In this document: piece by piece, positions 1 to 64,000 of the stretch | Numbering within the stretch: the stretch's first letter is position 1 | Layout of the letters: each line of letters starts with the position of its first letter | Assembly: GCA_009773555.1 (NCBI GenBank) | Contig: WSXZ01000010.1 | Coordinates: 4,370-68,369, forward strand | Direction of reading: 5' to 3' | From: Methylocystaceae bacterium | Lineage (GTDB): Bacteria; Pseudomonadota; Alphaproteobacteria; Rhizobiales; Beijerinckiaceae | DNA: 64,000 bases | Notes under the pieces: model-generated | What the model was told of the DNA's origin: nothing | Databases searched by the model: none | Seen by the model: only the letters and a program-made list of their open reading frames with translations | Made by a program: the position numbers and the translations under genes

Positions 1-789
1 AGCATCCGCTGGCGCTGGCGATCGTTCAGGCGGCAGCCGAGCGCGGGCTCGCGCTCAAGGGCGCGACGGATTTCGATTCCCCCGTGGGCAAGGGCGTCAT
101 CGGCCGGGTCGAAGGCGATGCGGTCGCGATCGGCAATCGTCGATATCTCGTGGAGCTCGGCGTCGATGCGACGCCGCTCGATAGCGACGCTGAGCGCCTG
201 CGGGAAGACGGCGCGACAGCGATCTTCGTGGCGATCAACGGAAAGATTGCTGGCGTCATTGCCATTGCCGATCCGATTAAACCGACGACGGAAGCCGCGC
301 TGCAATCGCTGTGCGAAGATGGCGTCGCCGTGGTGATGCTGACCGGCGATAACTGGACTACGGCGCGCGCCGTCGCCAAACGCTTGGGGATCGGCGAGAT
401 CGAAGCTGAGATCCTCCCCGAGGACAAGAGCAAAGTCGTGACCCGCTTGCGTGAGGCGGGTCGAATCGTCGCCATGGCGGGAGACGGCGTGAATGATGCA
501 CCTGCCTTGGCCGCCGCCGATGTTGGCATCGCCATGGGAACCGGAACCGATGTCGCGATCGAAAGCGCGGGGGTGACTTTGCTGAAGGGCGATCTCGGAG
601 GCATCGTGCGTGGCCGACGCCTCTCCGGCTGGCGCGCTCTATCCGATCTTCGGGCTACTCTTATCGCCGACGATCGCCGCCGCGGCGATGGCGCTGTCAT
701 CAGTCAGCGTCGTCGTCAATTCTCTGCGACTGAGGCAAGCGGAGATCCAACCAAAGGCCAAAATTGAGATGCCGCCATATTCGACCTAA
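1..789 (+). pseudogene. copA: Copper P1B-type ATPase (CopA-like), 3' remnant with internal deletion and frameshift
   Basis: The frame is open from the window edge and begins with HPLA, followed by the P-type ATPase catalytic tail: the TGD motif (VMLTGDNWTTA) and the hinge motif GDGVNDAPALAAADVGIAMG. The 5' part lies outside the window. After [10 protein letters not shown] (about 626) the frame is lost, but from 628 a second frame reads [14 protein letters not shown] and then [20 protein letters not shown], which is the last membrane helix of CopA. About 25 codons that should carry the preceding helix are missing, so this looks like a deletion that also changed frame. A functional pump from this copy is unlikely. 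It lies just beyond the last transfer gene of the island and may be degraded metal-resistance cargo. Confidence 0.85.
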
Positions 790-879
790 GCAGAAGGCTA
801 TGGGTTGTCCGGCGCAATGAGCCTGGCCTTGCCGACTTCCGGCGCGTAGCCGAAGGTCTGCAAATGGCGCCAAGCAGAC

Positions 880-1308
880 CTATGGATCAGACGTCTCTGG
901 CCTCCTCGAGGCGATATCCGCCGACACCTCCTTCGCAAAGCTCTGTCCTTTCGCCAGCCGTCGCCCGAGCGCTTCGACAAAACCGTCATATCTTTCTCGC
1001 GCTTTGGCCTGGGCCGCGGCCTGCGCGCCCTCGGGCAATGGCGGGGTCGCCGTAAGCCAGGCGCGGATGTAGAGCGCTTGTGCTTCGTTGCCGATAGCGA
1101 CGTCGCGCTCCAAACGTTCGATCGCGCGCGTCATCTTATCGAGACGGCGCGCGATCGCGGCCTCACGCTGATCGGCCGCGTCGGGGGAGAGGAAAGAAGC
1201 GAGCGCCGCTTCGACGATGGTGGATTTCGAGAGGCCTCTGCGCGCCGCGAGCTCGTCGAGGCGTTTGAGCAGCGCGGCGTCGAAATAACAGTTCAGTCGC
1301 CCCTTCAT
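880..1308 (-). CDS. Ribbon-helix-helix (CopG-like) protein of the conjugative element
   Basis: This 142-residue protein starts with an RHH-type DNA-binding segment (KGRLNCYFDAALLKRLDELA, then RRGLSKSTIVEAALASFL, residues 2-40). A charged helical region and a conserved-looking C-terminal half follow (ALYIRAWLTATPPLPE, then ERYDGFVEALGRRLAKGQSFAKEV). It begins 9 bp after the traG stop codon, so it is probably translated with traG. In Tn4371-like elements a CopG-type gene commonly sits between traG and trbB. It may act as a repressor or an accessory transfer factor. No trb gene follows it in this window. The family assignment is fairly firm and the role is inferred. Confidence 0.8.
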   Translation of the reverse strand: MKGRLNCYFDAALLKRLDELAARRGLSKSTIVEAALASFLSPDAADQREAAIARRLDKMTRAIERLERDVAIGNEAQALYIRAWLTATPPLPEGAQAAAQAKARERYDGFVEALGRRLAKGQSFAKEVSADIASRRPETSDP

Positions 1309-1317
1309 TGGCTGACC

Positions 1318-3321
1318 TCAGAGCTGCAAGCCATCGTCGGGATCGAGAGACGCTTGCCGGGCAACCGAGCACATCCGACCGCTGACGGGTTTGACCTGCA
1401 TGGGTTCGTCGTCCACTTCGTTATCGGCGAAGGTAAACTCCGTGGGAGACGCAGGAATCTCCGGCGTGATGGCCTCATGTTCCGGTAGCGCCGGCTCACG
1501 CCGGATCCCGCTATTGGCGCTGTCAGATTCTTCCTCGTTCTCGGTCGAACCTTGTGCCCCCTTTGCCGGGAATTGAGCGGTGATTGGGAGCAACGACGCC
1601 CAGTCTCCTTGGCGAGGTCGATCCCCGGTGCGCTCAGGCGCCGACGGACGCGGCGGCGAAAGAATGCGCGCGTTAAATCGCGCATCTTCAAAATACCGCG
1701 CCTTGCGCGCACGGATCGGCGGCGCGCCGGAAATGAGCACGATTTCCTCGTCCTGCGGAAGCTGCATCACTTCGCCAGGCGTTAGCAGGGGGCGCGCCGT
1801 CTCCTGCCGCGAGACCATCAGGTGACCGAGCCAGGGCGAAAGACGATGGCCGGCGTAGTTTTTCATCGCGCGCATTTCGGTGGCGGTGCCGAGCGCGTCG
1901 GAAACCCGTTTGGCAGTGCGTTCGTCATTCGTGGCGAAAGCGACACGGACATGGCAATTGTCGAGAATCGCGTTGTTGGCGCCATAGGCTTTTTCGATCT
2001 GATTGAGCGACTGGGCTATGAGAAACGCTTTGAGCCCGTAGCCGGCCATGAAGGCGAGCGCCGACTCGAAGAAATCGAGCCGGCCGAGCGCCGGGAATTC
2101 GTCGAGCATAAGCAGAAGGCGCTGGCGTTTCGATTTTCGGTCGAGGTCTTCGGTGAGCCGACGTCCAATCTGGTTGAGGATGAGCCTGACCAGTGGTTTG
2201 GTCCGGCTGATGTCGGAGGGAGGCACGACGAGATAGAGGGTCGTCGGGGCTTGGTCGGAAACGAGATCATCGATCCGCCAGTCGCAGTGCGACGTGACCT
2301 TGGCGACGACGGGATCGCGATAAAGGCCAAGGAAGGACATGGCGGTCGAAAGGACGCCGGAGCGTTCGTTCTCGCTCTTGTTGAGAAGTTCGCGGGCAGT
2401 AGACGCGATGACCGGATGCGGCCTCTCGCCCAAATGTTTTGTCGTCATCATGGCGGTGAGCGTCGTTTCGATCGGCCGCTCTGGATCCGAGAGGAAGTTG
2501 GCGACGCCGGAAAGGGTTTTGTCTTCCTCGGCGTAGAGGACATGCAGGATCGCCCCGACGAGGAGAGAATGGCTGGTCTTCTCCCAATGATTGCGCCGCT
2601 CGAGGGCGCCCTCCGGGTCGACGAGAATGTCCGCGACATTTTGCACGTCGCGCACTTCTGCGTCGCCGCGCCGGACTTCGAGCAAGGGATTATAGCCGGC
2701 GCTGTCCGGATTGGTCGGATCGAACAGCAGCACCCGGCCGAAGCGCGCCCGCCAACCCGAGGTCAGGGCCCAGTTCTCGCCCTTAATATCGTGGACGATG
2801 GCGGACCCAGACCAGGCGAGAAGGGTCGGCACGACAAGGCCGACGCCCTTGCCGGATCTTGTGGGCGCAAAGCAGAGCACATGCTCCGGGCCGTCATGTC
2901 GCAGATAGCTATGGGCGAACTTCCCGAGCACGACGCCGTCCGGCCCCAGTAAGCCGCCGCGGCGAATGTCGGTCACATCCGCCCAGCGGGCGGAGCCGTA
3001 GGTCGTCGCGTATTTCGCTTCGCGAGCGCGATGGACGGAAAGGCCGATAGCCGTGGCTATGGCGACAAAAGCCCCCGAGGTCGCAATGCCGGCGCCTTCA
3101 AGGAAAATGTCCGGCGCATAGGCGTCGAACTGATACCACCACATGAAGAGGATGGGCGGCGGGTAGATAGGCAGGTTAGGTCCTAAAGAAAGCCAGGGGG
3201 CGCCGAGTTCGGGCTGAAAGCCGAGACGCCACGCCGACCATTGCGTCGCCGCCCAGACGCCGAGGAAGACGATCGACAGGACGATGACGATCTGGCCCCA
3301 GAGAATCTTCGTAGCGTACAT
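1318..3321 (-). CDS. traG: Conjugal transfer coupling protein TraG (VirD4/TraG family)
   Basis: TraG is the type IV coupling protein, an inner-membrane ATPase that brings the relaxase-DNA complex to the mating channel. The 667-residue product starts at the ATG before YATKILWGQ. Two hydrophobic N-terminal segments (about residues 8-26 and 75-95) are followed by the Walker A motif APTRSGKGVG (about 152-160) and the Walker B motif LLLMLDEFPAL (about 402-411). The length is normal for the family. An upstream in-frame extension of 48 residues is arginine-rich and lacks family features, so the shorter start was chosen. The gene lies between the relaxase gene and the RHH gene on the same strand. The acidic C-terminal tail is not conserved in my experience of the family. 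Confidence 0.93.
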   Translation of the reverse strand: MYATKILWGQIVIVLSIVFLGVWAATQWSAWRLGFQPELGAPWLSLGPNLPIYPPPILFMWWYQFDAYAPDIFLEGAGIATSGAFVAIATAIGLSVHRAREAKYATTYGSARWADVTDIRRGGLLGPDGVVLGKFAHSYLRHDGPEHVLCFAPTRSGKGVGLVVPTLLAWSGSAIVHDIKGENWALTSGWRARFGRVLLFDPTNPDSAGYNPLLEVRRGDAEVRDVQNVADILVDPEGALERRNHWEKTSHSLLVGAILHVLYAEEDKTLSGVANFLSDPERPIETTLTAMMTTKHLGERPHPVIASTARELLNKSENERSGVLSTAMSFLGLYRDPVVAKVTSHCDWRIDDLVSDQAPTTLYLVVPPSDISRTKPLVRLILNQIGRRLTEDLDRKSKRQRLLLMLDEFPALGRLDFFESALAFMAGYGLKAFLIAQSLNQIEKAYGANNAILDNCHVRVAFATNDERTAKRVSDALGTATEMRAMKNYAGHRLSPWLGHLMVSRQETARPLLTPGEVMQLPQDEEIVLISGAPPIRARKARYFEDARFNARILSPPRPSAPERTGDRPRQGDWASLLPITAQFPAKGAQGSTENEEESDSANSGIRREPALPEHEAITPEIPASPTEFTFADNEVDDEPMQVKPVSGRMCSVARQASLDPDDGLQL

Positions 3322-3428
3322 GGCGCGAAAGATCGGGACGGCGCGGGGCAAGACGCAAGAGGCGCGTGCGCGGGATCGAAGAATATCGCGGGCTCGCGCG
3401 CAAAGACTGGCGCGGTCCGCGCGGCAGT

Positions 3429-5180
3429 TCAAATCCCGAGACCGCGTTTCCTCCCAAAACTCCAATCGACGCCGCCGCCACCCGACATGACGCCGGAGAT
3501 ATGCTGACCGCGCTTAGGCTCCAGCGACGGCGACCAGGGGACCAGCTGGAAGCCGAGGCCGTCATCGATCATGGCGAAACGGCCTGAGGCCAGTGACAGT
3601 CGTTGCCGGTAGGCGCCGGCCACACTGGCGCCCGCAGTCTTGGGTTGATAGGGGCGTCCCGTCTCGCTGGCGAGTTTTGCGCCGACAGCGTCGAGTTCTC
3701 GTCGCCGCAGCGTCGCAAGAAGGTCGCGCGCAAAGGTCACGCGCTGCCCTTGCCGGCTCGCGAGACCGGCACCGGCAAGATGATCGATCCGGGCGGAAAG
3801 CGCTTCGCGCACCTCCTGGCCAAAGCCTGCATGAGCGAGCGGCGTCTCCATGCGTTCAACAAGTCGTCGATCAAGCCAGGTAGCGCCGTCCGCCTTGATT
3901 TGGTCGGCGAGGGACAAGTCGGATCGCACGGCAAGGGCGATGCGCTCCGCCCCCCTGGCGTCGGCATAGCGTCGCAGTTCGACGACGCCCCCGGGCGCGG
4001 TGTCGCTGGTTGCTTCCACATTCGGGAAGGTCAGATGATGGATGCGGCCATCGACGCCGTCGACGATGGCGTAAGCCTTCTCGGTCAGCTCGTCGGAGAG
4101 GCCGCGCGCGATAAGCCGTCCGACGATTGGCGCGTCCTTAACCTCGTGATGGATTGCGAACGCCGCTGTGCTTCTCTCGATCCGCGCCTCGGTCAAAGCG
4201 CGGTGCATGGTCTTGATGATGTCGCCGCGCAGGCCAAGATCGCGCAATGTGCTCTCGGCCTCCTCGGCGAGCATCCATTGCGCAGGGCCGATGGATGTCG
4301 CGAGTCCGAGCCGGGTCAGCCTTTGTAGGCGTCCTATCTTGAGCGCCTGAACGTCCGGATGGGATTGGTTCGCTACCGGGCGCAGGTCGATGACGCCACT
4401 CTCTTCGGCGCTGGCGGCGACCGCGCGATCGAGCCGCGTCCACCGTTCGGCGTCGACCTCACGGGCGAGATCGTTGTGGATCTGGCGCTCGGATTTTGGT
4501 CCGAGCTCCAGGCTGACGAGATGTTCGGCCCGCGCCCGCATGCCGCTGGAAATGTAATCGCGCGAGATCACGAGATCGTGGCCGTGCTCCACCTTGCCGC
4601 GAACAAGGATGTGGATGTGCGGATTGTCGGTGTTCCAATGGTCGACGGCGACCCAGTCTAGCTTGGTCCCGAGGTCGCGTTCGGCCTCGCGCATGAGATC
4701 GCGGGTGAAGGCGCGTAGGTCTTCTAGTTCGTTCGCGTCTTCCGGGCTGACGATGAACCGAAAATGATGGCGGTCGTCCTTGCAGCGTTCGACGAAGGCG
4801 GCTGGGTCCGCTGTGTCGGCGCCGGCGTCGAACATGCGCGCCTTCTTCTCGTCGCGGGTCACGCCCTCGCGCTGCAGATAGGCGACATGGGTCGCGAGCG
4901 GCGCGGATCGAAAGCCGTGACCCTTGTGACGCACGACGCGGGCCTTGACGATGACGCGCCGCGCGCTCGAAAGGAGCCCACGCTGGGCGGCGATTGCGCG
5001 CCCGCGGCCTCGGCCAAAGTTGGAAGCCCGGGCACGCCCAAGGCGATTTCGCCCGCCGAGTCCCCCAGCCTTGTTTGCCGCCTTCAGGACCTGACCGACG
5101 AAGCTCTTGGGCGCACGCCCGCTCCGACTTTGGCGAATGCAGCCGGGTCGGACGCGCAGATCGTCGCCGCTATCGCTCAC
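3429..5180 (-). CDS. MOBP-type relaxase, VirD2-like with DUF3363 C-terminal region
   Basis: This relaxase would nick the element at oriT and pilot the single strand. The 583-residue protein has a basic N-terminus (residues 40-95), a likely catalytic tyrosine in HVAYLQREG (about Y101) and a three-histidine metal site in NPHIHILVRG (about 186-195), preceded by DDRHHFRFIVSPEDA. The rest matches the long DUF3363 region of these relaxases. The start is GTG, and its GTGA overlaps the stop of the upstream small gene, which supports this start and translational coupling. traG follows after 107 bp. oriT is not identified; candidates are that gap or the region around repA. Confidence 0.9.
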   Translation of the reverse strand: MSDSGDDLRVRPGCIRQSRSGRAPKSFVGQVLKAANKAGGLGGRNRLGRARASNFGRGRGRAIAAQRGLLSSARRVIVKARVVRHKGHGFRSAPLATHVAYLQREGVTRDEKKARMFDAGADTADPAAFVERCKDDRHHFRFIVSPEDANELEDLRAFTRDLMREAERDLGTKLDWVAVDHWNTDNPHIHILVRGKVEHGHDLVISRDYISSGMRARAEHLVSLELGPKSERQIHNDLAREVDAERWTRLDRAVAASAEESGVIDLRPVANQSHPDVQALKIGRLQRLTRLGLATSIGPAQWMLAEEAESTLRDLGLRGDIIKTMHRALTEARIERSTAAFAIHHEVKDAPIVGRLIARGLSDELTEKAYAIVDGVDGRIHHLTFPNVEATSDTAPGGVVELRRYADARGAERIALAVRSDLSLADQIKADGATWLDRRLVERMETPLAHAGFGQEVREALSARIDHLAGAGLASRQGQRVTFARDLLATLRRRELDAVGAKLASETGRPYQPKTAGASVAGAYRQRLSLASGRFAMIDDGLGFQLVPWSPSLEPKRGQHISGVMSGGGGVDWSFGRKRGLGI

Positions 5181-5422
5181 GACGCCTTCGCCTTCGCGCT
5201 AGTGCCATCGAATTTGATGGGATGCCGAGAGATCGCTGCTTTGACGGCGCCTCGCCTATCCGACCGGCACGCGCGAAATACATGCGCAGCAAGGGCTCGC
5301 GCGGCGGCAGTGCCGCGTCTTGTATCTTGCCATAGGTCGGTCGCTTGCGCTCCCTCCGCCACGCACGCGCACAAAGGCGCGAGTTGCTGCGCTAACATGC
5401 GATAGAGCTTGAAAGGGATCAT
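5177..5422 (-). CDS. Small conserved-context hypothetical protein between lytic transglycosylase and relaxase
   Basis: The gene encodes 81 residues (MIPFKLYRMLAQQLAPLCAC at the N-terminus, PIKFDGTSAKAKAS at the C-terminus). The ATG overlaps the upstream lytic transglycosylase stop by four bases, and its TGA overlaps the GTG start of the relaxase gene. This double coupling is strong evidence that it is translated. It has no signal peptide or membrane helix. It is basic and helical with two cysteines near residues 18-20. I do not recognise a named family. The position suggests an accessory factor for relaxase function, but that is inference. Confidence 0.7.
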   Translation of the reverse strand: MIPFKLYRMLAQQLAPLCACVAEGAQATDLWQDTRRGTAAARALAAHVFRACRSDRRGAVKAAISRHPIKFDGTSAKAKAS

Positions 5423-6249
5423 CGAGCGCGACGCGCTACAAAAATTTCGGTAGCCGAACGATGAACCGGGCTCGCATCTGCGAGAGCGTCGTCATTCGAA
5501 AGCGAAATTCGCGCAAATATGTTGTCGTCTCGCTGCGCCGGAAAAAGAGGGTGAGGGACGGCTTCCCCGGTTGTCGTTCCGGCGCTGGTCGCGCTGTTTC
5601 CGGCGATTTGCCGTGCAAAATTCAGTTTGGTTAGAGCGACGAAGGTTGACGGTTTGCTGATGTCGGCGGATGGGGAACTTTGCGTCGCAGCAAGCTCCTC
5701 GAGGCCGAGTTTTGATGCAAGTCCCGCAACGTAATTGATCGTCTCAATCGGCAATGGGCGTCCATGCAAATATTGTTCATAGCGCTGTGGACCGGCGTTA
5801 TAGGCGGCGAGGAATCCGTCTTCGCCGTAACGCTCGAACATCTCGGAAAGATAGGCTGCGCCCGCTGAAAGGTTATCGCCTGGATTGAAGGGATCGGGTC
5901 CAAGAGCATGCTTGAGGCGTAGCTCCTCGTAGGTCGCTGGCATGATCTGCATCAGACCGATTGCGCCTTTTCGGGATACGGCGCATGTGTCGCCATGACT
6001 TTCAGCGCGCATGACTGCCCCAATCCATTGGGGCGGGATATGGAAGCGGCGCGACGCCTCGTCAGTCGCACTGCTGATGGCTTCCGCCGATGCCTGAGTC
6101 GAATTGAGCGCGCATTTGGCGGTTTCGGTAGCATGTGCCTGCGAAAGCAAAATCGCGCCAAACGCTGTCAAAAAACTGAGCATATTCACCGAAAACGCAA
6201 ATCGGCGGCAACGTCCTCTGGTGAGCGTGCGAATTTTCTTAGGCGCCAT
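5419..6249 (-). CDS. Lytic transglycosylase (SLT family) of the transfer region
   Basis: The product is a periplasmic peptidoglycan-cleaving enzyme that opens the wall for the conjugation machinery. The 276 residues include an N-terminal signal/anchor (about 17-40, ending near SQAHA). An SLT domain follows, with the catalytic glutamate in VMRAESHGD (about E83), the motif KGAIGLMQIMPATY, and AGAAYLSEMFERYGEDGFLAAYNAGP further on. The ATG was chosen because a GGAG lies 8 bp upstream. An alternative start 21 bp earlier would overlap the peptidase gene. The C-terminal 80 residues are less conserved. The gene is coupled to the following small gene. Confidence 0.9.
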   Translation of the reverse strand: MAPKKIRTLTRGRCRRFAFSVNMLSFLTAFGAILLSQAHATETAKCALNSTQASAEAISSATDEASRRFHIPPQWIGAVMRAESHGDTCAVSRKGAIGLMQIMPATYEELRLKHALGPDPFNPGDNLSAGAAYLSEMFERYGEDGFLAAYNAGPQRYEQYLHGRPLPIETINYVAGLASKLGLEELAATQSSPSADISKPSTFVALTKLNFARQIAGNSATSAGTTTGEAVPHPLFPAQRDDNIFARISLSNDDALADASPVHRSATEIFVARRAR

Positions 6250-6254
6250 TCGCG

Positions 6255-6755
6255 TCACTCCCACGTCCAAAGCGGGACTGCGCGTCCAATCAACTTTTCC
6301 AAAGGAATGGTCCCGAAGTAGCGTCCGTCGAGCGACGAGGATTCATCCCAGTTGAGAAGAAAGACTTTGCCTGGAGCCACCGAAAGGCAGCCGCTCCAAG
6401 TAGGCAGCGATCGCCCGAGGTGGTCGCGTTCCTGAGCCTCGGCCATATCGATGCCGTCGACCGTCACGGCCCGCCCGTTGCGGCAGATTGATTGCCCTGG
6501 CAATGCCGCAACCCGCTTGATCAGCAGCACGCCATGGGCGAGGTAGCGGCGCTCGACAAGCCAGCTTTTAAGCGCTTCCGGCGGTCGCGCGACGACAAGA
6601 TCGGTGACGGCGAGTTTGCCTATAGGCTGCACGAAATAGAGACCTATGGGGACGCTGGCGGAGGCGTTCCAAACCAGAAGCGGATCGTGCGTCGTCACGA
6701 ATGTTGATGTGACGGCGCAGCTTGCAAGCAGTGTGAGAACGATGGATCTGATCAT
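6255..6755 (-). CDS. traF: Conjugal transfer peptidase TraF, S26 family
   Basis: TraF-type S26 peptidases process or cyclise the pilin of conjugative systems in the inner membrane. The 166-residue protein has a signal/anchor at residues 3-20, the nucleophile in ASASVPIGLYF (Ser34 of the SxPxGxY motif) and the general-base lysine in HGVLLIKRVAALPG (about Lys80). The C-terminus LLNWDESSSLDGRYFGTIP carries the conserved DSRYFG-like box as SLDGRYFG. The ATG overlaps the DUF2840 stop (ATGA), which fixes the start. The pilin (TrbC) that it should process is not in this window. Confidence 0.9.
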   Translation of the reverse strand: MIRSIVLTLLASCAVTSTFVTTHDPLLVWNASASVPIGLYFVQPIGKLAVTDLVVARPPEALKSWLVERRYLAHGVLLIKRVAALPGQSICRNGRAVTVDGIDMAEAQERDHLGRSLPTWSGCLSVAPGKVFLLNWDESSSLDGRYFGTIPLEKLIGRAVPLWTWE

Positions 6756-7219
6756 TTGGCATTGACCCTCGCGCGCCGGAGCCAGGCTTGATGGCGTTCT
6801 CGCGAATAGGGCCGCGCCGGCAGGCCGGCAGCCAATCGATTGTGGATATGCCGCCAATGATCCGGGCAGATATCTTGCGGCGCAAAGCCAAGCGCTTCGA
6901 CGGCGTCGATGGCGCGCAGAACCCGCTGAACATTGTTCCAGCCTACCGCTCGCAGAAGAATTTCAGCGCCGGGTTTGACGGCGGGGACAGTCGAATAGGG
7001 CTCGATCGATTTGCAGGCGCGCAGAATATCGATGCGCGAAACAAGCGTCCCGTAACCGTTCGACGCCCAGCGGACGAATGCGAAAATTGATCCCGGCGCG
7101 AAGTAAGCGACGCGCCGCCGACGGTCGAGCGTGCGTTCGTTCAGAGGCGCGCCGAAGCGAATCCAACGCTCGATCTTGCCTTTGAGAAAATAGAGCTCCA
7201 CTTCGGTGAGCGCGGTCAT
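6752..7219 (-). CDS. DUF2840 domain-containing protein
   Basis: This 155-residue protein begins MTALTEVELYFLKGKIERWI and contains FAPGSIFAFVRWASNGYGT and RAVGWNNVQRVLRAIDAVE. The pattern is that of DUF2840 proteins found next to traF in alphaproteobacterial conjugative elements. Its function is unknown. The start is supported by an ATGA overlap with an upstream open frame whose product I cannot identify, and its own stop overlaps the traF start. It is therefore the first recognisable member of the coupled chain DUF2840-traF-LT-small gene-relaxase. Confidence 0.82.
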   Translation of the reverse strand: MTALTEVELYFLKGKIERWIRFGAPLNERTLDRRRRVAYFAPGSIFAFVRWASNGYGTLVSRIDILRACKSIEPYSTVPAVKPGAEILLRAVGWNNVQRVLRAIDAVEALGFAPQDICPDHWRHIHNRLAAGLPARPYSRERHQAWLRRARVNAK

Positions 7220-7528
7220 GGCGCGCCTCCGCATGGCAAAGAGCTCGCCAAGTAGCTGACGACGTATGGATCGACGATGGAGCGAGTTCGCTCGATGCGC
7301 CGCTTTTGCGCAGGCGCGCGGTCTCGGAGCGTGGCCTTGGGACGCCGACAAATGACGATGAACGCGGATCGACGGCTCTGCCCGTCACCTCTTTCCGGCA
7401 AAGCCTTGCCGCGATCATCCACACGGTGGATTGCGGCGTGGTCCGTTAGAATGAATCCGAAGGATTCAATGTTAGTATAGTTAGGAAGGCCGTGAACGAT
7501 GACATAGCAGGGCGTTAGTGACCATTTT
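7220..7528 (-). other. Spacer where parA is normally expected; no recognisable gene
   Basis: In related elements a ParA-type ATPase gene usually separates repA from the DUF2840 gene. Here a minus-strand frame stays open into the DUF2840 start (ending SSLPCGGAP and overlapping it by ATGA), but it shows no Walker motif or other ParA feature. It may be the last piece of a deleted gene. Nothing else in this stretch can be supported as coding. Confidence 0.45.
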
Positions 7529-7593
7529 GGTCCCCGATAGCACGAGGGTTCGGTCCCTGATGGCACGATAGGGTCGGTCCCCGATAGCACGAG
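7529..7593. repeat. Three iteron-like direct repeats downstream of repA
   Basis: Two identical 18-bp copies of GGTCCCCGATAGCACGAG (7529-7546 and 7576-7593) flank a third with three mismatches (7552-7569). Start-to-start spacing is 23 and 24 bp, roughly two helical turns, as expected for sites bound on one DNA face. They lie immediately past the repA stop codon. The last codons of repA contain TTGTCCACA, one base from a DnaA box. This is consistent with a RepA-dependent origin, by inference. Confidence 0.75.
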
Positions 7594-7598
7594 TGTTT

Positions 7599-8492
7599 TC
7601 ACAGCTTGTCCACAGAGGGGAGGGACGAATCGAGGCGGCGTAAAGCGCGCTCGAGCGGGTCGAGTGGAATCGGCGCGAAGACGAGACGCTCGTCGCCAAG
7701 CGGGTCGTGATGGATGGAGAGCTGATAATTTGGAAGCGGCTGCCGACGGACGATGTCGCGCAGGTCGAACGCAAAATGTTTGAGCGGCGACAGCGCTCCG
7801 GACTTGGCGTGCAGATGCCGGAAATCGAAACTCCAGCCGCCGCCCCGACGGCCGCCATGCTTGCGCACGAGGCGATAGAGCCAACGCTCGAGACCGCCCG
7901 TCAGGGCAAAATATTCCCGATCGATTGTCAGCACCAGGGCTTCATTCAGGATGCTCGCATAGAACCAATCCGGCAGGATCAATTCGACGCCGAGCGGCCG
8001 ACCGTTCGCGTCGGAGGTTTCTTTCCATTCATTGATCCAGGAGAAGCGGTGGCGCCGCCGCTCCGCCGGCTGGCGGATGGATGTCGCGACGCTTGTCGAC
8101 TGCAGCCGGTCGAGCGCCGCCTTCAGCCGTTGATAATCTCGCGCGCTCGTCGTGCGCCCGATGAACGTCAGAATCTCATAAGGAGTCGCCGCCATCAGGC
8201 GCGATGTTTTCAAGCCATTGTCGCGCGCTTGGACGATCTGCGAGGCAGCCCAAATGAGTATGTCGGCATCCCAAATGGTCGCCATGCCGTGCTCAGGCGT
8301 CGCTTCGACTTTGATGACGATCTCTCCCATCCGGAAGTCGATCGGCGTCAGTCGTTTGGATTTGGCGAGGCTAAAAAATGGGTAGGACATCAGGTCCTGA
8401 GCGTCGCGCGGCGCGAGATCGCCGGGGAGCGCGCGAAACAATTCGAGCTGCTCCCATTCGTCGCTGAGGAGACGGCCTGATCGGCGTGCCAC
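7599..8492 (-). CDS. repA: Replication initiator RepA family protein
   Basis: RepA-type initiators bind iterons to start theta replication, and many integrative elements keep one for maintenance after excision. The 297-residue protein contains LLSDEWEQLELFRALPGDLAPRDAQDLM (residues 6-33), then EHGMATIWDADILIWAASQI, a winged-helix-like PYEILTFIGRTTSARDYQRLKAALDRL, and YFALTGGLERWLYRLVRKHGG. A GTG start (VARRSGRLL) was chosen because it lies 17 bp after the preceding stop and matches the usual N-terminus. Longer upstream reading is low-complexity arginine-rich shadow of the neighbouring gene. Iteron-like repeats follow the stop codon. Confidence 0.87.
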   Translation of the reverse strand: MARRSGRLLSDEWEQLELFRALPGDLAPRDAQDLMSYPFFSLAKSKRLTPIDFRMGEIVIKVEATPEHGMATIWDADILIWAASQIVQARDNGLKTSRLMAATPYEILTFIGRTTSARDYQRLKAALDRLQSTSVATSIRQPAERRRHRFSWINEWKETSDANGRPLGVELILPDWFYASILNEALVLTIDREYFALTGGLERWLYRLVRKHGGRRGGGWSFDFRHLHAKSGALSPLKHFAFDLRDIVRRQPLPNYQLSIHHDPLGDERLVFAPIPLDPLERALRRLDSSLPSVDKL

Positions 8493-8509
8493 GGCGCGCG
8501 TCCGAGAAC

Positions 8510-8794
8510 TTAGCGGCGCGGGTGATTGGCGCGCAGCAGCACGTCGTTGGCGTGCCGACGCGCCGGTAAAACGGTTCCGACGCCAGGATCGGACGTTGAG
8601 GCTTTGGTTCCGCGCTCCACCCACGCCTGCAGGTCTTCGAGGCGATAAACGACGCGGCCGCCGAGCTTGGAGTAGCGGGGGCCGGTGCCATAGGTGCGGT
8701 GCTTTTCGAGCGTGCGGCCAGAGAGACCGAGGAAGCGTGCGGCTTCGGGCGTGCGCAGGTAGCGTGGCGGGAGTTCTGCTGGTTGCGCGGACAT
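8510..8794 (-). CDS. AlpA/MerR-like helix-turn-helix protein (excisionase-type)
   Basis: This 94-residue protein has a compact HTH: PPRYLRTPEAARFLGLSGRT, then LEKHRTYGTGPRYSKLGGRVVYRLEDLQAWVERG. The form is typical of the HTH_17/AlpA group that acts as recombination directionality factor or regulator in mobile elements. It lies 17 bp upstream of repA on the same strand, so both are probably co-transcribed. It could be the excisionase of the island or a regulator of repA; the sequence alone does not decide. Confidence 0.83.
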   Translation of the reverse strand: MSAQPAELPPRYLRTPEAARFLGLSGRTLEKHRTYGTGPRYSKLGGRVVYRLEDLQAWVERGTKASTSDPGVGTVLPARRHANDVLLRANHPRR

Positions 8795-8976
8795 GGTCGA
8801 ACCCTCGAATAGCGAAGCGCGCCGCCGACAACCGACGGGCGTCGTCGATCACATTGGCGGAGAAGGTCCGGCGGGAGGGATGACGGATATATTGAGTGCG
8901 AGATTCGTCACCCTCGCAGCTGCGAGTTGTCGAGGTGCGGCGAGTAACTGAGTGGAATTGTCCGCGAGCGGATCGG

Positions 8977-9718
8977 CTATTTTATTAGAAGCTTGCGATA
9001 GCCGCCGCGCATCAGCGCAATGCTACCTTTCACAAGACGGATCGTCATGGCGCGTATCGAGGATGTCTTCCAGGGCTCACGGTTCAGTCGTTCATGACCG
9101 AATAGCTGCTCTGCAATGTCACGATAGGACGCCTTCGCGAGGTGGCCATCGAGCGCTCGGAGCATTTCTGAAAATCGCTTATCGTCGATCTTCGCCGCGC
9201 CCGGGGACGATCCGTTGACATGACGGAGAAAGCGCAAGGTTGCTGCGGAACGCGTCTGTGTCGACTTATCGACGGGAATAAGCGCTGAAAGCGCGGCGCC
9301 TGGCGCCGGAGGGCCGGGCAACCAGAGCCGATGTTCCCGGCGTCTCGCGCCAAGGATTAAATAGTCTCCATCCGACGTCGTGCGGCGCGACCGTAGGTCG
9401 GGCCAATTTTGCGGCGCGTAGACGAGCATCGAGGTAAGGGCCGGATGCGAGTCGAGCATCACAATGCTGGAGCAGCATTCGGGACGCCAGAAAATTTCCG
9501 CTTCGACGGCGTTCAGCGCTGGGTCAGCCGCGAAATCGAAGCCCCCAACACCGCTCGGGTCCATCTACGCCGGCGTCGAGCCGCGCTCGGAACTCGGGAT
9601 CGGCGTATTGCGCCTGATAGTCATCGTTGCGCCGTAGATATTCCCAGGCGTAGTCGCGCCAGTTTGTATCTCGCAAATGCGCATATGCGCCTTCTGAGCG
9701 CCAATCGCCGCTTGTCAT
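8977..9718 (-). pseudogene. DUF6499-DUF2285 regulator gene split by a one-base frameshift
   Basis: The N-terminal part starts at MTSGDWRSEGAYAHLRDTNW and runs to ERCWGLRF, then stops at 9524. The C-terminal part resumes in another frame as FAADPALNAVEAEIFWRPE and continues to the DUF2285 end (IRAMTIRLVKGSIALMRGGYRKLL). In related proteins WGLRFAADP is continuous and both parts form one polypeptide of about 250 residues. Removing one base at about 9532 restores the frame. Such proteins are thought to be DNA-binding regulators of conjugative elements. The break could be a real mutation or a sequencing error. Alternatively, two separate polypeptides may be made. Confidence 0.75.
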
Positions 9719-9763
9719 GGAAATTCTCAGGGTAGGAGTGGCTAAGCCCATGTTTGAAAGACT

Positions 9764-9789
9764 ATTTGTCGATAATTTGTCTAACAAAT
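9764..9789. promoter_or_regulatory. Candidate operator upstream of the DUF6499/DUF2285 gene
   Basis: ATTTGTC occurs twice with an 11-bp period (9764-9770 and 9775-9781), and the second copy forms a perfect dyad ATTTGT-CTA-ACAAAT (9775-9789). The site lies about 45-70 bp upstream of the start codon in an AT-rich pocket of an otherwise GC-rich region. One helical turn between copies suggests cooperative binding. The regulator is unknown. Confidence 0.4.
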
Positions 9790-9903
9790 CCCGGAACTAT
9801 GGCGTGATCGTTCTAGGCGAACGGACCCTTACATAATCTTCTCAATGGGGACCTGACCGAGCCATATCAATTTAGCGCTACAAGACTCGGCCCAAAGAAC
9901 CAT

Positions 9904-10194
9904 TCACGGCGATCCGTCGAGAAGATCCTTGTAGCCATTTATGGTCATCCATTTGGCACGCTGAAGATGCGTATCATAGGCGCGCTTCGCGCGCTCCGGC
10001 TCGCGGGCGGGATCGATTCCCAGGACGATTTTCGAAACCTCCTCCCAGGCGGCCCCTTCCTTAGCGGCGTCTAGCAATCGCAGATAAATGATCGAATGTG
10101 CGCGGTCGTAGTCGACCACGTGGTTGTCAGTGGGCGCGACGTCGGCGATTGAGCTGGCTTTGGTGTGCGGCACGGTTTCCGATTCCGGGAACAT
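9904..10194 (-). CDS. DUF2285 domain-containing protein
   Basis: This 96-residue protein carries the short DUF2285 pattern DYDRAHSIIYLRLLDA, then AAWEEVSKIVLGIDPAREPERA and LQRAKWMTINGYKDLL. The family is found almost only in integrative elements of Proteobacteria and is predicted to bind DNA. It is divergently arranged with the XRE regulator, sharing a 110-bp AT-rich spacer that contains ACTATAGT (10259-10266). It is complete, unlike the neighbouring longer family member. Confidence 0.82.
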   Translation of the reverse strand: MFPESETVPHTKASSIADVAPTDNHVVDYDRAHSIIYLRLLDAAKEGAAWEEVSKIVLGIDPAREPERAKRAYDTHLQRAKWMTINGYKDLLDGSP

Positions 10195-10305
10195 TGGATG
10201 TTTACTCTAGCCAATCTTTCCCGCGATCGTCTCGCGCGAAATTACGGCGTAAAAACATACTATAGTGGATAAACCTCATAGTGTGTGTCGGTCCAGCCTT
10301 TCCGC

Positions 10306-10650
10306 ATGGATATGCGGAGGCTGGTCGGAAGAAACGTGCGAAGAATCAGGCTCGAGAAAGGCCTGACGCAAGAGAAGTTTGCCGAACAGTCGGGATTTAC
10401 CCAGCAATATGTGAGCGGCCTTGAGCGCGGTCTCCGAAATCCAACGATCGTGAGCCTCTATGAAATCGCGCTTGCGCTAGGCGTCGATCATGTCGCCTTG
10501 ATCACCCCTGATGACGATGCGCGCGAAGAAGAGGCCCGACGCCTCGAAGGGAAAGCGCGCGGGCGGTCGAAAGGTAGCGCGAAGCGACGGGAGTCAAGGG
10601 CTCCAAAGAAAACAGCGCGAGCAAGTGGAAAATCATGCGCCAAAGCGTGA
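10306..10650 (+). CDS. XRE-family helix-turn-helix transcriptional regulator
   Basis: This 114-residue protein starts MDMRRLVGRNVRRIRLEKGL. The HTH_3 fold covers about residues 5-65, with recognition helix region FTQQYVSGLERGLRNPTIVSLYEIALALGV. A strongly basic tail (RRLEGKARGRSKGSAKRR onward) follows. It is the only plus-strand backbone gene of the island and faces the DUF2285 gene, as expected for a regulator controlling a divergent promoter. A GTG at 10285 would add seven residues. I preferred the ATG because homologues usually begin close to MRRLVG. Confidence 0.85.
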   Translation: MDMRRLVGRNVRRIRLEKGLTQEKFAEQSGFTQQYVSGLERGLRNPTIVSLYEIALALGVDHVALITPDDDAREEEARRLEGKARGRSKGSAKRRESRAPKKTARASGKSCAKA

Positions 10651-10670
10651 CTTATCCGAAAGGGAAGGAC

Positions 10671-10698
10671 TGCCCCGCCCGATTTCTCAGGCGGGGCA
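10671..10698. terminator. Convergent hairpin between XRE and DUF736 genes
   Basis: TGCCCCGCC (10671-10679) pairs perfectly with GGCGGGGCA (10690-10698) around a 10-base loop. It sits between two convergent stop codons. There is no strong T tract on either side, so termination efficiency is uncertain. Confidence 0.55.
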
Positions 10699-10705
10699 TT
10701 GGCGT

Positions 10706-11029
10706 TCAGTCTCCATTCGGCTTCCGCCCCCGCGACCAGATCAGCGAGTGGCCGTCGCCATCCTCGTCGTCGAAGAGATTGGCGTAAATCGGCGCCGTGA
10801 AGCTCGGATCGTCGAGCTTGACCGAGAGATAGTCGCGACCCTCGTTCGAGCGCTTGGACCAGGCGGCGCCGATTTCTGCACGGCCGACGAAGACTCGATG
10901 ACTCGGGGCGTTGTCGTTGGCACGGTTGGCCTCGGGGACGATGCGGACGCCTTTGGCCTGGACGCTGAGCGTCACGATTTCGCCGAGGAATTCGTTGCCG
11001 GACTTCTTGAAAGAGCCGATGTTCGCCAT
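10706..11029 (-). CDS. DUF736 family protein
   Basis: This 107-residue protein begins MANIGSFKKSGNEFLGEIVT and contains ANDNAPSHRVFVGRAEIGAAW, then DYLSVKLDDPSFTAPIYANLF. This is the DUF736 signature of small single-domain proteins in alphaproteobacterial conjugative elements. The function is unknown, and the compact beta-rich pattern resembles nucleic-acid-binding folds. AAGGAG lies 9 bp before the chosen ATG. The gene is preceded by about 1 kb without a recognisable gene, so it probably has its own promoter. Confidence 0.88.
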   Translation of the reverse strand: MANIGSFKKSGNEFLGEIVTLSVQAKGVRIVPEANRANDNAPSHRVFVGRAEIGAAWSKRSNEGRDYLSVKLDDPSFTAPIYANLFDDEDGDGHSLIWSRGRKPNGD

Positions 11030-12019
11030 TGTAAGTCTCCTTAGGTTCTGCTGTCTTCGAGCCCGCGACCATCGCGGCCTCGATGGCGCTTCGCAGCCGA
11101 AGGCGACTCGTCGACGCACCCGCAGGGCCGCAGCGAAGCGGAGCACGGCATGGGCGCGGCTTTCTTGCTTCGCGAGGAATGACGCCGCAGGCGTCAGGGG
11201 AAGAAAGTTGCGCCTATGCTGTTGCGGCTATGGCGATCGAGGCGCAGCCGGTCTTCGGCCAGATGAAGCCATAAGAGAGGTCGTGATGGTCGTAGCTGGC
11301 CAGACAGCAACCTCTAGGAATGACTTCGCCAACGAGAGGGCAAAAGCACAAGACCGGCAGAATTCAAAGCGAGGGAAAAGAAGTAACAGCGCGCGAAAAG
11401 GCGGGGGCGTCAGGAAAGGGTCGCCTCGAACTTATCTGCCGGGAAGAAGGGACAAGGCGGCCGGCGAGTGGAATCGCACCGCCAAGGTGCTTACATGCGC
11501 GCAGCGACTGGCCCGCGCCTTGTAAGAACCGCCTCAGAGTTGTTAGCGAACACCATTCTACCTCGATGGAACATGTAATCGCTGGACGTATGCTATTCGC
11601 GAGCTGGTCGCAGCGATCAAGAAAAAGGGTGAATGCCGTAGTTCTGCCCTTCAATTCGTACGTTCTGCACTTCGACCGATACGTGACCACGCTAGCGTCC
11701 CCGAGGCGGTTGCGCCAACGACTGCAAATGCGTGCCGCCATACAGAAGGCGTCGCCGTTAAACGCGACAGCCCAAGAGCGGGATGGGAGCCGCCGATAAT
11801 GGCTAGCATTTGTGTAATTAGATGCGTTGAGCGTTCGACTCAGCTGGGAGCTCGTGGCCGCGAAAATTCGCTTCGACAGATCGAGCAAAAGAGCGGCAGC
11901 GATTACGCCGACCAGTAAAACGCATATCCCGCCTGCACAGTTTTCCCCTGGACCGCTGATGCAAAATGATTTGAGCTTCAATCCGGGATGGCCGCTTGGC
12001 ACGGCGCGCATGCGCCGAA
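11030..12019. other. About 1 kb without a recognisable gene
   Basis: The stretch contains open frames on both strands, but none has a convincing start, codon bias or family pattern. A minus-strand frame includes one hydrophobic segment (GGICVLLVGVIAAALLLDL, around 11900-11960), which could encode a small membrane peptide. A basic plus-strand frame from 11286 (MVVAGQTATSRNDF) to 11525 is also possible. Base composition is mixed and more AT-rich than the flanks, which suggests a site of past insertion or decay. Confidence 0.4.
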
Positions 12020-12048
12020 AAAAGCCTCGCCTTCTTAGCGGGGCTTTT
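12020..12048 (-). terminator. Rho-independent terminator
   Basis: AAAAGCCTCGC (12020-12030) pairs with GCGGGGCTTTT (12038-12048) around a seven-base loop, with A and T tracts on the outside. It lies 18 bp past the stop of the CsbD-like gene and could act in both directions. Confidence 0.8.
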
Positions 12049-12066
12049 CGTAAGGGCGCGCGACTT

Positions 12067-12453
12067 TCAGTTACGTGACACCCAAGTATCAACTTCTTTC
12101 TTTGCTTCCTCCTGCGTGTATCCATATTTCTGCTGAAGCATCCCTTCCAAACTTTCCCGTTTGCCGTTGATCTGGACAAGCTCGTCATCCGTGAGACGAC
12201 CCCATTGCTCTTTGACCTTACCTGAAAACTGTTTCCAGCCTCCGGAGATAACACTCCAATTGGGGATGGACTGGCGCACGGCGGGCTCCCGGCCTTGGGA
12301 AGCGCGATCCGGCTCCTGGGGAGTGTAACCCGGCATGCCAACGACATTGGGCGGCGCCCATTTTTGCGTATCGGCGGCGAAGCACGCCGTGCTGAAGGCA
12401 AAGGCGGTGCCGATAGCTAAAAGCGCGCCACGAGGAACATGAGTTAGCGACAT
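12067..12453 (-). CDS. Exported CsbD-like protein
   Basis: This 128-residue protein has an N-terminal signal peptide (about residues 8-27, ending FSTACFAAD). A proline-rich linker and a CsbD-like segment follow: WKQFSGKVKEQWGRLTDDEL, then VQINGKRESLEGMLQQKYGYTQEEAKKEVDTW. CsbD proteins are small stress-associated helical proteins of unknown mechanism, usually cytoplasmic; this one appears exported. A strong terminator follows. It is not part of the usual conjugative backbone, so it is probably cargo. Confidence 0.75.
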   Translation of the reverse strand: MSLTHVPRGALLAIGTAFAFSTACFAADTQKWAPPNVVGMPGYTPQEPDRASQGREPAVRQSIPNWSVISGGWKQFSGKVKEQWGRLTDDELVQINGKRESLEGMLQQKYGYTQEEAKKEVDTWVSRN

Positions 12454-12607
12454 AATGGTTCTCCCTAGCTGACCGAGTGTAAACCACTTGGAATTTAAAA
12501 TTGTTCCGTCCAGGCTCGCCGATCTGAGGCCGGGGAAACCCGAGGATGAGTTGCAAGAGTTGCTGTATCTTCGCGTCTACTGGTCTGGCGTGGGGACTTC
12601 GGAATAG

Positions 12608-12796
12608 TCACTTATCGTTTGGATTGAACATTCTTGCGTTCAGCATCCTCAAAAGCCCTTGCATCTCTTCCGTTAGCGGCTCGTTCGGGGCGTTTGAAAA
12701 GTTTTCCTTAAGAAAAATTCCTATCGAGATCAACTGGGTCAGATTGTCTGTTATTAGTTTAGCCTGAGCCTGTTCTTGTTTTTCGTTGCGACGCAT
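12608..12796 (-). CDS. Small hypothetical protein
   Basis: This 62-residue protein (MRRNEKQEQAQAKLITDNLT at the start, LRMLNARMFNPNDK at the end) has a clear GGAGG about 8 bp before the ATG. It is predicted to be helical and amphipathic, with no membrane segment. Its region has lower GC content than the island backbone, suggesting separate acquisition. A longer in-frame start 75 bp upstream (MEININEEHIW) is possible. No family is recognised. Confidence 0.5.
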   Translation of the reverse strand: MRRNEKQEQAQAKLITDNLTQLISIGIFLKENFSNAPNEPLTEEMQGLLRMLNARMFNPNDK

Positions 12797-12988
12797 GAGA
12801 ATTCCCTCCGCGTTCGAAACGTAAGAACGCCCACAAATCCAAATATGTTCTTCATTTATATTTATCTCCATAGCAATAGCAGCGCAGAAGTTCCGCAATA
12901 AGATATTTTCTTCATAACGAAGGCCTAGGCAGCGAGCGTGACGGGTGTTGCACGCCGATGCCCCCGACCGCCCCAAATCCAACAGAAA

Positions 12989-13014
12989 AGGCCTCGCCGA
13001 GAATGGCGAGGCCT
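12989..13014 (-). terminator. Hairpin with T tract on the minus strand
   Basis: AGGCCTCGCC (12989-12998) pairs perfectly with GGCGAGGCCT (13005-13014) around GAGAAT. Read on the minus strand the stem is followed by TTTT. The core GCCTCGCC is also found in the terminator at 12020, so the two may be copies of one terminator type. Confidence 0.6.
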
Positions 13015-13273
13015 ATGCCAGGGGAAATTGGTATCGCTCAACATAGTAGTATTGCGCTGTCTGCGCCTGTGCGTCAACGGCGCTATTCTAAATTCTCACG
13101 CATTTTTCTTATGTTATCGACCGCGGTTTGCGTGACGCGCGACGTCGCGTTTTTTGCGCAGGATCTGCTGTGTGTGCCCGCGCATACCGCCGCAGAATGG
13201 ATATGCGCCACTGTCGGCCATGATGTCATGCGCTCCAAGGGAGCTTGACGGAATTAGCGAGCAGGCATTCGCC

Positions 13274-13528
13274 ATGAAAAAACACAAAGATCCTGTTCTA
13301 GTTGGAACCTGGACTTTCGAAGCAATTCAAAAGTTTGCCGGCGCGGCGACGGGGGGAGAGGCTGCGTCAATGCGGGAAGCATTCAAGCGCCAGGCCGAGT
13401 CCTTTCGGCGTAACGGCGACGACGGCCGCGCCGCATTTTGGGAGGCGCTGTCCAATAGGATTGCCGACGCGGCTGACCGATCAGGCCGGCAAGCGGGCGA
13501 AGTTCTTCCCACGACCGATGCGACGTGA
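13274..13528 (+). CDS. Hypothetical protein
   Basis: This 84-residue protein starts MKKHKDPVLVGTWTFEAIQK and continues FAGAATGGEAASMREAFKRQAESFRRNGDDGRAAFWEAL. It has no signal peptide or membrane helix and is predicted to be mostly helical. The start was chosen at the first ATG that begins the well-behaved part of the frame; upstream residues look non-coding. It lies in the cargo-like stretch of the island. No family is recognised. Confidence 0.45.
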   Translation: MKKHKDPVLVGTWTFEAIQKFAGAATGGEAASMREAFKRQAESFRRNGDDGRAAFWEALSNRIADAADRSGRQAGEVLPTTDAT

Positions 13529-13698
13529 AGCGTCCCCCATAGTCAGGACGATAGCGCCAAAAGCCACACAAAGCCGAAAAAATCACGCGAGCGCACGTCC
13601 GCACAGGGATGCTCGATTTGCTCGAGCAGCAGCGAGCGTGAAGCTGAAAAGCCCGCGGACGTGAACCGCTGGCGGTGATCGCGGCGGAGAAAACAGTC

Positions 13699-14052
13699 AT
13701 GAATTTTTACGTTTTCCTGGCCCCAAGCCATCAGTCGGCGACGGTTCACAAAGGATCTTGTCCTCACTGCAATGAAGGCAGGGGCCAGCGAAGGCCGGGA
13801 CTAAAAGCAAATCTCACTACGGAATGGCTTGGCCCACATCTAGATAGCAAAAAAGCGTTTGCAATCGCTCGCGGATCCGGCGTCAAGAATGTCACGCAGT
13901 TTAGGAAACTACGGCGTTCCAAGTGCCCATCATCAGGCATGTCCCGCCTTCAACATTCGCTCGCACTGCGGCGTAGGCGGAGTCCAAGCGTCGCCGCGCA
14001 GCTGCCATCAACTAGCGCTGGCGCGGTTAGTGGCGCTTCCTTGCTTCGCTAA
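13699..14052 (+). CDS. Small HxxxC-x2-C protein, probably with a disturbed 3' end
   Basis: The first 70 residues (MNFYVFLAPSHQSATVHKGS, then CPHCNEGRGQ and EWLGPHLDSKKAFAIARGSGVKNVTQF) look like a compact domain with a histidine and two cysteines that could bind a metal. After about residue 72 the sequence becomes arginine-rich and non-conserved-looking. A +1 frame reads NYGVPSAHHQACPAFN instead, so a frameshift near 13910 is possible. The last 26 bases overlap a small minus-strand gene. No function can be assigned. Confidence 0.4.
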   Translation: MNFYVFLAPSHQSATVHKGSCPHCNEGRGQRRPGLKANLTTEWLGPHLDSKKAFAIARGSGVKNVTQFRKLRRSKCPSSGMSRLQHSLALRRRRSPSVAAQLPSTSAGAVSGASLLR

Positions 14053-14206
14053 TTAATTCTCGAAGCTGCTTCTTCAGCGCTGGTCCGTTGATTTGACGTC
14101 CTAGAAGCAGACTTCGATTCCAGATGAAACGCTCGCTGTCTGACGGTCTGGCGATCAAGAGCCGGTCGCGTGATGCGGATAGCTCATAGGTTTCAATCCT
14201 CTGCAT
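14027..14206 (-). CDS. Short hypothetical protein downstream of the DUF2493 gene
   Basis: This 59-residue frame starts MQRIETYELSASRDRLLIAR and ends LKKQLRELISEARKRH. It begins 21 bp after the DUF2493 stop on the same strand and is probably the last gene of that operon. Its balanced amino-acid composition and predicted beta-then-helix pattern look coding. No strong ribosome-binding site is visible. No family is recognised. Confidence 0.5.
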   Translation of the reverse strand: MQRIETYELSASRDRLLIARPSDSERFIWNRSLLLGRQINGPALKKQLRELISEARKRH

Positions 14207-14227
14207 GGCGTGAGTTGTGACGCGCGC

Positions 14228-15166
14228 TCACGCGCCGCCGTCGATGAATTTCCATACCGGGATGCCGAGCATTCGCGCCTTATCGGCGAGATTGGCGGAG
14301 ATGCCTGACCCGGGAAAGACGATGACGCCGATTGGCAGCGTCGCCAGCATGTGGTCGTTTCGCTTGAACGGCGCAGCCTTGGCGTGACGCTTCCAGTCGG
14401 GTTTGAAGATGATCTGCGGAACCGCGCGGTTCTCGGCCCAGCAGGCGGCGATGCGTTCGGCGCCCTTAGGCGATCCGCCGTGCAATAGCGCCATATAGGG
14501 ATGTTTCGCGAGAGCCTTGTCGAGACGATCCCAGATTGCCCGATGATCGTTGAAATCGAGTCCGCCGGTAAAGGCTATTTTTGGACCGGGGGGAAGAAGT
14601 GCGTCGGAATCGGCGCGACGTTTGGCGGCGATAAAATCACGACTGTCTATCATTGCGGAGGTCAAAGCGCGGTGATTGACTCTGGAACCCGACCGGGGTC
14701 GCCAAGCTGATCCGGTATGGCGCTCGAATTGATCGGCGGCCTCGTCGCGGAAAAGCTCCATGCTGTCGCGGCGCTCGATGAGCGTGATGCCTTCGGCAAT
14801 CAGACGCTCCAATTCGACAGAGCGGATTTCGGAGCCGTCCTGCTCTTTCTGGCTGCGCTTCTGGGCGACTTCATTGTCGTCGAGCAAGCGTTCGGTCCGC
14901 TGCACGGCGCGGTGAAAGAGATTGACCGTCGACCAGAGCAGTTCCTCGAGATCCGGCTCGAGCCTTGTATCGGACAGCGTCGAGACTAGCGCATCGAACA
15001 TGTCCGCGACCGCGCCGGCGATAGACTGCGCTTCCGGCAATTGCCGAGGGTCGGGTTCGCCCTCGAAGGGACGAAAGCCATAGAGCTGCAACTCGGTGAG
15101 AACGCGATCGGTCGGAGAGGTCGCGAGGGGTGAAGCCGGTCGTGTCTCATTTGAATGGATTGTCAT
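14228..15166 (-). CDS. DUF2493 (SLOG-like) domain protein of mobile elements
   Basis: This 312-residue protein has a helical, charged N-terminal half and a C-terminal Rossmann-like DUF2493 domain (about residues 190-310). The domain carries KIAFTGGLDFNDHRAIWDRL, ALLHGGSPKGAERIAACWA and PIGVIVFPGSGISANLADKA. The glycine-rich loops are typical of SLOG nucleotide-binding domains. Proteins like this are common in these elements and may sense or act on nucleotides or DNA, but no activity is established for this one. It lies 72 bp downstream of the Toprim gene on the same strand. Confidence 0.83.
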   Translation of the reverse strand: MTIHSNETRPASPLATSPTDRVLTELQLYGFRPFEGEPDPRQLPEAQSIAGAVADMFDALVSTLSDTRLEPDLEELLWSTVNLFHRAVQRTERLLDDNEVAQKRSQKEQDGSEIRSVELERLIAEGITLIERRDSMELFRDEAADQFERHTGSAWRPRSGSRVNHRALTSAMIDSRDFIAAKRRADSDALLPPGPKIAFTGGLDFNDHRAIWDRLDKALAKHPYMALLHGGSPKGAERIAACWAENRAVPQIIFKPDWKRHAKAAPFKRNDHMLATLPIGVIVFPGSGISANLADKARMLGIPVWKFIDGGA

Positions 15167-15238
15167 GGCGCGGCCCTTTCGGCGATCAGGATCGCCACGA
15201 GCAATTCGTCGATTGCGCCGTCCGGATTGGACCGTCGA

Positions 15239-16315
15239 TCAACCGACCGCGCTGTGCGTTGACATTCGTGGGATGAAGCGAACGACATCTTCAGGAGCGA
15301 GCTGCGTTCGCAGCGCCGCAAGAAGTTCGGCGATACCGAGAAGGCGGAGATCGTCGTTGAAGTCGGCGAGCATCGGCGACAGGACGATCGTCTCAATGCC
15401 GGCTGATGAAGCGCGTTGCGCGAGTTGGTCCGTCGCTTCGTCTCCGGCGGCGTCATCGTCACGTGCGATGTAGAGGCGACGCAAAGTCGGCGGGAGCGAC
15501 AGGGCCGCCAGATTGCTGGCGGAGAGCGCCGCGATCATAGGCAGGCGCGGTAGTGCACACCGAAGCGACATTATGGTCTCGACGCCTTCGCCGGCCGCCA
15601 TAGTGTCTTCGACGGATCCGAACCTGACGCCATGACCGCGCAGCCGGCCCATGGCCCGCCTCGGCGTTTCGATCGCTGCTTTGTCCTGGCCAGACGGATC
15701 GAGCCACGTGCGCTGAGCGCCGACGATGTCGCCTGAGGCGCCGGTGATAGCCGCGATCAGCGCCGGAAAGGTCTGCGTCGGCGCGTGCCGATCGGGGCGG
15801 TAGTAGCAGCGCGGATGAAAGCGAAGCGAGCTCGTTTCCAGAAAGCCCGTGATGCCGCGATGTCTGAGATAGGCTTCCGCCAGCGTGCTCGCGACCGGGT
15901 ACGACATATGGAACAATCGGCGCGCCGACTCGGGAGAGCCGGTCGGAGAGAGCGAAGTAGGGTTTGTCGACATGGGTGCTGGGTGGCATCGCGGGCTGTT
16001 CAACAAGCGCCGCGCCTCGTCGAGCACGTCGCCGAAATTGCTCAAATTGCATCGGATGCGGATGACGTCGAGCAAATCGCCGTGCTCGCCCGTCGCCGCA
16101 TCCACCCATTTGCCGGCGGCAGTTCTTCCATATGCGTCGCCTTTCAGGCGCACAAAAAGCGAGCGGCCCGGCGTATTGTTGATGTCGCCGACGAGCCAAT
16201 AGCCGCCCGAGCGACGACCGTTCGATAAATACCGGCGGCAGATCGCCTCAGCCTCTTGCGCGAGGCGGCGGGCCAGTTCCGAGGCGACCGAGCTCGACAC
16301 TGATTCATCCTCCAA
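15239..16315 (-). CDS. Toprim domain-containing protein (DUF7146 type)
   Basis: The 358-residue protein has an N-terminal primase-like region (RYLSNGRRSGGYWLVGDINN, then GDLLDVIRIRCNLSNFGDVLDEARRLL). A central segment with FHPRCYYR and a C-terminal Toprim domain follow. The Toprim acidic motif is in RRLYIARDDDAAGDEATDQL (about residues 280-300), and the preceding glutamate is in AAGEGVETIMSL. It is probably a primase-like enzyme used during element replication or transfer. The usual zinc-finger CHC2 module is not evident. It starts just after a terminator that follows the ParB-like gene, so it may have its own promoter. Confidence 0.85.
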   Translation of the reverse strand: MEDESVSSSVASELARRLAQEAEAICRRYLSNGRRSGGYWLVGDINNTPGRSLFVRLKGDAYGRTAAGKWVDAATGEHGDLLDVIRIRCNLSNFGDVLDEARRLLNSPRCHPAPMSTNPTSLSPTGSPESARRLFHMSYPVASTLAEAYLRHRGITGFLETSSLRFHPRCYYRPDRHAPTQTFPALIAAITGASGDIVGAQRTWLDPSGQDKAAIETPRRAMGRLRGHGVRFGSVEDTMAAGEGVETIMSLRCALPRLPMIAALSASNLAALSLPPTLRRLYIARDDDAAGDEATDQLAQRASSAGIETIVLSPMLADFNDDLRLLGIAELLAALRTQLAPEDVVRFIPRMSTHSAVG

Positions 16316-16321
16316 GAAAAA

Positions 16322-16349
16322 AGGGGCCCGCCATCTCTGGCGAGCCCCT
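16322..16349 (-). terminator. Rho-independent terminator after the ParB-like gene
   Basis: A 12-bp stem with one mismatch (16322-16333 against 16338-16349, tetraloop TCTC) is followed on the minus strand by a run of T. It lies 21 bp past the ParB-like stop and directly before the Toprim start codon. Confidence 0.8.
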
Positions 16350-16370
16350 CGCTATCGGCCTCGGGGAGGT

Positions 16371-18518
16371 CTACTCGGCGGCGATGCCCTGGGGGCCGTC
16401 GACCGACGCCCGATCAGCATCGTCCCTGGGCGTGGTTTCGTCGATGGCCGATTCGCTTTCGATCGCCGCCGATTGTTCGACGGCCGCGGAGTCTTCCGGA
16501 CCGGCGGCATCGGAAGATGCTTGCGCCGAAACATTCAGCGGATGTCCAGGCGTGCGGAGCGGCTCAGGAAGCCAGTTCGTTCCGGAAAGAAGCTGTTCCA
16601 CTTCTTGCGCCATGTCGCCCTTCTTCAGCCCCTCGATGCGCCGGGCGGCGCCGGCGCCTTTTGCTTCGCGAACCGCCTGGACCATCCGCGCCTTGGTGAC
16701 GCGGCCGAGGAAATTGTCGACCGTTGGCGTCCACCCCGTTGCTGCGATGTCGAGGGAAAGCGAAACCGCGAGACAATCCGCATGGGCGATAGCGCGCGGC
16801 CGTCGGCTCCAGGGCTCGTGCACGGCGTTTACCGTCAGTGAGACGCAATGTGCGAAGAGTTGCTGGCGCGCTTCGACGTCAAAGGTCGTGAGTGCGTCCC
16901 AGAGGTCTTGCGGCTCCGCCGGGAGTTGCTGCGACCAGTCGAGATGACGCGCGTCGACCTTCGCTGCGAGCGGCGTATCCGAGAGACCTGGCGCCTGTGC
17001 GCCGTGACAAACATTCTTCGCTTCGATCTCAAGACAGGTGTCGGAGCCGTAGCGATAGAAGAGCCGCAGACACAGGGCATGAAGCGCCGCGAGGAACGCG
17101 GTGTCCGGGTCATTGCCGAGCGCCTCGCGCAGCGCCAGCGTGCGATAGGCGGTCAGTTCGGTCAGCAATTTGTCCGCCAAAGGCCTAACGCCTTCGTCTT
17201 CCTCGTCTTCCACTGGGCTCGTTCGAACAGCGTCATAGCCATCGGATGCGTCGGGATGAGGCATGACGGCCGCAGTCGAACCCGCGCCAGCGGCTTCTTC
17301 GATCTCGCTTCCGGCGATTGATGCTTCGGGCTCCTCGCTTTGCGCTTCGTCCTCGGGGCGGACGTAGCCGCGCTCGACCCGCAGCCGTCCAGATCCATCA
17401 ATGCTGACAAAGACGCCCGCGCGGGCGATATCCTCCGGCGCATAGATAACTGGACGATCTTCTATCGCTTCGAGCGCCGTCTCGATCTCCCCAAGGCGCG
17501 CGTCAACCTCTTGGGGGATTTCGTCCCCTTCCGAATAGTCGGCTTCGAGCTGAGCGGCCTCGAGACGAAGCGACTCACGGGTTGCGACTTCTTCTTCGCT
17601 CAAAGTCTGGCGTTCGCCCTGAAGGTGGCGGAGCCCATAGATGTGGCCATAGGGGAAGTCGATCGCCGTCTCGACCCATTTCCACCCCTCGGCCCGGACG
17701 GGCTCGGCGTCGCGTGCTAATTTTTCGGCGACCAGCCGTTCGAGTAAAGCGACATCCTGTAGCCAACCGCCGTCATCGCTCTGGAAAAGGTCGCGCATGA
17801 TGGGCCCGCCGGCGGCGAGATAGTCTTCGCCGACATATTGCGCGCGCTTGTCGGAAACCCGCACCGCGTCTTCGGTGAGAAGGCGGCGGATTTGATAGGC
17901 TTCCTTATTGTAGGAGCGCTGGATCGCCTCCCAGACCTGCTCCTGACGCTCATGATCAGGATTGACGGTAAAGGCCATGAGCTGATCGAGCGTCATGCCG
18001 TCCTCGGCGTAGATGTCGAGAAGGCTTGGGGACACCGAGGCAAGCCTCAGTCGCTGCTTCACAACGGCGACGCTGACGAAAAAGGCAGCAGCGATCTCCT
18101 CCTCACTTTGGCCTTTCTCGCGCAAGGTCAGAAAGGCCCGGAACTGATCTAGGGGATGCAGAGGCGCGCGCTGGATATTTTCGGCGAGGCTGTCTTCCTC
18201 AGGGGTCCCTTCCAGACGAATGACGCAGGGGATGAGGGCGTTGCGTGCGAGGCGCTTCTGCTTCACGAGAAACTCCAGCGCGCGATAGCGGCGCCCGCCA
18301 GCGGGGATTTCGAACATGCCGGTCTCTGCGCCCTGATCATCGACGATAGCTCGCACGGTGATGCTCTGCAGGAGCGTGCGGCGCGCGATGTCTTCCGCGA
18401 GTTCTTCAGTTGAGACCCCGGCCTTGATCCGGCGGACATTCGCCTGAGACAGGACCAGCTTGCTGAAGGGAATATCGCGCGAGGCGCTGAGCTGGATTTT
18501 CTGAGCCGACTTGGCCAT
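16371..18518 (-). CDS. ParB/RepB/Spo0J-type nuclease-domain protein of the element
   Basis: This 715-residue protein has a ParB N-terminal domain. The residues are PFSKLVLSQANVRRIKAG (17-34), the box FEIPAGGRRYRALEFL (68-83) and the CTP-binding-like EEDSLAENIQRAPLHPLDQFRAF. An HTH follows at EEIAAAFFVSVAVVKQRLRLASV. A long acidic C-terminal half, far beyond chromosomal ParB length, is typical of the plasmid and ICE family. It could act in element stability or as a nuclease. The gene is led by a structured element also present upstream of the DUF932 gene. Gene order DUF932 then ParB on the minus strand suggests related control. Confidence 0.88.
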   Translation of the reverse strand: MAKSAQKIQLSASRDIPFSKLVLSQANVRRIKAGVSTEELAEDIARRTLLQSITVRAIVDDQGAETGMFEIPAGGRRYRALEFLVKQKRLARNALIPCVIRLEGTPEEDSLAENIQRAPLHPLDQFRAFLTLREKGQSEEEIAAAFFVSVAVVKQRLRLASVSPSLLDIYAEDGMTLDQLMAFTVNPDHERQEQVWEAIQRSYNKEAYQIRRLLTEDAVRVSDKRAQYVGEDYLAAGGPIMRDLFQSDDGGWLQDVALLERLVAEKLARDAEPVRAEGWKWVETAIDFPYGHIYGLRHLQGERQTLSEEEVATRESLRLEAAQLEADYSEGDEIPQEVDARLGEIETALEAIEDRPVIYAPEDIARAGVFVSIDGSGRLRVERGYVRPEDEAQSEEPEASIAGSEIEEAAGAGSTAAVMPHPDASDGYDAVRTSPVEDEEDEGVRPLADKLLTELTAYRTLALREALGNDPDTAFLAALHALCLRLFYRYGSDTCLEIEAKNVCHGAQAPGLSDTPLAAKVDARHLDWSQQLPAEPQDLWDALTTFDVEARQQLFAHCVSLTVNAVHEPWSRRPRAIAHADCLAVSLSLDIAATGWTPTVDNFLGRVTKARMVQAVREAKGAGAARRIEGLKKGDMAQEVEQLLSGTNWLPEPLRTPGHPLNVSAQASSDAAGPEDSAAVEQSAAIESESAIDETTPRDDADRASVDGPQGIAAE

Positions 18519-18533
18519 GGGAATGAACTCCGC

Positions 18534-18576
18534 GACGGGCGGCCGGGAGCCTCTCTCTCGGCCTCCAACCCGTCAC
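18534..18576 (-). promoter_or_regulatory. Structured leader hairpin upstream of the ParB-like gene (copy 2)
   Basis: Read on the minus strand, GACGGG and CCCGTC form an outer stem (18574-18569 with 18539-18534). GGCCGAGA with TCCCGGCC forms an inner stem with one A-C mismatch (18563-18556 with 18548-18541), and the loop is GAGAGGC. An internal loop TTGGA lies on the 5' side. A GGAG follows 2 bases after the outer stem, and the ATG is 15 bases beyond the stem. The same architecture and sequence precede the DUF932 gene. Confidence 0.65.
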
Positions 18577-18687
18577 GAAGCGCAGCGCCGCCCTCTGACT
18601 TTGAGGGCGACGCCAAGACATCGCGGAGTCGAGGGCAAGAGCAGCGACGGGCGCCTGACACAGCGCTTGCCACTGCGCCAGCTGGAA

Positions 18688-19884
18688 TTACGCCGCGCGG
18701 TCGAACAGTTTCTTTGCACGCGTCTCGAGATCGAGCCTTGCGTCCTGATGCGTCTTCTTACGCGCGATCGCCGTAATCCCTTGCACAAAATCGAAGACGC
18801 TTTCCGGCTTGCGACCTTCCTCAGTCAGCACCGTTCCGATGATCTTCGCCGTCTCTGCTTTCGAAAAGCCGCGCTTGCGCAGGAATTCGACGCGATCATC
18901 GTCATTGTGGGCGACAATCCGTTCCCGCGCAGCCTTGACGCCATTGATAAAGGGCATGGGCGAGGAATTGGCGAAGCGCGTCAGCGCCGGCGCCGCCTCA
19001 TGCGCAAAACGCGACGCGGCATATTTTGAGTGACGAATTGCGATCTCCTGGAAATCCTCGACGCCCCAAAGATTGCGGTTCTGACAAACGGCTCGAAGAT
19101 AAAAGCTTGCAATGCCTAGCGACTTCGCGCCGACTTCTGAGTTCCAGCAGTAGAAACCTCGAAAGAAAAGATCGGGCGACCCGTCGTGCAGACGGCCGGC
19201 CTCGATCGGGTTCAGATCATCGACGAGGAAGAGGAAGACGTCGCGGTCTGAGGCATAGAGTGTCGTCGTATCCTGTGTCACGTCGACATTGGGGTTGTAG
19301 ATTCCTGTCGACCAGTCGAGCACGCCCGGAACTTTCCAGCGGGTGTCGCCTGTCCCATTGCCCGCGATGCGCTGCACTGCGGATACGAGTTCATGATCGA
19401 AGATCCGGCCATAGTCTGGACCGGTCACTGCGCGCAGCTCGATCCGGCTGTCGTCGGTCTCGAGCGTCTTGATCTGCTCGGCGCGATGCGCGCTCAGCCC
19501 ATATTGCAGATTGATCCCAGCGAGCGGCGCAGGAAGCTGACGGAGATATGTCGCTGGCGCGCCGACGAGACTCGCGAGTTGACCAAAGCTCCAATGCGTC
19601 GGCGCGATTGGCGCATCGGAACCAGGCAGCAAGAGCGCAAGCGTTTCTGAATCGTCGCGTCTGGCTTCGACGCGGATCGCAGCGCTCTCTACCGTCCGCG
19701 TTCGGCTGCGCTCGGTCCTACCGTGCACGGCCGCGAACAGCTCCGACAGCGACAGATACCGCTCATCCGCGGGCCGCGAGAACCATTCAGAGGACAGGCG
19801 TCCAATCCGCACGCCGCGGCTCGCATCCACCTTGTAGCCGCCGTCATGTCCGCGCGCGGCGTCCAGAAATTCCACGTGAGTCAT
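18688..19884 (-). CDS. DUF932 domain-containing protein (phage/plasmid-like)
   Basis: This 398-residue protein contains the DUF932 core: PTHWSFGQLASLVGAPATYL, NLQYGLSAHRAEQIKTLETD, VTGPDYGRIFDHELVSAVQ, LYASDRDVFLFLVDDLNPIE and GFYCWNSEVGAKSLGIASFY. The family is widespread in phages and conjugative elements. Some members are described as antirestriction or recombination-related, but no activity is secure. The ATG before THVEFLDAARG follows the structured leader; longer upstream reading would translate that leader. It is the outermost backbone gene next to the tRNA-Lys end. Confidence 0.87.
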   Translation of the reverse strand: MTHVEFLDAARGHDGGYKVDASRGVRIGRLSSEWFSRPADERYLSLSELFAAVHGRTERSRTRTVESAAIRVEARRDDSETLALLLPGSDAPIAPTHWSFGQLASLVGAPATYLRQLPAPLAGINLQYGLSAHRAEQIKTLETDDSRIELRAVTGPDYGRIFDHELVSAVQRIAGNGTGDTRWKVPGVLDWSTGIYNPNVDVTQDTTTLYASDRDVFLFLVDDLNPIEAGRLHDGSPDLFFRGFYCWNSEVGAKSLGIASFYLRAVCQNRNLWGVEDFQEIAIRHSKYAASRFAHEAAPALTRFANSSPMPFINGVKAARERIVAHNDDDRVEFLRKRGFSKAETAKIIGTVLTEEGRKPESVFDFVQGITAIARKKTHQDARLDLETRAKKLFDRAA

Positions 19885-19897
19885 GGTCCGTCTCCAT

Positions 19898-19938
19898 GAC
19901 GGGCACCGGGAAACTCTCTCCCGGTCCTCAACCGTCAC
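19898..19938 (-). promoter_or_regulatory. Structured leader hairpin upstream of the DUF932 gene (copy 1)
   Basis: On the minus strand an outer stem GACGG/CCGTC (19936-19932 with 19902-19898) encloses a perfect inner stem CCGGGA/TCCCGG (19924-19919 with 19911-19906). The terminal loop is GAGAGTT and the 5' internal loop is TTGAGGA. GGAG lies just after the stem and the ATG is about 13 bases downstream. Sequence and fold match the leader of the ParB-like gene. Confidence 0.65.
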
Positions 19939-20027
19939 GGAAACCGGACCCCGCTCTCACTCTCGTGCCTCGCGGGCTCGCCTGTTGAGGTATTCGATCA
20001 TCCCCAAGAAAAATTCTGCGCAATCGG

Positions 20028-20049
20028 TTGGTCACCATATGGTCACCAA
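20028..20049. repeat. Near-perfect 22-bp dyad beside the tRNA-Lys end
   Basis: Two copies of TGGTCACCA (20029-20037 and 20040-20048) are spaced 11 bp apart. Because the unit is itself almost self-complementary, the whole 22 bp also reads as a dyad centred on CATATG, with a single mismatched pair (20033/20044). It lies 47 bp from the tRNA 3' end, where recombinase or regulator sites of an island boundary would be expected. Confidence 0.55.
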
Positions 20050-20095
20050 GCCTAACTGCGAGCCAATTGTGAAGGCTCTATATCTTTGATTTTGT

Positions 20096-20171
20096 TGGTG
20101 AGCGCGGTGGGGCTCGAACCCACGACCCCCTGATTAAAAGTCAGGTGCTCTACCGACTGAGCTACGCGCTC
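20096..20171 (-). tRNA. tRNA-Lys(TTT)
   Basis: A full cloverleaf is visible on the minus strand. The acceptor stem is GAGCGCG/CGCGCTC, the D arm has AGCTCAGTCGGTAGAGC, and the anticodon stem CCTGA/TCAGG encloses CTTTTAA with anticodon TTT at 20138-20136. The T arm is GTGGGTTCGAGCCCCAC, and the 3' CCA is encoded. The 3' end faces the accessory island, fitting use of this tRNA as the integration site. Confidence 0.97.
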
Positions 20172-20310
20172 GCTCCAGAGGCGGCGGGCGGCGCCGCCGA
20201 AGTCGACTGAGCGGGTCGGTCCGTTCGGCCGTGCGGGTCGTCTGTCCCGCGCCTCGCGATCAACTACCGGCGGGCGGCGGGCCGGTCAACCCCCGGAGGG
20301 CGCGCCCTTC

Positions 20311-20518
20311 TCACGCCGTCACCTTGGCGAAAAGCGCCAGCAGGCTGAAGAGGACAGCCGAGACGACGGTCGTGATCCCGGCTTTTTTCAAGAGCGCCTT
20401 CGGGAAGATCTTCGTCGGCCTCTTCGGAAGAGCGCACGCCAAGCGGCAGCACGGCGAACAGCACGATCCACCAGATTGTCAGGTAGATCGCCGCCGCCAG
20501 CGGCAGTGAAAAGGGCAT
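20311..20518 (-). pseudogene. DUF1467 membrane protein gene with frameshift in an A6 run
   Basis: The N-terminus MPFSLPLAAAIYLTIWWIVL and FAVLPLGVRSSEEADEDLPEGA is the typical first half of DUF1467 proteins, small two-helix inner-membrane proteins of Alphaproteobacteria. After GAL the frame drifts. Dropping one base from the A6 run (20383-20388 on the plus strand as T6) gives EKAGITTVVSAVLFSLLALF and a TGA at 20311-20313, which supplies the expected second helix. The break is either a homopolymer sequencing error, polymerase slippage or a real mutation. The gene ends next to the epimerase gene on the same strand, a common alphaproteobacterial order. Confidence 0.75.
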
Positions 20519-20522
20519 GCGC

Positions 20523-20897
20523 CTAAGCCTGCTCGAGTTCGATCAAGGCGCCGCAGAAATCCTTGGGATGCAAAAACAGCACGGGCTTGCCGTGCGCGCC
20601 GATCCTTGGCTCTCCATCGCCCAACACGCGCGCGCCCGAGGCCTTAAGCTGCTCGCGCATGTGGTGGATGCCGCCCGCAGGATTTTTCGCGACGAAGCCG
20701 GCGATCGGCGAGTTTTCGCCGTAAGGCTCGAGCAACTCGATCTTGGTGTTCGGCAATTCGACGAAAACGACCGTAACGCCGTGCTCAGCGACGCGTTCTG
20801 GCGCCGAGACCTTCGCCCCCAGGGCGTCGCGATAGACGGCGGAAGCCTTTTCGACGCTATCGACAGCGATCGCGACATGGTTCAGACGGCCGATCAT
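20523..20897 (-). CDS. mce: Methylmalonyl-CoA epimerase, shortened by about ten residues
   Basis: The enzyme interconverts the epimers of methylmalonyl-CoA (and in methylotrophs ethylmalonyl-CoA). It works in the ethylmalonyl-CoA pathway that regenerates glyoxylate for the serine cycle. This 124-residue protein keeps the vicinal-oxygen-chelate pattern: MIGRLNHVAIAVDSVEKASA with His7, ELPNTKIELLEP, GGIHH (His78-79) and LFLHPKDFCGALIELEQ with Glu120. The strand normally following GGIHH (a VCYEV-like segment of about ten residues) is absent, and MREQLKASGARVLG follows directly. The reading frame is intact. Whether the enzyme folds and works is doubtful. Confidence 0.88.
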   Translation of the reverse strand: MIGRLNHVAIAVDSVEKASAVYRDALGAKVSAPERVAEHGVTVVFVELPNTKIELLEPYGENSPIAGFVAKNPAGGIHHMREQLKASGARVLGDGEPRIGAHGKPVLFLHPKDFCGALIELEQA

Positions 20898-20952
20898 TTT
20901 CACCTTCCGGAAGAATGCTGTGCAGCGCCAATAAGCGCTGACGCGGGCAATT

Positions 20953-22266
20953 TCAACCGGCGGGGCGCGCCTCAGCCTGCTGCGAGCGGCCAAATCCGTC
21001 AATCGCGCCGCGCAAGGCGACGAAGCGCGGGTCGACGCGTGCGAAGGAACTCCAGGGACAGCCTTCGGAAAGGCCGCGCCGAATCGCTTCGAGCGCCTCG
21101 GCGCGCTTGCCCAGAGCGAAATGCGCCGCGCCGAGAAAGCACGGCGGCGCATAGAGCTCGGCGTCCTCGACGAGCCTGCCGATGAGCGCTTGCGCTTCCT
21201 CGGCGCGGCCGGCGCGGGCGAACGCATAGGCGAGCACGGTCAATTGGAAGGGATCTTCCGGGCTCGAGGCGACGGCGCGGCGCGCCGCGCTCACCGCCTG
21301 TTCGTGAACGCCCTGAAGGCTGTAGGCGATGGACATCACGAGATGCAGAGTCGCGGCGTCGGGCCTTAAATCGAGTCCGTCGCGCGCATAGCGGCGCGCC
21401 CGCTCGAGGTCGCCGGCGCAGAGAAGGAGCCACGCGCGCAACCACAGCAGCGCCTGATCGTGCGGCGAGTTGACGAGGCCCTCTTCGCAGTCGGCGAGGC
21501 CGTCGTCGAGACGATCGGCCGCCGCGAGCAGCCAACTGCGGTAGACCCGCGCTTTGCCGTAGAGAGGATCATCGGCGACCGCCTGCTCGAGGAGCGCGAG
21601 GCCCTCGGAAACCTTGCCCCTGAGCGCGCCGCGAGCCCAGCCGAGAACGGCCAGCGCCGGCGTATGATCGCGCAGGACGCCGAGCGCCCGGCCGGCGAAG
21701 TCCTCGATCATCGCCGCCGCCTGGGCGGGACGGAGAAACCCGCACACGGTTCGGCCGGCGGCGATGTCGGCGGCGAGCGACCAAACCGCCGGATTGCCGG
21801 GGTCGATCTGGGCGGCGGAGGCGATCGCTTCCTGCGCGCGGGCGAAGCCCTCTCGCGCGCGGTCGCCGGCGAGTTCGTAGGCGGTCTGCCAGAGATCGAG
21901 AATATGCGGCTCGCTCAACGGCGCGAGACGGAGCGTTTGCGCCGCGCCCTCGTCGATGGTTTCGACCGTTCCGCGGAGCAACAGCCCCCGGCCATAGGCG
22001 GTGGCGATCAGCTCCTCGCCGCCGGCCTCGCGCAGCGGCTTCCGCAAAAGATAGGCGCAGCGGTCGATTGAATCGTCGGAAGCGGCGCGATCCGGCCACA
22101 GGCGCGTGGCGATTTCGGCCTTGGTGAGCAGGACGCCAGGCGACTCCAGAAGCATTTCAAGGAGTTGACGCGCCTGCGGGCCCAGATGAATGCGCTTGCC
22201 GTCGCGCTGCAGTCCGCCCTGCGCGCTGTAACTAAATCCTGAAAATCGCTTAACTAATTCGCCCAT
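20953..22266 (-). CDS. Winged-helix transcriptional regulator with TPR-like C-terminal domain
   Basis: The 437-residue protein begins with an OmpR/PhoB-type winged helix (about residues 15-95: IHLGPQARQLLEMLLESPGV, then DRCAYLLRKPLREAGGEELIATAYGRGLLL). A long alpha-solenoid follows with repeats such as NPAVWSLAADIAAGRTV, DPLYGKARVYRSWLLAAADRL, ALLWLRAWLLLCAGDLERAR and DPFQLTVLAYAFARAGRAEEA. The arrangement resembles HilA/CadC-like and SARP-like regulators that sense through TPRs. There is no phosphoacceptor domain. Targets are unknown; it stands alone. The ATG at MGELVKRF was chosen over a TTG 12 bp upstream. Confidence 0.8.
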   Translation of the reverse strand: MGELVKRFSGFSYSAQGGLQRDGKRIHLGPQARQLLEMLLESPGVLLTKAEIATRLWPDRAASDDSIDRCAYLLRKPLREAGGEELIATAYGRGLLLRGTVETIDEGAAQTLRLAPLSEPHILDLWQTAYELAGDRAREGFARAQEAIASAAQIDPGNPAVWSLAADIAAGRTVCGFLRPAQAAAMIEDFAGRALGVLRDHTPALAVLGWARGALRGKVSEGLALLEQAVADDPLYGKARVYRSWLLAAADRLDDGLADCEEGLVNSPHDQALLWLRAWLLLCAGDLERARRYARDGLDLRPDAATLHLVMSIAYSLQGVHEQAVSAARRAVASSPEDPFQLTVLAYAFARAGRAEEAQALIGRLVEDAELYAPPCFLGAAHFALGKRAEALEAIRRGLSEGCPWSSFARVDPRFVALRGAIDGFGRSQQAEARPAG

Positions 22267-22395
22267 GGCAGCCCCCAACCGGGCGCGATGATGGCAAGAC
22301 AGCGCGGCTTCGGCAAGGGGCAGAATAAGGTTAAGTCTTCAAAATTGCATAGTTTTTTTGAAATCAGGCCGTTCCGAGGGGCTCCCTAAAATAAA

Positions 22396-22426
22396 AAACG
22401 CCGGACGTACCTCCGGCCCGGCGTTT
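22396..22426 (-). terminator. Rho-independent terminator
   Basis: AAACGCCGG (22396-22404) pairs with CCGGCGTTT (22418-22426). On the minus strand the stem ends in a T-rich run. It lies 10 bp after the stop of the following membrane-protein gene. Confidence 0.8.
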
Positions 22427-22435
22427 GAGCTTTCC

Positions 22436-23050
22436 TTAGTACGCAGAACGTTCGGAAGGCTCGGCGCAGTCTATGCGCGTCCAAATTGACGGCCGCATGA
22501 CGCTGCGCCGCACGCGCACGAGAGCGAGAACGCCGGCGGCCGCAAAAAGAACGTAAGGCATCCGCGCGAGCAGCGGCCGGCCGCCGACGGTGAAGGGGAA
22601 TCGCGGCACCCAGTGCTCGCCGTTGGGACCGTCGGCCGTGACGATCCCGACGAATTGGCCGGTCTCGTTGAAGACATGTTCAAAGTTCAGCGTGCCGGCC
22701 GGATAGACCTTTGGCGGCAGGTAGGCCACGGTGATGGCGTCGAGGCGCTCCTGCGGCCCCTTGTCGCCGATGTCGCGGATGATGCGAAAGTCGGTCGACA
22801 TCTCCCGCAGCTCGTCCTGAGCATAATCGAGGACGAAAATCGTCGCGCCAATCGTGGGTATATCCTCGCAGAACCTGTTGCGTGACGCCGCAGGCTGATA
22901 GCCGGAGAAATACATGATATCCGGCCCGATCTTCAGCATGCAGGCGTTCTGCTGGCGCTGCATCGCGCCATGAGCGAAAGCGCCGGCCAGCGGCGCGCAG
23001 ACGAGCGCCGCCATCATCAGCAACCAAATAGGACTAAGAGGCTTCGACAT
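22436..23050 (-). CDS. Membrane-anchored periplasmic protein of unknown function
   Basis: The 204-residue product has an N-terminal signal/anchor (about 7-30, LLMMAALVCAPLAGAFAHGA) and a periplasmic domain with two cysteines (NACMLKIGPDIMYFSGYQPA, then RFCEDIPTIGATIFVLDYA). A C-terminal helix follows (about 170-188, MPYVLFAAAGVLALVRV). Extracytoplasmic beta-rich sequence such as FVGIVTADGPNGEHWVPRFPF lies between. The start MSKPLSP has the hydrophobic segment at the right distance; upstream residues look non-coding. It is divergent from a small secreted protein gene. No family is named with confidence. Confidence 0.7.
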   Translation of the reverse strand: MSKPLSPIWLLMMAALVCAPLAGAFAHGAMQRQQNACMLKIGPDIMYFSGYQPAASRNRFCEDIPTIGATIFVLDYAQDELREMSTDFRIIRDIGDKGPQERLDAITVAYLPPKVYPAGTLNFEHVFNETGQFVGIVTADGPNGEHWVPRFPFTVGGRPLLARMPYVLFAAAGVLALVRVRRSVMRPSIWTRIDCAEPSERSAY

Positions 23051-23191
23051 GCCGTCCTCCCCGTTCAAATGCTGGACGACGCTGCTCTGAAACTCAGCTT
23101 GCGCGTCATCCCTTCGTCGAATAGCGGTTCGGTGTCGCCCACGCGCATGCGATAGGCTGTCCAAGGAAAGAACCCGGCAGGAACGAAAAAG

Positions 23192-23539
23192 ATGCGCCCG
23201 GTATCGAAATTCCTCATTATCGCGCTGCTTCCGCTTCCGGGCGGCTGGGCGCGGGCGGCGGATCTCAACGACTATCCGACCTCCACGCGCGCCGATTACG
23301 TCTTCGGCTGCATGAAGGCGAACGGCGATACGCGCCTCTCCTTGGAACAGTGCTCCTGCTCCATAGACGTCATCGCGACCATTCTGCCTTATGAGCGGTA
23401 TGTCACAGCCGAGACCGTCGCGAGCGTCGATCAGCAGGCGGGGCAGGTCGGCGCGCTGATGCGCAATACGGATGCGGCGCGCGACGCGCTCCAGGAATTG
23501 CGCCGCGCCCAGGCCGAGGCGCAGGTGCGGTGCTTTTAG
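23192..23539 (+). CDS. Small secreted cysteine-containing protein
   Basis: The 115-residue precursor has a signal peptide (about 1-22, ending GWARAAD). The mature domain has four cysteines (VFGCMKANGD, EQCSCSIDVI and the C-terminal VRCF), likely forming two disulfides, and is otherwise helical. The gene is divergent from the membrane-anchored protein gene, with 141 bp between starts, and precedes the NnrU gene by 31 bp. I know no function; it could work with its divergent neighbour in the periplasm. Confidence 0.65.
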   Translation: MRPVSKFLIIALLPLPGGWARAADLNDYPTSTRADYVFGCMKANGDTRLSLEQCSCSIDVIATILPYERYVTAETVASVDQQAGQVGALMRNTDAARDALQELRRAQAEAQVRCF

Positions 23540-23570
23540 AAGCTAATTGAATGCAAGAGCTGGAGAGACC

Positions 23571-24146
23571 ATGCTTATCCTCATTCTCGGAATCGTGATT
23601 TTTCTCGGAGTCCATACGCTTACGGCGTTTCGCGAGACGCGCGCCGGCCTGATCGATCGCTACGGCCTTCAAACCTATAAGGCCGCCTACGGGATCGTCG
23701 CCGCCATCGGTCTCGGGCTCATCGTCTATGGCTTCATTCGTTATCGCGCGGAGGGCCTGATTTATGTCTGGACGCCGCCGTCATGGGGACGCCATCTCGC
23801 CATGCCGCTCGTCTGGTTCGCCTTCGTCGCGATCGCGAGCCGTCGCGCGCCGCCAGGCCGCATTCGCGGCGCGCTGCGGCATCCGACGCTCGTCGCGATC
23901 AAGAGCTGGGCGCTGGCGCATCTGCTCGTCAATGGCGATCTCGGCGGCATGATCCTGTTCGGGTCGTTTCTCGCCTGGGGCGTCTTCGACCGCATCGCGG
24001 TGAAGAAGCGCGGGGACGGCGGCGCGCCGCGAATTTCGCAATTCACGCGCGGCGACGCGATCGCGCTCGGCGTCGGAACGGCGCTGTTCCTCATCGTGCT
24101 TTATCTGCACCCGTGGCTGTTTGGCGTTTCGGTGCTGCCTGGGTGA
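23571..24146 (+). CDS. NnrU family inner-membrane protein
   Basis: This 191-residue protein has five to six predicted helices, starting MLILILGIVIFLGVHTLTAF. It contains the NnrU-type pattern HPTLVAIKSWALAHLLVNGDLGGMILFGSF, with a conserved histidine pair suggestive of haem or metal contact. NnrU was named from a nitric-oxide-related cluster, but most members have no proven role. The start was chosen at the ATG following GGAGAG. It is convergent with the DUF1622 gene, with only 18 bp between stops. Confidence 0.88.
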   Translation: MLILILGIVIFLGVHTLTAFRETRAGLIDRYGLQTYKAAYGIVAAIGLGLIVYGFIRYRAEGLIYVWTPPSWGRHLAMPLVWFAFVAIASRRAPPGRIRGALRHPTLVAIKSWALAHLLVNGDLGGMILFGSFLAWGVFDRIAVKKRGDGGAPRISQFTRGDAIALGVGTALFLIVLYLHPWLFGVSVLPG

Positions 24147-24164
24147 GCAAAGCTCTACTTCATC

Positions 24165-24557
24165 CTATGACGGCGCCGATTCGTCTTCGCTTGGCGCCGC
24201 CGTTTCCAGGCTTCGGCCCTGCCACGGCCAGCGGCCTTCGAGCTCCGCCTCCATCGTAAAGCTCATCCCCGTGCGGATCATCACGATCAGGCCGAGCACG
24301 AAGACGTTTTCGAGGCTTGGATGTTCGACGGAGACCGTCCGGATGATGTCGCCGCCGACGAGAAACTCCAACCCGAGCAGGATCGAGCGGCCGACATTCT
24401 TTCGGTAGCCGCGATAGGTGAGGGGATTTTTCCGCCAGGGCGTCAGAAAAGCGAGCGTCGACAGGACCGCGCCAATGACGATGATCAGGACGCCGACGAC
24501 GTCGAGCGCCAGACCGGCGAAGTTGATGATCTCGTGGATGCTCGCGAGATAGGGCAC
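24165..24557 (-). CDS. DUF1622 family membrane protein
   Basis: This 130-residue protein has three hydrophobic segments: INFAGLALDVVGVLIIVIGA, the helix in GRSILLGLEFLVGGDIIRTV, and ENVFVLGLIVMIRTGMSF. The glycine-rich LGLEFLVGGDIIRT box is diagnostic for DUF1622. The function is unknown. The gene starts 13 bp after the gltX stop on the same strand and may be co-transcribed with gltX. The C-terminal extension is acidic. Confidence 0.85.
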   Translation of the reverse strand: MPYLASIHEIINFAGLALDVVGVLIIVIGAVLSTLAFLTPWRKNPLTYRGYRKNVGRSILLGLEFLVGGDIIRTVSVEHPSLENVFVLGLIVMIRTGMSFTMEAELEGRWPWQGRSLETAAPSEDESAPS

Positions 24558-24570
24558 TAGCGCATCGCTT

Positions 24571-25923
24571 TCATGCGCCGGCGCCCACGAGCCGCGACAA
24601 CGCCTTGGCGTGGCCGATGAGCGGCAGCAGCGCGGCGAGCTCCGGCCCGCTCTCGGCGCCGGTCAGCGCCAGCCGCAGCGGATGAAAGAGCGCCTTGCCC
24701 TTCCTGCCGGTCGCCGTCTTGATGTCGCTCGTCCAGGCCGCCCATGTGGTCTCGTCCCAAGGCTCCGACGGTAAAAGCTTTGCCGCGTCTTCCAGGAATG
24801 ATTCGTCCTCGCGGACCGGCTCGATTTCCGCGTCCACGACGCGCCACCATGTCAGAATATCGTCGAAACGCGCAAGATTGCCGCGCGCCGCGCGCCATAG
24901 AGGCTCCGCCTTGCGGCCGACGATCGTCAACGCTTCGAGCCGCTCGCGCACGTCATCATATTCGTAAAGCGCGAGCGTCCGATGCGTCAGGGTTTCAAGA
25001 TCGGCGGGGTCGAAACGCGCCGGATTGCGCGAGACATGCGACAGGTTGAAGCTCTGCGCGAGTTCGCCGAGCGAGCGCACCGCGTGGACATTGTCGGAGG
25101 AGCCGGTCAGCGTCGCCAGCGCGGCGACGGCGAGGGGCTCGTAGCCGTCTTCGCGCAGCGAGGCGATGGAGAGCGATCCGGTTCGCTTCGACAGAGCTTC
25201 GCCGCCCGCGCCGATGAGAAGATTGTGATGCGCGAAAATCGGCGTCGGCGCATGCGGCGCGAGCGCTCGCATGAGCTGCAACTGCACGGCCGTATTGGTG
25301 ACGTGGTCTTCGCCGCGAATAACATGGGTGATCCCCATGTCGATGTCGTCGACGACCGAGGGCAGCGTGTAAAGAAAACTGCCGTCCTCGCGGATCAGCA
25401 CCGGGTCCGACAGGGCCGAACAGTCGATATGCGCCGGACCACGCACGAGATCATTCCATTCGGCGACGCCCGGCTCGAGCATGAATCGCCAATGCGGCTG
25501 TCGGCCCTCGGCTTCGAGCCCGGCGCGATCAGACGCGGAGAGGCGCAGCGCCGCGCGATCGTAAACTGGCGGCAGCCCGCGCGCCTGCTGCATCTTGCGG
25601 CGCTTATCCAACTCTTCCTGGGTTTCATAGCAAGGGTAGAGGCGGCCGGATCGCCGCAGGCGATCAGCGGCGTCCTCATAGAGCGCGCCGCGCTCCGACT
25701 GGCGGAAAACCTCATCCGGAACGACGCCCAGCCAGGCGAGATCAATCTCGATTCCACGCGCGAATTCCTCGCTGGATCTAGCAAAATCAGTGTCATCGAA
25801 CCGTAGCGCGAATCGTCCAAGGTTGGCGGCGGCGAACAGAAAATTGAATAGCGCGACGCGCGCGTTGCCGATGTGAATGCGGCCGGTCGGCGAAGGCGCG
25901 AAACGAACGATCGGAGAGGTCAT
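24571..25923 (-). CDS. gltX: Glutamate-tRNA ligase
   Basis: The enzyme charges tRNA with glutamate in translation. The 450-residue protein has the class I signature [12 protein letters not shown] (residues 9-20), the second signature EALSKRTGS (242-250) and a C-terminal anticodon-binding helical region. It is the shorter of the two forms common in Alphaproteobacteria, which often carry two gltX genes with different tRNA preferences. [11 protein letters not shown] follows the ATG directly, which fixes the start. A second copy cannot be assessed here. Confidence 0.95.
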
Positions 25924-26167
25924 GAGGAAGCTTCGTCAGGAGTTTCAACAGGGAATTCGGCAGCAGAGCTTTCAGCAGGAATTTTCAACAGCCGCGCGTC
26001 GGGAGAAGATTCTCGCGCCACCCTCCTTTTGCCAAGACCCCGCGTCTTTGTCAGGCGGTATTTCGAAATGGCCGCGCCCCGGCGTCTCGCGCCGGAAGCC
26101 GAGCCACTCCGCTGGCGTTCGGCGTTGCGATTCTCTGCGTTACGACTCTTAAGAAAAAGCGCCGTTC

Positions 26168-27310
26168 ATGATCCTGGCCTATATCTGCGCCGGCTGGTGC
26201 GCCGTCATTCTCATCCTCAATTTCACAAGCGTGGCCCTGATGTCCCGAAAATGTCGGGCGCGGGCGCGGTCTCTGCCTCCCCCGGACAATGCGCCGCCGG
26301 TGAGCATCGTGCGGCCCTTGCGCGGGCTGGAGCCCTTCAGCGAGGAGACGCTCGGCGCGACCTTCAACCTCGACTATCCCGACTATGAGATCGTCTTCTG
26401 CGTGCAGTCGCCGAGCGATCCGGTCATTCCGCTGGTCGAGCGGCTGATCGCGGCGCATCCACAGCGCGAGGCGCGGCTGCTCGTCGGCGACGATTATGTC
26501 AGCGCCAATCCCAAGCTCAACAACTGCGTCAAGGGGTGGGACGCGGCGCGGCATCATCATGTGATCCTCGCCGACTCCAACGCGCTGCCGCCGCGCGACT
26601 ATATCCAGACGATGCTCGCCGCGTTCGGCGACAATACGGCGATGAGCGTCTCGATGCCGATCGGCTCGCGGCCGAAAGGCTTCTGGGCGATGGTCGAATG
26701 CGCGATCCTCAATACATTCCAGGCGCGCTGGCAATATGGCGCCGAGGCGATCGGAGCCGCCTTCGCTCAGGGCAAGAACATGATGTGGCGGCGGGACGTG
26801 CTCGACAGAGCTGGCGGCATTCGTGCGCTGGCGAGCGAAATCGCCGAGGACGCCGCCTCGACCAAAGTCATCCGCGCTCAAGGCATGGATGTGCGCCTCG
26901 TCGACATGCCTTTCGAACAGCCGCTTGGCCAACGCACCGCCCGCGAAGTCTATTCACGGCATGTGCGCTGGGCGCGGCTGCGGCGCGCGACCTTCCCCGC
27001 GCATTACGCCCCCGAATTCATGAACGGCAGTTTCGCGGCGATCGTGCTCGGCGCCTACGCCGCCGTTCAGCTCGACGGCGGGATCTCCACAGTGGCGCTG
27101 GTCACGACGCTGATCGTCTTTTCGCTGCACGGCGGCGAGATCTGGCTGGCGCGCGTCTGCGGCTTCCCGCTCGACTGGCGCACGCCCTTCGCGCTCATCG
27201 TGCGCGACCTGATGCTGCCGGTGATGTTCATCGACGCGCTGCTCTACGACGATTTCGTCTGGCACGGCGCCGAGATGACGGTGCGCGAGGCGGAAGAAAC
27301 GACGGGCTAG
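26168..27310 (+). CDS. GT21-type glycosyltransferase (ceramide glucosyltransferase-like)
   Basis: The enzyme probably transfers a sugar to a lipid acceptor at the inner membrane. The 380-residue protein has an N-terminal helix (2-22) and a GT2-fold domain with PPVSIVRPLRGLEPFSEETL. It carries the D1 box VGDDYVSANPKLNNC, the D2 box ILADSNALPP, a D3-type acid in EIAEDAASTKVI and the (Q/R)xxRW box as RHVRW. C-terminal membrane segments follow (about 285-310 and 335-360). These four motifs define the ceramide glucosyltransferase family. The acceptor in this organism could be a sphingolipid, diacylglycerol or a hopanoid precursor. Confidence 0.82.
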   Translation: MILAYICAGWCAVILILNFTSVALMSRKCRARARSLPPPDNAPPVSIVRPLRGLEPFSEETLGATFNLDYPDYEIVFCVQSPSDPVIPLVERLIAAHPQREARLLVGDDYVSANPKLNNCVKGWDAARHHHVILADSNALPPRDYIQTMLAAFGDNTAMSVSMPIGSRPKGFWAMVECAILNTFQARWQYGAEAIGAAFAQGKNMMWRRDVLDRAGGIRALASEIAEDAASTKVIRAQGMDVRLVDMPFEQPLGQRTAREVYSRHVRWARLRRATFPAHYAPEFMNGSFAAIVLGAYAAVQLDGGISTVALVTTLIVFSLHGGEIWLARVCGFPLDWRTPFALIVRDLMLPVMFIDALLYDDFVWHGAEMTVREAEETTG

Positions 27311-27316
27311 CGCTTA

Positions 27317-27407
27317 TCGATCACATGGAATCATGTGGATCGCTTAAAATAAAATTTGGGAGCAGGTTCTCGCCGAAAAGTCTGACAACTTTTTCGGAAC
27401 CTGCTCC
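27317..27407. repeat. Intergenic palindromic repeat (two nested hairpins)
   Basis: The first hairpin is built on CACATG-GAAT-CATGTG (about 27323-27338). The second is a long imperfect palindrome: GGAGCAGGTTC (27359-27369) pairs with GAACCTGCTCC (27397-27407), and the inner arms are CCGAAAAGT and ACTTTTTCG. It lies between two convergent genes and can act as terminator for both. The design resembles dispersed intergenic palindromes of Rhizobiales genomes. Confidence 0.75.
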
Positions 27408-27416
27408 AGGCGCGCC

Positions 27417-28796
27417 TCACTCCGCCGCGTGCTGCTCCTGGACGCCGCGGGCGACGCGCTCCGCCTTCAACAGCTCGGCCACCAAGAACGCGACTTCGAT
27501 CGCCTGTTCGGCGTTGAGGCGCGGATCGCAATAGGTGTGATAGCGGTCGCGCAGATCGCTTTCGGAAATCGCCCGCGCGCCGCCCATGCATTCGGTGACG
27601 TCCTTGCCGGTCATCTCGAGATGGATGCCGCCGGCGTAGGATCCCTCCGCCTGATGAACGGCGAAGAAGTTGCGGATTTCCGACATGATCCGATCGAACG
27701 GCCGCGTCTTGTAGCCTCCGGCGCTGACCGTGTTGCCATGCATCGGATCGCAGGACCAGACGATCTTGCGGCCTTCGCGCGTCACCGCCCGCACCAGCGC
27801 CGGCAGCGCGTCCTCGATCTTGTCCGCCCCAAAACGGCAGATCAACGTCAGTCTGCCGGGCTCGTTCTCGGGATCGAGCGCGTCGATGAGGCGCAGCAGC
27901 GCGTCAGGCTTCAAGCTCGGACCGCATTTCAGTCCAAGCGGGTTTTTGACGCCGCGGACGAATTCGATATGGGCGCCGTCTTCCTGACGGGTGCGGTCGC
28001 CGACCCACAGCATATGGCCGGAGGTCGCGTAATAGTCGCCCGTCGTGGAGTCGATGCGGGTCAGCGCCTGTTCGTAGCAGAGCAGCAGCGCCTCATGCGA
28101 CGTGTAGAAGTCGGTGCCGCGCAATTCCGGATGATGCTCCGGATCGAGACCGATCGCGCGCATGAAGCTTAAGGTCTCGGTGATCTGATCGGCGAGCTTC
28201 TGGTAGCGCTCGGACTGCGGGCTGCTTTTGACGAAGCCCAGCATCCAGCGGTGGACGTTTTCGAGATTGGCGAAGCCGCCCGCCGCAAAGGCGCGAATGA
28301 GGTTCAACGTCGCCGCGGATTGCCGATAGGCGAGCAGCTGGCGCTGCGGATCGGGTTCGCGCGCCTGCGGGTTGAACGCGAGGTCGTTGATGATGTCGCC
28401 GCGATAGCTCGGCAGCTCAAGGTCGCCCTGCTTTTCGAGCGGCGAGGAGCGCGGCTTGGCGAACTGGCCGGCGATGCGCCCGACCTTCACCACCGGCGAC
28501 GCGGCGGCGTAGGTCAGCACGACGGCCATCTGCAGGAAAACACGGAAAAAGTCGCGGATATTGTCCGCCGAATGTTCCGAGAAACTCTCGGCGCAGTCCC
28601 CGCCCTGCAGCAGGAACGCCTTGCCGGCGGCGACTTCGGCCAAGTGGCGCTTCAGGTTGCGCGCTTCTCCGGCGAAAACCAGCGGCGGAAAGCCGCTGAG
28701 CTGGCGCTCGACGTCGGCGAGCGCCGTCTGGTCCCGATAGACCGGCGTCTGCTCGATCGGTAGATTTCTCCAGCTGCCCGGCGACCAACGTTCCAC
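27417..28796 (-). CDS. aroG: Class II 3-deoxy-7-phosphoheptulonate (DAHP) synthase
   Basis: The enzyme condenses PEP and erythrose 4-phosphate in the first step of the shikimate pathway. The 459-residue length and the motifs [12 protein letters not shown] (about 60-71), [27 protein letters not shown] and [14 protein letters not shown], then [20 protein letters not shown], are those of the class II (plant-like) family with metal ligands Cys67, His, Glu and Asp. The enzyme competes for PEP with the serine-cycle carboxylase. The gene stands alone and ends at a palindromic repeat. Confidence 0.95.
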
Positions 28797-28987
28797 TTCG
28801 CAAAACTCCGCAAAATCAGGCCCGATAGGCGCTGGGGTCGTTCTCGCAGCGACGCCAGCGGCGCTTATAGTGGATTATCGCCCTTAATGCGACCCTGCGC
28901 TTGGCCGCGCGATTTGGCGAAGCCGGGGGAGACCCGCTATAACGCCGGGGCGCGAGCGCGGCCGAGAGCGAGGGGCGAACCGGGGCG

Positions 28988-30247
28988 ATGCCGTTCATTC
29001 TATCGCAATTCATCGAGGCGTCCCGCTGGCTCGGCGCGCTTGTCGTGCTGGCGGTCCACACGAACAACATGTTCACCAACCAGGCGGACATCATGAGCGC
29101 GCCGCACGGGCCGCTCGCCTATGTCTGGTGGTTCTACTCGGCCTTCGAGCTGGGGCATCAAGCGGTGCTCGCCTTCTTCGTGATGTCGGGCTATCTCGTC
29201 GGCGGCGCGGTGCTGGCGCATATGCGCAAGAATCAGGGCTTCCTGCGCGAATATTTCATTCATCGCGTGTCGCGAATCTATCTCGTCGTGGGGCCCGCCG
29301 TCGCGCTCACGCTCGTTCTCGATTCGCTCGGCAGGTGGCTGTTCGCCAGCAGCGGCGTCTACGAATGGCCGCTGTTCAAGGGCCATTTCTCCCCGGTTCT
29401 GTTTCTTGCAAGTTTTCTCAATCTGCAAGGCATCGCTTTCGACTATTTCGGCACCAACGGGCCGCTCTGGTCGCTCGCCTGCGAATTCTGGTACTACGTG
29501 ACATTTCCGCTGTTGCTGCTGCCCTTCGCGCGCAATTACCCGCTGGCGCTGCGCTTTTTGGGTTTTGCGCTCGGCGCGGCGCTCTTCCTGGCGCTCTCGA
29601 CGCCGCCGAGCTGGTTCAAATTCGGCTATATTCTTTGGGCGGGCGGCGCCTTCGCCACGCTGATCGGCCGGCCGATCATCCGCTCGCGCTGGCAGGCGCT
29701 CATCCTCTACGCCGCCGTCGTCGCGGTCATCCGGCTGGTCGTGCGCGGACATCTTCTCGAGGCCCATCCTTGGCTCGCCGATGCTGGCGATCTTCTCGCG
29801 TCGGGCTTGTTCGTCAATGTCCTGCTCGCCTTCCGCTATGGCCCGCCCGAAGGCTTTTCATTGCTACGCCCGAAATTCCACAAGACGCTCGCCGATTTTT
29901 CCTTCTCGCTCTACAGCATCCATATGCCGATCCTGATCTTCGCGCGGGCGGCGGTCGGCAGCACATTGGGAAATGACTGGGCGACGCAGCTCGCCACCCC
30001 GCAAAATTATGCCGTGGCCTTCTCGGTGATGGGGGTCGCCATCGTCGCCGGCTATTTCTTCTCCCGGGTCACCGAGGCGAAGACGGGCGCGGCGCGGCGC
30101 AAGCTTCGCGCAGCCTGTTGCGGCGCAGCCGCCGCGCCAGCGGATCGAAGCCTAAGCATTTTCCGCCGAAGTGGGTTCGGCGTAGGAATGCGTCAATTCT
30201 GGAAACTAGAACGCAGTCATGAATCGATGAATCACGATCCGCGCTAA
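28988..30247 (+). CDS. Acyltransferase family 3 membrane protein
   Basis: This 419-residue protein has about ten membrane segments. It carries the family 3 features SRWLGALVVLAVHTNNM (with a histidine where the catalytic one is expected), ELGHQAVLAFFVMSGYLVGG and REYFIHRVSRIYLVVGPAVA. Such enzymes acylate surface sugars or lipids. The last 50 residues (from about GAARRKLRAACC) are not membrane-like and read into a GC-rich, repeat-like stretch with FRRSGFGVGM. The natural stop may have been lost. The gene is convergent with gor and their stops overlap. Confidence 0.82.
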   Translation: MPFILSQFIEASRWLGALVVLAVHTNNMFTNQADIMSAPHGPLAYVWWFYSAFELGHQAVLAFFVMSGYLVGGAVLAHMRKNQGFLREYFIHRVSRIYLVVGPAVALTLVLDSLGRWLFASSGVYEWPLFKGHFSPVLFLASFLNLQGIAFDYFGTNGPLWSLACEFWYYVTFPLLLLPFARNYPLALRFLGFALGAALFLALSTPPSWFKFGYILWAGGAFATLIGRPIIRSRWQALILYAAVVAVIRLVVRGHLLEAHPWLADAGDLLASGLFVNVLLAFRYGPPEGFSLLRPKFHKTLADFSFSLYSIHMPILIFARAAVGSTLGNDWATQLATPQNYAVAFSVMGVAIVAGYFFSRVTEAKTGAARRKLRAACCGAAAAPADRSLSIFRRSGFGVGMRQFWKLERSHESMNHDPR

Positions 30248-31617
30248 GCTTGCGGCCTGAGCAGCCGTGACGGCGCGCGCATTGTCACGAGTTCTTCCGC
30301 CATCGTCGGATGCACGGCCATCGTCGCGTCGAAATCGCTCTTCGTCGCGCCCATCCGCAAGGCGACGGCGATGAGCTGCGCCATCTCCCCCGCCTCGGGA
30401 CCCAAAATATGCGCGCCAAGCACGCGTCCATTTGAGCCGTCGATGATCAGCTTCATATAAACGCGTTCGCCGCGTCCCGAGAGCGTCGCGCGCATGGGGC
30501 GAAACTGCGTCTCATAAATATCGATCGCGCCATGCTGCGCGAGCGCCTCGGCCTCGGTCAGGCCCACCGTTCCGATTTCGGGCGTGGTGAAGACGGCGCT
30601 TGGCGTGCATGCGTAATCGACCGTCGTCGGCGTCGCGCCGAAGACGCTGTCGGCGAAGGCTTGCCCCTCGCGAATGGCGACAGGCGTCAGATTGATCCGA
30701 TCAGTGACGTCGCCGACGGCGTAGATGGATTCAAGGTTCGTGCGTGAATTCTCATCGACCGCGACCGCGCCATTTTCGCGTAAGTCCACGCCTGCGGCCT
30801 CAAGCCCCATATCTTGCGTCATCGGCCTGCGCCCGGTCGCGATGAGCAGGCAGTCGACCTCAAGCGGCGCGCCGTCGCTCATCTCGACCGCCAGAACGTC
30901 AGCGTTTTTTGTGATGCGCGTCGGCAGGACGCCCGCCCGATGTTCGACGCCAGCCATCTTGAGCGCTTCGCAGAGGCGCGAACGCAGATCGTCGTCGAAG
31001 CCGCGCAGCGGCAGATCGGCGCGATAGGCGAGATGCACCTTAGCGCCAAGCCGCGAGAAGATGCTTGCGAATTCGACGGCGATATATCCCGCTCCAACGA
31101 TCAGCAGCCTTTGCGGGAATTTCGGCAGATCGAAAATCTCGTTCGAAGATATACCGAATTCGATGCCCGGAATGTGGGGGGCGAGCACCGGCGCGCCGCC
31201 GGTGGCGATGAGAATGTAGCGGGCGCGGGCGGAGCGGCCGTTGGAGAAACGCACGCCGTTTGGATCGGTGAGCGTCGCGCGCGCGCGGATGAGCTCGACG
31301 CCGGAACTCGCGAGCGTTTCAGCGTAAAGTCCTGAAAGGCGCGTAATCTCCTTTTCCTTTGCGGCGACGAGAGTCGGCCAGTCAAAAGACACATCGCCGA
31401 CGCGCCAGCCGAAACCGGCGGCGTCCTTGAAATCATCGTGGAAACGGCTCGCGAGCACGTAAAGCTTTTTGGGAACGCAGCCGCGAATGACGCAGGTGCC
31501 GCCGACGCGAAATTCCTCGGCGATCGCGACTTTCGCGCCATGGCTTGCGGCGACGCGCGCCGCACGGACGCCGCCGGATCCGGCGCCGACGACGATAAGG
31601 TCATAGTCGACAGTCAT
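30244..31617 (-). CDS. gor: Glutathione-disulfide reductase
   Basis: The enzyme keeps glutathione reduced with NADPH. The 457-residue flavoprotein has the FAD loop [20 protein letters not shown], the redox disulfide [13 protein letters not shown] (Cys42, Cys47) and the NADPH loop [20 protein letters not shown] followed by arginine-containing [31 protein letters not shown] and the C-terminal catalytic motif [12 protein letters not shown] with His are also present. Its ATG overlaps the rpiA stop (ATGA), so rpiA and gor form an operon linking NADPH-related sugar metabolism and thiol redox. Glutathione is also the cofactor in one route of formaldehyde oxidation. Confidence 0.95.
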
Positions 31618-32369
31618 AAGGGGTCGCCCGATATGTTTCCCAGGATGCGCACGCCTTCGGCGCCGGCGATGAAGATCGCCGTTGCGAGTCCGATGAACAG
31701 TCCGTGATCCACGACTCCGGGAATCGCCGAAAGCCGCGCAGCGAGGACGTCAGCATCGTCGATGGCGCCGAATGCGCAGTCAACGATGTAATGGCCGCCG
31801 TCGGTGATGAAGCGCTCGCCAGGCTCCGCTTCGCGCATCGTCAGCGGGCCGATGAGTCCCAGACCGCGCGCGACCCGTTCGATATGCAGCATAGTGGAGC
31901 GCGCGCCGAACCGATCGATTTCGACCGGCAGGGGGAAGGCGCCGAGCGTTCGCACCTCCTTGGTCGCGTCGGCGATGACGAACATGCGCGTCGAGGCGGC
32001 GGCGACGATCTTCTCGCGCAGCAGCGCGCCGCCGCCGCCTTTGATCAGGCGAAGCGCCGCGTCGAATTCGTCAGCGCCGTCGACAGTGAGATCGAGTTGC
32101 GGGGTCTCGTCGAGGGTGGAGAGCGGTATCCCGAGACTTTCGGCCTGCGCGCGGGTGCGCTCGGAGGTCGGCACGCAAACGACCTCCAGCCCCTCCCTGA
32201 CGCGGGCGCCAAGAAGATCGACGAAATGCGCCGCCGTCGATCCCGTGCCGAGCCCCAACCGCATGCCATGCGTGACGGACTCGAGCGCCGCTTGCGCGGC
32301 GGCGCGCTTCATGGCCTCGGCGGAAAAAGCGCTCATACGGACATTCGCTTCGCTTCGTCGCTCGCTCAT
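31614..32369 (-). CDS. rpiA: Ribose-5-phosphate isomerase A
   Basis: The enzyme interconverts ribose 5-phosphate and ribulose 5-phosphate. The 251-residue protein has the motifs [39 protein letters not shown] with the catalytic aspartates, and [16 protein letters not shown] (the base Glu is in LLREK). An ATGA overlap with the upstream gene supports the longer start [15 protein letters not shown], though [11 protein letters not shown] would be the more usual N-terminus. It is coupled to gor by a second ATGA overlap. Confidence 0.95.
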
Positions 32370-32764
32370 TTGGCCGGCGGCGTGCAGACCACCGACGTTT
32401 CGTTCAGCACGAAGCAGATCGACATTATGCCGGAACGCAGATCGACGCGGAATACGCCGCCTTCGCCGGTATGACGCGATGCGATCAGCGCATATTCGCT
32501 AAAAACGCCGGCGCGCGCGCCTTCGCCAGGCGGATAACACAGCGTCACGCCGATCGCGGCGCCTTCCTTCAAGCCGTATTGGCAGGCGCCGACCTCGCCA
32601 TTGGAACGGTCCAGGCGAAACACGCGATTGAGATCCGTCTGCGGCGCCGCCAGAAATTCGTAATTTCCGGCCGCCGCCATCGACGCCCCGGAAAGGACGA
32701 AGACGAGCGCGCCGGCCGTCAAAGCTGCACGTCGACGCGTATGGAAATGGCGCGTTCCACGCAT
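32366..32764 (-). CDS. Secreted hypothetical protein upstream of rpiA
   Basis: The 132-residue precursor has a basic N-terminus and a signal peptide (about 10-32, [19 protein letters not shown]). The mature part has three cysteines and a repeat-like beta pattern ([20 protein letters not shown], then [20 protein letters not shown]). The two similar segments suggest a small beta fold made of two related halves. Its stop overlaps the rpiA start by four bases, so it is the first gene of the rpiA-gor operon. No family is recognised. Confidence 0.7.
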
Positions 32765-32894
32765 ATTTGCGCTCCCTGTCGCGAATCGGTCGGCGCAGTC
32801 TACACGCAGAGCCCTCGCCTGCGGAGGCGGCAAAATTCGCCTATCTCATCAACGGAGCTTGATCCCGGGGGGCGGCGCGGCTACCCCCTTCGCT

Positions 32895-33599
32895 ATGACA
32901 GCCCGCTTCCCTGTTCTCGTTTTCGATCTCGACGGCACATTGGCCGACACCGCCTATGATCTCATCGGCACGCTCAATGTGCTGCTCATGCGCGAAGGAC
33001 TGACGCCGCTCGCGCTCGAGGCCGGACGGCCGCTTGTCGGCGCCGGCGCGCGGGCGCTGATCGAGCGCGGCTTCGCGCATCAGGGCGCGCCGCTCGATCC
33101 GGCGCGCGCCGAGGGGCTGGTGCGCGATTTCCTGGTGTATTACGAGGCGCACATCGCCGACGAAAGCCGGCTGTTCCCCGGCGCCCTCGCGGCGCTCGAT
33201 CGGTTCAAGGCGGCCGGCTTTCGCCTCGCCGTCTGCACCAATAAGACTGAAGAACTGGCGCGGCTGCTGTTGCAAAAACTCTCGGCGGCGGACCGCTTCG
33301 CGGCGATCTGCGGCCGCGGCAGCTTTCCGATGCACAAGCCCGATCCGCGCACGCTGTGGCTGACGGTCGAGGCGGCGGACGGCGACCCCAGGCGCGCGGT
33401 GATGGTCGGGGATTCCAAGACCGACATCGACACCGCCCGCGCCGCCGGAACGCCGTCGGTCGCGGTGGATTTCGGCTATACCGACACGCCGGTCGCGGCG
33501 CTTTCGCCCGACCGCGTGATATCGCATTTCGACGAGCTGTGGGACGCGGTGGCGTCGCTGGACGAGGCGCTGTTCCAGCGCGCGATTGAGGCGTCTTGA
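32895..33599 (+). CDS. gph: HAD hydrolase, phosphoglycolate phosphatase type
   Basis: The enzyme would dephosphorylate 2-phosphoglycolate. The 234-residue protein shows HAD motif I LVFDLDGTLADT (Asp11 nucleophile, Asp13), motif II LAVCTNKTEE, motif III lysine in MHKPDPRTL, and motif IV VMVGDSKTDIDTA. The cap insert between motifs I and II is the helical C1 type typical of Gph. The substrate is assumed from the family. An upstream in-frame start exists but would add 12 residues rich in glycine. It begins 130 bp from the divergent secreted-protein gene. Confidence 0.87.
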   Translation: MTARFPVLVFDLDGTLADTAYDLIGTLNVLLMREGLTPLALEAGRPLVGAGARALIERGFAHQGAPLDPARAEGLVRDFLVYYEAHIADESRLFPGALAALDRFKAAGFRLAVCTNKTEELARLLLQKLSAADRFAAICGRGSFPMHKPDPRTLWLTVEAADGDPRRAVMVGDSKTDIDTARAAGTPSVAVDFGYTDTPVAALSPDRVISHFDELWDAVASLDEALFQRAIEAS

Positions 33600-33662
33600 T
33601 CTTTTGAGCCCCGCTTCGCCGTCGAGGCCGGCGCCGCGCACGTTCCGGGAAAGGTTCGCAAT

Positions 33663-34214
33663 ATGGAGAAAATGCACTTCACGCGGATGGACCAGGGCAC
33701 CGACGAAGATTTTCAGATCCTCAAACAGGTCCACGAGCACACGCTCAAGGAATTGCCGGACCGGCTCTTTGGACTGCTTAGCGATCTAGGCAAGGACACA
33801 GCCTATAACATCACGCGCCGCGATCACTGTCTGCAATCGGCGACGCGCGCGCTGCGCGACGGCAAGGACGAAGAATATGTGGTCGTCGCGCTGCTGCATG
33901 ACGCGTGCGAAACGCTTGGACCTTTCAACCACGGCGAGGTGATCGCCGCGATCCTGAGGCCCTTCATCAGCCGCGACAATTACTGGATGCTGGCGCAGCA
34001 CGGCCTGTTTCAGACCTATTTCTACGCCGCGCACCTTGGCCTCGATCCCAACGCCCGCGACAAATTCAGGTCGGACCCGGCCTATGAGCAGACGATCGAG
34101 TTCTGCGCCAAATATGACGAAGTGTCGTTCGATCCCGCTTATAAAAACGAGCCGCTCGCGACCTTCGAGCCGATGGTCCGGCGCGTTCTCTCGAAGGATT
34201 GGACCCCGCCGTGA
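33663..34214 (+). CDS. HD-domain protein, PhnZ/phosphohydrolase-like
   Basis: This 183-residue protein has metal-binding HD-type motifs: a first histidine in RRDHCLQSATRALRDG, the HD pair in VVALLHDACETLG, then HGEVIAAILRPFISRDNYWM, AQHGLFQTYFYAAHLG and a late aspartate in FCAKYDEVSFDPAY. The layout resembles the HD oxygenases related to PhnZ and MIOX more than nucleotide phosphohydrolases, because several histidines follow the HD pair. A di-iron oxygenase activity is therefore possible but unproven. It follows gph by 63 bp on the same strand. Confidence 0.75.
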   Translation: MEKMHFTRMDQGTDEDFQILKQVHEHTLKELPDRLFGLLSDLGKDTAYNITRRDHCLQSATRALRDGKDEEYVVVALLHDACETLGPFNHGEVIAAILRPFISRDNYWMLAQHGLFQTYFYAAHLGLDPNARDKFRSDPAYEQTIEFCAKYDEVSFDPAYKNEPLATFEPMVRRVLSKDWTPP

Positions 34215-34348
34215 GCGGCCGGCGGCGCGTGGCCCAGGCTTGAGCCTCGGCGGAGGCAGGGCGATCATCGACGCGGAAGGGCGATCTGCGATCTTGACGG
34301 AGGGCGCCGGGCTCTCATACAGGATGAGGATCGATCGCCGATGGCGAC

Positions 34349-34423
34349 GGGCGGCTAGCTCAGCGGGAGAGCACTCCCTTCACACGGGAGGGGTCACAGG
34401 TTCAATCCCTGTGCCGCCCACCA
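34349..34423 (+). tRNA. tRNA-Val(CAC)
   Basis: The acceptor stem GGGCGGC/GCCGCCC, D arm TAGCTCAGCGGGAGAGCA, anticodon stem CTCCC/GGGAG enclosing TTCACAC (anticodon CAC at 34381-34383), T arm CACAGGTTCAATCCCTGTG and an encoded CCA are all visible. No integration signature is seen at its 3' end. Confidence 0.97.
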
Positions 34424-34481
34424 TTAAGCGCCTCACAGCGAACCTCCCTGTGGTAAGGAGGGAGGCTCGCGAGCGGATCTC

Positions 34482-34733
34482 TTATTCGGTAGCCCTGTGA
34501 ACGGCGTCCTTGGCGTTTTTGGCGAGTTCCTTCGCCTTGGTCGCCGCGGCGTCAAGCGCATCGGCAACGGCGTCTTTGGCCTCGCCGAGCGCCGTCTGGC
34601 TCTTCCCCTTCATTTCCTGCAACACGCCTTCGCCTTCCAGTTGGGGAGAGTCGATCACCTTCCCGGCGGCCTGCTTCGCAGACCCTGTCGCTTCATTCAG
34701 GGCGCCTTTAAGTTTATCGCTGGTCGAACTCAT
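34482..34733 (-). CDS. CsbD family stress protein
   Basis: This 83-residue hydrophilic protein starts MSSTSDKLKGALNEATGSAK and continues with LEGEGVLQEMKGKSQTALGE and an alanine/lysine-rich helical tail. CsbD proteins are abundant in general stress responses; their molecular role is unknown. GGAGGAA lies just upstream of the ATG. It stands alone between tRNA-Val and a DUF1643 gene. Confidence 0.9.
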   Translation of the reverse strand: MSSTSDKLKGALNEATGSAKQAAGKVIDSPQLEGEGVLQEMKGKSQTALGEAKDAVADALDAAATKAKELAKNAKDAVHRATE

Positions 34734-34923
34734 GAAAAATTCCTCCTTATGAAGATCGCTACGTGACGATTGCCACGGTCAAGACAAATGAATAACTGCC
34801 GTGCTGCAGATATGTTCCGGTTTCGGCCGGTTTATTAGTTGGGCTTCGGCGCAGTGACGATCGTGAGATCATTCGCTACATTTGAACGCCGACGCCCGAA
34901 CAGAGGGCCGAAAGCACAACTCG

Positions 34924-35436
34924 ATGCCTGACGTCCCCGCCGTAGCGTGCGAGATTGAGAGAGCCGCCGTCATCTCAAAGTGCGGCGCGTATCGTTACAG
35001 TCTCACGCGCAGATGGAGCGACGCGCCGCTTCTGACCTTCGTCATGCTCAATCCGTCGACGGCCGACGCTAAAGAGGATGATCCGACGATCCGCCGCTGC
35101 ATCGGCTTCGCGCGGCGCGAAGGCGCCGGCGGACTCATCGTCGCCAATCTTTATGCGCTGCGCTCGCCCGCGCCCGAGGCGCTCTGGTCGACGCGCGATC
35201 CGATCGGCCCGAAGAATCGGCGCACGCTCGTTGACCTCGCCGCGCAAGCGGTCGCTCAGTCGGCGCCCATCATCTGCGCGTGGGGGGCGCTGGCCCGACA
35301 AGATCAAATCGACGGCGCGCTGCGGATGTTTCACGCCTCGGGCGCGCGTCTCGCCTGCCTTGGCAGGACGCAGCGCGGCGCGCCGCGCCATCCGCTCTAT
35401 GTTCGCGCCGACCAGCCGCTGGAGCGTTTTCCGTAA
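34924..35436 (+). CDS. DUF1643 domain-containing protein
   Basis: The 170-residue protein contains the DUF1643 box PLLTFVMLNPSTADAKEDDPTIRRC (about 37-61), then GGLIVANLYALRSPAP, ICAWGALAR and a C-terminal GAPRHPLYV. The family is widely distributed, often in accessory DNA, without an established activity. The ATG at MPDVPAV was chosen; a TTG start 42 bp earlier would add a hydrophilic extension. Confidence 0.85.
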   Translation: MPDVPAVACEIERAAVISKCGAYRYSLTRRWSDAPLLTFVMLNPSTADAKEDDPTIRRCIGFARREGAGGLIVANLYALRSPAPEALWSTRDPIGPKNRRTLVDLAAQAVAQSAPIICAWGALARQDQIDGALRMFHASGARLACLGRTQRGAPRHPLYVRADQPLERFP

Positions 35437-35472
35437 AACTCCGCGCCGCGCCTGCGCGCTCGGCCTGAGCCC

Positions 35473-35796
35473 TCATGCGCAATGTGAAAGCGCCAAGGCC
35501 GGAAACAGAGTCCATGCCCCCGCGAAGAGAGCCGCAACCGCGAGAATAATGCTGATGTGCGCGACAAAGGGAGAGTCGGAGCGAAAGAGCGGCGAGCGCA
35601 GCCCGACGAGAACGGCGGCGAGAATCAAAAGCGCGACGAAAAACGCAAGCGTCATGGCGGCTTGGAAGAGCGTCGCGCCAGTGACTTGTATGTGTTGCCA
35701 GCCGGCGGCGCAGCCCACGCCCTCGAGCCCATAGAGGGCGCTGAACACGGCGAGCCAGACGAGCATGGCGATGACGATCCGAACGACGTCCTTCAT
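35473..35796 (-). CDS. Small membrane protein of the oxidase operon (CoxP-like)
   Basis: The 107-residue protein has three hydrophobic helices: RIVIAMLVWLAVFSALYGL, ATLFQAAMTLAFFVALLILAAVLVG and AHISIILAVAALFAGAWTLF. Its ATG overlaps the stop of the fused subunit I/III gene (ATGA), so it is the third coupled gene of the oxidase operon. The position corresponds to the small last genes of coxMNOP-type operons. It may be a structural subunit or an assembly factor. Confidence 0.7.
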   Translation of the reverse strand: MKDVVRIVIAMLVWLAVFSALYGLEGVGCAAGWQHIQVTGATLFQAAMTLAFFVALLILAAVLVGLRSPLFRSDSPFVAHISIILAVAALFAGAWTLFPALALSHCA

Positions 35797-38276
35797 GTGA
35801 GATAGCTCGAGAATTGCGTCGCGATGAGGCTGGTTGCGGCGACGAAGGCCGCATAATCGGTCCAGAGGCGCACAATGTTGACGTTCGATGTTCGGGGACA
35901 CGCCGCGCCGCCGCGCAAGGTTTGGTACACGAGCGAGGACGTCATGATCGCCGCGATCGCAGCATGAATGAGCGCATAGGCGATCATCACGAACATCGTC
36001 GCGCCATAGGCGTAATCCGTCAGTTGGCCCGCGCGCGTTAGCGTCATCGCAAGCGCGGCGATCGTCATCCCCGAGCCTGCGAGCGCGACGAAAAGTCCGC
36101 GCCATAGAGACGCGCCGCGAGAAGCGGCGCGCGCCGCGACGTGGAGGCCAAAGGCCGCCGCCGCCGCGCCGATGAGACCGAGGGCCAGTTCGAGAACGGA
36201 GAGCGACAGCCATTGGGGCGGCGGCCAGTTCGGCCCGACCGTCCAAAGAAAGGCATATCCGAAGAAGAGGGAACCGTAGAGAACGGCGTCAGCGAGAAGC
36301 AGAAAGGCCGACCCCCACCAGCCGGGAGAACGATCCGTGTCAATGGCCTGGGGCAGAAGCGTCGCCCGCCCGACATTCTGAAGTCCAGGATAGGCCGCCT
36401 CCCTTTGCGACCAGCCCCAGCGCAGCGACAGGCCGACGACGAACAGCAAGGCGATCGGAACGATCCAATAGGCTCTGATCAGCGCCCCGAGAAAAGCCGC
36501 GCCGGTGGCGGCCGCAAGCGCGATGGGCAGCGTCGAATTGCCCGGGAAAATGACCAGAGCTTCAGGATTTCCGCTCGCCGCGTCGACGGTCAACGTCTCA
36601 CGCAAGCCGCCGCGCGGCGCGCCGAGAAAATATTCGCCGCGGGCGATTTTGTTCGCGAGTTCCGGGTCCCTCGCCAGCGGCTCACGATCGCCGACAATCG
36701 GTATGCTGGCGAAGTTATACGCGGCTGGCGGCGTCGGCATCGCCCATTCCAGCGTCCCGGCGCCCCAGGGATTGCGCGACCCTCGGATCGCGAGAAGCGC
36801 ATGCAGCGCAATGTCGAACACCACCATCGCGACGCCGATCGCCATGACGAAGCTGCTGATCGAAGAAAACAGATTGATTGCGGTCCAGCCGGCGTCCTCG
36901 GGATACCAGGCGATCCGCCGTCGCTGGCCGAGAAGGCCGACCCAATGCATCGCCAGGAAGGCTCCGTTGAATCCGAGAAAGATGAGCCAAAAGGCCATCT
37001 CGCCGATTCGAAAGAAACGCTTGCGGCCGGTGATCTGGGGAAGCCAGTAATACAGCCCTGCAAGCATCGGAAAGACGAATCCGCCAAACAGCACATAATG
37101 CAGATGCGCGGTGACGAAAGCCGTGTCATGCGCCTGCCAGTCGAACGGCACGATCGCCACCATGACCCCGGTCAGGCCGCCAATGACGAAGGTGAGGAAA
37201 AAACCGATGATGTAGAGCATCGGCAGCGTGAGGCGCGGCCGTCCTTTCCAAAGCGTGCCGAGCCAGGCGAAGATCTGAATCCCCGTGGGAACGGCGACAA
37301 GCGTCGAGGCGGCCGAGAAAAACGCTAAGCCCATATGCGGAATGCCTGTCGCGAACATGTGGTGCACCCAGAGTCCGAAGCTCAGGAATGCGAGCGCGAC
37401 GGCGGCCGCCACGACCCATCGATAACCAAGCAGCGCCGTGCGCGCCATCACCGGAAGGACTGTGGAGATGACGCCGGCGGCGGGCAGGAAGATGATGTAG
37501 ACCTCCGGATGGCCGAAGAGCCAAAAGAGGTGCTGCCAGAGCAGGGGGCTCCCGCCAAGCGCGGATTCGAAAAAGGGAAAGCCGAAGGCGCGCTCCAGTT
37601 CGAGCAAAATCGAGCCGAGGATCAACGGCGGAAATCCCATCAGGATCATCAGCGCGGTGACGAGCGCATACCAGGCGAAGATCGGCATGAGGTCGAGCGA
37701 CATGCCCGGCGCACGAAACTTCAGGATCGAGACGCAAATCTCGACGGCCGCGGCGATCGCTGACACTTCGACGAAGGTGACGCCGATGAGCCAGAAGTCG
37801 GCGTTGACGCCGGGCGAATGCGCGCTCGAAGACAGCGGCGGATACATGAACCAGCCGCTGTCTGGCGCAAGGCCGGCCAGCATCGCGAAGACCAGCATCA
37901 ACCCGCCGAACACGTAACACCAGAAGCCAAAGGCCGAGAGGCGCGGATAGGCGAGGTCGCGCGTGCCCAGCAGCTTCGGCAGCAGATACACGGCCGCCCC
38001 CTCGAACAGCGGAATCGCGAAGAGGAACATCATGATCGTTCCATGCATCGTGAAGATCTGATCGTAGATCGCGGGCGCGACGAACGCCGAATGCGGCGTG
38101 GCGAGCTGCGTTCGGATCAACATTGCGAGGACGCCGCCGATCAGAAAGAAGAGCGTCGCGACAAGAAGAAACATTCTGCCGATATCGCTGTGATTGACGG
38201 TCGAAATGACGCCTCTCCAGCCGGGCTCGGAAGACCAGATGCGGCTGAGGGCGCGATGGCGCGCGAGCGCGTTCAT
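35793..38276 (-). CDS. Haem-copper oxidase subunit I fused to subunit III (CoxN-like)
   Basis: The 827-residue protein joins a COX1 domain (about 1-560) to a COX3-like domain (about 590-800). COX1 landmarks are the low-spin haem histidine in TMHGTIMMF, the CuB/His-Tyr cross-link box LFGHPEVYIIFLPAAGVIS, the CuB histidine pair LWVHHMFATG and the haem ligands in FVTAHLHYVLFGG. These are the features of an A-type proton-pumping oxidase that reduces O2 in the inner membrane. The Arg, Asp and His of the high-affinity quinone site of E. coli CyoB appear as hydrophobic residues here. It is coupled to subunit II by ATGA. Confidence 0.92.
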   Translation of the reverse strand: MNALARHRALSRIWSSEPGWRGVISTVNHSDIGRMFLLVATLFFLIGGVLAMLIRTQLATPHSAFVAPAIYDQIFTMHGTIMMFLFAIPLFEGAAVYLLPKLLGTRDLAYPRLSAFGFWCYVFGGLMLVFAMLAGLAPDSGWFMYPPLSSSAHSPGVNADFWLIGVTFVEVSAIAAAVEICVSILKFRAPGMSLDLMPIFAWYALVTALMILMGFPPLILGSILLELERAFGFPFFESALGGSPLLWQHLFWLFGHPEVYIIFLPAAGVISTVLPVMARTALLGYRWVVAAAVALAFLSFGLWVHHMFATGIPHMGLAFFSAASTLVAVPTGIQIFAWLGTLWKGRPRLTLPMLYIIGFFLTFVIGGLTGVMVAIVPFDWQAHDTAFVTAHLHYVLFGGFVFPMLAGLYYWLPQITGRKRFFRIGEMAFWLIFLGFNGAFLAMHWVGLLGQRRRIAWYPEDAGWTAINLFSSISSFVMAIGVAMVVFDIALHALLAIRGSRNPWGAGTLEWAMPTPPAAYNFASIPIVGDREPLARDPELANKIARGEYFLGAPRGGLRETLTVDAASGNPEALVIFPGNSTLPIALAAATGAAFLGALIRAYWIVPIALLFVVGLSLRWGWSQREAAYPGLQNVGRATLLPQAIDTDRSPGWWGSAFLLLADAVLYGSLFFGYAFLWTVGPNWPPPQWLSLSVLELALGLIGAAAAAFGLHVAARAASRGASLWRGLFVALAGSGMTIAALAMTLTRAGQLTDYAYGATMFVMIAYALIHAAIAAIMTSSLVYQTLRGGAACPRTSNVNIVRLWTDYAAFVAATSLIATQFSSYLT

Positions 38277-38884
38277 TCTTTCGCGCGCCCGAGAAAGGCG
38301 TCCCAGCCAGCCGCATCATGCGCGATCACGGTAAAGGCGTCGCCGCTGTATCCGGGGCCGCTGAATTCGGCGCCAACTCCGTGATATTCTCCCGGCGCCG
38401 CGGCTTCGATCCTCAGAACGTTCACCTGCCCCGGAATGGCGTCCAGCTTGCCGGCGAGCCGAGGGGCCCAAAAACTGTGGACCACGTCGAGCGAGGTGAT
38501 CTCGACGTTGACGGGTCGGCCGGCGGGGATGTGCAGAACGCCCTGCGTGCGCCGTCCGGCGGCGTCAGCGTAGCCGAAGCTCCAGGACCACTGACGCGCC
38601 TCTGCGCGCACCGTCACGACCTTTTCGCCGCTTTTGGGAAGAAGCGTTTCCCCCAGAACCAGCCCATAGATCAGCAGCGCGGCCAGGGTGACGAGCGGGA
38701 AGGCGAGGCCGAGGCCATACAGCCAGAAGCGCTCCTGCCGACGCTCGCTCTGATGAGGGGCAGGCGTTCGGCGATAGGCGATCAGCAGCAGGAGCATCAC
38801 CAGCGCGAATATCGCCGCTGACCCCGCCAACATCGTCCACCACAGCGTCGCTATCCGTGCGGCGGCCGGGCCTGCCGGATCCAC
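38273..38884 (-). CDS. Oxidase subunit II lacking the CuA site (CyoA-like), start uncertain
   Basis: The subunit has two membrane helices (ATLWWTMLAGSAAIFALVML and LAFPLVTLAALLIYGLVLG) and a periplasmic cupredoxin domain (QWSWSFGYADAAG, SLDVVHSFWAPRLAGKLDAIPG). The CuA loop, normally with two cysteines, a histidine and a methionine, reads GEYHGVGAEFSGPGYSG, so CuA cannot form. The same SGPG-type loop is found in quinol oxidase subunit II. The GTG start given has GGAGG 10 bp upstream. The frame continues upstream through LVLLTPLAVTGCAGG, a good lipobox, but no standard start codon precedes it in frame. The true N-terminus may lie near 38932 with an unusual start. Confidence 0.85.
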   Translation of the reverse strand: MDPAGPAAARIATLWWTMLAGSAAIFALVMLLLLIAYRRTPAPHQSERRQERFWLYGLGLAFPLVTLAALLIYGLVLGETLLPKSGEKVVTVRAEARQWSWSFGYADAAGRRTQGVLHIPAGRPVNVEITSLDVVHSFWAPRLAGKLDAIPGQVNVLRIEAAAPGEYHGVGAEFSGPGYSGDAFTVIAHDAAGWDAFLGRAKE

Positions 38885-38959
38885 TGCTGATAGACCTCCG
38901 GCGCAACCTGTGACCGCCAGCGGCGTTAAGAGGACGAGACGACGCGCGGAGGAACGCCG

Positions 38960-39472
38960 ATGGCGAACAAACGAAACGGTAAGAAGCGAGGCTTCATTGA
39001 TCCGATCGAACAGCTTCCAGAGTTTTACGACACCGAATCTCGCGTGGCGGTGCTTGGCCATCCGATTCACGCAATGTCCGTCGCCTTTCCGATCGCGCTG
39101 ACATTCACCCTGCTGGGCGCCGATCTCCTGTACTGGTGGACAGGCGACGTCTTCTGGGCCCGCGCCGGCGTGTGGTCCGCGGGCGGAGGTTTCCTGCTCG
39201 GCCTCTTTGCGGGGCTGTCCGGAACCGCGGAACTGTTGCTCGTAAGGGGCATACGCGCCAGGACCGCGGCCTGGTCGCATTTCATTCTTGCCGTATTGCT
39301 GCTCGCGCTTCTCGGCGTGAATTGGGGCTATAGGCTGTACGACTATCAGGCCGTCGTGCTGCCCTACGGACTCCTTTTGTCGATCTTCTGCGTGATCATG
39401 GTGTCGGTGACAGGATGGCATGGCGGCAAGCTCGTCTTCGACTATCGGCTGGGCGCCAAAAAAGGGAGCTGA
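38960..39472 (+). CDS. DUF2231 family membrane protein
   Basis: This 170-residue protein has four predicted helices. It contains the DUF2231 box VLGHPIHAMSVAFPIALTFT, then SAGGGFLLGLFAGLSGTAEL, WSHFILAVLLLALLGVNWGY and a C-terminal GWHGGKLVFDYRLG. The conserved histidines suggest haem or metal binding. It starts within the region opposite the expected signal peptide of oxidase subunit II, so the divergent promoters must be very compact. The role is unknown; a link to the oxidase is a guess from position. Confidence 0.87.
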   Translation: MANKRNGKKRGFIDPIEQLPEFYDTESRVAVLGHPIHAMSVAFPIALTFTLLGADLLYWWTGDVFWARAGVWSAGGGFLLGLFAGLSGTAELLLVRGIRARTAAWSHFILAVLLLALLGVNWGYRLYDYQAVVLPYGLLLSIFCVIMVSVTGWHGGKLVFDYRLGAKKGS

Positions 39473-39954
39473 CCGCCCTGCGGCTGCGAGAGCCAGTGCG
39501 GAAAGCGAAGCTCGCTGAAGTCAGGCTTGTCGAGCACGAGAAACAGGATCGCGAGGATCGGGATAAACGCCGCGACCGGCTGCAGAAAAGGATGCGGCGG
39601 CTGATGAAGACCTTGGGTTTCCCCCATCGATGTGACCGTGTGCCCGACCCAGCCATGGGTGAGGACCAAAGCGCCGACGAAGACGAGCTTTAAGAACATC
39701 CATGGCGTGAACGCGTCGCGCAGAAAGACGAGCGCTGTCCCCGAGGCCACCGCCAGAACCGCGGCAGGCGTCACGCCAAGCGTATAGGCGAAATGCGTAT
39801 AGCGCCGGATTCGCACATAGTCCGACTGGCTGAGCGCCGGGTCGTGGTGCGATAGCACCAGGGGCAGGGCGATGAGGCCTGCGCACCACAGCGCAAGCGT
39901 TAAGACGTGGAACGCCAGGAAATGGGGAACCAGCGGCGTGAGTGGGCCGATCAC
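39442..39954 (-). CDS. CopD-like / DUF2269-type four-helix membrane protein
   Basis: The 170-residue protein has four helices with conserved histidines (HFLAFHVLTLALWCAGLIAL, YTHFAYTLGVTPAAVLAVASG, FLKLVFVGALVLTHGWVGH, FLQPVAAFIPILAILFLVL). The pattern, including WMFLKLVFVGALV, matches small CopD-type proteins that may bind haem or take part in copper handling. It overlaps the DUF2231 gene tail to tail by 31 bp. The closeness to the oxidase operon makes a role in oxidase assembly plausible. Confidence 0.7.
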   Translation of the reverse strand: MIGPLTPLVPHFLAFHVLTLALWCAGLIALPLVLSHHDPALSQSDYVRIRRYTHFAYTLGVTPAAVLAVASGTALVFLRDAFTPWMFLKLVFVGALVLTHGWVGHTVTSMGETQGLHQPPHPFLQPVAAFIPILAILFLVLDKPDFSELRFPHWLSQPQGGQLPFLAPSR

Positions 39955-40261
39955 CGAAAATCCTCGGGTATCGCGCAGTGGTTGGGGGCGCCCATCGCGC
40001 GCGCATCGGCGCCATGCTTACGCAGAATGCACACGTCCATGCGCGCGGAGTCGGCGATCAATGTGCGATGAACCACGGGGCGCCTTCGAAGACTCGAAAA
40101 ATTCAATGCTGTAACGATTGAAGCTGCGCTGTGTTCCCAATCCAGAGCTAATCTTTATTCAAGGCCTTGGGCTAACGGCATGGGGCAGCGCGAATCCTGA
40201 CCGAAACTGTTGCGTTGAAGCTGACGAGGCGCAGTTCGATTGCGCAGCCACGGGCCGGCTC
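39955..40261. other. Intergenic, no gene seen
   Basis: About 300 bp between the CopD-like gene start and the MFS gene stop. It must carry the promoter of the former. No RNA gene, repeat or coding frame can be supported. Confidence 0.5.
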
Positions 40262-41827
40262 TTAAGGCTGCTCCATCAGTTCCTCGGCCGAAAGCTGCGT
40301 GAGCGTCTGGCGGCGCTTCTTGGACGCGTAGCTTGGGTAGGCGAGCCAGATGACTCCCGCCAGCAAGATGAACGTCATCGCGCCGAACAGAAAGGCGTCG
40401 TTGAGCGCCAGGATCGTCGCCTGCTGGCGGATGAGCTGCGCCGCCCGGGCGCGCGCCGCATTCGGCGACATACCCATCGCCTGCATACGCTCCAGGAACG
40501 AGGCGAGCAGGTCGAGCGAGGCGAAGCGGCGTCCGCCGAAATGATCGGCGAGGTCGAGCTGATGGAATGGCGTGCGGCGGAAGACAAGCACGCCGAGCAG
40601 CGTGATGCCCATGGCGCCGAACACCGTGCGCAGCATCGCGAGCTCCTCCGCCGCACGGATCAGTCGTTCGCCGGCGAGTCCGGTCATGGCGAGCGTCGCG
40701 AGCGGCGCAAAGAACATCCCGAGCGAGAATCCGAAGAAGAACATCGGCGTCGTCACATTATCGAAAGAGGCGCTCTTGTCATATTGGCCGAGCCACACAA
40801 AGGTTACGGCGAGACCGATGAAATTGAGGAAGATGATGAGTCGCGCATCGACGTTTCTCGTGATCTCATGCACCACGGCGGCGGCGGCCATCGCCAGAAA
40901 AATCATGGTCAGATAGACCATGCCGGCGAGCGAAGACGTGTAGCCGAGCAGCACCTGCAATTGCACGATGAACACCGAAAGCAGGCCCTGAATGATCAAA
41001 AAGCCGACCAGCGAGCAGAATGTCGCAATCGCGAAATTGCGGTGCAGAAACAGTCGCAGGTCGAGGGCCGGCCGCCGCTCGCCGAACTCCCAGAAGATGA
41101 ACATCGGCAAAGCGAGGAGAGCGACCAGAAGCAGCCACGCGAGCACGGGCGAGGCGAACCAGTCGAAATCATTGCCCATGTTGAGAATGGTCTGCACGCA
41201 GAGCAACACCGTCGCGAGCAGAATGAAACCGATCGTGTCGAAACGCGTCACGCGGCGCTCGAAGCCGCTCCCATAGAACAGCGCAGCAACAATGCCTGCC
41301 ACGGGTAAGGCGACCAGGACATTGGAATAAAACAGCCAGCGCCAGTTGAAATATTCGGCCCAAAAGCCGCCCATGAAGACGCCGATGGTGAAGGGCGCCA
41401 TGCTCATAACGCCCCAAAAGCCGACGCCGAGCGTGCGTTGATCATCTGGATATTGCCCAAGCGTCACGGATTGCGCGAGCGGAAGGGCGACGCCGCCGAT
41501 AAGGCCGAGCAGAAAGCGCATCGGCGCGAAGAACCAGATCGTTTCGCTCGCCGCGCACATCAGGGAAACGGCGGCGTAGGCGACAAGGGCGCCGATCAGC
41601 ACGCGATAGGCGCCAAGTCGTCCCGAGAGCCACCGCGATAACGGAAGGCCGAGTGCGATCCCAACCATATGGTCGGTCGTCGCCCATGTGCCGTAGCTCG
41701 GCGTGACGCCCTCGAGGCTTCCGGCCGCATAGGGCGCGAGCACCGTGTAGCCCGGCACATTCGACAACATGACGACGTTCGCCGCGCCCGCCGCGACGTT
41801 GAGCAGCAGGAATCGCCAGCCTTTCAT
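40262..41827 (-). CDS. MFS drug transporter, DHA2 (14-helix) family
   Basis: This 521-residue protein has about 14 membrane helices, as in EmrB/QacA-type drug/proton antiporters. Features include LGLPLSRWLSGRLGAYRVLI (motif A region), RFLLGLIGGVALPLAQSVTL and a long alternating series such as IQGLLSVFIVQLQVLLGYTS. No membrane fusion protein gene is adjacent, so if it works in a tripartite pump its partner is elsewhere. The ATG before KGWRFLLLN was selected because upstream residues lack helix character. Substrate unknown. Confidence 0.87.
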   Translation of the reverse strand: MKGWRFLLLNVAAGAANVVMLSNVPGYTVLAPYAAGSLEGVTPSYGTWATTDHMVGIALGLPLSRWLSGRLGAYRVLIGALVAYAAVSLMCAASETIWFFAPMRFLLGLIGGVALPLAQSVTLGQYPDDQRTLGVGFWGVMSMAPFTIGVFMGGFWAEYFNWRWLFYSNVLVALPVAGIVAALFYGSGFERRVTRFDTIGFILLATVLLCVQTILNMGNDFDWFASPVLAWLLLVALLALPMFIFWEFGERRPALDLRLFLHRNFAIATFCSLVGFLIIQGLLSVFIVQLQVLLGYTSSLAGMVYLTMIFLAMAAAAVVHEITRNVDARLIIFLNFIGLAVTFVWLGQYDKSASFDNVTTPMFFFGFSLGMFFAPLATLAMTGLAGERLIRAAEELAMLRTVFGAMGITLLGVLVFRRTPFHQLDLADHFGGRRFASLDLLASFLERMQAMGMSPNAARARAAQLIRQQATILALNDAFLFGAMTFILLAGVIWLAYPSYASKKRRQTLTQLSAEELMEQP

Positions 41828-42050
41828 TCGCGCCTGTGTGACCACCGTTACGCTCCAGCCGGGAGCGCGGAGCGCCAAGCCGATCGCAGGTCGCCTGAAG
41901 AGCGCAGGTTCATCCGTTTTCTCATTAGCGCGTGCGAGTCATGGCTCAAAAAGGCGCATTTGTCACGAAGCGCATGTGCGCGAATAACGCCGCAGGCTTG
42001 TCAATGGCCGGCGCCATGCGCCATACCGGCCGCTTGGAAGGGGAAGGCCT

Positions 42051-43262
42051 ATGACGGGGATCTGGTTTCAGGTGGCGCTCATACTCGGCCTCGCGCTCAT
42101 CGCCGCGATGATCGCCGCGAGATTTCGCATCTCGACCGCGTTGACCGAAATCATCGTCGGCATGTGCGCGCGGACGCTGTTCGCCGCGACGGTTGGCGTC
42201 GAAATCTTCAGCGCCCAGGAGCCTTGGGTCAAGACGCTCGCCGGATTGGGCGCAATTGCGCTGACGTTTCTCGCGGGCGCCGAACTCGATCCCGTCGTCT
42301 TCAAGCTGAAGTGGAAGGAGGCTGCGTCGGTCGGCGCTGCGAGCTTCCTCGCGCCCGCCATCGGCTGCTGGGCCGTCGCCTATTATCTGCTGGGGTGGGA
42401 GAGTTCGCCGGCGCTGCTTGCCGGCATCGCGCTCGCCGCCACCTCCGTGGCCGTCGTCTATACGGTGATGATGGAATATGGCTTTAACCGCACCGATTTC
42501 GGCAAGACGATTCTCGCCGCCTGTTTCATCACCGATCTCGGCACGGTCGTGACGCTCGGCCTCGTCTTCGCACCCTTCACCTGGAAGACCGCCGTGTTCG
42601 TCGCAGCGGTCGGCGCGGCGTTTGTCGGATTGCCGCGGGCGACGCCTGTGATCTTTGCGAAGTTCGGCGGACGCCCTTCGGAATTCGAGACGAAATTCCT
42701 GTTCTTCGCGCTGATGGCGCTCGGCGCGCTCGCGACCTGGGCCGGGAGCGAAGGCGTCTTGCCCGCATATCTGATCGGCATGGCGCTCGCAGGCTCCGTC
42801 GGGCGCGACCATGCGCTCATTCGCAAGATTCGGGCGGTGACGATCGGCCTGCTGACGCCCTTCTATTTCATCCGAGCCGGATATTTTGTCTCCGTCCCGA
42901 CCGTTCTCGCCGCGCCGCTTGGCGTCGCCGCCTTTCTTGCCGTCGAGATGGCGACCAAGGTCGTCAGCGTCTATCCCGTGGCGCGCCGATTCGGGTCGCC
43001 GCACAAGGACGCGATGTATACGACGCTGCTGATGGCCTCCGGCCTCACATTCGGCACGATTTCGGCGCTTTTCGGCCTGTCGAACAATATCATCGACGAA
43101 AACCAATATTCGACGCTCGTCGCCGCGATCATCGCGACGGCGATCGTCCCCACGATGATTGCGAACAGTCTTTATTTGCCGCGCCATCGGCTGCCCCGAG
43201 AGGCGGCGCCGCAGGACGTTCGTTCCGCGGAGCCGGCGAAGGAGTCCGTCCTGGAAGGATAA
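42051..43262 (+). CDS. Cation/proton antiporter of the CPA2 (KefB-like) family
   Basis: This 403-residue protein has about 12 helices. It carries the CPA2 features AALGAIALTFLAGAELDP-like LGAIALTFLAGAELDPVVF, the unwound-helix aspartate in CFITDLGTVVTLG, and ALGALATWAGSEGVLPAYLIG. It lacks the RCK/TrkA nucleotide-binding tail of KefB and ends shortly after the last helix. It probably exchanges Na+ or K+ for protons across the inner membrane. The gene is divergent from the MFS gene with a 223-bp spacer and has GGGAAGG before the ATG. Confidence 0.87.
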   Translation: MTGIWFQVALILGLALIAAMIAARFRISTALTEIIVGMCARTLFAATVGVEIFSAQEPWVKTLAGLGAIALTFLAGAELDPVVFKLKWKEAASVGAASFLAPAIGCWAVAYYLLGWESSPALLAGIALAATSVAVVYTVMMEYGFNRTDFGKTILAACFITDLGTVVTLGLVFAPFTWKTAVFVAAVGAAFVGLPRATPVIFAKFGGRPSEFETKFLFFALMALGALATWAGSEGVLPAYLIGMALAGSVGRDHALIRKIRAVTIGLLTPFYFIRAGYFVSVPTVLAAPLGVAAFLAVEMATKVVSVYPVARRFGSPHKDAMYTTLLMASGLTFGTISALFGLSNNIIDENQYSTLVAAIIATAIVPTMIANSLYLPRHRLPREAAPQDVRSAEPAKESVLEG

Positions 43263-43387
43263 ATGCGACTTGATTCCCGGCGGGCGCGATGCAATCAACG
43301 TCCCCATTGTCGCTAGAGGAAGCGCGCCTGGCGAGTGGCGCGCCTGCAGGACGCCTCGAAGCGCGGACAACAGGAAGGACAATCTGA

Positions 43388-43630
43388 ATGCGCATTATTC
43401 TGAGGCTATCGGCTGTGCTGGCTTTTTTTGCGCTCGCGCCGGCTTTCGCTCAAGGCACGCCGGAACAGCGCGAGGCCTGTGAAGGCGACGCGAATCGCGT
43501 CTGCGAGGCGTATATCCCGGACGCCGTCGCCATCGAGCGATGCCTGAGAGCCAATGCGGGATCGATCAGCGCCGCCTGCAAAGCCGAACTCGGCCTCGCG
43601 TCGGCGGGCGGCAAAAAGCGCAAGCGCTAA
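43388..43630 (+). CDS. Small secreted cysteine-rich protein
   Basis: The 80-residue precursor has a signal peptide (1-21, ending APAFAQ). The short mature domain has four regularly spaced cysteines (QREACEGDANRVCEAYIPDA, ERCLRANAGSISAACKAEL) and ends in a basic KKRKR tail. This CxnC pattern recurs in small periplasmic alphaproteobacterial proteins of unknown role; two disulfides are likely. It lies 125 bp after the antiporter gene. Confidence 0.75.
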   Translation: MRIILRLSAVLAFFALAPAFAQGTPEQREACEGDANRVCEAYIPDAVAIERCLRANAGSISAACKAELGLASAGGKKRKR

Positions 43631-43679
43631 CAACGCGCGGCGAACGTCGCCGCGCCCTCAATCCGCGCCTTACACAGCA

Positions 43680-45248
43680 TCAGGTCGCGACGGCGAGCCG
43701 TCTTTCGGCGAGCCGCGCGGCCTCGGCGCCCGACAACATCGCGCCGTTGAAGCCATGCTCGCCGCCAAAAGCCGAGGCGAGATAGAGTCCGGCGATCGGC
43801 GTTTGCGGCGTCCGCGGAAATCCCATCAAGATCGGCGCTTCGGCGGGCAGCGCGGCAAAGCCGTACACGGCGCCCTCCGGCGTGTTGAGATAGCTCGCCA
43901 TCGAATAGGCGTTGAGCAGCATGCGCGTCGTGACCAGGCCGGAAAAGCCTGGATAGTTGCGGTCTAGAGAAGCCTGTATGGCGTCGAGCCAGCGTTCGCG
44001 GCGCGCGAGCGCCGCGTCGCGCGGCAGATCGCGCCAGTTCTCGACGCGATCGAGGCCCAGCACGCTGACGAGGATCGGCGGCTCGTCCCAAAGACCTGAG
44101 TCGACAGCGGTGAAATTGGCGATCGTATGAAGGGGCAATTCCCCCTTCGGATCTTCCGCCATCGCGCCGGCGCCATCGCCATATTGATCGAAGCGCCGCA
44201 TATTTTGGGGCATCACGACGGTCGTGAAATCCGTCAACCCGACTGTGGATGGTTTCGCGCTCAAGCCGAAATTGGCTGAAAACAGCGAGGTGGAAAGCCG
44301 GCGGGACCCGAAGGTCTCCTCCATTTTTGCGCGCGCTGGCGCGTCCATCATCGCCGCCGCCTCCGAAGGCGCGCAATTCGCCATCGCCACGCGCGCTTCT
44401 ATGCGTTCCTCGCTGTCGCCGGCGCGCCGCGCGACATGGCGTATGGCGATCACATTGCCGCCCGCGTCGGTCTCAATGGCGTTGACCTGCCGGCCCATGC
44501 GCACGACGCCGCCGGTCTTGGTGATGCACTTGGCGAGCTTCAGGCTCAATTGTCGCGAGCCGCCTTTGATATAGGCGCCCCCCGAACCGATGTAAGCGCC
44601 CTGCGCAATTGCATAATAGATCCACCACAGCCGGCGCGGATCGTCGCCGTAATAGGCGAGATTGGCGCCCAGCGCGCATTTCAGGGCCTCGCAGCCGGCG
44701 AAATCGCGCTCCATGATCTCGTGCAATGAATTCTGCCAGCCGGCCGCGGCAGGCGCGACTTCCCAAAGTCCGCGCGCCAATTTGGCGAAGGAGCTTTCCT
44801 CGCGGGCCTGTTTCAAGGTCCACAGCGCGTCGTGAATCTGCTCGACCTCGCCGAGAAATCTTTGGATGGCGGCGCGCTTGTCGGGGAAACGCGCGGCGAG
44901 CGCCTCATAGGCGGCCGCAAAGCCGAAAGGCAGCTCGAAGGCCTCGCCAACCGGCCCGCCGCGCACCGTGTAGAGCGCGCCCGTGGGCAGCCATTCGATT
45001 TCGTCGAGAATCCCCAGGCGGCGCAGGATGTCGTGCTTCACGTCGCGGGGGTTGCGCGCGTCGGAGGTCTGATGAAGCGAGGCTTCCACGGTCAGCGGAC
45101 CGACCTTGTAGACCGACGCCGCGCCGCCCAGGCTGAAATTGCGCTCTAACAGGCAGACGCTGTAGCCGTCGTGCGCAAGCATCGCTCCCGCCGTCAATCC
45201 GCCCAGTCCCGAGCCGATCACCACGGCGTCGAATTTCTTGTCGCTCAT
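43680..45248 (-). CDS. FAD-dependent oxidoreductase, phytoene desaturase/CrtI-like
   Basis: The 522-residue protein starts MSDKKFDAVVIGSGLGGLTA with the dinucleotide-binding GxGxxG. LLERNFSLGGAASVYKVGPL and a C-terminal FAD motif (GLYLASAFGGEHGFNGAMLSG) follow. The overall plan is that of CrtI/retinol-saturase-like enzymes acting on isoprenoids. Carotenoid genes are not adjacent, so the substrate is unknown. The long upstream in-frame extension of 108 residues overlaps the divergent msrB gene and is rejected. Confidence 0.82.
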   Translation of the reverse strand: MSDKKFDAVVIGSGLGGLTAGAMLAHDGYSVCLLERNFSLGGAASVYKVGPLTVEASLHQTSDARNPRDVKHDILRRLGILDEIEWLPTGALYTVRGGPVGEAFELPFGFAAAYEALAARFPDKRAAIQRFLGEVEQIHDALWTLKQAREESSFAKLARGLWEVAPAAAGWQNSLHEIMERDFAGCEALKCALGANLAYYGDDPRRLWWIYYAIAQGAYIGSGGAYIKGGSRQLSLKLAKCITKTGGVVRMGRQVNAIETDAGGNVIAIRHVARRAGDSEERIEARVAMANCAPSEAAAMMDAPARAKMEETFGSRRLSTSLFSANFGLSAKPSTVGLTDFTTVVMPQNMRRFDQYGDGAGAMAEDPKGELPLHTIANFTAVDSGLWDEPPILVSVLGLDRVENWRDLPRDAALARRERWLDAIQASLDRNYPGFSGLVTTRMLLNAYSMASYLNTPEGAVYGFAALPAEAPILMGFPRTPQTPIAGLYLASAFGGEHGFNGAMLSGAEAARLAERRLAVAT

Positions 45249-45366
45249 TCCGAATCGTCTTTGCCGCTGAAAGATCGTCACTCTATCCCGCGACGCCCCT
45301 CTGGCGAAAGGCGTCGGCTGATACAAGATAGGACCCAGCCCAAGAATCTCATACAAGGCGCTGGCG

Positions 45367-45768
45367 ATGGCCGACGAGATCTTCCCCGTAACCCGCACCG
45401 ACGCCGAATGGCGCGCGCTTCTTACTCCCGAGCAATATGACGTCATGCGCGGGCATGGCACCGAACGCCCGGGAAGCTGCGCGCTCAACCATGAAAAGCG
45501 TCGCGGCGCGTTCAACTGCGCGGGCTGCGGCCAGCCGTTGTTTCGCTCGGGCGAGAAGTTTGAAAGCGGCACCGGCTGGCCGAGTTTCTTCGATCCGCTT
45601 CCCGGCGCGCTCGGCTCGACCGTCGACCGCGCCTATGGCATGGTGCGCACGGAAGTGCATTGCAGCCATTGCGGCTCCCATCTCGGGCATGTCTTCAACG
45701 ATGGCCCGCCGCCGACCGGCCTGCGCTATTGCATCAATGGCGTCGCGCTCGATTTTCAGCCGGAGTAG
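45367..45768 (+). CDS. msrB: Peptide-methionine (R)-S-oxide reductase MsrB
   Basis: The enzyme reduces R-sulfoxide of methionine in proteins. The 133-residue protein has zinc-binding cysteines (CAGCGQPLF at 51-59 and CSHCGSHLGHVF at 99-110), the substrate box SGTGWPSFFDPL and the catalytic cysteine in RYCINGVALDF (Cys122). The length is standard for a stand-alone MsrB. It is divergent from the CrtI-like gene with a 118-bp spacer. Confidence 0.96.
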   Translation: MADEIFPVTRTDAEWRALLTPEQYDVMRGHGTERPGSCALNHEKRRGAFNCAGCGQPLFRSGEKFESGTGWPSFFDPLPGALGSTVDRAYGMVRTEVHCSHCGSHLGHVFNDGPPPTGLRYCINGVALDFQPE

Positions 45769-46452
45769 GCGTCAAAAGACTATCGAGCCTCGTGATCGCC
45801 CGATAGAGTCAAGGCTGCGACGCTGACTGCGACAAAATTTTTTCGAGGGACGTCGCAACGGATGCTGCGCCCGCGGGCTTGCGGTTTCTTCGGATAGGTA
45901 AGGACGGGGCTCGGTTTCTTCCCGGCGCAAGCGGCGAGCCTGTCCAGACCCGTCGCATCAGCTTTTCGGGCGTGTAGGAAACTTCACAATTCCTGAGCGA
46001 ATGCGCGCATTGATCGATGCGCGCACAGCCTGTCTCTTCCTGTTCTATCAGGTAGGCAAAGGATAGGTGGTCGGCCCGGCTTGTCGAATAAGCGATTCGA
46101 CTCGTGATTGTGTCGCGCGAGCAGGAGCCGCATCGCGGCGCCCGTGCATTCGTCACGCCGCTGGCCGCTCTGCCGGCTTGACGATCAATTTTGATTCCCG
46201 TCATACGAGGTGTCCGCCAATGAATTTTCAGTAAGCGGATTCATGCGCGCGTCGGCTCGTTGCGGCGAACCGCGGGCCTTGATGCGTGAATTGGATAAAA
46301 CTACGGTCGCAAAAAAGGCTGCAGCCTGCATCGGCAGGATTTCAGCCCGGTCGGCCGGGAGCGGGATCGGCGGCGCCGACGCTCGGTTCTCGATGACCGA
46401 AAAAAACGAATTGTGGGCCTGTGCGACGCAGGCCTGATAGGGAGTGGACTGC
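45769..46452. other. Promoter region of the serine-cycle cluster; no gene seen
   Basis: About 680 bp without a convincing gene. Minus-strand frames here are arginine/serine-rich and lack starts with ribosome-binding sites. Visible features are a short dyad ATCAA-TT-TTGAT at 46184-46195 and a hairpin GGCCTGTG-CGA-CGCAGGCC at about 46417-46435, only 17 bases before the ftfL ATG. Control of ftfL and the following genes is expected to act here. A LysR-type regulator such as QscR controls serine-cycle genes in Methylobacterium, but none is encoded in the window. Confidence 0.5.
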
Positions 46453-48186
46453 ATGTCAGAACGGTCAGCCGCCGCGCCGGGCGCGAGCGGAAAGGACAAT
46501 CAGCATCTTGCGCCGAAGTCCGACATCGAGATTTCGCAGGCCGCCAAGATGCGGCCGATTATCGACGTCGCGCGCGACAAGCTCGGCATCCCGGCCGAAC
46601 ATGTGCAGCCCTACGGCCACTACAAGGGCAAGATCTCCCTCGACTACATCTCCTCGCTCGACAGCCAGGCCGACGGCAAGCTGATCCTCGTCACGGCGAT
46701 TACGCCGACGCCCGCCGGCGAAGGCAAGACGACGACGACCGTCGGCCTCACCGACGGTCTCAATCACATCGGCAAAAAGGCGCTGTGCTGTTTGCGCGAG
46801 CCCTCGCTCGGTCCCTGTTTCGGCGTCAAGGGCGGCGCCGCCGGCGGCGGCTATGCGCAGGTCGTGCCGATGGAGGACATCAATCTCCACTTCACCGGCG
46901 ACTTCCACGCCATCGGCGCGGCGAACAATCTGCTCGCGGCGCTGATCGACAATCACATCTATTGGGGCGGCGAACCCAAGATCGACTCGCGCCGCGTTGC
47001 ATGGCGGCGCGTCGTCGATATGAATGACCGCGCATTGCGCTCGATCGTCTCGTCTCTTGGCGGAGTCTCGAACGGCTTCGCCCGCGAGGACGGATTCGAC
47101 ATCACCGTCGCTTCGGAAGTGATGGCGATCTTTTGCCTCGCTTCGGACTTCGCCGATCTGCAGCGGCGGCTCGGCGACATTGTCGTCGGCCAGACCCGCG
47201 AGAAGAAGAGCGTGCGCGCCTCGGAAGTGAAGGCGGCGGGCTCCATGGCCGCGCTGCTCAAAGACGCGATCGCGCCCAATCTCGTGCAGACGTTGGAGAA
47301 CAACCCGGCGATCATCCACGGCGGGCCTTTCGCCAATATCGCGCATGGCTGCAATTCGGTGATCGCGACGAAAGCCGGCCTGAAGCTCGCCGACTACGTC
47401 GTGACGGAGGCGGGCTTCGGCGCCGATCTCGGCGCGGAGAAGTTCTTCGACATCAAGTGCCGCAAGGCGGGCCTCAAGCCAGACATCACGGTGATCGTCG
47501 CGACGATCCGCGCGCTCAAGATGCATGGCGGCGTCGCCAAGGACGATCTGAAGGCCGAGAATGTCGCCGCGGTCGAAAAGGGCTTCGAGAATCTGAAGCG
47601 CCATATCGGCAATGTCCGCAAATTCGGCGTGCCGGTGCTTGTCTCGATCAATAAGTTCTCGGCCGACACCGCGGCCGAAATGGCGGCGCTCGACAAGCTC
47701 TGCAAGGCGGAAGGCGTCGAATGCGTCGTCGCCGACAATTGGGGCTCCGGCGGCGCCGGCGCGGCGGATCTCGCCAGGGCGGTCGTCAACACCATCGAGA
47801 CGCAGCCCTCGAAGTTCAAGCCGCTCTATCCGGACGACATGCCGCTTGCCGAGAAGGTGCGCACGATCGCCAAGGAGCTCTATGGCGCCGCCGATATCTC
47901 CTATGATTCGAGCATCAAGGCGCGCTTCGCCGAACTGGAGAAGGAAGGCTTCGGCAACTTCCCGGTCTGCATCGCCAAGACGCAATACAGCTTCTCGACG
48001 GATGCGAACGCCAAAGGCGCGCCCTCGGCCTTCACGATCCCGATCCGCGAATTGCGTCTCTCCGCAGGCGCCGAGTTCATCGTGGTGGTGTGCGGCGACA
48101 TCATGACGATGCCGGGATTGCCGAAGGTCCCAGCCGCCAACAACATCTACGTCGACGATTCCGGCCGCATCGCCGGCCTGTTCTAG
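46453..48186 (+). CDS. ftfL: Formate-tetrahydrofolate ligase
   Basis: FtfL makes 10-formyl-H4F from formate, H4F and ATP, bringing C1 units into the serine cycle. The 577-residue protein has the ATP-binding loop [15 protein letters not shown] (about 84-98). It also has [35 protein letters not shown] and the C-terminal [17 protein letters not shown], all typical of the family. The ATG follows GGGAG by 10 bp; a GTG 9 bp upstream is less likely. It is the first gene of the cluster, 63 bp before sga. Confidence 0.97.
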
Positions 48187-48249
48187 CGCGTTCACGGCGT
48201 CATCGACGCCGCGCGATCTGAAACCCGCCGCTCGAAAGGAGCTTGAGAA

Positions 48250-49443
48250 ATGTTGAATTCCAGAATTCCCGGCAAGAACTTCCTGTTTGTGCCGGGCCCG
48301 ACCAATCTTCCCGACCGCGTCGTGCGCGCCATGTCGGTCGCGTCCGAAGACCATCGCTCGCCGACGTTTCCCGATCTCGTCAAGCCGCTCTTCCCCGGCC
48401 TGAAGAAAGTCTTCGGCACCGAAAAGGGCCATGCCTTCATTTTCCCGGCGTCCGGAACCGGCGGCTGGGAAGCCGCGATCACCAACACGCTGTCGCCCGG
48501 CGACAAGGTTCTGGCGCAGCGCTTCGGTCAGTTCTCCCATCTGTGGATCGATCTTTGTAAGCGTCAGGGCCTGGACGTCGTCGTGCAGGAGCGCGAATGG
48601 GGCACCGGCAATGATCCGGAGCTGATCGAAGAGACGCTGAAGGCCGACAAGAATCACGAGATCAAGGCGGTTCTCGCCACGCATAACGAGACGGCGACCG
48701 GCGTCACCTCCGACATCGCCGCCGTGCGCCGCGCGATGGACAACGCCAAGCACCCGGCGCTGCTCTTCGTCGACGGCGTGTCCTCGGTCGCGTCGCTCGA
48801 GTTCAAAATGGACGAGTGGGGCGTCGACGTGATCGTGTCGGGCTCGCAGAAGGGCTTCATGCTGCCGGCCGGCCTGCTGCTGATGGCGGCGAGCCAGAAG
48901 GCGATCGAAGCGGGCAAGACCAACAAGGGGCGCCGCGCCTATTTCGAGTTCCAGGACATGATCAACGCCAACAAGGGCGGCTATTTCCCCTACACGCCGT
49001 CCGTGCCGTTGCTCTATGGCCTCAAGGAAGCCCTCTCGATCCTGTTCGAAGAGGGCCTCGATCAGGTCTACAAGCGCCACCATCATCTCGCCGAAGGCGT
49101 CCGCGCCGCCGTCTCCGCATGGGGCCTCAAGTGCTGCGCCAAGGAGCCGAAGTGGAACTCCGACACCGTCACGGCGATCGTCGTGCCGGAAGGCTATGAC
49201 GCCGCCAAGGTCATCGAGATCGCCTACAAGCGCTACAATCTCGCGCTCGGCGCCGGTCTGTCCGAAGTCGCGGGCAAGGTGTTCCGCATCGGCCATCTCG
49301 GCGACCTCAACGAGCTGATGTTGCTCGGCGCCATCGGCGGCGCGGAGATGGCCATGTGTGACGTCGGCATCCCCGTGACTCCGGGTTCAGGCGCTGCGGC
49401 CGCGCAGGCGGTCTATCGCGCCAATCCGCTGCTCAAGATGTAA
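48250..49443 (+). CDS. sga: Serine-glyoxylate aminotransferase
   Basis: Sga transfers the amino group of serine to glyoxylate, giving hydroxypyruvate and glycine. The 397-residue class V PLP enzyme has NFLFVPGPTNLPDRV near the N-terminus, FPASGTGGWEAAITN, the PLP-lysine in VIVSGSQKGFMLPAG (Lys201) and VDGVSSVASLEF. It lies directly after ftfL and 89 bp before hprA, as in other serine-cycle clusters. AAAGGAG precedes the ATG. Confidence 0.97.
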   Translation: MLNSRIPGKNFLFVPGPTNLPDRVVRAMSVASEDHRSPTFPDLVKPLFPGLKKVFGTEKGHAFIFPASGTGGWEAAITNTLSPGDKVLAQRFGQFSHLWIDLCKRQGLDVVVQEREWGTGNDPELIEETLKADKNHEIKAVLATHNETATGVTSDIAAVRRAMDNAKHPALLFVDGVSSVASLEFKMDEWGVDVIVSGSQKGFMLPAGLLLMAASQKAIEAGKTNKGRRAYFEFQDMINANKGGYFPYTPSVPLLYGLKEALSILFEEGLDQVYKRHHHLAEGVRAAVSAWGLKCCAKEPKWNSDTVTAIVVPEGYDAAKVIEIAYKRYNLALGAGLSEVAGKVFRIGHLGDLNELMLLGAIGGAEMAMCDVGIPVTPGSGAAAAQAVYRANPLLKM

Positions 49444-49532
49444 TCGGCGACCGGCGGTCGGAGCCTTCCGACCGCCGGAGCCCGATGCACGACTGCCAAA
49501 AAAAGAATTGAGAAAGAGGGGGATACCAGGAC

Positions 49533-50474
49533 ATGTCGCACAAAATCGTCTTTCTCGATCGGGAAACGCTCGACGCCAATGTGCGCAAGCCGAATTTTCC
49601 TCACGAATACACGGAATACGCCCAGACGGCGCCCGACCAGATCGTTGAACGCCTGAAAGGCGCGACGATCTGCATCACCAATAAGGTGCCGCTGCGCGAA
49701 GCGACGTTGAAGCAGCTTCCCGACCTCAAGCTCATCGCCGTCGCCGCGACCGGCACGGACGTCATCGACAAGGCCTATACGAGCGGCAACGGGATCGTCG
49801 TCTCCAACATTCGCAACTACGCATTCAATACGCTGCCCGAGCATGTGTTCGCGCTGCTCTTCGCGCTGCGGCGCAATTTGGTGAACTACTATAATTCCGT
49901 TCGGCAGGGGCGCTGGGGCGAAGCCAATCAGTTCTGCTACTTCGACTATCCGATCTACGACATCGCCGGTTCGACTCTCGGCATTATCGGCTATGGCGCG
50001 CTCGGCAAGGAAATCGAAAAGCGGGCCACGGCGCTCGGCATGAAAGTGCTGATCAACGACGTCGCGGACGTGCCGAACAAGGTCGACGTCGCGACCGTTT
50101 TGCGCGAGGCGGACGTCATCACGCTCAACCTGCCGCTGACGCCAGAGACCAAGAACATGATCGGCGCGAAGGAGCTCGCGTCGATGAAGAAGTCCGCCTG
50201 CATCATCAATACGGCGCGCGGCGGCATCGTCGACGAGGCGGCGCTCGCCGACGCGCTGCGCAAGGGAATCATTGGCGGCGCCGGCTTCGACGTGCTGACG
50301 GTCGAGCCGCCCAAGAACGGCAACATCCTGCTCGATCCGACGATTCCCAATCTCATCATCACGCCGCATGTCGCCTGGGCCTCGAAAGAGGCGATGCAGG
50401 TGCTGGCCGACCAACTCGTCGACAACATCGACGCCTTTGTCGCCGGCAGCCCGCGCAACCTCGTGACGGCGTGA
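49533..50474 (+). CDS. hprA: Hydroxypyruvate reductase
   Basis: HprA reduces hydroxypyruvate to D-glycerate with NADH. The 313-residue D-2-hydroxyacid dehydrogenase has the NAD loop LGIIGYGALGKE (149-160). The catalytic Arg229 is in NTARGGIVDE, Glu258 in DVLTVEPP and His279 in IITPHVAWAS. It follows sga, whose product it consumes. A palindromic repeat separates it from mtdA, which may lower downstream expression. Confidence 0.96.
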   Translation: MSHKIVFLDRETLDANVRKPNFPHEYTEYAQTAPDQIVERLKGATICITNKVPLREATLKQLPDLKLIAVAATGTDVIDKAYTSGNGIVVSNIRNYAFNTLPEHVFALLFALRRNLVNYYNSVRQGRWGEANQFCYFDYPIYDIAGSTLGIIGYGALGKEIEKRATALGMKVLINDVADVPNKVDVATVLREADVITLNLPLTPETKNMIGAKELASMKKSACIINTARGGIVDEAALADALRKGIIGGAGFDVLTVEPPKNGNILLDPTIPNLIITPHVAWASKEAMQVLADQLVDNIDAFVAGSPRNLVTA

Positions 50475-50486
50475 GGCTTACGCCCC

Positions 50487-50622
50487 CTCCCGGCGCTTCG
50501 CGCCACCCTCCCCCGCAAGCGGGAGAGGGGACCAACGCAAGAGGTTGCGCGAATGCGCGTCGATGGCCGAGTCTGCTCCCTCTCCAGCGCGAAGCGCGGG
50601 GGAGGGTTGGGGAGGGGGCCAG
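50487..50622. repeat. Inverted repeat element between hprA and mtdA
   Basis: Two GC-rich arms, one near 50487-50530 (CTCCCGGCGCTTCGCGCCAC, then CTCCCCCGCAAGCGGGAGAG) and one near 50576-50620 (CTCCCTCTCCAGCGCGAAGC, then GCGGGGGAGGGTTGGGGAGG), are inverted relative to each other around a 45-bp AT-richer middle. It looks like a small dispersed palindromic element inserted inside the operon. Confidence 0.7.
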
Positions 50623-50640
50623 TGAAAGGTTCGAGTTCCA

Positions 50641-51501
50641 ATGACCAAAAAACTGCTTTTCCTTTTCGATACAGATCCGGTTCCGAGCGTTTTCGACACG
50701 GTGGTCGGCTATGACGGCGGCGCCGACCGCATTATCGGCTACGGCGGCGTGACGCCCGCGAGCGTCGGCGCGCTGGTCGACGGCTGCATTTACACGCGCG
50801 GCCCGAAAGAGAAGCAATATACGGCGATCTTCGTCGGCGGCGGCGACATGACGGCCGGCGAAGCCGTGTTCAAAGCGGTGAAGAAGCGTTTCTTCTCGAA
50901 TTTCCGCGTGTCGGCGATGCTCGATTCGAACGGATCGAACACGACCGCCGCGGCCGGCGTGGCGCTGCTCGCCAAGGCGAGTTCGCTCAAGGGCAAGAAG
51001 GCCGTCGTGCTCGCCGGCACCGGACCCGTCGGCATGCGCGCGGCGGCGATGCTCAACATCGAAGGCGCCGACGTCGCCATCACCTCGCGTCAGAAGGCGC
51101 GCGCCGAGGCGGCCGCCAAAGCCATTCAGGAGCGCTTCGGCTTCACGCCCGTGGCGATCGAAGCCGCGGATAACGCAGCGCGCGCTCAGGCCGTCAAGGG
51201 CGCTCAGATCGTCTTCGCGGCAGGCGCCATCGGCGTGCCGCTGCTCGACGAGACGGATTGGCAGAACGATCCGACGATCGAACTCATCGCCGACTGCAAT
51301 GCGCAGCCGCCGCTCGGCGTCGGCGGCGTCGAAGCGACCGACAAGGCCAAGGAACGCCACGGCAAGACCGTCATCGGCGCGCTGGGACTGGGCGGGCTCA
51401 AGCTCAAATTGCATCGCGAATGCGTCGGCAAGCTGTTTGACGCCGCCGACCAGGTGTTCGACTGCGAAAACATTTATGCGCAAGCCAAAGAGCTCGCCTG
51501 A
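50641..51501 (+). CDS. mtdA: NADP-dependent methylene-H4F/methylene-H4MPT dehydrogenase MtdA
   Basis: MtdA oxidises methylene-tetrahydrofolate (and methylene-tetrahydromethanopterin) with NADP+, linking formaldehyde oxidation to H4F-bound C1 units. The 286-residue protein has the Rossmann loop VVLAGTGPVGMRAAAML (about 120-136), YGGVTPASVGALVDGCIYTR and CNAQPPLGVGGVEATDK, all characteristic of methylotroph MtdA rather than FolD. It is followed by fchA after only 12 bp, so the two are co-translated. Confidence 0.97.
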   Translation: MTKKLLFLFDTDPVPSVFDTVVGYDGGADRIIGYGGVTPASVGALVDGCIYTRGPKEKQYTAIFVGGGDMTAGEAVFKAVKKRFFSNFRVSAMLDSNGSNTTAAAGVALLAKASSLKGKKAVVLAGTGPVGMRAAAMLNIEGADVAITSRQKARAEAAAKAIQERFGFTPVAIEAADNAARAQAVKGAQIVFAAGAIGVPLLDETDWQNDPTIELIADCNAQPPLGVGGVEATDKAKERHGKTVIGALGLGGLKLKLHRECVGKLFDAADQVFDCENIYAQAKELA

Positions 51502-51513
51502 GCGAGGAAAGAT

Positions 51514-52146
51514 ATGAGCGCCAAGAACGATACGATTGGAAAATTCCTTGACGAACTCGCCAGCGATGCGCCGACTCCCGGCGGCGGCGGCGCGGCGGCG
51601 CTTTCGGGCGCCATGGGCGCGGCGCTGGTTTCGATGGTGTGCAATCTCACCATCGGCAAAAAGAATTACGAAGCCGTTTCAGCCGATCTGCAGCAGACTC
51701 TCGCCAAGGCTGAAAAGCTGCGCGCCGAGCTGACCGCGGGCATCGATGAAGACGTCGTCGCCTTCAACACGCTGATGGGCGCCTATGGCCTGCCGCGCGG
51801 CACGGACGAGGAGAAGGCGAAGCGTTCGGAGACGATCCAGTCGGCGCTGAAAGAAGCGACGCTGGCGCCGCTGAAGACGTGCAAAATCTGCTATGATGTC
51901 ATCAGCCTGTCGAAAGAGGCCGCCGACAAGGGCAACCTCAACGTCATCAGCGACGCCGGAGTCGCGGTGCTTGCCGCCAATGCCGGGCTGCGCAGCTGCG
52001 CGCTCAATGTCTTCATCAACGCCAAGGCGATCAAGGATCGCGGCTTCGCCGAGCAGCAGCTTGCCGAAGTCAATGCGCTTCTCGCCAAGGCCGCGGCCGA
52101 AACGGAAGCGGTCTATGAGACGGTCAAAGCCAAAATAGGCGGCTGA
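51514..52146 (+). CDS. fchA: Methenyl-tetrahydrofolate cyclohydrolase FchA
   Basis: FchA hydrolyses methenyl-H4F to 10-formyl-H4F, the step between MtdA and FtfL. The 210-residue protein belongs to the cyclodeaminase/cyclohydrolase family: [20 protein letters not shown] near the N-terminus, [13 protein letters not shown], and a four-helix body with VIDEDVVAF-like [20 protein letters not shown]. The C-terminal helices resemble glutamate formiminotransferase-cyclodeaminase. It sits between mtdA and mtkA with short spacers. Confidence 0.95.
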
Positions 52147-52180
52147 GGAAGCCGCGCCGCATTGCGAGGAGAGGACTGAA

Positions 52181-53353
52181 ATGGACGTCCACGAGTATCA
52201 GGCCAAGGAAATACTGGCGAGCCACGGCGTCGAAGTTCCGCCCGGCACCGTCGCTTTCAGCCCGGACCAGGCGGTCTACGCCGCTACGGAGCTTGGCGGC
52301 TCGCATTGGGTCGTCAAGGCGCAGATCCACGCCGGCGCGCGCGGCAAGGCGGGCGGCGTCAAGCTCTGCCGCACCTATCATGAAGTGCAGCAGGCGGCGC
52401 GCGATCTGCTCGGCAAACGGCTCGTCACGTCGCAGACCGGGCCGGAAGGCAAGCCGGTGCAGCGCGTCTATGTCGAAGTCGCCGATCCTTTCGAGCGCGA
52501 GATTTATCTCGGCTATGTTCTCGACCGCAAATTAGAGCGCGTGCGCGTCATCGCCTCGAAGCACGGCGGCATGGATATCGAAGAGATCGCCAAGAACACC
52601 CCTGACGAACTGCTCCAGGTCATCGTCGAGCCCGCCGTCGGCCTGCAGCCGTTTCAGGCGCGCGAACTCGCCTTTCAGCTCGGCCTCAATATCAAGCAGG
52701 TTTCGCGCGCGGTGAAGACGATCATGGGCGCCTATCGCGCCTTCCGCGACAATGACGCGACCATGCTCGAGATCAATCCGCTCGTCGTCACCAAGGACGA
52801 CAAGGTGCTGGCGCTCGACGCGAAAATGTCCTTCGACGACAATGCGCTGTTCCGCCGTCATAACATCGTCGACATGAACGACCCCTCGCAGAGCGATCCG
52901 CGCGAGGCGCAGGCGTCGGAGCACAGCCTGAATTACATCGGCCTCGACGGCGAGATCGGCTGCATCGTCAACGGCGCCGGACTCGCCATGGCGACGATGG
53001 ACATGATCAAGCATGCGGGCGGCAATCCGGCGAACTTCCTCGACGTCGGCGGCGGCGCTTCGCCCGAGCGCGTCGCGACCGCGTTCCGTCTCGTTCTGTC
53101 GGATCGACGCGTGAAGGTCGTGCTCGTCAACATCTTCGCCGGCATCAATCGTTGCGACTGGGTGGCGCAGGGCGTCGTTGACGCGGTGCGCGCCGAGAAG
53201 ATCGAGGGCGTTCCGCTCGTCGTGCGTCTCGCCGGCACCAATGTCGAAGCCGGCAAGAAGATCATCGCCGAAAGCGGCATTCCGATCATCCAGGCCGACA
53301 CGCTGGCCGAAGCCGCCGAGAAGGCTGTCGCCGCCTATCAGGGCGCCAAGTAA
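52181..53353 (+). CDS. mtkA: Malate-CoA ligase (malate thiokinase) beta subunit
   Basis: MtkA with MtkB makes malyl-CoA from malate, CoA and ATP. The 390-residue protein is homologous to succinyl-CoA synthetase beta. It has an ATP-grasp N-terminus ([40 protein letters not shown]), metal ligands in [21 protein letters not shown] and the C-terminal [19 protein letters not shown]. Genomic position next to mtkB, ppc and mcl identifies it as the serine-cycle enzyme and not SucC. Confidence 0.96.
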
Positions 53354-53370
53354 GCGCCGGAGAACGACAC

Positions 53371-54258
53371 ATGAGCATTCTCATTGACGAAAAGACGCCG
53401 ATCCTGGTCCAGGGCATCACCGGCGACAAGGGCAGTTTCCACACCAAGGAGATGATCGACTACGGCAGCAATGTCGTCGCCGGCGTCACGCCCGGCAAGG
53501 GCGGCAAGACTCACCACGGCGTGCCGGTGTTCAACACCGTCCGCGAAGCGGTGCGCGAAACCGGCGCGCAGGCGTCGATCACCTTCGTCGCGCCGGCCTT
53601 TTGCGCCGACGCGATCATGGAGGCCGCCGACGCCGGCGTCCGCCTGATCTGTTCGATCACCGACGGCATTCCGGCTCAGGACATGATGCGCGTGAAGCGC
53701 TACTTCCTGCGCTTTCCGAAGGATCGCCGGCCGATGTTGGTCGGGCCGAACTGCGCCGGCATCATTTCGCCGGGCAAGGCGATGCTCGGCATCATGCCTG
53801 GCCATATCTACAAGCAGGGCGCGGTGGGACTGATCTCGCGCTCCGGCACGCTCGGCTATGAAGCGGCGTCGCAGCTGAAGGCGCTTGGCATCGGCATATC
53901 GACCTCGGTAGGCATCGGCGGCGATCCGATCAACGGCTCGTCGTTCCTCGATCATCTGGTGCTGTTCGACAAAGATCCCGAGACCCAGGCCGTGCTCATC
54001 ATCGGCGAAATCGGCGGTCCGCAGGAGGCCGAAGCCTCCGCCTGGATCAAGGAGAATTTCTCCAAGCCGGTGATCGGCTTTGTCGCCGGCCTCACGGCGC
54101 CCAAGGGCCGCCGCATGGGCCATGCCGGCGCCATCATTTCGGCGACGGGCGACAGCGCCGCGGAAAAAACCGAGATCATGAAGTCTTACGGGCTGACCGT
54201 CGCGCCAAGCCCGGCGGAATTTGGATCGACCGTCGCCAAGGTATTGCAGAGCGCCTGA
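53371..54258 (+). CDS. mtkB: Malate-CoA ligase (malate thiokinase) alpha subunit
   Basis: The 295-residue subunit has the CoA-binding N-terminus ILVQGITGDKGSFHTKEMID and the phosphohistidine loop GRRMGHAGAIISATGDSAAEK (His251), as in SucD. VGPNCAGIISPGKAMLGIMP is also conserved. It starts 17 bp after mtkA, so the subunits are made together. Malyl-CoA formed here is cleaved by the mcl product. Confidence 0.96.
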   Translation: MSILIDEKTPILVQGITGDKGSFHTKEMIDYGSNVVAGVTPGKGGKTHHGVPVFNTVREAVRETGAQASITFVAPAFCADAIMEAADAGVRLICSITDGIPAQDMMRVKRYFLRFPKDRRPMLVGPNCAGIISPGKAMLGIMPGHIYKQGAVGLISRSGTLGYEAASQLKALGIGISTSVGIGGDPINGSSFLDHLVLFDKDPETQAVLIIGEIGGPQEAEASAWIKENFSKPVIGFVAGLTAPKGRRMGHAGAIISATGDSAAEKTEIMKSYGLTVAPSPAEFGSTVAKVLQSA

Positions 54259-54359
54259 GGAATGCAGCATTGGCGTCGGCGCCGTCGCGCGCCGCCGCCG
54301 GGCCGTATTTCGCGAAGTCGTTCATCCTGCGGGGCGTCGCGAGCGCCTAAGGAGTTTTG

Positions 54360-57037
54360 ATGACCGCCGAGACCCAGACATTGAAGAGCCTGTCTTCGAC
54401 CGGCCTGCCGTCTGCTTACGCGACTCGCTCGGTCACCGAAGCTTCCGACTTCCTGCGCGAGCAATTGCTCACCGTCATTCGCCGCCACACGCCGGAGATC
54501 GAGGCCGTCGTGCGCGACTCAAAGGCGGGCGCAGGCCTGGAGCCGCGTCAGATGGCCCGCGCGCTTCAGGCGCAGGGCATCCTGTTTCAGCTCGTCTCCA
54601 TCGCGGAGCAGGCCTACGCCATGCGCCGGCGCCGCCGGATCGAGCGCGAAAAGGGCCACGACAAGCTGCTCGGCACGTTCGATTACGTCTTGTCGAGCGC
54701 CGCGGCCTCGGGCGTCGCCCCCGACGAAATACGCGCGCAGTTGCAGTCGCTGCGCATCCGGCCCGTGATCACCGCCCATCCGACGGAGGCAAAGCGCGTC
54801 TCGATCCTCGAAAAGTATCGCCGCATCTACCTGCTGATGCGCGAACTTGAATCGACCCGCTGGACGGACCGCGAGCGCGAAGCGCTGGTGAAGTCGATCT
54901 ATGATCAGATCGAGCTTTTGTGGCTCACTGGCGAACTGCATCTCGAAAAGCCCACGGTCGACCAGGAAGTCGCCTGGGGCCAGCACTTCTTCCACGAGAG
55001 CATTTTCGATCTCGCGCCGGAGCTTCTGTCATCCTGCGAACGCGCGCTGCGACGCCACTATCCCAACGAAACATTCGAGGTCGCGCCTTTCTTCCAGTTC
55101 GGGTCCTGGATCGGCGGCGACCGCGACGGCAATCCTTTCGTGACGAATGACGTCACCCGCCGCACCATGCGCGAAAACGCTGCGGCGAGCTTGAATTATT
55201 ATCGTACCCGCTTCGTCGATCTCGCGCGCATGCTGTCGATCAGCCAGCGCGCCGCCGATATTCCTCAGTCTTTCCGCGAGGAGTTGGCGGAACGCCTCGC
55301 CGCGCTGCCGGACGGCGCGGCGATCGAAGCGCGCAATCAAAACGAACCCTATCGGCAGTTCGTCGGCGCTATCCTGCGGAAACTCGATCAGACGCTGCGC
55401 GCCGTGAACGGCGAGCCGGCGACAGGCCCGCGCTATGCGCGCTCAATGAAGCTAAGAGCGACGCGCTCGCGACGGATCTCGTGCGTCCGCTGCGTCGCGC
55501 GGTGGAAACTTTCCGCTTCAGCACGGTGCGCCTCGACATCCGCCAGAACACGACGCGCACGACGCAAGCGCTCGAAGAGCTGTGGCGCGTGAAGACGGGC
55601 GGCGAGACGCCGCCCGACCTCGATGCGCCCGAATGGCGCGAATGGCTGATCGCCGAGCTTGCAAAAACGCGGACGACGCCTCTTTCGCGCGACACGCTTT
55701 CCGCCGATACGCGCGACGTCATCGAAATGTTCGAGGTGGTCGCCGAGATGCGCACGCAGCTCGACCGGGAAGCCTTCGGCGGATTTATTTTGTCGATGAC
55801 GCGTTCGGCGGTCGACGTGCTCGGCGTGTATCTGCTCGCCAAGGAGGCGGGGCTTTTTCTCGACGAACCGGGCGTCGAGATCCTTACGCTGCCGATCGTG
55901 CCGCTCTTCGAGACGATCGGCGATCTGCGCGCCGCGCCGGCGATCATGCGCGACCTTTTGCAGGTTCCGGTGGTGCGCCGCTCGACGCGCTGGCAGGGCA
56001 ATCTGCAAGAGGTGATGATCGGCTATTCCGACTCCAACAAGGACGGCGGCTTTCTGTCGTCGAATTGGGAGCTGTTCAAGGCGCAGGCCCGTCTCAGTCA
56101 GGTCGGACGCGAGCAGGGCGTCGCCATCGCCTTCTTCCATGGGCGCGGCGGCTCAGTGTCGCGCGGCGGCGCGCCGACCGGCCATGCCATCGCGGCGCAG
56201 CCGGCGGGCTCTATCCGCGGCCGTTTTCGCGTCACCGAACAGGGCGAGGTCGTCTCGTTCAAATACGCCAATCGCGGGACCGCGGCCTATCAGATGGAGC
56301 TGTTGGCCTCCTCCGTGTTTCAGCATGCGCTGAAGTCCGAACGTGAGGAAGCGCTGGCCCCGCACGCGGAGTTCGACGAGGCGCTCGAGGAGATTTCCGG
56401 CGCCTCTTTCGCCGCATACGCCAAATTCATCGGCGATCCGGATCTTGTGGCTTACTTTCAGGCTGCCAGCCCGCTTGAAGAGATTTCGCTGCTCAACATC
56501 GGGTCCCGTCCGGCGCGGCGCTTTGGCGCCAAAAGCCTGGCGGATTTGCGTGCGATTCCCTGGGTCTTCGCCTGGGCGCAGAACCGCCATTCGATCACCG
56601 GCTGGTACGGCGTCGGATCCGGTCTGAAGAATTTCGTTGACGTGCGCGGCGACCGCGGTTTCGAGTTCCGGCTCATTATCGACGAGGTCGAGAAGACCCT
56701 CGCGCTCGTCGATCTTTCGATCGCCAAGCAATATGCGGGGCTTGTCGCTGACGAAGCGGTGCGAACCAAAATCTTCAAGACGATCGAAGAGGAATTTGCA
56801 TTGACGCGCGAGATGGCCTTGCGCGTCACCGGCGGCGTCGAACTGGCGGATCGCTTCAAGGAATATCAGGCGAGGCTTTCGCATCGCCTGCAGACCATCA
56901 ACGAGGTTAATCGCGAGCAGGTGGCGCTGCTACGCCGGTTCCGCGAGGCTCAAGACGAAGCGGAAAAGGAGGCCGTCAAAGTGCCTCTGCTGCTCTCGAT
57001 CAGCTGCGTCGCCGCCGGCCTCGGGGCCACAGGCTAA
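54360..57037 (+). pseudogene. ppc: Phosphoenolpyruvate carboxylase gene with one frame break
   Basis: Ppc adds bicarbonate to PEP to give oxaloacetate, the CO2-fixing step of the serine cycle. The N-terminal part carries VITAHPTEAKR with the catalytic His and FGSWIGGDRDGNPFVTN. The C-terminal part carries QEVMIGYSDSNKDGGFLSSN, FFHGRGGSVSRGGAPTGHAI and a GATG end. The two parts are in different frames. The switch lies at about 55437-55442, where adding one base gives RYAALNEAKSDALATDLVRP. With that base the protein would be 892 residues, normal for the family. Every active-site motif is intact, so a sequencing indel is the likeliest explanation. Confidence 0.85.
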
Positions 57038-57058
57038 TTCAACAGGAAGGGGAAAAAT

Positions 57059-58030
57059 ATGAGCTTCACTTTAATCGAGCAGGCCACGCCGCGTCTGCAT
57101 CGCTCGGAACTCGCGGTGCCGGGCTCCGCGCCGGGCATGTTCGAAAAAGCCGCGCAGTCCAAGGCCGATCAGATCTTCCTTGATCTCGAAGACGCCGTCG
57201 CGCCCGACGACAAGGAACAGGCGCGCAAGAACATCATCCAGGGCCTCAACGATATCGACTGGGGCAAAAAGGTGATGACGCTGCGCATCAACGGTCTCGA
57301 CACGCAGTATTGCTATCGCGACGTCGTCGACGTTCTCGAGAACTGCCCGCGCCTCGACATCGTGCTGATCCCGAAGGTCGGCGTGCCGGCCGACGTCTAC
57401 GCGATCGACATGATGATCACGCAGATCGAGCAGTACAAGAAGCGCACCAAGAAGATCGGCATCGAAATCCTGATCGAGACTGCGCTTGGCATGGCCAATG
57501 TCGAGGCGATCGCGCAATCGTCCAAGCGCCTTGAGGCCATGTCGTTCGGCGTCGCCGACTATGCGGCCTCGACCCGCGCCCGCACCACCGTCATCGGCGG
57601 CGTCAATCCGGATTACGGCGTGCTCACCGACAAGGACGAGAGCGGCAATCGCGAATACTATTGGGCCGATCAGTGGCATGCGGCGCAGACGCGCATGATG
57701 GTCGCCTGCCGCGCCTACGGCCTGCGTCCGATCGACGGCCCCTTTGGCGACTTCGGCGATCCGGACGGCTATATCGCCGCCGCCAAGCGCGCCGCGGTGC
57801 TCGGCTATGAGGGCAAGTGGGCGATCCATCCCTCGCAGATCGACCTCGCCAATCAGGTCTTCACGCCGTCCGACGCCGAGGTCACGAAGGCGCGCCGCAT
57901 TCTCGAGGCGATGAGCCAGGCCGCCAAGGAAGGCAAGGGCGCGGTCTCTCTCGACGGCCGCCTGATCGACATCGCCTCGATCCGCATGGCCGAGGCGCTG
58001 ATCGAAAAGGCCAACGCAATGGCGGCGTAA
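57059..58030 (+). CDS. mcl: L-malyl-CoA lyase
   Basis: Mcl splits malyl-CoA into acetyl-CoA and glyoxylate. The 323-residue CitE/HpcH-type protein has RLHRSELAVPGSAPGMFEKA, the metal/substrate region DQIFLDLEDAVAPDDKEQAR, KIGIEILIETALGMANVEAI with the metal glutamate, and WAIHPSQIDLANQVF near the C-terminus. It begins 21 bp after ppc with GGAAGGGG before the ATG. Confidence 0.97.
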   Translation: MSFTLIEQATPRLHRSELAVPGSAPGMFEKAAQSKADQIFLDLEDAVAPDDKEQARKNIIQGLNDIDWGKKVMTLRINGLDTQYCYRDVVDVLENCPRLDIVLIPKVGVPADVYAIDMMITQIEQYKKRTKKIGIEILIETALGMANVEAIAQSSKRLEAMSFGVADYAASTRARTTVIGGVNPDYGVLTDKDESGNREYYWADQWHAAQTRMMVACRAYGLRPIDGPFGDFGDPDGYIAAAKRAAVLGYEGKWAIHPSQIDLANQVFTPSDAEVTKARRILEAMSQAAKEGKGAVSLDGRLIDIASIRMAEALIEKANAMAA

Positions 58031-58202
58031 GCCGCAGCCCTCCAAAGCGCGGGGCGTATAAGGGGCGAGGGACGGCATGGCGCCACCCTCGCCCTATTGT
58101 TAGATGGATCAATATTTCTTGATTATTTTCGACAGACGCGCGCCCGCCAATCCGGCGCTCCGCCGTCTGACGCAGCTTGCCGGCCACGTTCAGGGAACCG
58201 CC

Positions 58203-60279
58203 ATGCGCCAGCTTTTTTCGAGTCTCGCATCGCTCATGCTGCTGTGTTCCGCGAGCCAGGCGTTCGCCTGCGCGGGCGATGGTCTTGGCCGCGCCGGATG
58301 GAAGCTGGATCACAAGGACTTTTCCAATCGCGACAATTTGCCGTTCCTGAGCCCGGGTAACGACAGCCGCGTCAACGCGCAGTTCCTGATGATGGACGCG
58401 CGGCCTTGGCCCGTCGACGCGCGAAAAGACGAGGTGAAGCTCGACATCTATCCCGACTATTTCGTGCTTTTCGCGCGCGACGCTTTTAACGACGCCTTCG
58501 CGCGAAACTCTTGCGATTATACGGGCCGGCCCGTCAAAGACGTGGCGACGACGCCGAGCGACTTCTTTGACGAAGGCACGCGATGCGTCTCGGCTCAAAG
58601 CGGCGAGGACGCCTTTATTCAGGCTGTACAGGCCGAAAAGGCTCTAAGCGAAGCTGAGCGCGCTGCGCTAATTCGTTCACGCAAGGCGATGACGACGGCC
58701 TGCCAAGGAAAGGATGCGGCGCCTGGCGCCTCGAAGGCTTATGTCGCGGGCGCCGACGCATCGGCAGCCGCGCGCGAATTCGCCGCTTATCTTGCCGGCG
58801 CGGAGTCGTTTTACGGCGGCGCATTCGACGCTGCGCTCACAGCTTTTCGCAGCCTCGCGAAAGCGCAGAATGTGTGGGTGCGCGAGAGCGCACGCTACAT
58901 GACTGCCCGCACGCTTCTGAACAAGGCGTCGGTCGGCGCGTTCGCCGAACTGGATGGCGCGCCCGAACCAAAAGTGTCTGATCGCCAATCGCTGAAAGCG
59001 GCGGAATCCGAATTCAAATCCTATCTCGTCGACTATCCGCACGGCCGCTACGTTGCGTCGGCGCGCGGCCTGTTGCGTCGCGTCTATTGGCTCGCGGGCG
59101 ACCGGTCTCAGGCCGCGACTGAGTATGCGTGGCAGCTGAGGCATGCGCGCGACCCGGACGCCAATCTGCGCAGTTCGGATCTCGCAGCTGAAATCGACTC
59201 GAAACTCGGTCTCGACTCAAAAGACGTCCATGACGCAAATCTTCTCGCGATCGACGATTTGACGATGATGCGGCCCGCCGATGCGTCGCAAAAGAAGTTC
59301 TCGGCGGCGGATCTCGATGCGCAAGCGCGAGACTTCGCGGGCCATGAGGCGCTATTCGCCTTTCTGAAGGCGGCGCGCGCCTATTATGTCGACGGGGACT
59401 ATGCGACGGCATTGAAGCTGTTGGGCGATGCGACGGCCGGGCCGTTGTCGCCGCCCTATCTGGGCTTCAGCCGCGAAGTTCTTCGCGGTCAGGCGCTGAT
59501 GGCGTCGGGGCAATATGCGGCGGCGATCGACCACTGGAGGCGGCTGCTGCCGCTCGCCACGCAGCCCTGGCAGAAAGAGGCGGTCGAACTTGGCCTCGCG
59601 CTGAGCTGGGAACGCGCTGGAGAGGTCAACAAAGTCTTCTTGAAGGACACGCAACTGTCGTCGCCGCGGATTCGTGCGATGCTGCTGCGATATGTTGCAG
59701 GTCCGATCCTGCTGCGTGCTTCTCCTTAAAGAGGCGACGCACGGCCAATATGCGGGCTTTCTTCGGGACTATTCTGCGGAGGGACTGGCGAAGGACGACG
59801 CCGACACCGCGCGGCCCGGGCAATATCCCAATTACCAATCCAGCGTCTTGCTGTGGAGCGGCGGCGCCGACAAGGGCTACGCTTGTCCAGACCTCAAGTC
59901 GATTGTCGGCGAACTCGCCGCCAATCCCCAGGACCCGCACGCCATGTTGTGCTTTGGCGACTTCATCCGCATGAACGGTCTCGACGGCTTTGAGGCGTCC
60001 CGGCCGGCGCCCGACGAACTTGGCGGCGGAAAATCCATTTTTCCCGGCGAACCCTATGCGCGTGGCGAGGTCTATAAGAAGCTCATCGGCGCGCCGGCGA
60101 CGCCTGCGCGCGACCGGGCCTATGCGCTCTACCGCGCGATCAATTGCTACGCGCCGGCGAACAACAACACGTGCGGCGGCAAGGACGTCGAGAAGGCGCA
60201 GCGCAAAGCCTGGTATGATCAGCTCAAGGCGCAATATGGCGCGACGACATGGGCGAAAAGCCTGAGATTTTACTGGTGA
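58203..60279 (+). pseudogene. Secreted TPR-like protein gene split by a frameshift
   Basis: The first frame codes 508 residues with a signal peptide (1-22, ending QAFACAGDG). A periplasmic domain with cysteines (NSCDYTGRP, EGTRCVSAQ, TTACQGKD) and helical repeats follow, such as AAYLAGAESFYGGAFDAALTAF and LAKAARAYYVDGDYATALKL-like LKAARAYYVDGDYATALKLL. It stops at 59729. A +1 frame continues from about 59710 with VLLLKEATHGQYAGFLRDYS and ends at 60279 (CPDLKSIVGELAANPQDPHA, CYAPANNNTCGGKDVEKAQR). The two halves look like one protein of about 690 residues, possibly with a few codons deleted at the junction. It lies between mcl and the DUF3142 gene. The function is unknown. Confidence 0.7.
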
Positions 60280-60281
60280 CG

Positions 60282-61001
60282 ATGTCGCGGCGTGTCGCCG
60301 CCGCCTGTCTTCTCGCTGTTGGCCTGGTTTGGACAGCGGCGGCCGACGAGATTGTGCGCGCGGCGGATTACGACGCCTATTGGCTGTGGGCGGGCGTGCG
60401 TGCGCGTCCCGAACTCGCTTCCGCCAAGACCATCTATCTGCTCCAGGCTGAAATCGGACCCGATGATTCAGGTGAGATTCGTCTAAAGGCGCAGGGCGCC
60501 ACCGAGCCGAGCCCTCATCCGCAAGCATTATGGCTGGTCTATCGCGTGCGCAGCATCGACTGGACGCCCGCGATTTTTGCGGCGGTCAAGCGTCGGCTTG
60601 CCGAGTGGCGCGCCAAGTCGGACAAGGTCATCGGCGTTCAGATCGACTTTGACGCCGCCACGCGTGGCCTGACCACATACGCAGCCTTCCTTGCAGAGTT
60701 ACGCCAGACGTTGCCGGCGGATTGCGCGCTTGGCGTTAGCGGGCTTATGGATTGGGCCTCTCAGGCCACGCCGGAAGACATTGACAGACTGGGGCGGAGC
60801 GTCGACGAGGTCGTGTTTCAGACCTATCGCGGCCGCGCCACCGTTGACCATATCGACGATTACCTGGCGCGCGTTGGACGTGTCCATACGCCTTTCCGGC
60901 TCGGCCTCGCGGAGGGCGCCATCTGGTCGCCGCCGGAAACACTGTCGCGTCACCCTTATTTTCGTGGCTATGTCGTATTTTTGCGTAATCCACCGCGATG
61001 A
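60282..61001 (+). CDS. DUF3142 domain-containing secreted protein
   Basis: The 239-residue protein has a signal peptide (about 1-22, ending WTAAADE). A TIM-barrel-like DUF3142 domain follows: ADYDAYWLWAGVRARPELAS, KVIGVQIDFDAATRGLTTYAAFL, DEVVFQTYRGRATVDHIDDY and HPYFRGYVVFL. The pattern IGVQIDFD recalls glycoside-hydrolase-like barrels. It starts 2 bp after the TPR-like gene stop, so the two are surely linked; they may act together in the periplasm. Its presence inside a serine-cycle cluster is unexplained. Confidence 0.8.
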   Translation: MSRRVAAACLLAVGLVWTAAADEIVRAADYDAYWLWAGVRARPELASAKTIYLLQAEIGPDDSGEIRLKAQGATEPSPHPQALWLVYRVRSIDWTPAIFAAVKRRLAEWRAKSDKVIGVQIDFDAATRGLTTYAAFLAELRQTLPADCALGVSGLMDWASQATPEDIDRLGRSVDEVVFQTYRGRATVDHIDDYLARVGRVHTPFRLGLAEGAIWSPPETLSRHPYFRGYVVFLRNPPR

Positions 61002-61134
61002 GCGGGCCGCCGCGGCGCGCGACTCCGCGCCCGGTTGACGGGCGCTTGAGATGCTGAAAAGACAGCGCCGACGGTTGTCGCAGCTCCGCGGCGCTAACCG
61101 AACGAATTGCCAAAAGAACAAGGTAAAATGCGCG

Positions 61135-62529
61135 ATGTCCGACGATTTCCGCACCCTCCTTCGCGCCATGTTTGACGCCGCCGTCGGCGCCGCGTCGCCA
61201 ACGGTCTGCCTGCCGCCCTATCTCGCGAAGATCGCCCCGCCGAAGGGCCGCACCATCGTCGTCGGCGCCGGCAAGGCGGCCGCGTCCATGGCGGCGGCGG
61301 TGGAGGCGCATTGGCAAGGCCCGCTCGAAGGGCTCGTCGTGACGCGCTACGAGCATGGCGCGCCGACAAAACACATCGAGGTGATCGAAGCGTCGCACCC
61401 GGTTCCGGACGCCGCCGGGCGCGAGGCGGCCAAGCGCATTTTGCAGAAAGTGCAGGGGCTTTCCGAGGACGATCTCGTTCTCGCGCTGATTTCCGGCGGC
61501 GGCTCGGCGCTGATGGCGCTGCCGGCCGAGGGCGTCACGCTCGAGGAAAAGCAGGCGGTGAACAAGGCGCTGTTGAAGAGCGGCGCGAACATCTCCGAGA
61601 TGAATTGCGTGCGCAAGCATCTCTCGGCGATCAAGGGCGGGCGTCTTGCCAGGGCCGCCGCGCCGGCGCAGGTCATCGCGTTGATGATTTCCGACGTGCC
61701 GAATGACGATCTTTCGGTGATCGCCTCCGGCCCCACGGTTCCCGATCCGACGACACGCGAAGACGCTCTGGCCGTCATCGCCAAATATAAGATTGACGCG
61801 CCGGCGGCGGTGCTTGCGCATCTGCAAAAGAGCGGATGCGAAACGCCTAAGCCCGGCGACGCCATCTTTGAGAAAGTGCAGAATATTCTCATCGCCACGC
61901 CGCAGGGCTCGCTCGACGCGGCCGCGGGCGTAGCGAAAGCGGCGGGGTTCACGCCCTGCATTCTGGGCGACCTTGAGGGCGAGTCGCGGGACGTGGCGCT
62001 CGTCCACGCCGGCATCGCGAAACAGATCGCGCTTCACGGTCAGCCTTTCGCGCCGCCCGTCGCCATCATCTCGGGCGGCGAGACGACCGTCACCGTGCGC
62101 GGCAAGGGACGGGGCGGACGTGACGCGGAGTTCTTGCTCGGATTGACGCTCGCGCTCGAAGGCTTCGGCGGCGTATCGGCGATCGCTTGCGACACGGACG
62201 GCATCGACGGCAGCGAAGACAACGCCGGCGCGATCATGACGGCGGATTCATTCGAGCGCGCGAAAAAGGCGGGCGTCGATCTGAAGGCGCATTTCGCCAA
62301 CAATGACGCCTACACGGCGTTCGAGAAGCTCGGCGACCTCGTCGTGACCAAGCCGACGCGCACCAACGTCAATGACTTCCGCGCGATACATCTGGCCGAA
62401 TGTCATTCCCGACGCGCGCGACGCGCGCGATCGGGAATCCAGAAAAAACCAATCTTTCGCGACGTTGCTCTGGATTCCCGGTCAGGCCTTCGGCCTGCCG
62501 GGAATGACACCGTCCAAGCGAACGGATAA
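61135..62529 (+). CDS. gck: Glycerate 2-kinase (MOFRL family) with a repeat-derived C-terminus
   Basis: The kinase phosphorylates D-glycerate to 2-phosphoglycerate, completing the serine-to-PEP branch. The 464-residue protein has RTIVVGAGKAAASMAAAVEA, LALISGGGSALMALPAEGV, NCVRKHLSAIKGGRLA, ISDVPNDDLSVIASGPTVPD and the MOFRL end CDTDGIDGSEDNAGA, then VVTKPTRTNVNDFRAI. Family members normally end within a few residues of NDFRAI. Here a palindromic repeat follows and adds about 45 arginine-rich residues. The catalytic part is complete, so activity is probable. Confidence 0.92.
   Translation: MSDDFRTLLRAMFDAAVGAASPTVCLPPYLAKIAPPKGRTIVVGAGKAAASMAAAVEAHWQGPLEGLVVTRYEHGAPTKHIEVIEASHPVPDAAGREAAKRILQKVQGLSEDDLVLALISGGGSALMALPAEGVTLEEKQAVNKALLKSGANISEMNCVRKHLSAIKGGRLARAAAPAQVIALMISDVPNDDLSVIASGPTVPDPTTREDALAVIAKYKIDAPAAVLAHLQKSGCETPKPGDAIFEKVQNILIATPQGSLDAAAGVAKAAGFTPCILGDLEGESRDVALVHAGIAKQIALHGQPFAPPVAIISGGETTVTVRGKGRGGRDAEFLLGLTLALEGFGGVSAIACDTDGIDGSEDNAGAIMTADSFERAKKAGVDLKAHFANNDAYTAFEKLGDLVVTKPTRTNVNDFRAIHLAECHSRRARRARSGIQKKPIFRDVALDSRSGLRPAGNDTVQANG
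62400..62508. repeat. Palindromic repeat at the 3' end of the glycerate kinase gene
   Basis: TGTCATTCCCG at the left end is matched by CGGGAATGACA at the right, and inner arms CGGGAATCCAG and CTGGATTCCCG are also inverted. A small stem CAGGCCTTCGGCCTG lies within the right half. This is the form of a dispersed miniature palindrome common in Alphaproteobacteria. It replaces the expected stop codon of the kinase gene. Confidence 0.8.
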
Positions 62530-62545
62530 CCGGATTTCCTATGAC

Positions 62546-62809
62546 TCAGCGGACCTTTTCCGCGAGCCAGATTTTTATGAGCGACTGATAGGGCACGTCG
62601 CGCTTATTGGCTGCGATCTTGATCTGCTCGAGCAGACTGACCGGGAGCCGTAGAGAGATTGAGGTCGTCGACGGTTTGAGATTGGGCAAGCGAACGCGCT
62701 TCGCCTTGCTCCAGTCGACATGTTCCGCGGAGTCGTGACTCTCCCAATAAGCACGTTCGTCTGCTTCGGTCGCGAACGTCGGCGGCGGAGTCTTAGTCGT
62801 CTTGCTCAT
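62546..62809 (-). CDS. brnA: BrnA antitoxin
   Basis: BrnA is the CopG/RHH-type antitoxin that neutralises BrnT and represses the operon. The 87-residue protein contains FATEADERAYWESHDSAEHV, DWSKAKRVRLPNLKPSTTSI and the RHH segment SLRLPVSLLEQIKIAANKRD, then VPYQSLIKIWLAEKV. It overlaps the 3' end of brnT by 17 bp, matching the toxin-first order of this system. The operator lies upstream of brnT. Confidence 0.93.
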   Translation of the reverse strand: MSKTTKTPPPTFATEADERAYWESHDSAEHVDWSKAKRVRLPNLKPSTTSISLRLPVSLLEQIKIAANKRDVPYQSLIKIWLAEKVR

Positions 62810-63095
62810 AGCGTTGTCGTTCCTTGCGACTCATGTCGCGGGCGGAGATCACTCGAATGCGCGTCCCGTTGGAGCGCAGCGTGAATGTGACATGCAGCAA
62901 TCGAGATGCGTCCGTTCGACCGAGGGCGTGATAGCGTGGCTCGCTCTCGTTGTGAGCCAAGTCGTCCGTCACGATCAGCGGATCATTGGCAAAAATCTGC
63001 TCAGCCTCCGCTTGGCTCACGTCGTGCTTTTCGACGCTCTTGCGCGCGTTGCCGTGATCCCATTCGAAACCGGCGACATGCTCGAAATTGACCAT
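62793..63095 (-). CDS. brnT: BrnT toxin (ribonuclease)
   Basis: BrnT is a RelE-fold ribonuclease that blocks translation. The 100-residue protein has FEWDHGNARKSVEKHDVSQA, EAEQIFANDPLIVTDDL, EPRYHALGRTDASRLLHVTF and RIRVISARDMSRKERQRYEQ, covering the family's conserved histidine, arginine and C-terminal RKERQRY region. It looks intact. The ATG is immediately preceded by an operator-like inverted repeat. Confidence 0.93.
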   Translation of the reverse strand: MVNFEHVAGFEWDHGNARKSVEKHDVSQAEAEQIFANDPLIVTDDLAHNESEPRYHALGRTDASRLLHVTFTLRSNGTRIRVISARDMSRKERQRYEQDD

Positions 63096-63098
63096 TTG

Positions 63099-63119
63099 TG
63101 TATATTTCCATAATATACA
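63099..63119 (-). promoter_or_regulatory. Operator-like inverted repeat upstream of brnT
   Basis: TGTATATT (63099-63106) and AATATACA (63112-63119) are perfect inverted arms separated by five bases. The site lies 4-24 bases before the brnT start and is much more AT-rich than its surroundings. BrnA, an RHH protein, is the likely ligand, giving autorepression. Confidence 0.75.
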
Positions 63120-63184
63120 AGCGAGTCAACAAAGCGACAGGGCGGAATGTTGCGCCAGCAGAGCAACCCGCCTAAAGGAAGCCC

Positions 63185-64000
63185 ATGAACAAGCCTTTGA
63201 GCCCGCAACCATTCGATCCGCGCGGCGCGGCGGCGATGTTTGAACGCTATCGCCGCGACGATTCGCCAAAGCCCAAGCAGTGGAACGACACGCTCGATCT
63301 TATTCTGGCGCATCGTTCGCATCGCAATTTCCTGCCCGAGCCGCTGCCCGAGGGCGCGCTGGAGATCATCGTCGCGGCCGCGCAGTCGGCGTCCACATCG
63401 TCGAATCTGCAAGTCTGGAGCGTCGTCGCGGTGCAGGACGAGGCGCGCAAGACACGTCTCGCCGATCTTGCCGGCGGCCAGAAGCACGTCCATCACGCCC
63501 CGCTGTTTCTCGTCTGGCTCTGCGATCTCGCGCGTCTCGAGAATATCGGGCGCGAGAGGGGGCGCGATGGCGCCGGACTCTCGTATTTCGAATTGTTCCT
63601 GACCGGCGTGGTCGACGCCGCGCTCGCCGCGCAGAACGCGGTCAGCGCGCTTGAATCGATCGGCCTCGGCTGCTGCTATATCGGCGCGATGCGCAATAAG
63701 CCGGAAGAGGTCGCCAAGGAATTGAATCTACCGCCGAACGTCTTCGCCGTCTTTGGCATGGTCGTCGGCGTTCCCGATCCGGCCGCCAACGCCGCCGTCA
63801 AGCCTCGCCTCGGTCAAGGCGCGGTGCTTCACCATGAGCAATATGAATGGGGCGAGGCGCAGCGCGAGGCGATCGAAACGCTCGATGAAAAGTTCAAGGA
63901 ATTCCAGAAGGAGCAGGGCCTGCCGGATCAGGGGTGGATTCGCCAGGCGCTGTCGCGCGTGCGCGGTCCGGAGGCGTTGAGCGGTCGCGACCGGATTCGC
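63185..64000 (+). CDS. Nitroreductase-family NADPH-dependent oxidoreductase, 3' end outside the window
   Basis: This FMN-dependent oxidoreductase is visible for 272 residues and the frame is open at the window end. Features are LDLILAHRSHRNFLPEPLPE with the FMN-phosphate arginines, AQSASTSSNLQVWSVVAV, LVWLCDLARLE and ALESIGLGCCYIGAMRNKPE, then FGMVVGVPDP. The long N-terminal arm and the C-terminal part resemble the NfsA/FRP subgroup that reduces flavins and nitroaromatics. AAAGGAAG precedes the ATG. Confidence 0.9.
   Translation, partial: MNKPLSPQPFDPRGAAAMFERYRRDDSPKPKQWNDTLDLILAHRSHRNFLPEPLPEGALEIIVAAAQSASTSSNLQVWSVVAVQDEARKTRLADLAGGQKHVHHAPLFLVWLCDLARLENIGRERGRDGAGLSYFELFLTGVVDAALAAQNAVSALESIGLGCCYIGAMRNKPEEVAKELNLPPNVFAVFGMVVGVPDPAANAAVKPRLGQGAVLHHEQYEWGEAQREAIETLDEKFKEFQKEQGLPDQGWIRQALSRVRGPEALSGRDRIR

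Follow-up and report, generated by a model that had tools for sequence, protein, structure and literature searches.

Why should two genes of different families, one ParB-like and one of the DUF932 type, begin behind the same folded leader in the 64,000-nucleotide stretch of DNA analysed here (the window), and what could that leader do for them? An earlier note on this DNA had claimed a paired leader before both genes, and the pair is real: both copies were located on the minus strand, immediately 5' of the two genes, and both fold better than shuffled sequence. The leader is a new family of a known kind, the cis-regulatory leader RNA; the family itself, its covariation, its gene set, its fixed position, the predicted sequestration of the ribosome-binding site and the folding of the sense strand were computed here. 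We propose that these leaders are a family of cis-acting translational OFF-switches of establishment genes of alphaproteobacterial plasmids and ICEs, likely read by a trans-acting factor, and we put the probability of this reading at about 0.72.

The two leaders of the window

On the minus strand the DUF932 gene comes first and the ParB-like gene follows; the features of the locus are given in that order.

20099-20171, minus strand: tRNA gene (RF00005), upstream of the DUF932 gene and on the same strand
19954-19963, minus strand: box AGAGUGAGAG, 15 nt before the DUF932 hairpin
19892-19938, minus strand: DUF932 leader hairpin, with P1 GUGACGG/CCGUCAU, a 5' internal loop, P2 ACCGG..CCGGU, loop AGAGU, and GGAG
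5' half of the DUF932 copy, minus strand: GUGACGG at 19938-19932, UUGAGG at 19931-19926, ACCGGGAGAGAGUUUCCCGGU at 19925-19905
3' half of the DUF932 copy, minus strand: CCGUCAU at 19902-19896, GGAG at 19895-19892, 7 nt, AUG at 19884-19882
19885-19895, minus strand: DUF932 GGAG and the spacer ACGGACC to the AUG, predicted to pair with the upstream arm GGUCCGGUUUCC (19939-19950)
18688-19884, minus strand: DUF932 gene, 398 aa from the AUG at 19884; PF06067 at E 7.6e-4 and 19.8 bits, below the 23-bit cut-off
18593-18602, minus strand: box of the AGAGNNAGAG type, variant AAAGUCAGAG, 16 nt before the ParB hairpin
18528-18576, minus strand: ParB leader hairpin, with P1 GUGACGGG/CCCGUCGC, a 5x1 internal loop UUGGA/G, P2, apical loop AGAGG, and GGAG
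5' half of the ParB copy, minus strand: GUGACGGG at 18576-18569, UUGGA at 18568-18564, GGCCGAGAG at 18563-18555, AGAGG loop at 18554-18550
3' half of the ParB copy, minus strand: CUCCCGGCC at 18549-18541, G at 18540, CCCGUCGC at 18539-18532, GGAG at 18531-18528, 9 nt, AUG at 18518-18516
18528-18531, minus strand: ParB ribosome-binding site GGAG, 9 nt before the AUG, predicted to pair with the upstream CUUC (18577-18580) with an SD pairing probability of 0.999
16371-18518, minus strand: ParB-like gene, 715 aa; ParB_N match below the Pfam cut-off

Measured against dinucleotide shuffles, the leaders with their flanks reach z -3.9 (ParB) and -5.8 (DUF932) and the leader cores alone reach z -4.3 and -4.4, respectively, with 0 of 200 shuffles doing as well in each case; the inner stem of the ParB copy contains one A.C mismatch. 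The distance from stem to ATG is 13 bases in the ParB copy and 11 in the DUF932 copy, which corrects the 13-15 bases claimed previously. The GGAG had been placed just past the outer stem and is indeed adjacent to it; in the predicted fold, however, it also pairs itself with the upstream arm, through CUUC in the ParB copy and GUUUCC in the DUF932 copy, the latter with pairing probabilities to the 5' arm of 0.996 for the SD and 0.99 for the spacer. The continuation of the outer stem through the GGAG and the conserved upstream AGAGNNAGAG box are two features that the earlier note did not contain. The ParB-like protein of the window shares about 28% identity, along about 90% of its sequence, with ParB-family proteins of numerous enterobacterial plasmids. 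Read-through from the tRNA gene upstream of DUF932 into the leader could occur.

The leader family and its spread

Searching the genome by similarity to the leader region gave four further locations; a second copy on contig C31 was spotted by eye, and the covariance model R1 was built from seven aligned copies of the window's genome. Run on that genome, R1 recovered the same seven copies and, at chance level, two others (E 0.4 and 0.8); it gives the ParB leader 82.5 bits and the DUF932 leader 53.7 bits, scores that are not independent because both copies are among its seven training sequences. A degenerate pattern, composed after the family was known, matches the window once, at the ParB copy, and none of 100 shuffles; the DUF932 copy misses it by having one G fewer.

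The covariance-model search that had been suggested for the two leaders finds matches before the same genes in many genomes. R1 matches 17 of 41 relatives, the window's genome included, and in the order it matches 67 of 297 genomes. A second model (R2; 126 copies) matches 27 of 385 genomes of the class, which its named relatives suggest to be Alphaproteobacteria, and 35 of 398 in the phylum sample, 34 of which belong to the window's own class (the order, class and phylum samples overlap); the single match outside the class (G748; E 0.0099, no gene behind it) was treated as chance. A strict pattern found at least 120 stretches in named genomes. The titles among the listed matches are, by eye, alphaproteobacterial (rhizobia, Paracoccus, Sphingomonas, Caulobacter, Roseomonas, Asaia and others), the exceptions being one Gammaproteobacteria MAG, four MAGs titled 'Proteobacteria bacterium' and two titled only 'bacterium'. 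The contig titled Gammaproteobacteria carries two strong copies (63.9 and 59.6 bits), and it may be misclassified or its copies may have been transferred. Three viral contigs match the leader pattern as well, and blastn with the window leader against plasmid records found 137.

The fold is kept while the sequence changes, as had been surmised from the two copies alone. Among 122 distinct rows, 14 of the 17 base pairs change on both sides and 97.3% of cells are paired. Five measures were compared with 500 shuffles, none of which equals the alignment in a single one, and with the partner column shifted by 1-3 positions no more than 15-52% of cells pair. These alignments are fitted to the model, and their related rows are non-independent and can beat shuffles without structure. 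A second set from named genomes (90 of 120 loci; 129 distinct rows, 15 of them identical to earlier rows, so that the two sets partly overlap) gives 13 of 17 pairs changing on both sides and again 97.3% paired; here the search pattern had prescribed the outer stem and GAGAG, so that only part of the inner-stem signal is fresh. When 304 distinct copies were pooled from three alignments, a few doubtful rows included (e.g. L215 and L089:6200), the apical loop proved to be AGAGG in 205, AGAGT in 35 and AGTGG in 21, the 5' internal loop was 5 or 6 nt long in 292, and a single base stood opposite it in 271.

Present in 39 of 122 sampled genera of the order, the RNA family is large, strongly covarying and without an Rfam match, which agrees with the earlier inability to place it in a named family. 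With gathering cut-offs, Rfam returned two tRNAs in the whole window and nothing at the leaders; a permissive search of the leader region gave chance matches only (17 bits versus a 60-bit gathering score), and a search of 13 related loci gave no family. No description of the leader was found among the matches listed in an open-access literature search by title or abstract start. Genes of the radC RNA motif include anti-restriction genes. This motif (RF01754, 149 positions) is listed as a probable cis-regulatory RNA of Proteobacteria in Table 1 of PMC2864571, and it is set apart from our leader by search scores rather than by a comparison of folds: radC has no match in the window or the 13 related loci and none over the cut-off in 142 genomes of the class, two falling below it. 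The STAXI motif, which the same source places near genes for single-stranded-DNA-binding proteins, topoisomerases, anti-restriction proteins and integrases, consists of repeated pseudoknots, whereas the leader is a single hairpin at the ribosome site.

Other signals were sought in the element. The GGA in the apical loop expected for CsrA/RsmA is present in none of 20 loops listed; a GGA outside the apical loop occurs in 69 of 304 copies, where the 5' internal loop is UUGGA or UUUGGA. A U-run after the stem, as in a terminator or attenuator, was not found (mean 0.9 T in the following 8 nt). For an upstream ORF that might control the hairpin, starts at least 8 codons upstream occur in 61, 86 and 8 of 184 copies by frame, counted without a control, and are constant in none. 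A coding origin of the shared sequence, which had been named as a possible objection, is rejected as unlikely, since the downstream frame extends uninterrupted across the element in only 69 of 186 copies and the TGA within GUGACGG ends another frame in most.

The genes behind the leader

An ATG-started frame follows 186 of 199 copies, and its product is ParB-like in 88, the anti-restriction protein ArdC in 51, DUF932 in 27, a 182-residue family (c3) in 13 and a 128-residue family (c4) in four, with three singles. The set of pattern matches has 142 copies with a frame: ParB 72, ArdC 35, DUF932 20, c3 12, c4 1, AlpA-like 1 and none 1. The ArdC label combines a reading of the sequence with a PF08401 search, which found the same genes at several loci; the AlpA-like label is a reading of the sequence alone. 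Among the top 45 clusters of neighbouring frames listed, no gene besides the controlled ones recurs often enough to be an obvious regulator.

Over 95 loci, the commonest arrangements are ArdC>ParB (36), DUF932>ParB (23) and ArdC>ParB>c3 (9). The gene in the slot before a leader-bearing ParB gene belongs to ArdC, DUF932 or the 128-residue family and has a leader itself, and DUF932 may be able to substitute for ArdC. Since DUF932 takes ArdC's slot before ParB, we regard DUF932 and the 182- and 128-residue families as candidates for anti-defence or establishment functions.

The association was also followed from the genes back to the leader. Among 30 rows of ParB homologues, the leader is present in 19 of 19 with at least 53% identity to the window's protein, four of the 19 coming from the window's own genome, and in one of nine below that level; one broken fragment without the leader and a second fragment of a counted gene are omitted. 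Distant ParB homologues in pAgK84, one Pseudomonas plasmid and one Burkholderia plasmid are without it. Homologues lacking the leader, which had been named as evidence against it, thus exist among distant relatives, whereas all close ParB-like ones carry it. For DUF932 (18 rows) the leader was found in 13 of 16, two internal fragments being omitted, and for ArdC in six of the 30 loci fetched from 35 ArdC matches; one further ArdC locus, outside those 30, has an adjoining R2 match. ParB-family proteins resembling that of the window occur in at least 5000 plasmid records, of which 4112 of those counted are typed conjugative. That the leader is confined to the class though ParB homologues range far beyond it hints at a host factor of the class or a factor carried by the element.

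Several single loci deserve mention. On contig C17 a ParB copy has an intact-looking leader and an in-frame stop in the gene. Contig C9 (L002, about 1433-1733) has a second DUF932 start with its leader, cut short beside a tRNA-like sequence; this stretch is 87% similar to the 19880-20171 region of the window and is probably a remnant at an attachment site. The Methylocystis iwaonis plasmid has a weak third match (L248 67-116; E 0.0074) about 0.4 kb upstream of DUF932. Three of the four c4 leaders (L195 5137-5197, L211 4640-4701 and L213 4742-4803) have a different inner hairpin around GGAACGG and are without the strict AGAG box; they are perhaps a variant subfamily.

The ribosome-binding site and the proposed switch

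The placement suits translational control, as had been suggested. The GGAG lies 7, 8 or 9 nt before the ATG in 183 of 186 copies (searched range 3-17) and 7-9 nt before it in 140 of 142 of the pattern set; it served as an anchor, which accounts for part of its invariance. Upstream of GUGACGG the flank is rich in pyrimidines and able to pair with the GGAG. Sequestration of the ribosome site, one of the options originally raised, is what the folding model predicts: the mean pairing probability of GGAG with the arm is 0.836 over 182 distinct copies with flanks, and it exceeds 0.5 in 164 of 179 copies (ParB 76/84, ArdC 50/51, DUF932 24/27, c3 10/13, c4 4/4). The third base of the GGAG is unpaired in 53 of 164 copies, with a G.A mismatch there in 48 of 164.

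When upstream arms were swapped between copies, the mean fell to 0.777 (all copies) or 0.799 (within class), a modest effect, and 0 of 15 swaps of either kind reached 0.836. The spacer likewise pairs better with its own arm (0.591) than with swapped arms (0.529 for all and 0.541 within class), and the spacer-arm duplex energy is -5.68 as against -5.23 when swapped, none of 100 within-class swaps being as low. Counted from the first G of the GGAG, the pooled copies show covariation of the arm with spacer bases 5, 7 and 8 (0, 0 and 1 of 400 shuffles, respectively) and with none of bases 6 and 9-12. By class, bases 5 and 7 covary clearly in ParB (0 of 400 each), the signal at bases 5, 7 and 8 is weak in ArdC (28, 179 and 70 of 400 shuffles), and it is absent in DUF932 (400, 397 and 223 of 400). 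Pairing above 0.7 is predicted in 145 of 184 members versus 68 of 166 control genes, compared in the same GC-rich DNA by a near-identical measure, and the mean fold z is -3.63 in members versus -1.49 in controls. Predicted sequestration is common in this GC-rich DNA and clearly stronger in the leader family.

Among ParB homologues without the leader, the ribosome site is not consistently hidden. Non-family ArdC genes have it paired in 13 of 19 with a usable start (four more are without one) versus 68 of 166 controls (p 0.007); a general rule that all ArdC leaders hide their site is suggestive only, since their fold z is no different from that of controls (p 0.20). Some ArdC genes without the leader (L233, L236, L247, L230, L246 and L237) have other strong hairpins pairing the ribosome site, with z -8.6 in L233; these are possibly unrelated leaders of the same kind. 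Leaders that sequester the ribosome site are familiar from, for example, the transposase mRNAs of insertion sequences, in which a hairpin not known to be shared between genes pairs the Shine-Dalgarno sequence. The present family has the same SD pairing in its predicted fold and differs in that its loop and box are conserved and that it recurs in front of five or more gene families.

That box has the consensus AGAG[UG][GA]AGAG and keeps a nearly constant distance of about 16 nt to the GUGACGG downstream. Allowing a shift of 1 nt, 150 of 184 copies have the strict form AGNGNNAGAG at one and the same position, and 32 lack it; in the pattern set it is present in 129 of 149 copies. Sequence conservation drops to background above about -36, just upstream of the box. 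Its first AGAG is predicted to be 68-74% unpaired in the four main classes and its second 42-59%. Since the box resembles the AGAGG apical loop, one ligand touching both is suggested. The box of the window's ParB copy falls within an additional predicted hairpin (18584-18614; segment z -3.22), where it occupies the loop and the 3' arm. A common extra hairpin around the box was rejected as not general, with a mean z of -1.38 in ParB, -2.03 in the four c4 copies and -0.2 to -0.4 in ArdC, DUF932 and c3. A small competing hairpin of the 5' arm, likewise not adopted as a feature of the family, is 1.8, 1.4 and 0.8 kcal/mol better than shuffles in DUF932, c3 and ArdC, respectively, with no gain in ParB and c4.

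In the proposed switch, the mRNA would fold as a long hairpin in which a 5-6 x 1 internal loop separates the conserved outer stem from a variable inner stem capped by an AGAGG pentaloop. Pairing of the outer stem would extend through the GGAG and often into part of the spacer, and translation, we infer, would be lowered, being off by default. The AGAGG loop, the internal loop and the upstream box would be the contact points of a trans-acting factor, which is postulated on the strength of these conserved and mostly unpaired motifs and which would set the switch for ArdC, ParB-like, DUF932 and the two further families. Some signal would then open the hairpin and release the silenced genes.

It is doubtful that the hairpin is an insulator only, blocking translation of read-through mRNA while the true transcripts start inside it and no dedicated regulator exists. 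Insulating hairpins of a similar kind precede some transposase genes, the DUF932 gene of the window lies about 0.2 kb downstream of a same-strand tRNA gene, and the ribosome site is predicted to be sequestered, all of which would suit such a role. A pure block, however, has no need of the conserved AGAGG loop, internal loop and upstream box, and copies are also found within gene clusters such as ArdC>ParB>c3. Moreover, sigma-70 hexamers, the only promoter type considered, are no commoner inside the element than in shuffles, the best combined match being 6-7 of 12 in 175 of 182 copies; upstream of the leader, six sites at 9 of 12 are scattered among 195 copies.

We consider it improbable that the element enhances translation or stabilises the mRNA 5' end, with the hairpin protecting the transcript or forming a standby platform and the AGAG box serving as the standby site. 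The mostly unpaired first AGAG would fit a standby site, but the stem takes in the GGAG itself, and the better pairing of the spacer with its own arm is also at odds with such a platform.

The likeness to Frpo/ssi of F-type plasmids, described in PMC9849209 and PMC11541004 as a repeated hairpin before leading-region genes of conjugative plasmids, raises the question of which nucleic acid folds. According to PMC9849209, F uses single-stranded promoters to express its leading-region genes as it enters, and a leader acting as such a promoter would be active as the transferred strand enters the recipient. The controlled genes, which we take to resemble leading-region genes, would suit this, as would the Methylocystis iwaonis plasmid, in which the same gene order is followed within the cluster by an SSB gene. 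Frpo rebuilds -10 and -35 boxes in transferred-strand DNA, whereas in the leader the sense strand folds and is predicted to hide the ribosome site, no clear -35/-10 of sigma-70 consensus exceeds the shuffled level, and a hairpin that reaches the ribosome site leaves little room for a start site downstream. Among 3137 stem cells of the sense strand, G.U occurs 404 times versus 43 for A.C, and 22 of the 43 fall at one inner-stem pair; folding of the template strand or a DNA duplex would reverse or erase this bias, and the mRNA is thus the likely functional molecule. A single-stranded promoter is accordingly a remote prospect. Scarcely credible is a double-stranded DNA operator, with nested palindromes to which the ParB-like protein or another repressor would bind, for although the stems are inverted repeats upstream of genes, the one-strand G.U bias, the compensatory changes of the variable inner stem and the 7-9 nt spacing to the ATG all speak against it.

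For the translational OFF-switch itself, the identity of the controlled genes leads us to infer a role in timing during transfer: ArdC, DUF932 and ParB-like proteins presumably act as leading-region genes. The main text of PMC11541004 names neither DUF932 nor ArdC. We tentatively suggest, as a possibility rather than an expectation, one shared translational operator that stays closed while the element is resident and opens in response to a factor, or a form of the transcript, that exists only shortly after transfer. If so, the leader would be a post-transcriptional counterpart of Frpo and would mark its genes, including DUF932 and two unnamed families, as anti-defence candidates. To our knowledge, the timing of anti-restriction and establishment genes in alphaproteobacterial plasmids and ICEs has been little studied; a shared leader that can be scanned for offers a testable control point and groups these genes into one set.

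Farther upstream, a conserved block of about 75 nt lies about 30-130 nt before the leader of many of the ArdC or DUF932 genes listed (L178, L181, L183, L187, L204, L071 and others). It has three apparent hairpins, GGGGAAAGCCUUCCCC ... GGCCGAG..CUCGGCC ... UGCGGGGAGACCCCGCA, and may be another RNA or DNA site.
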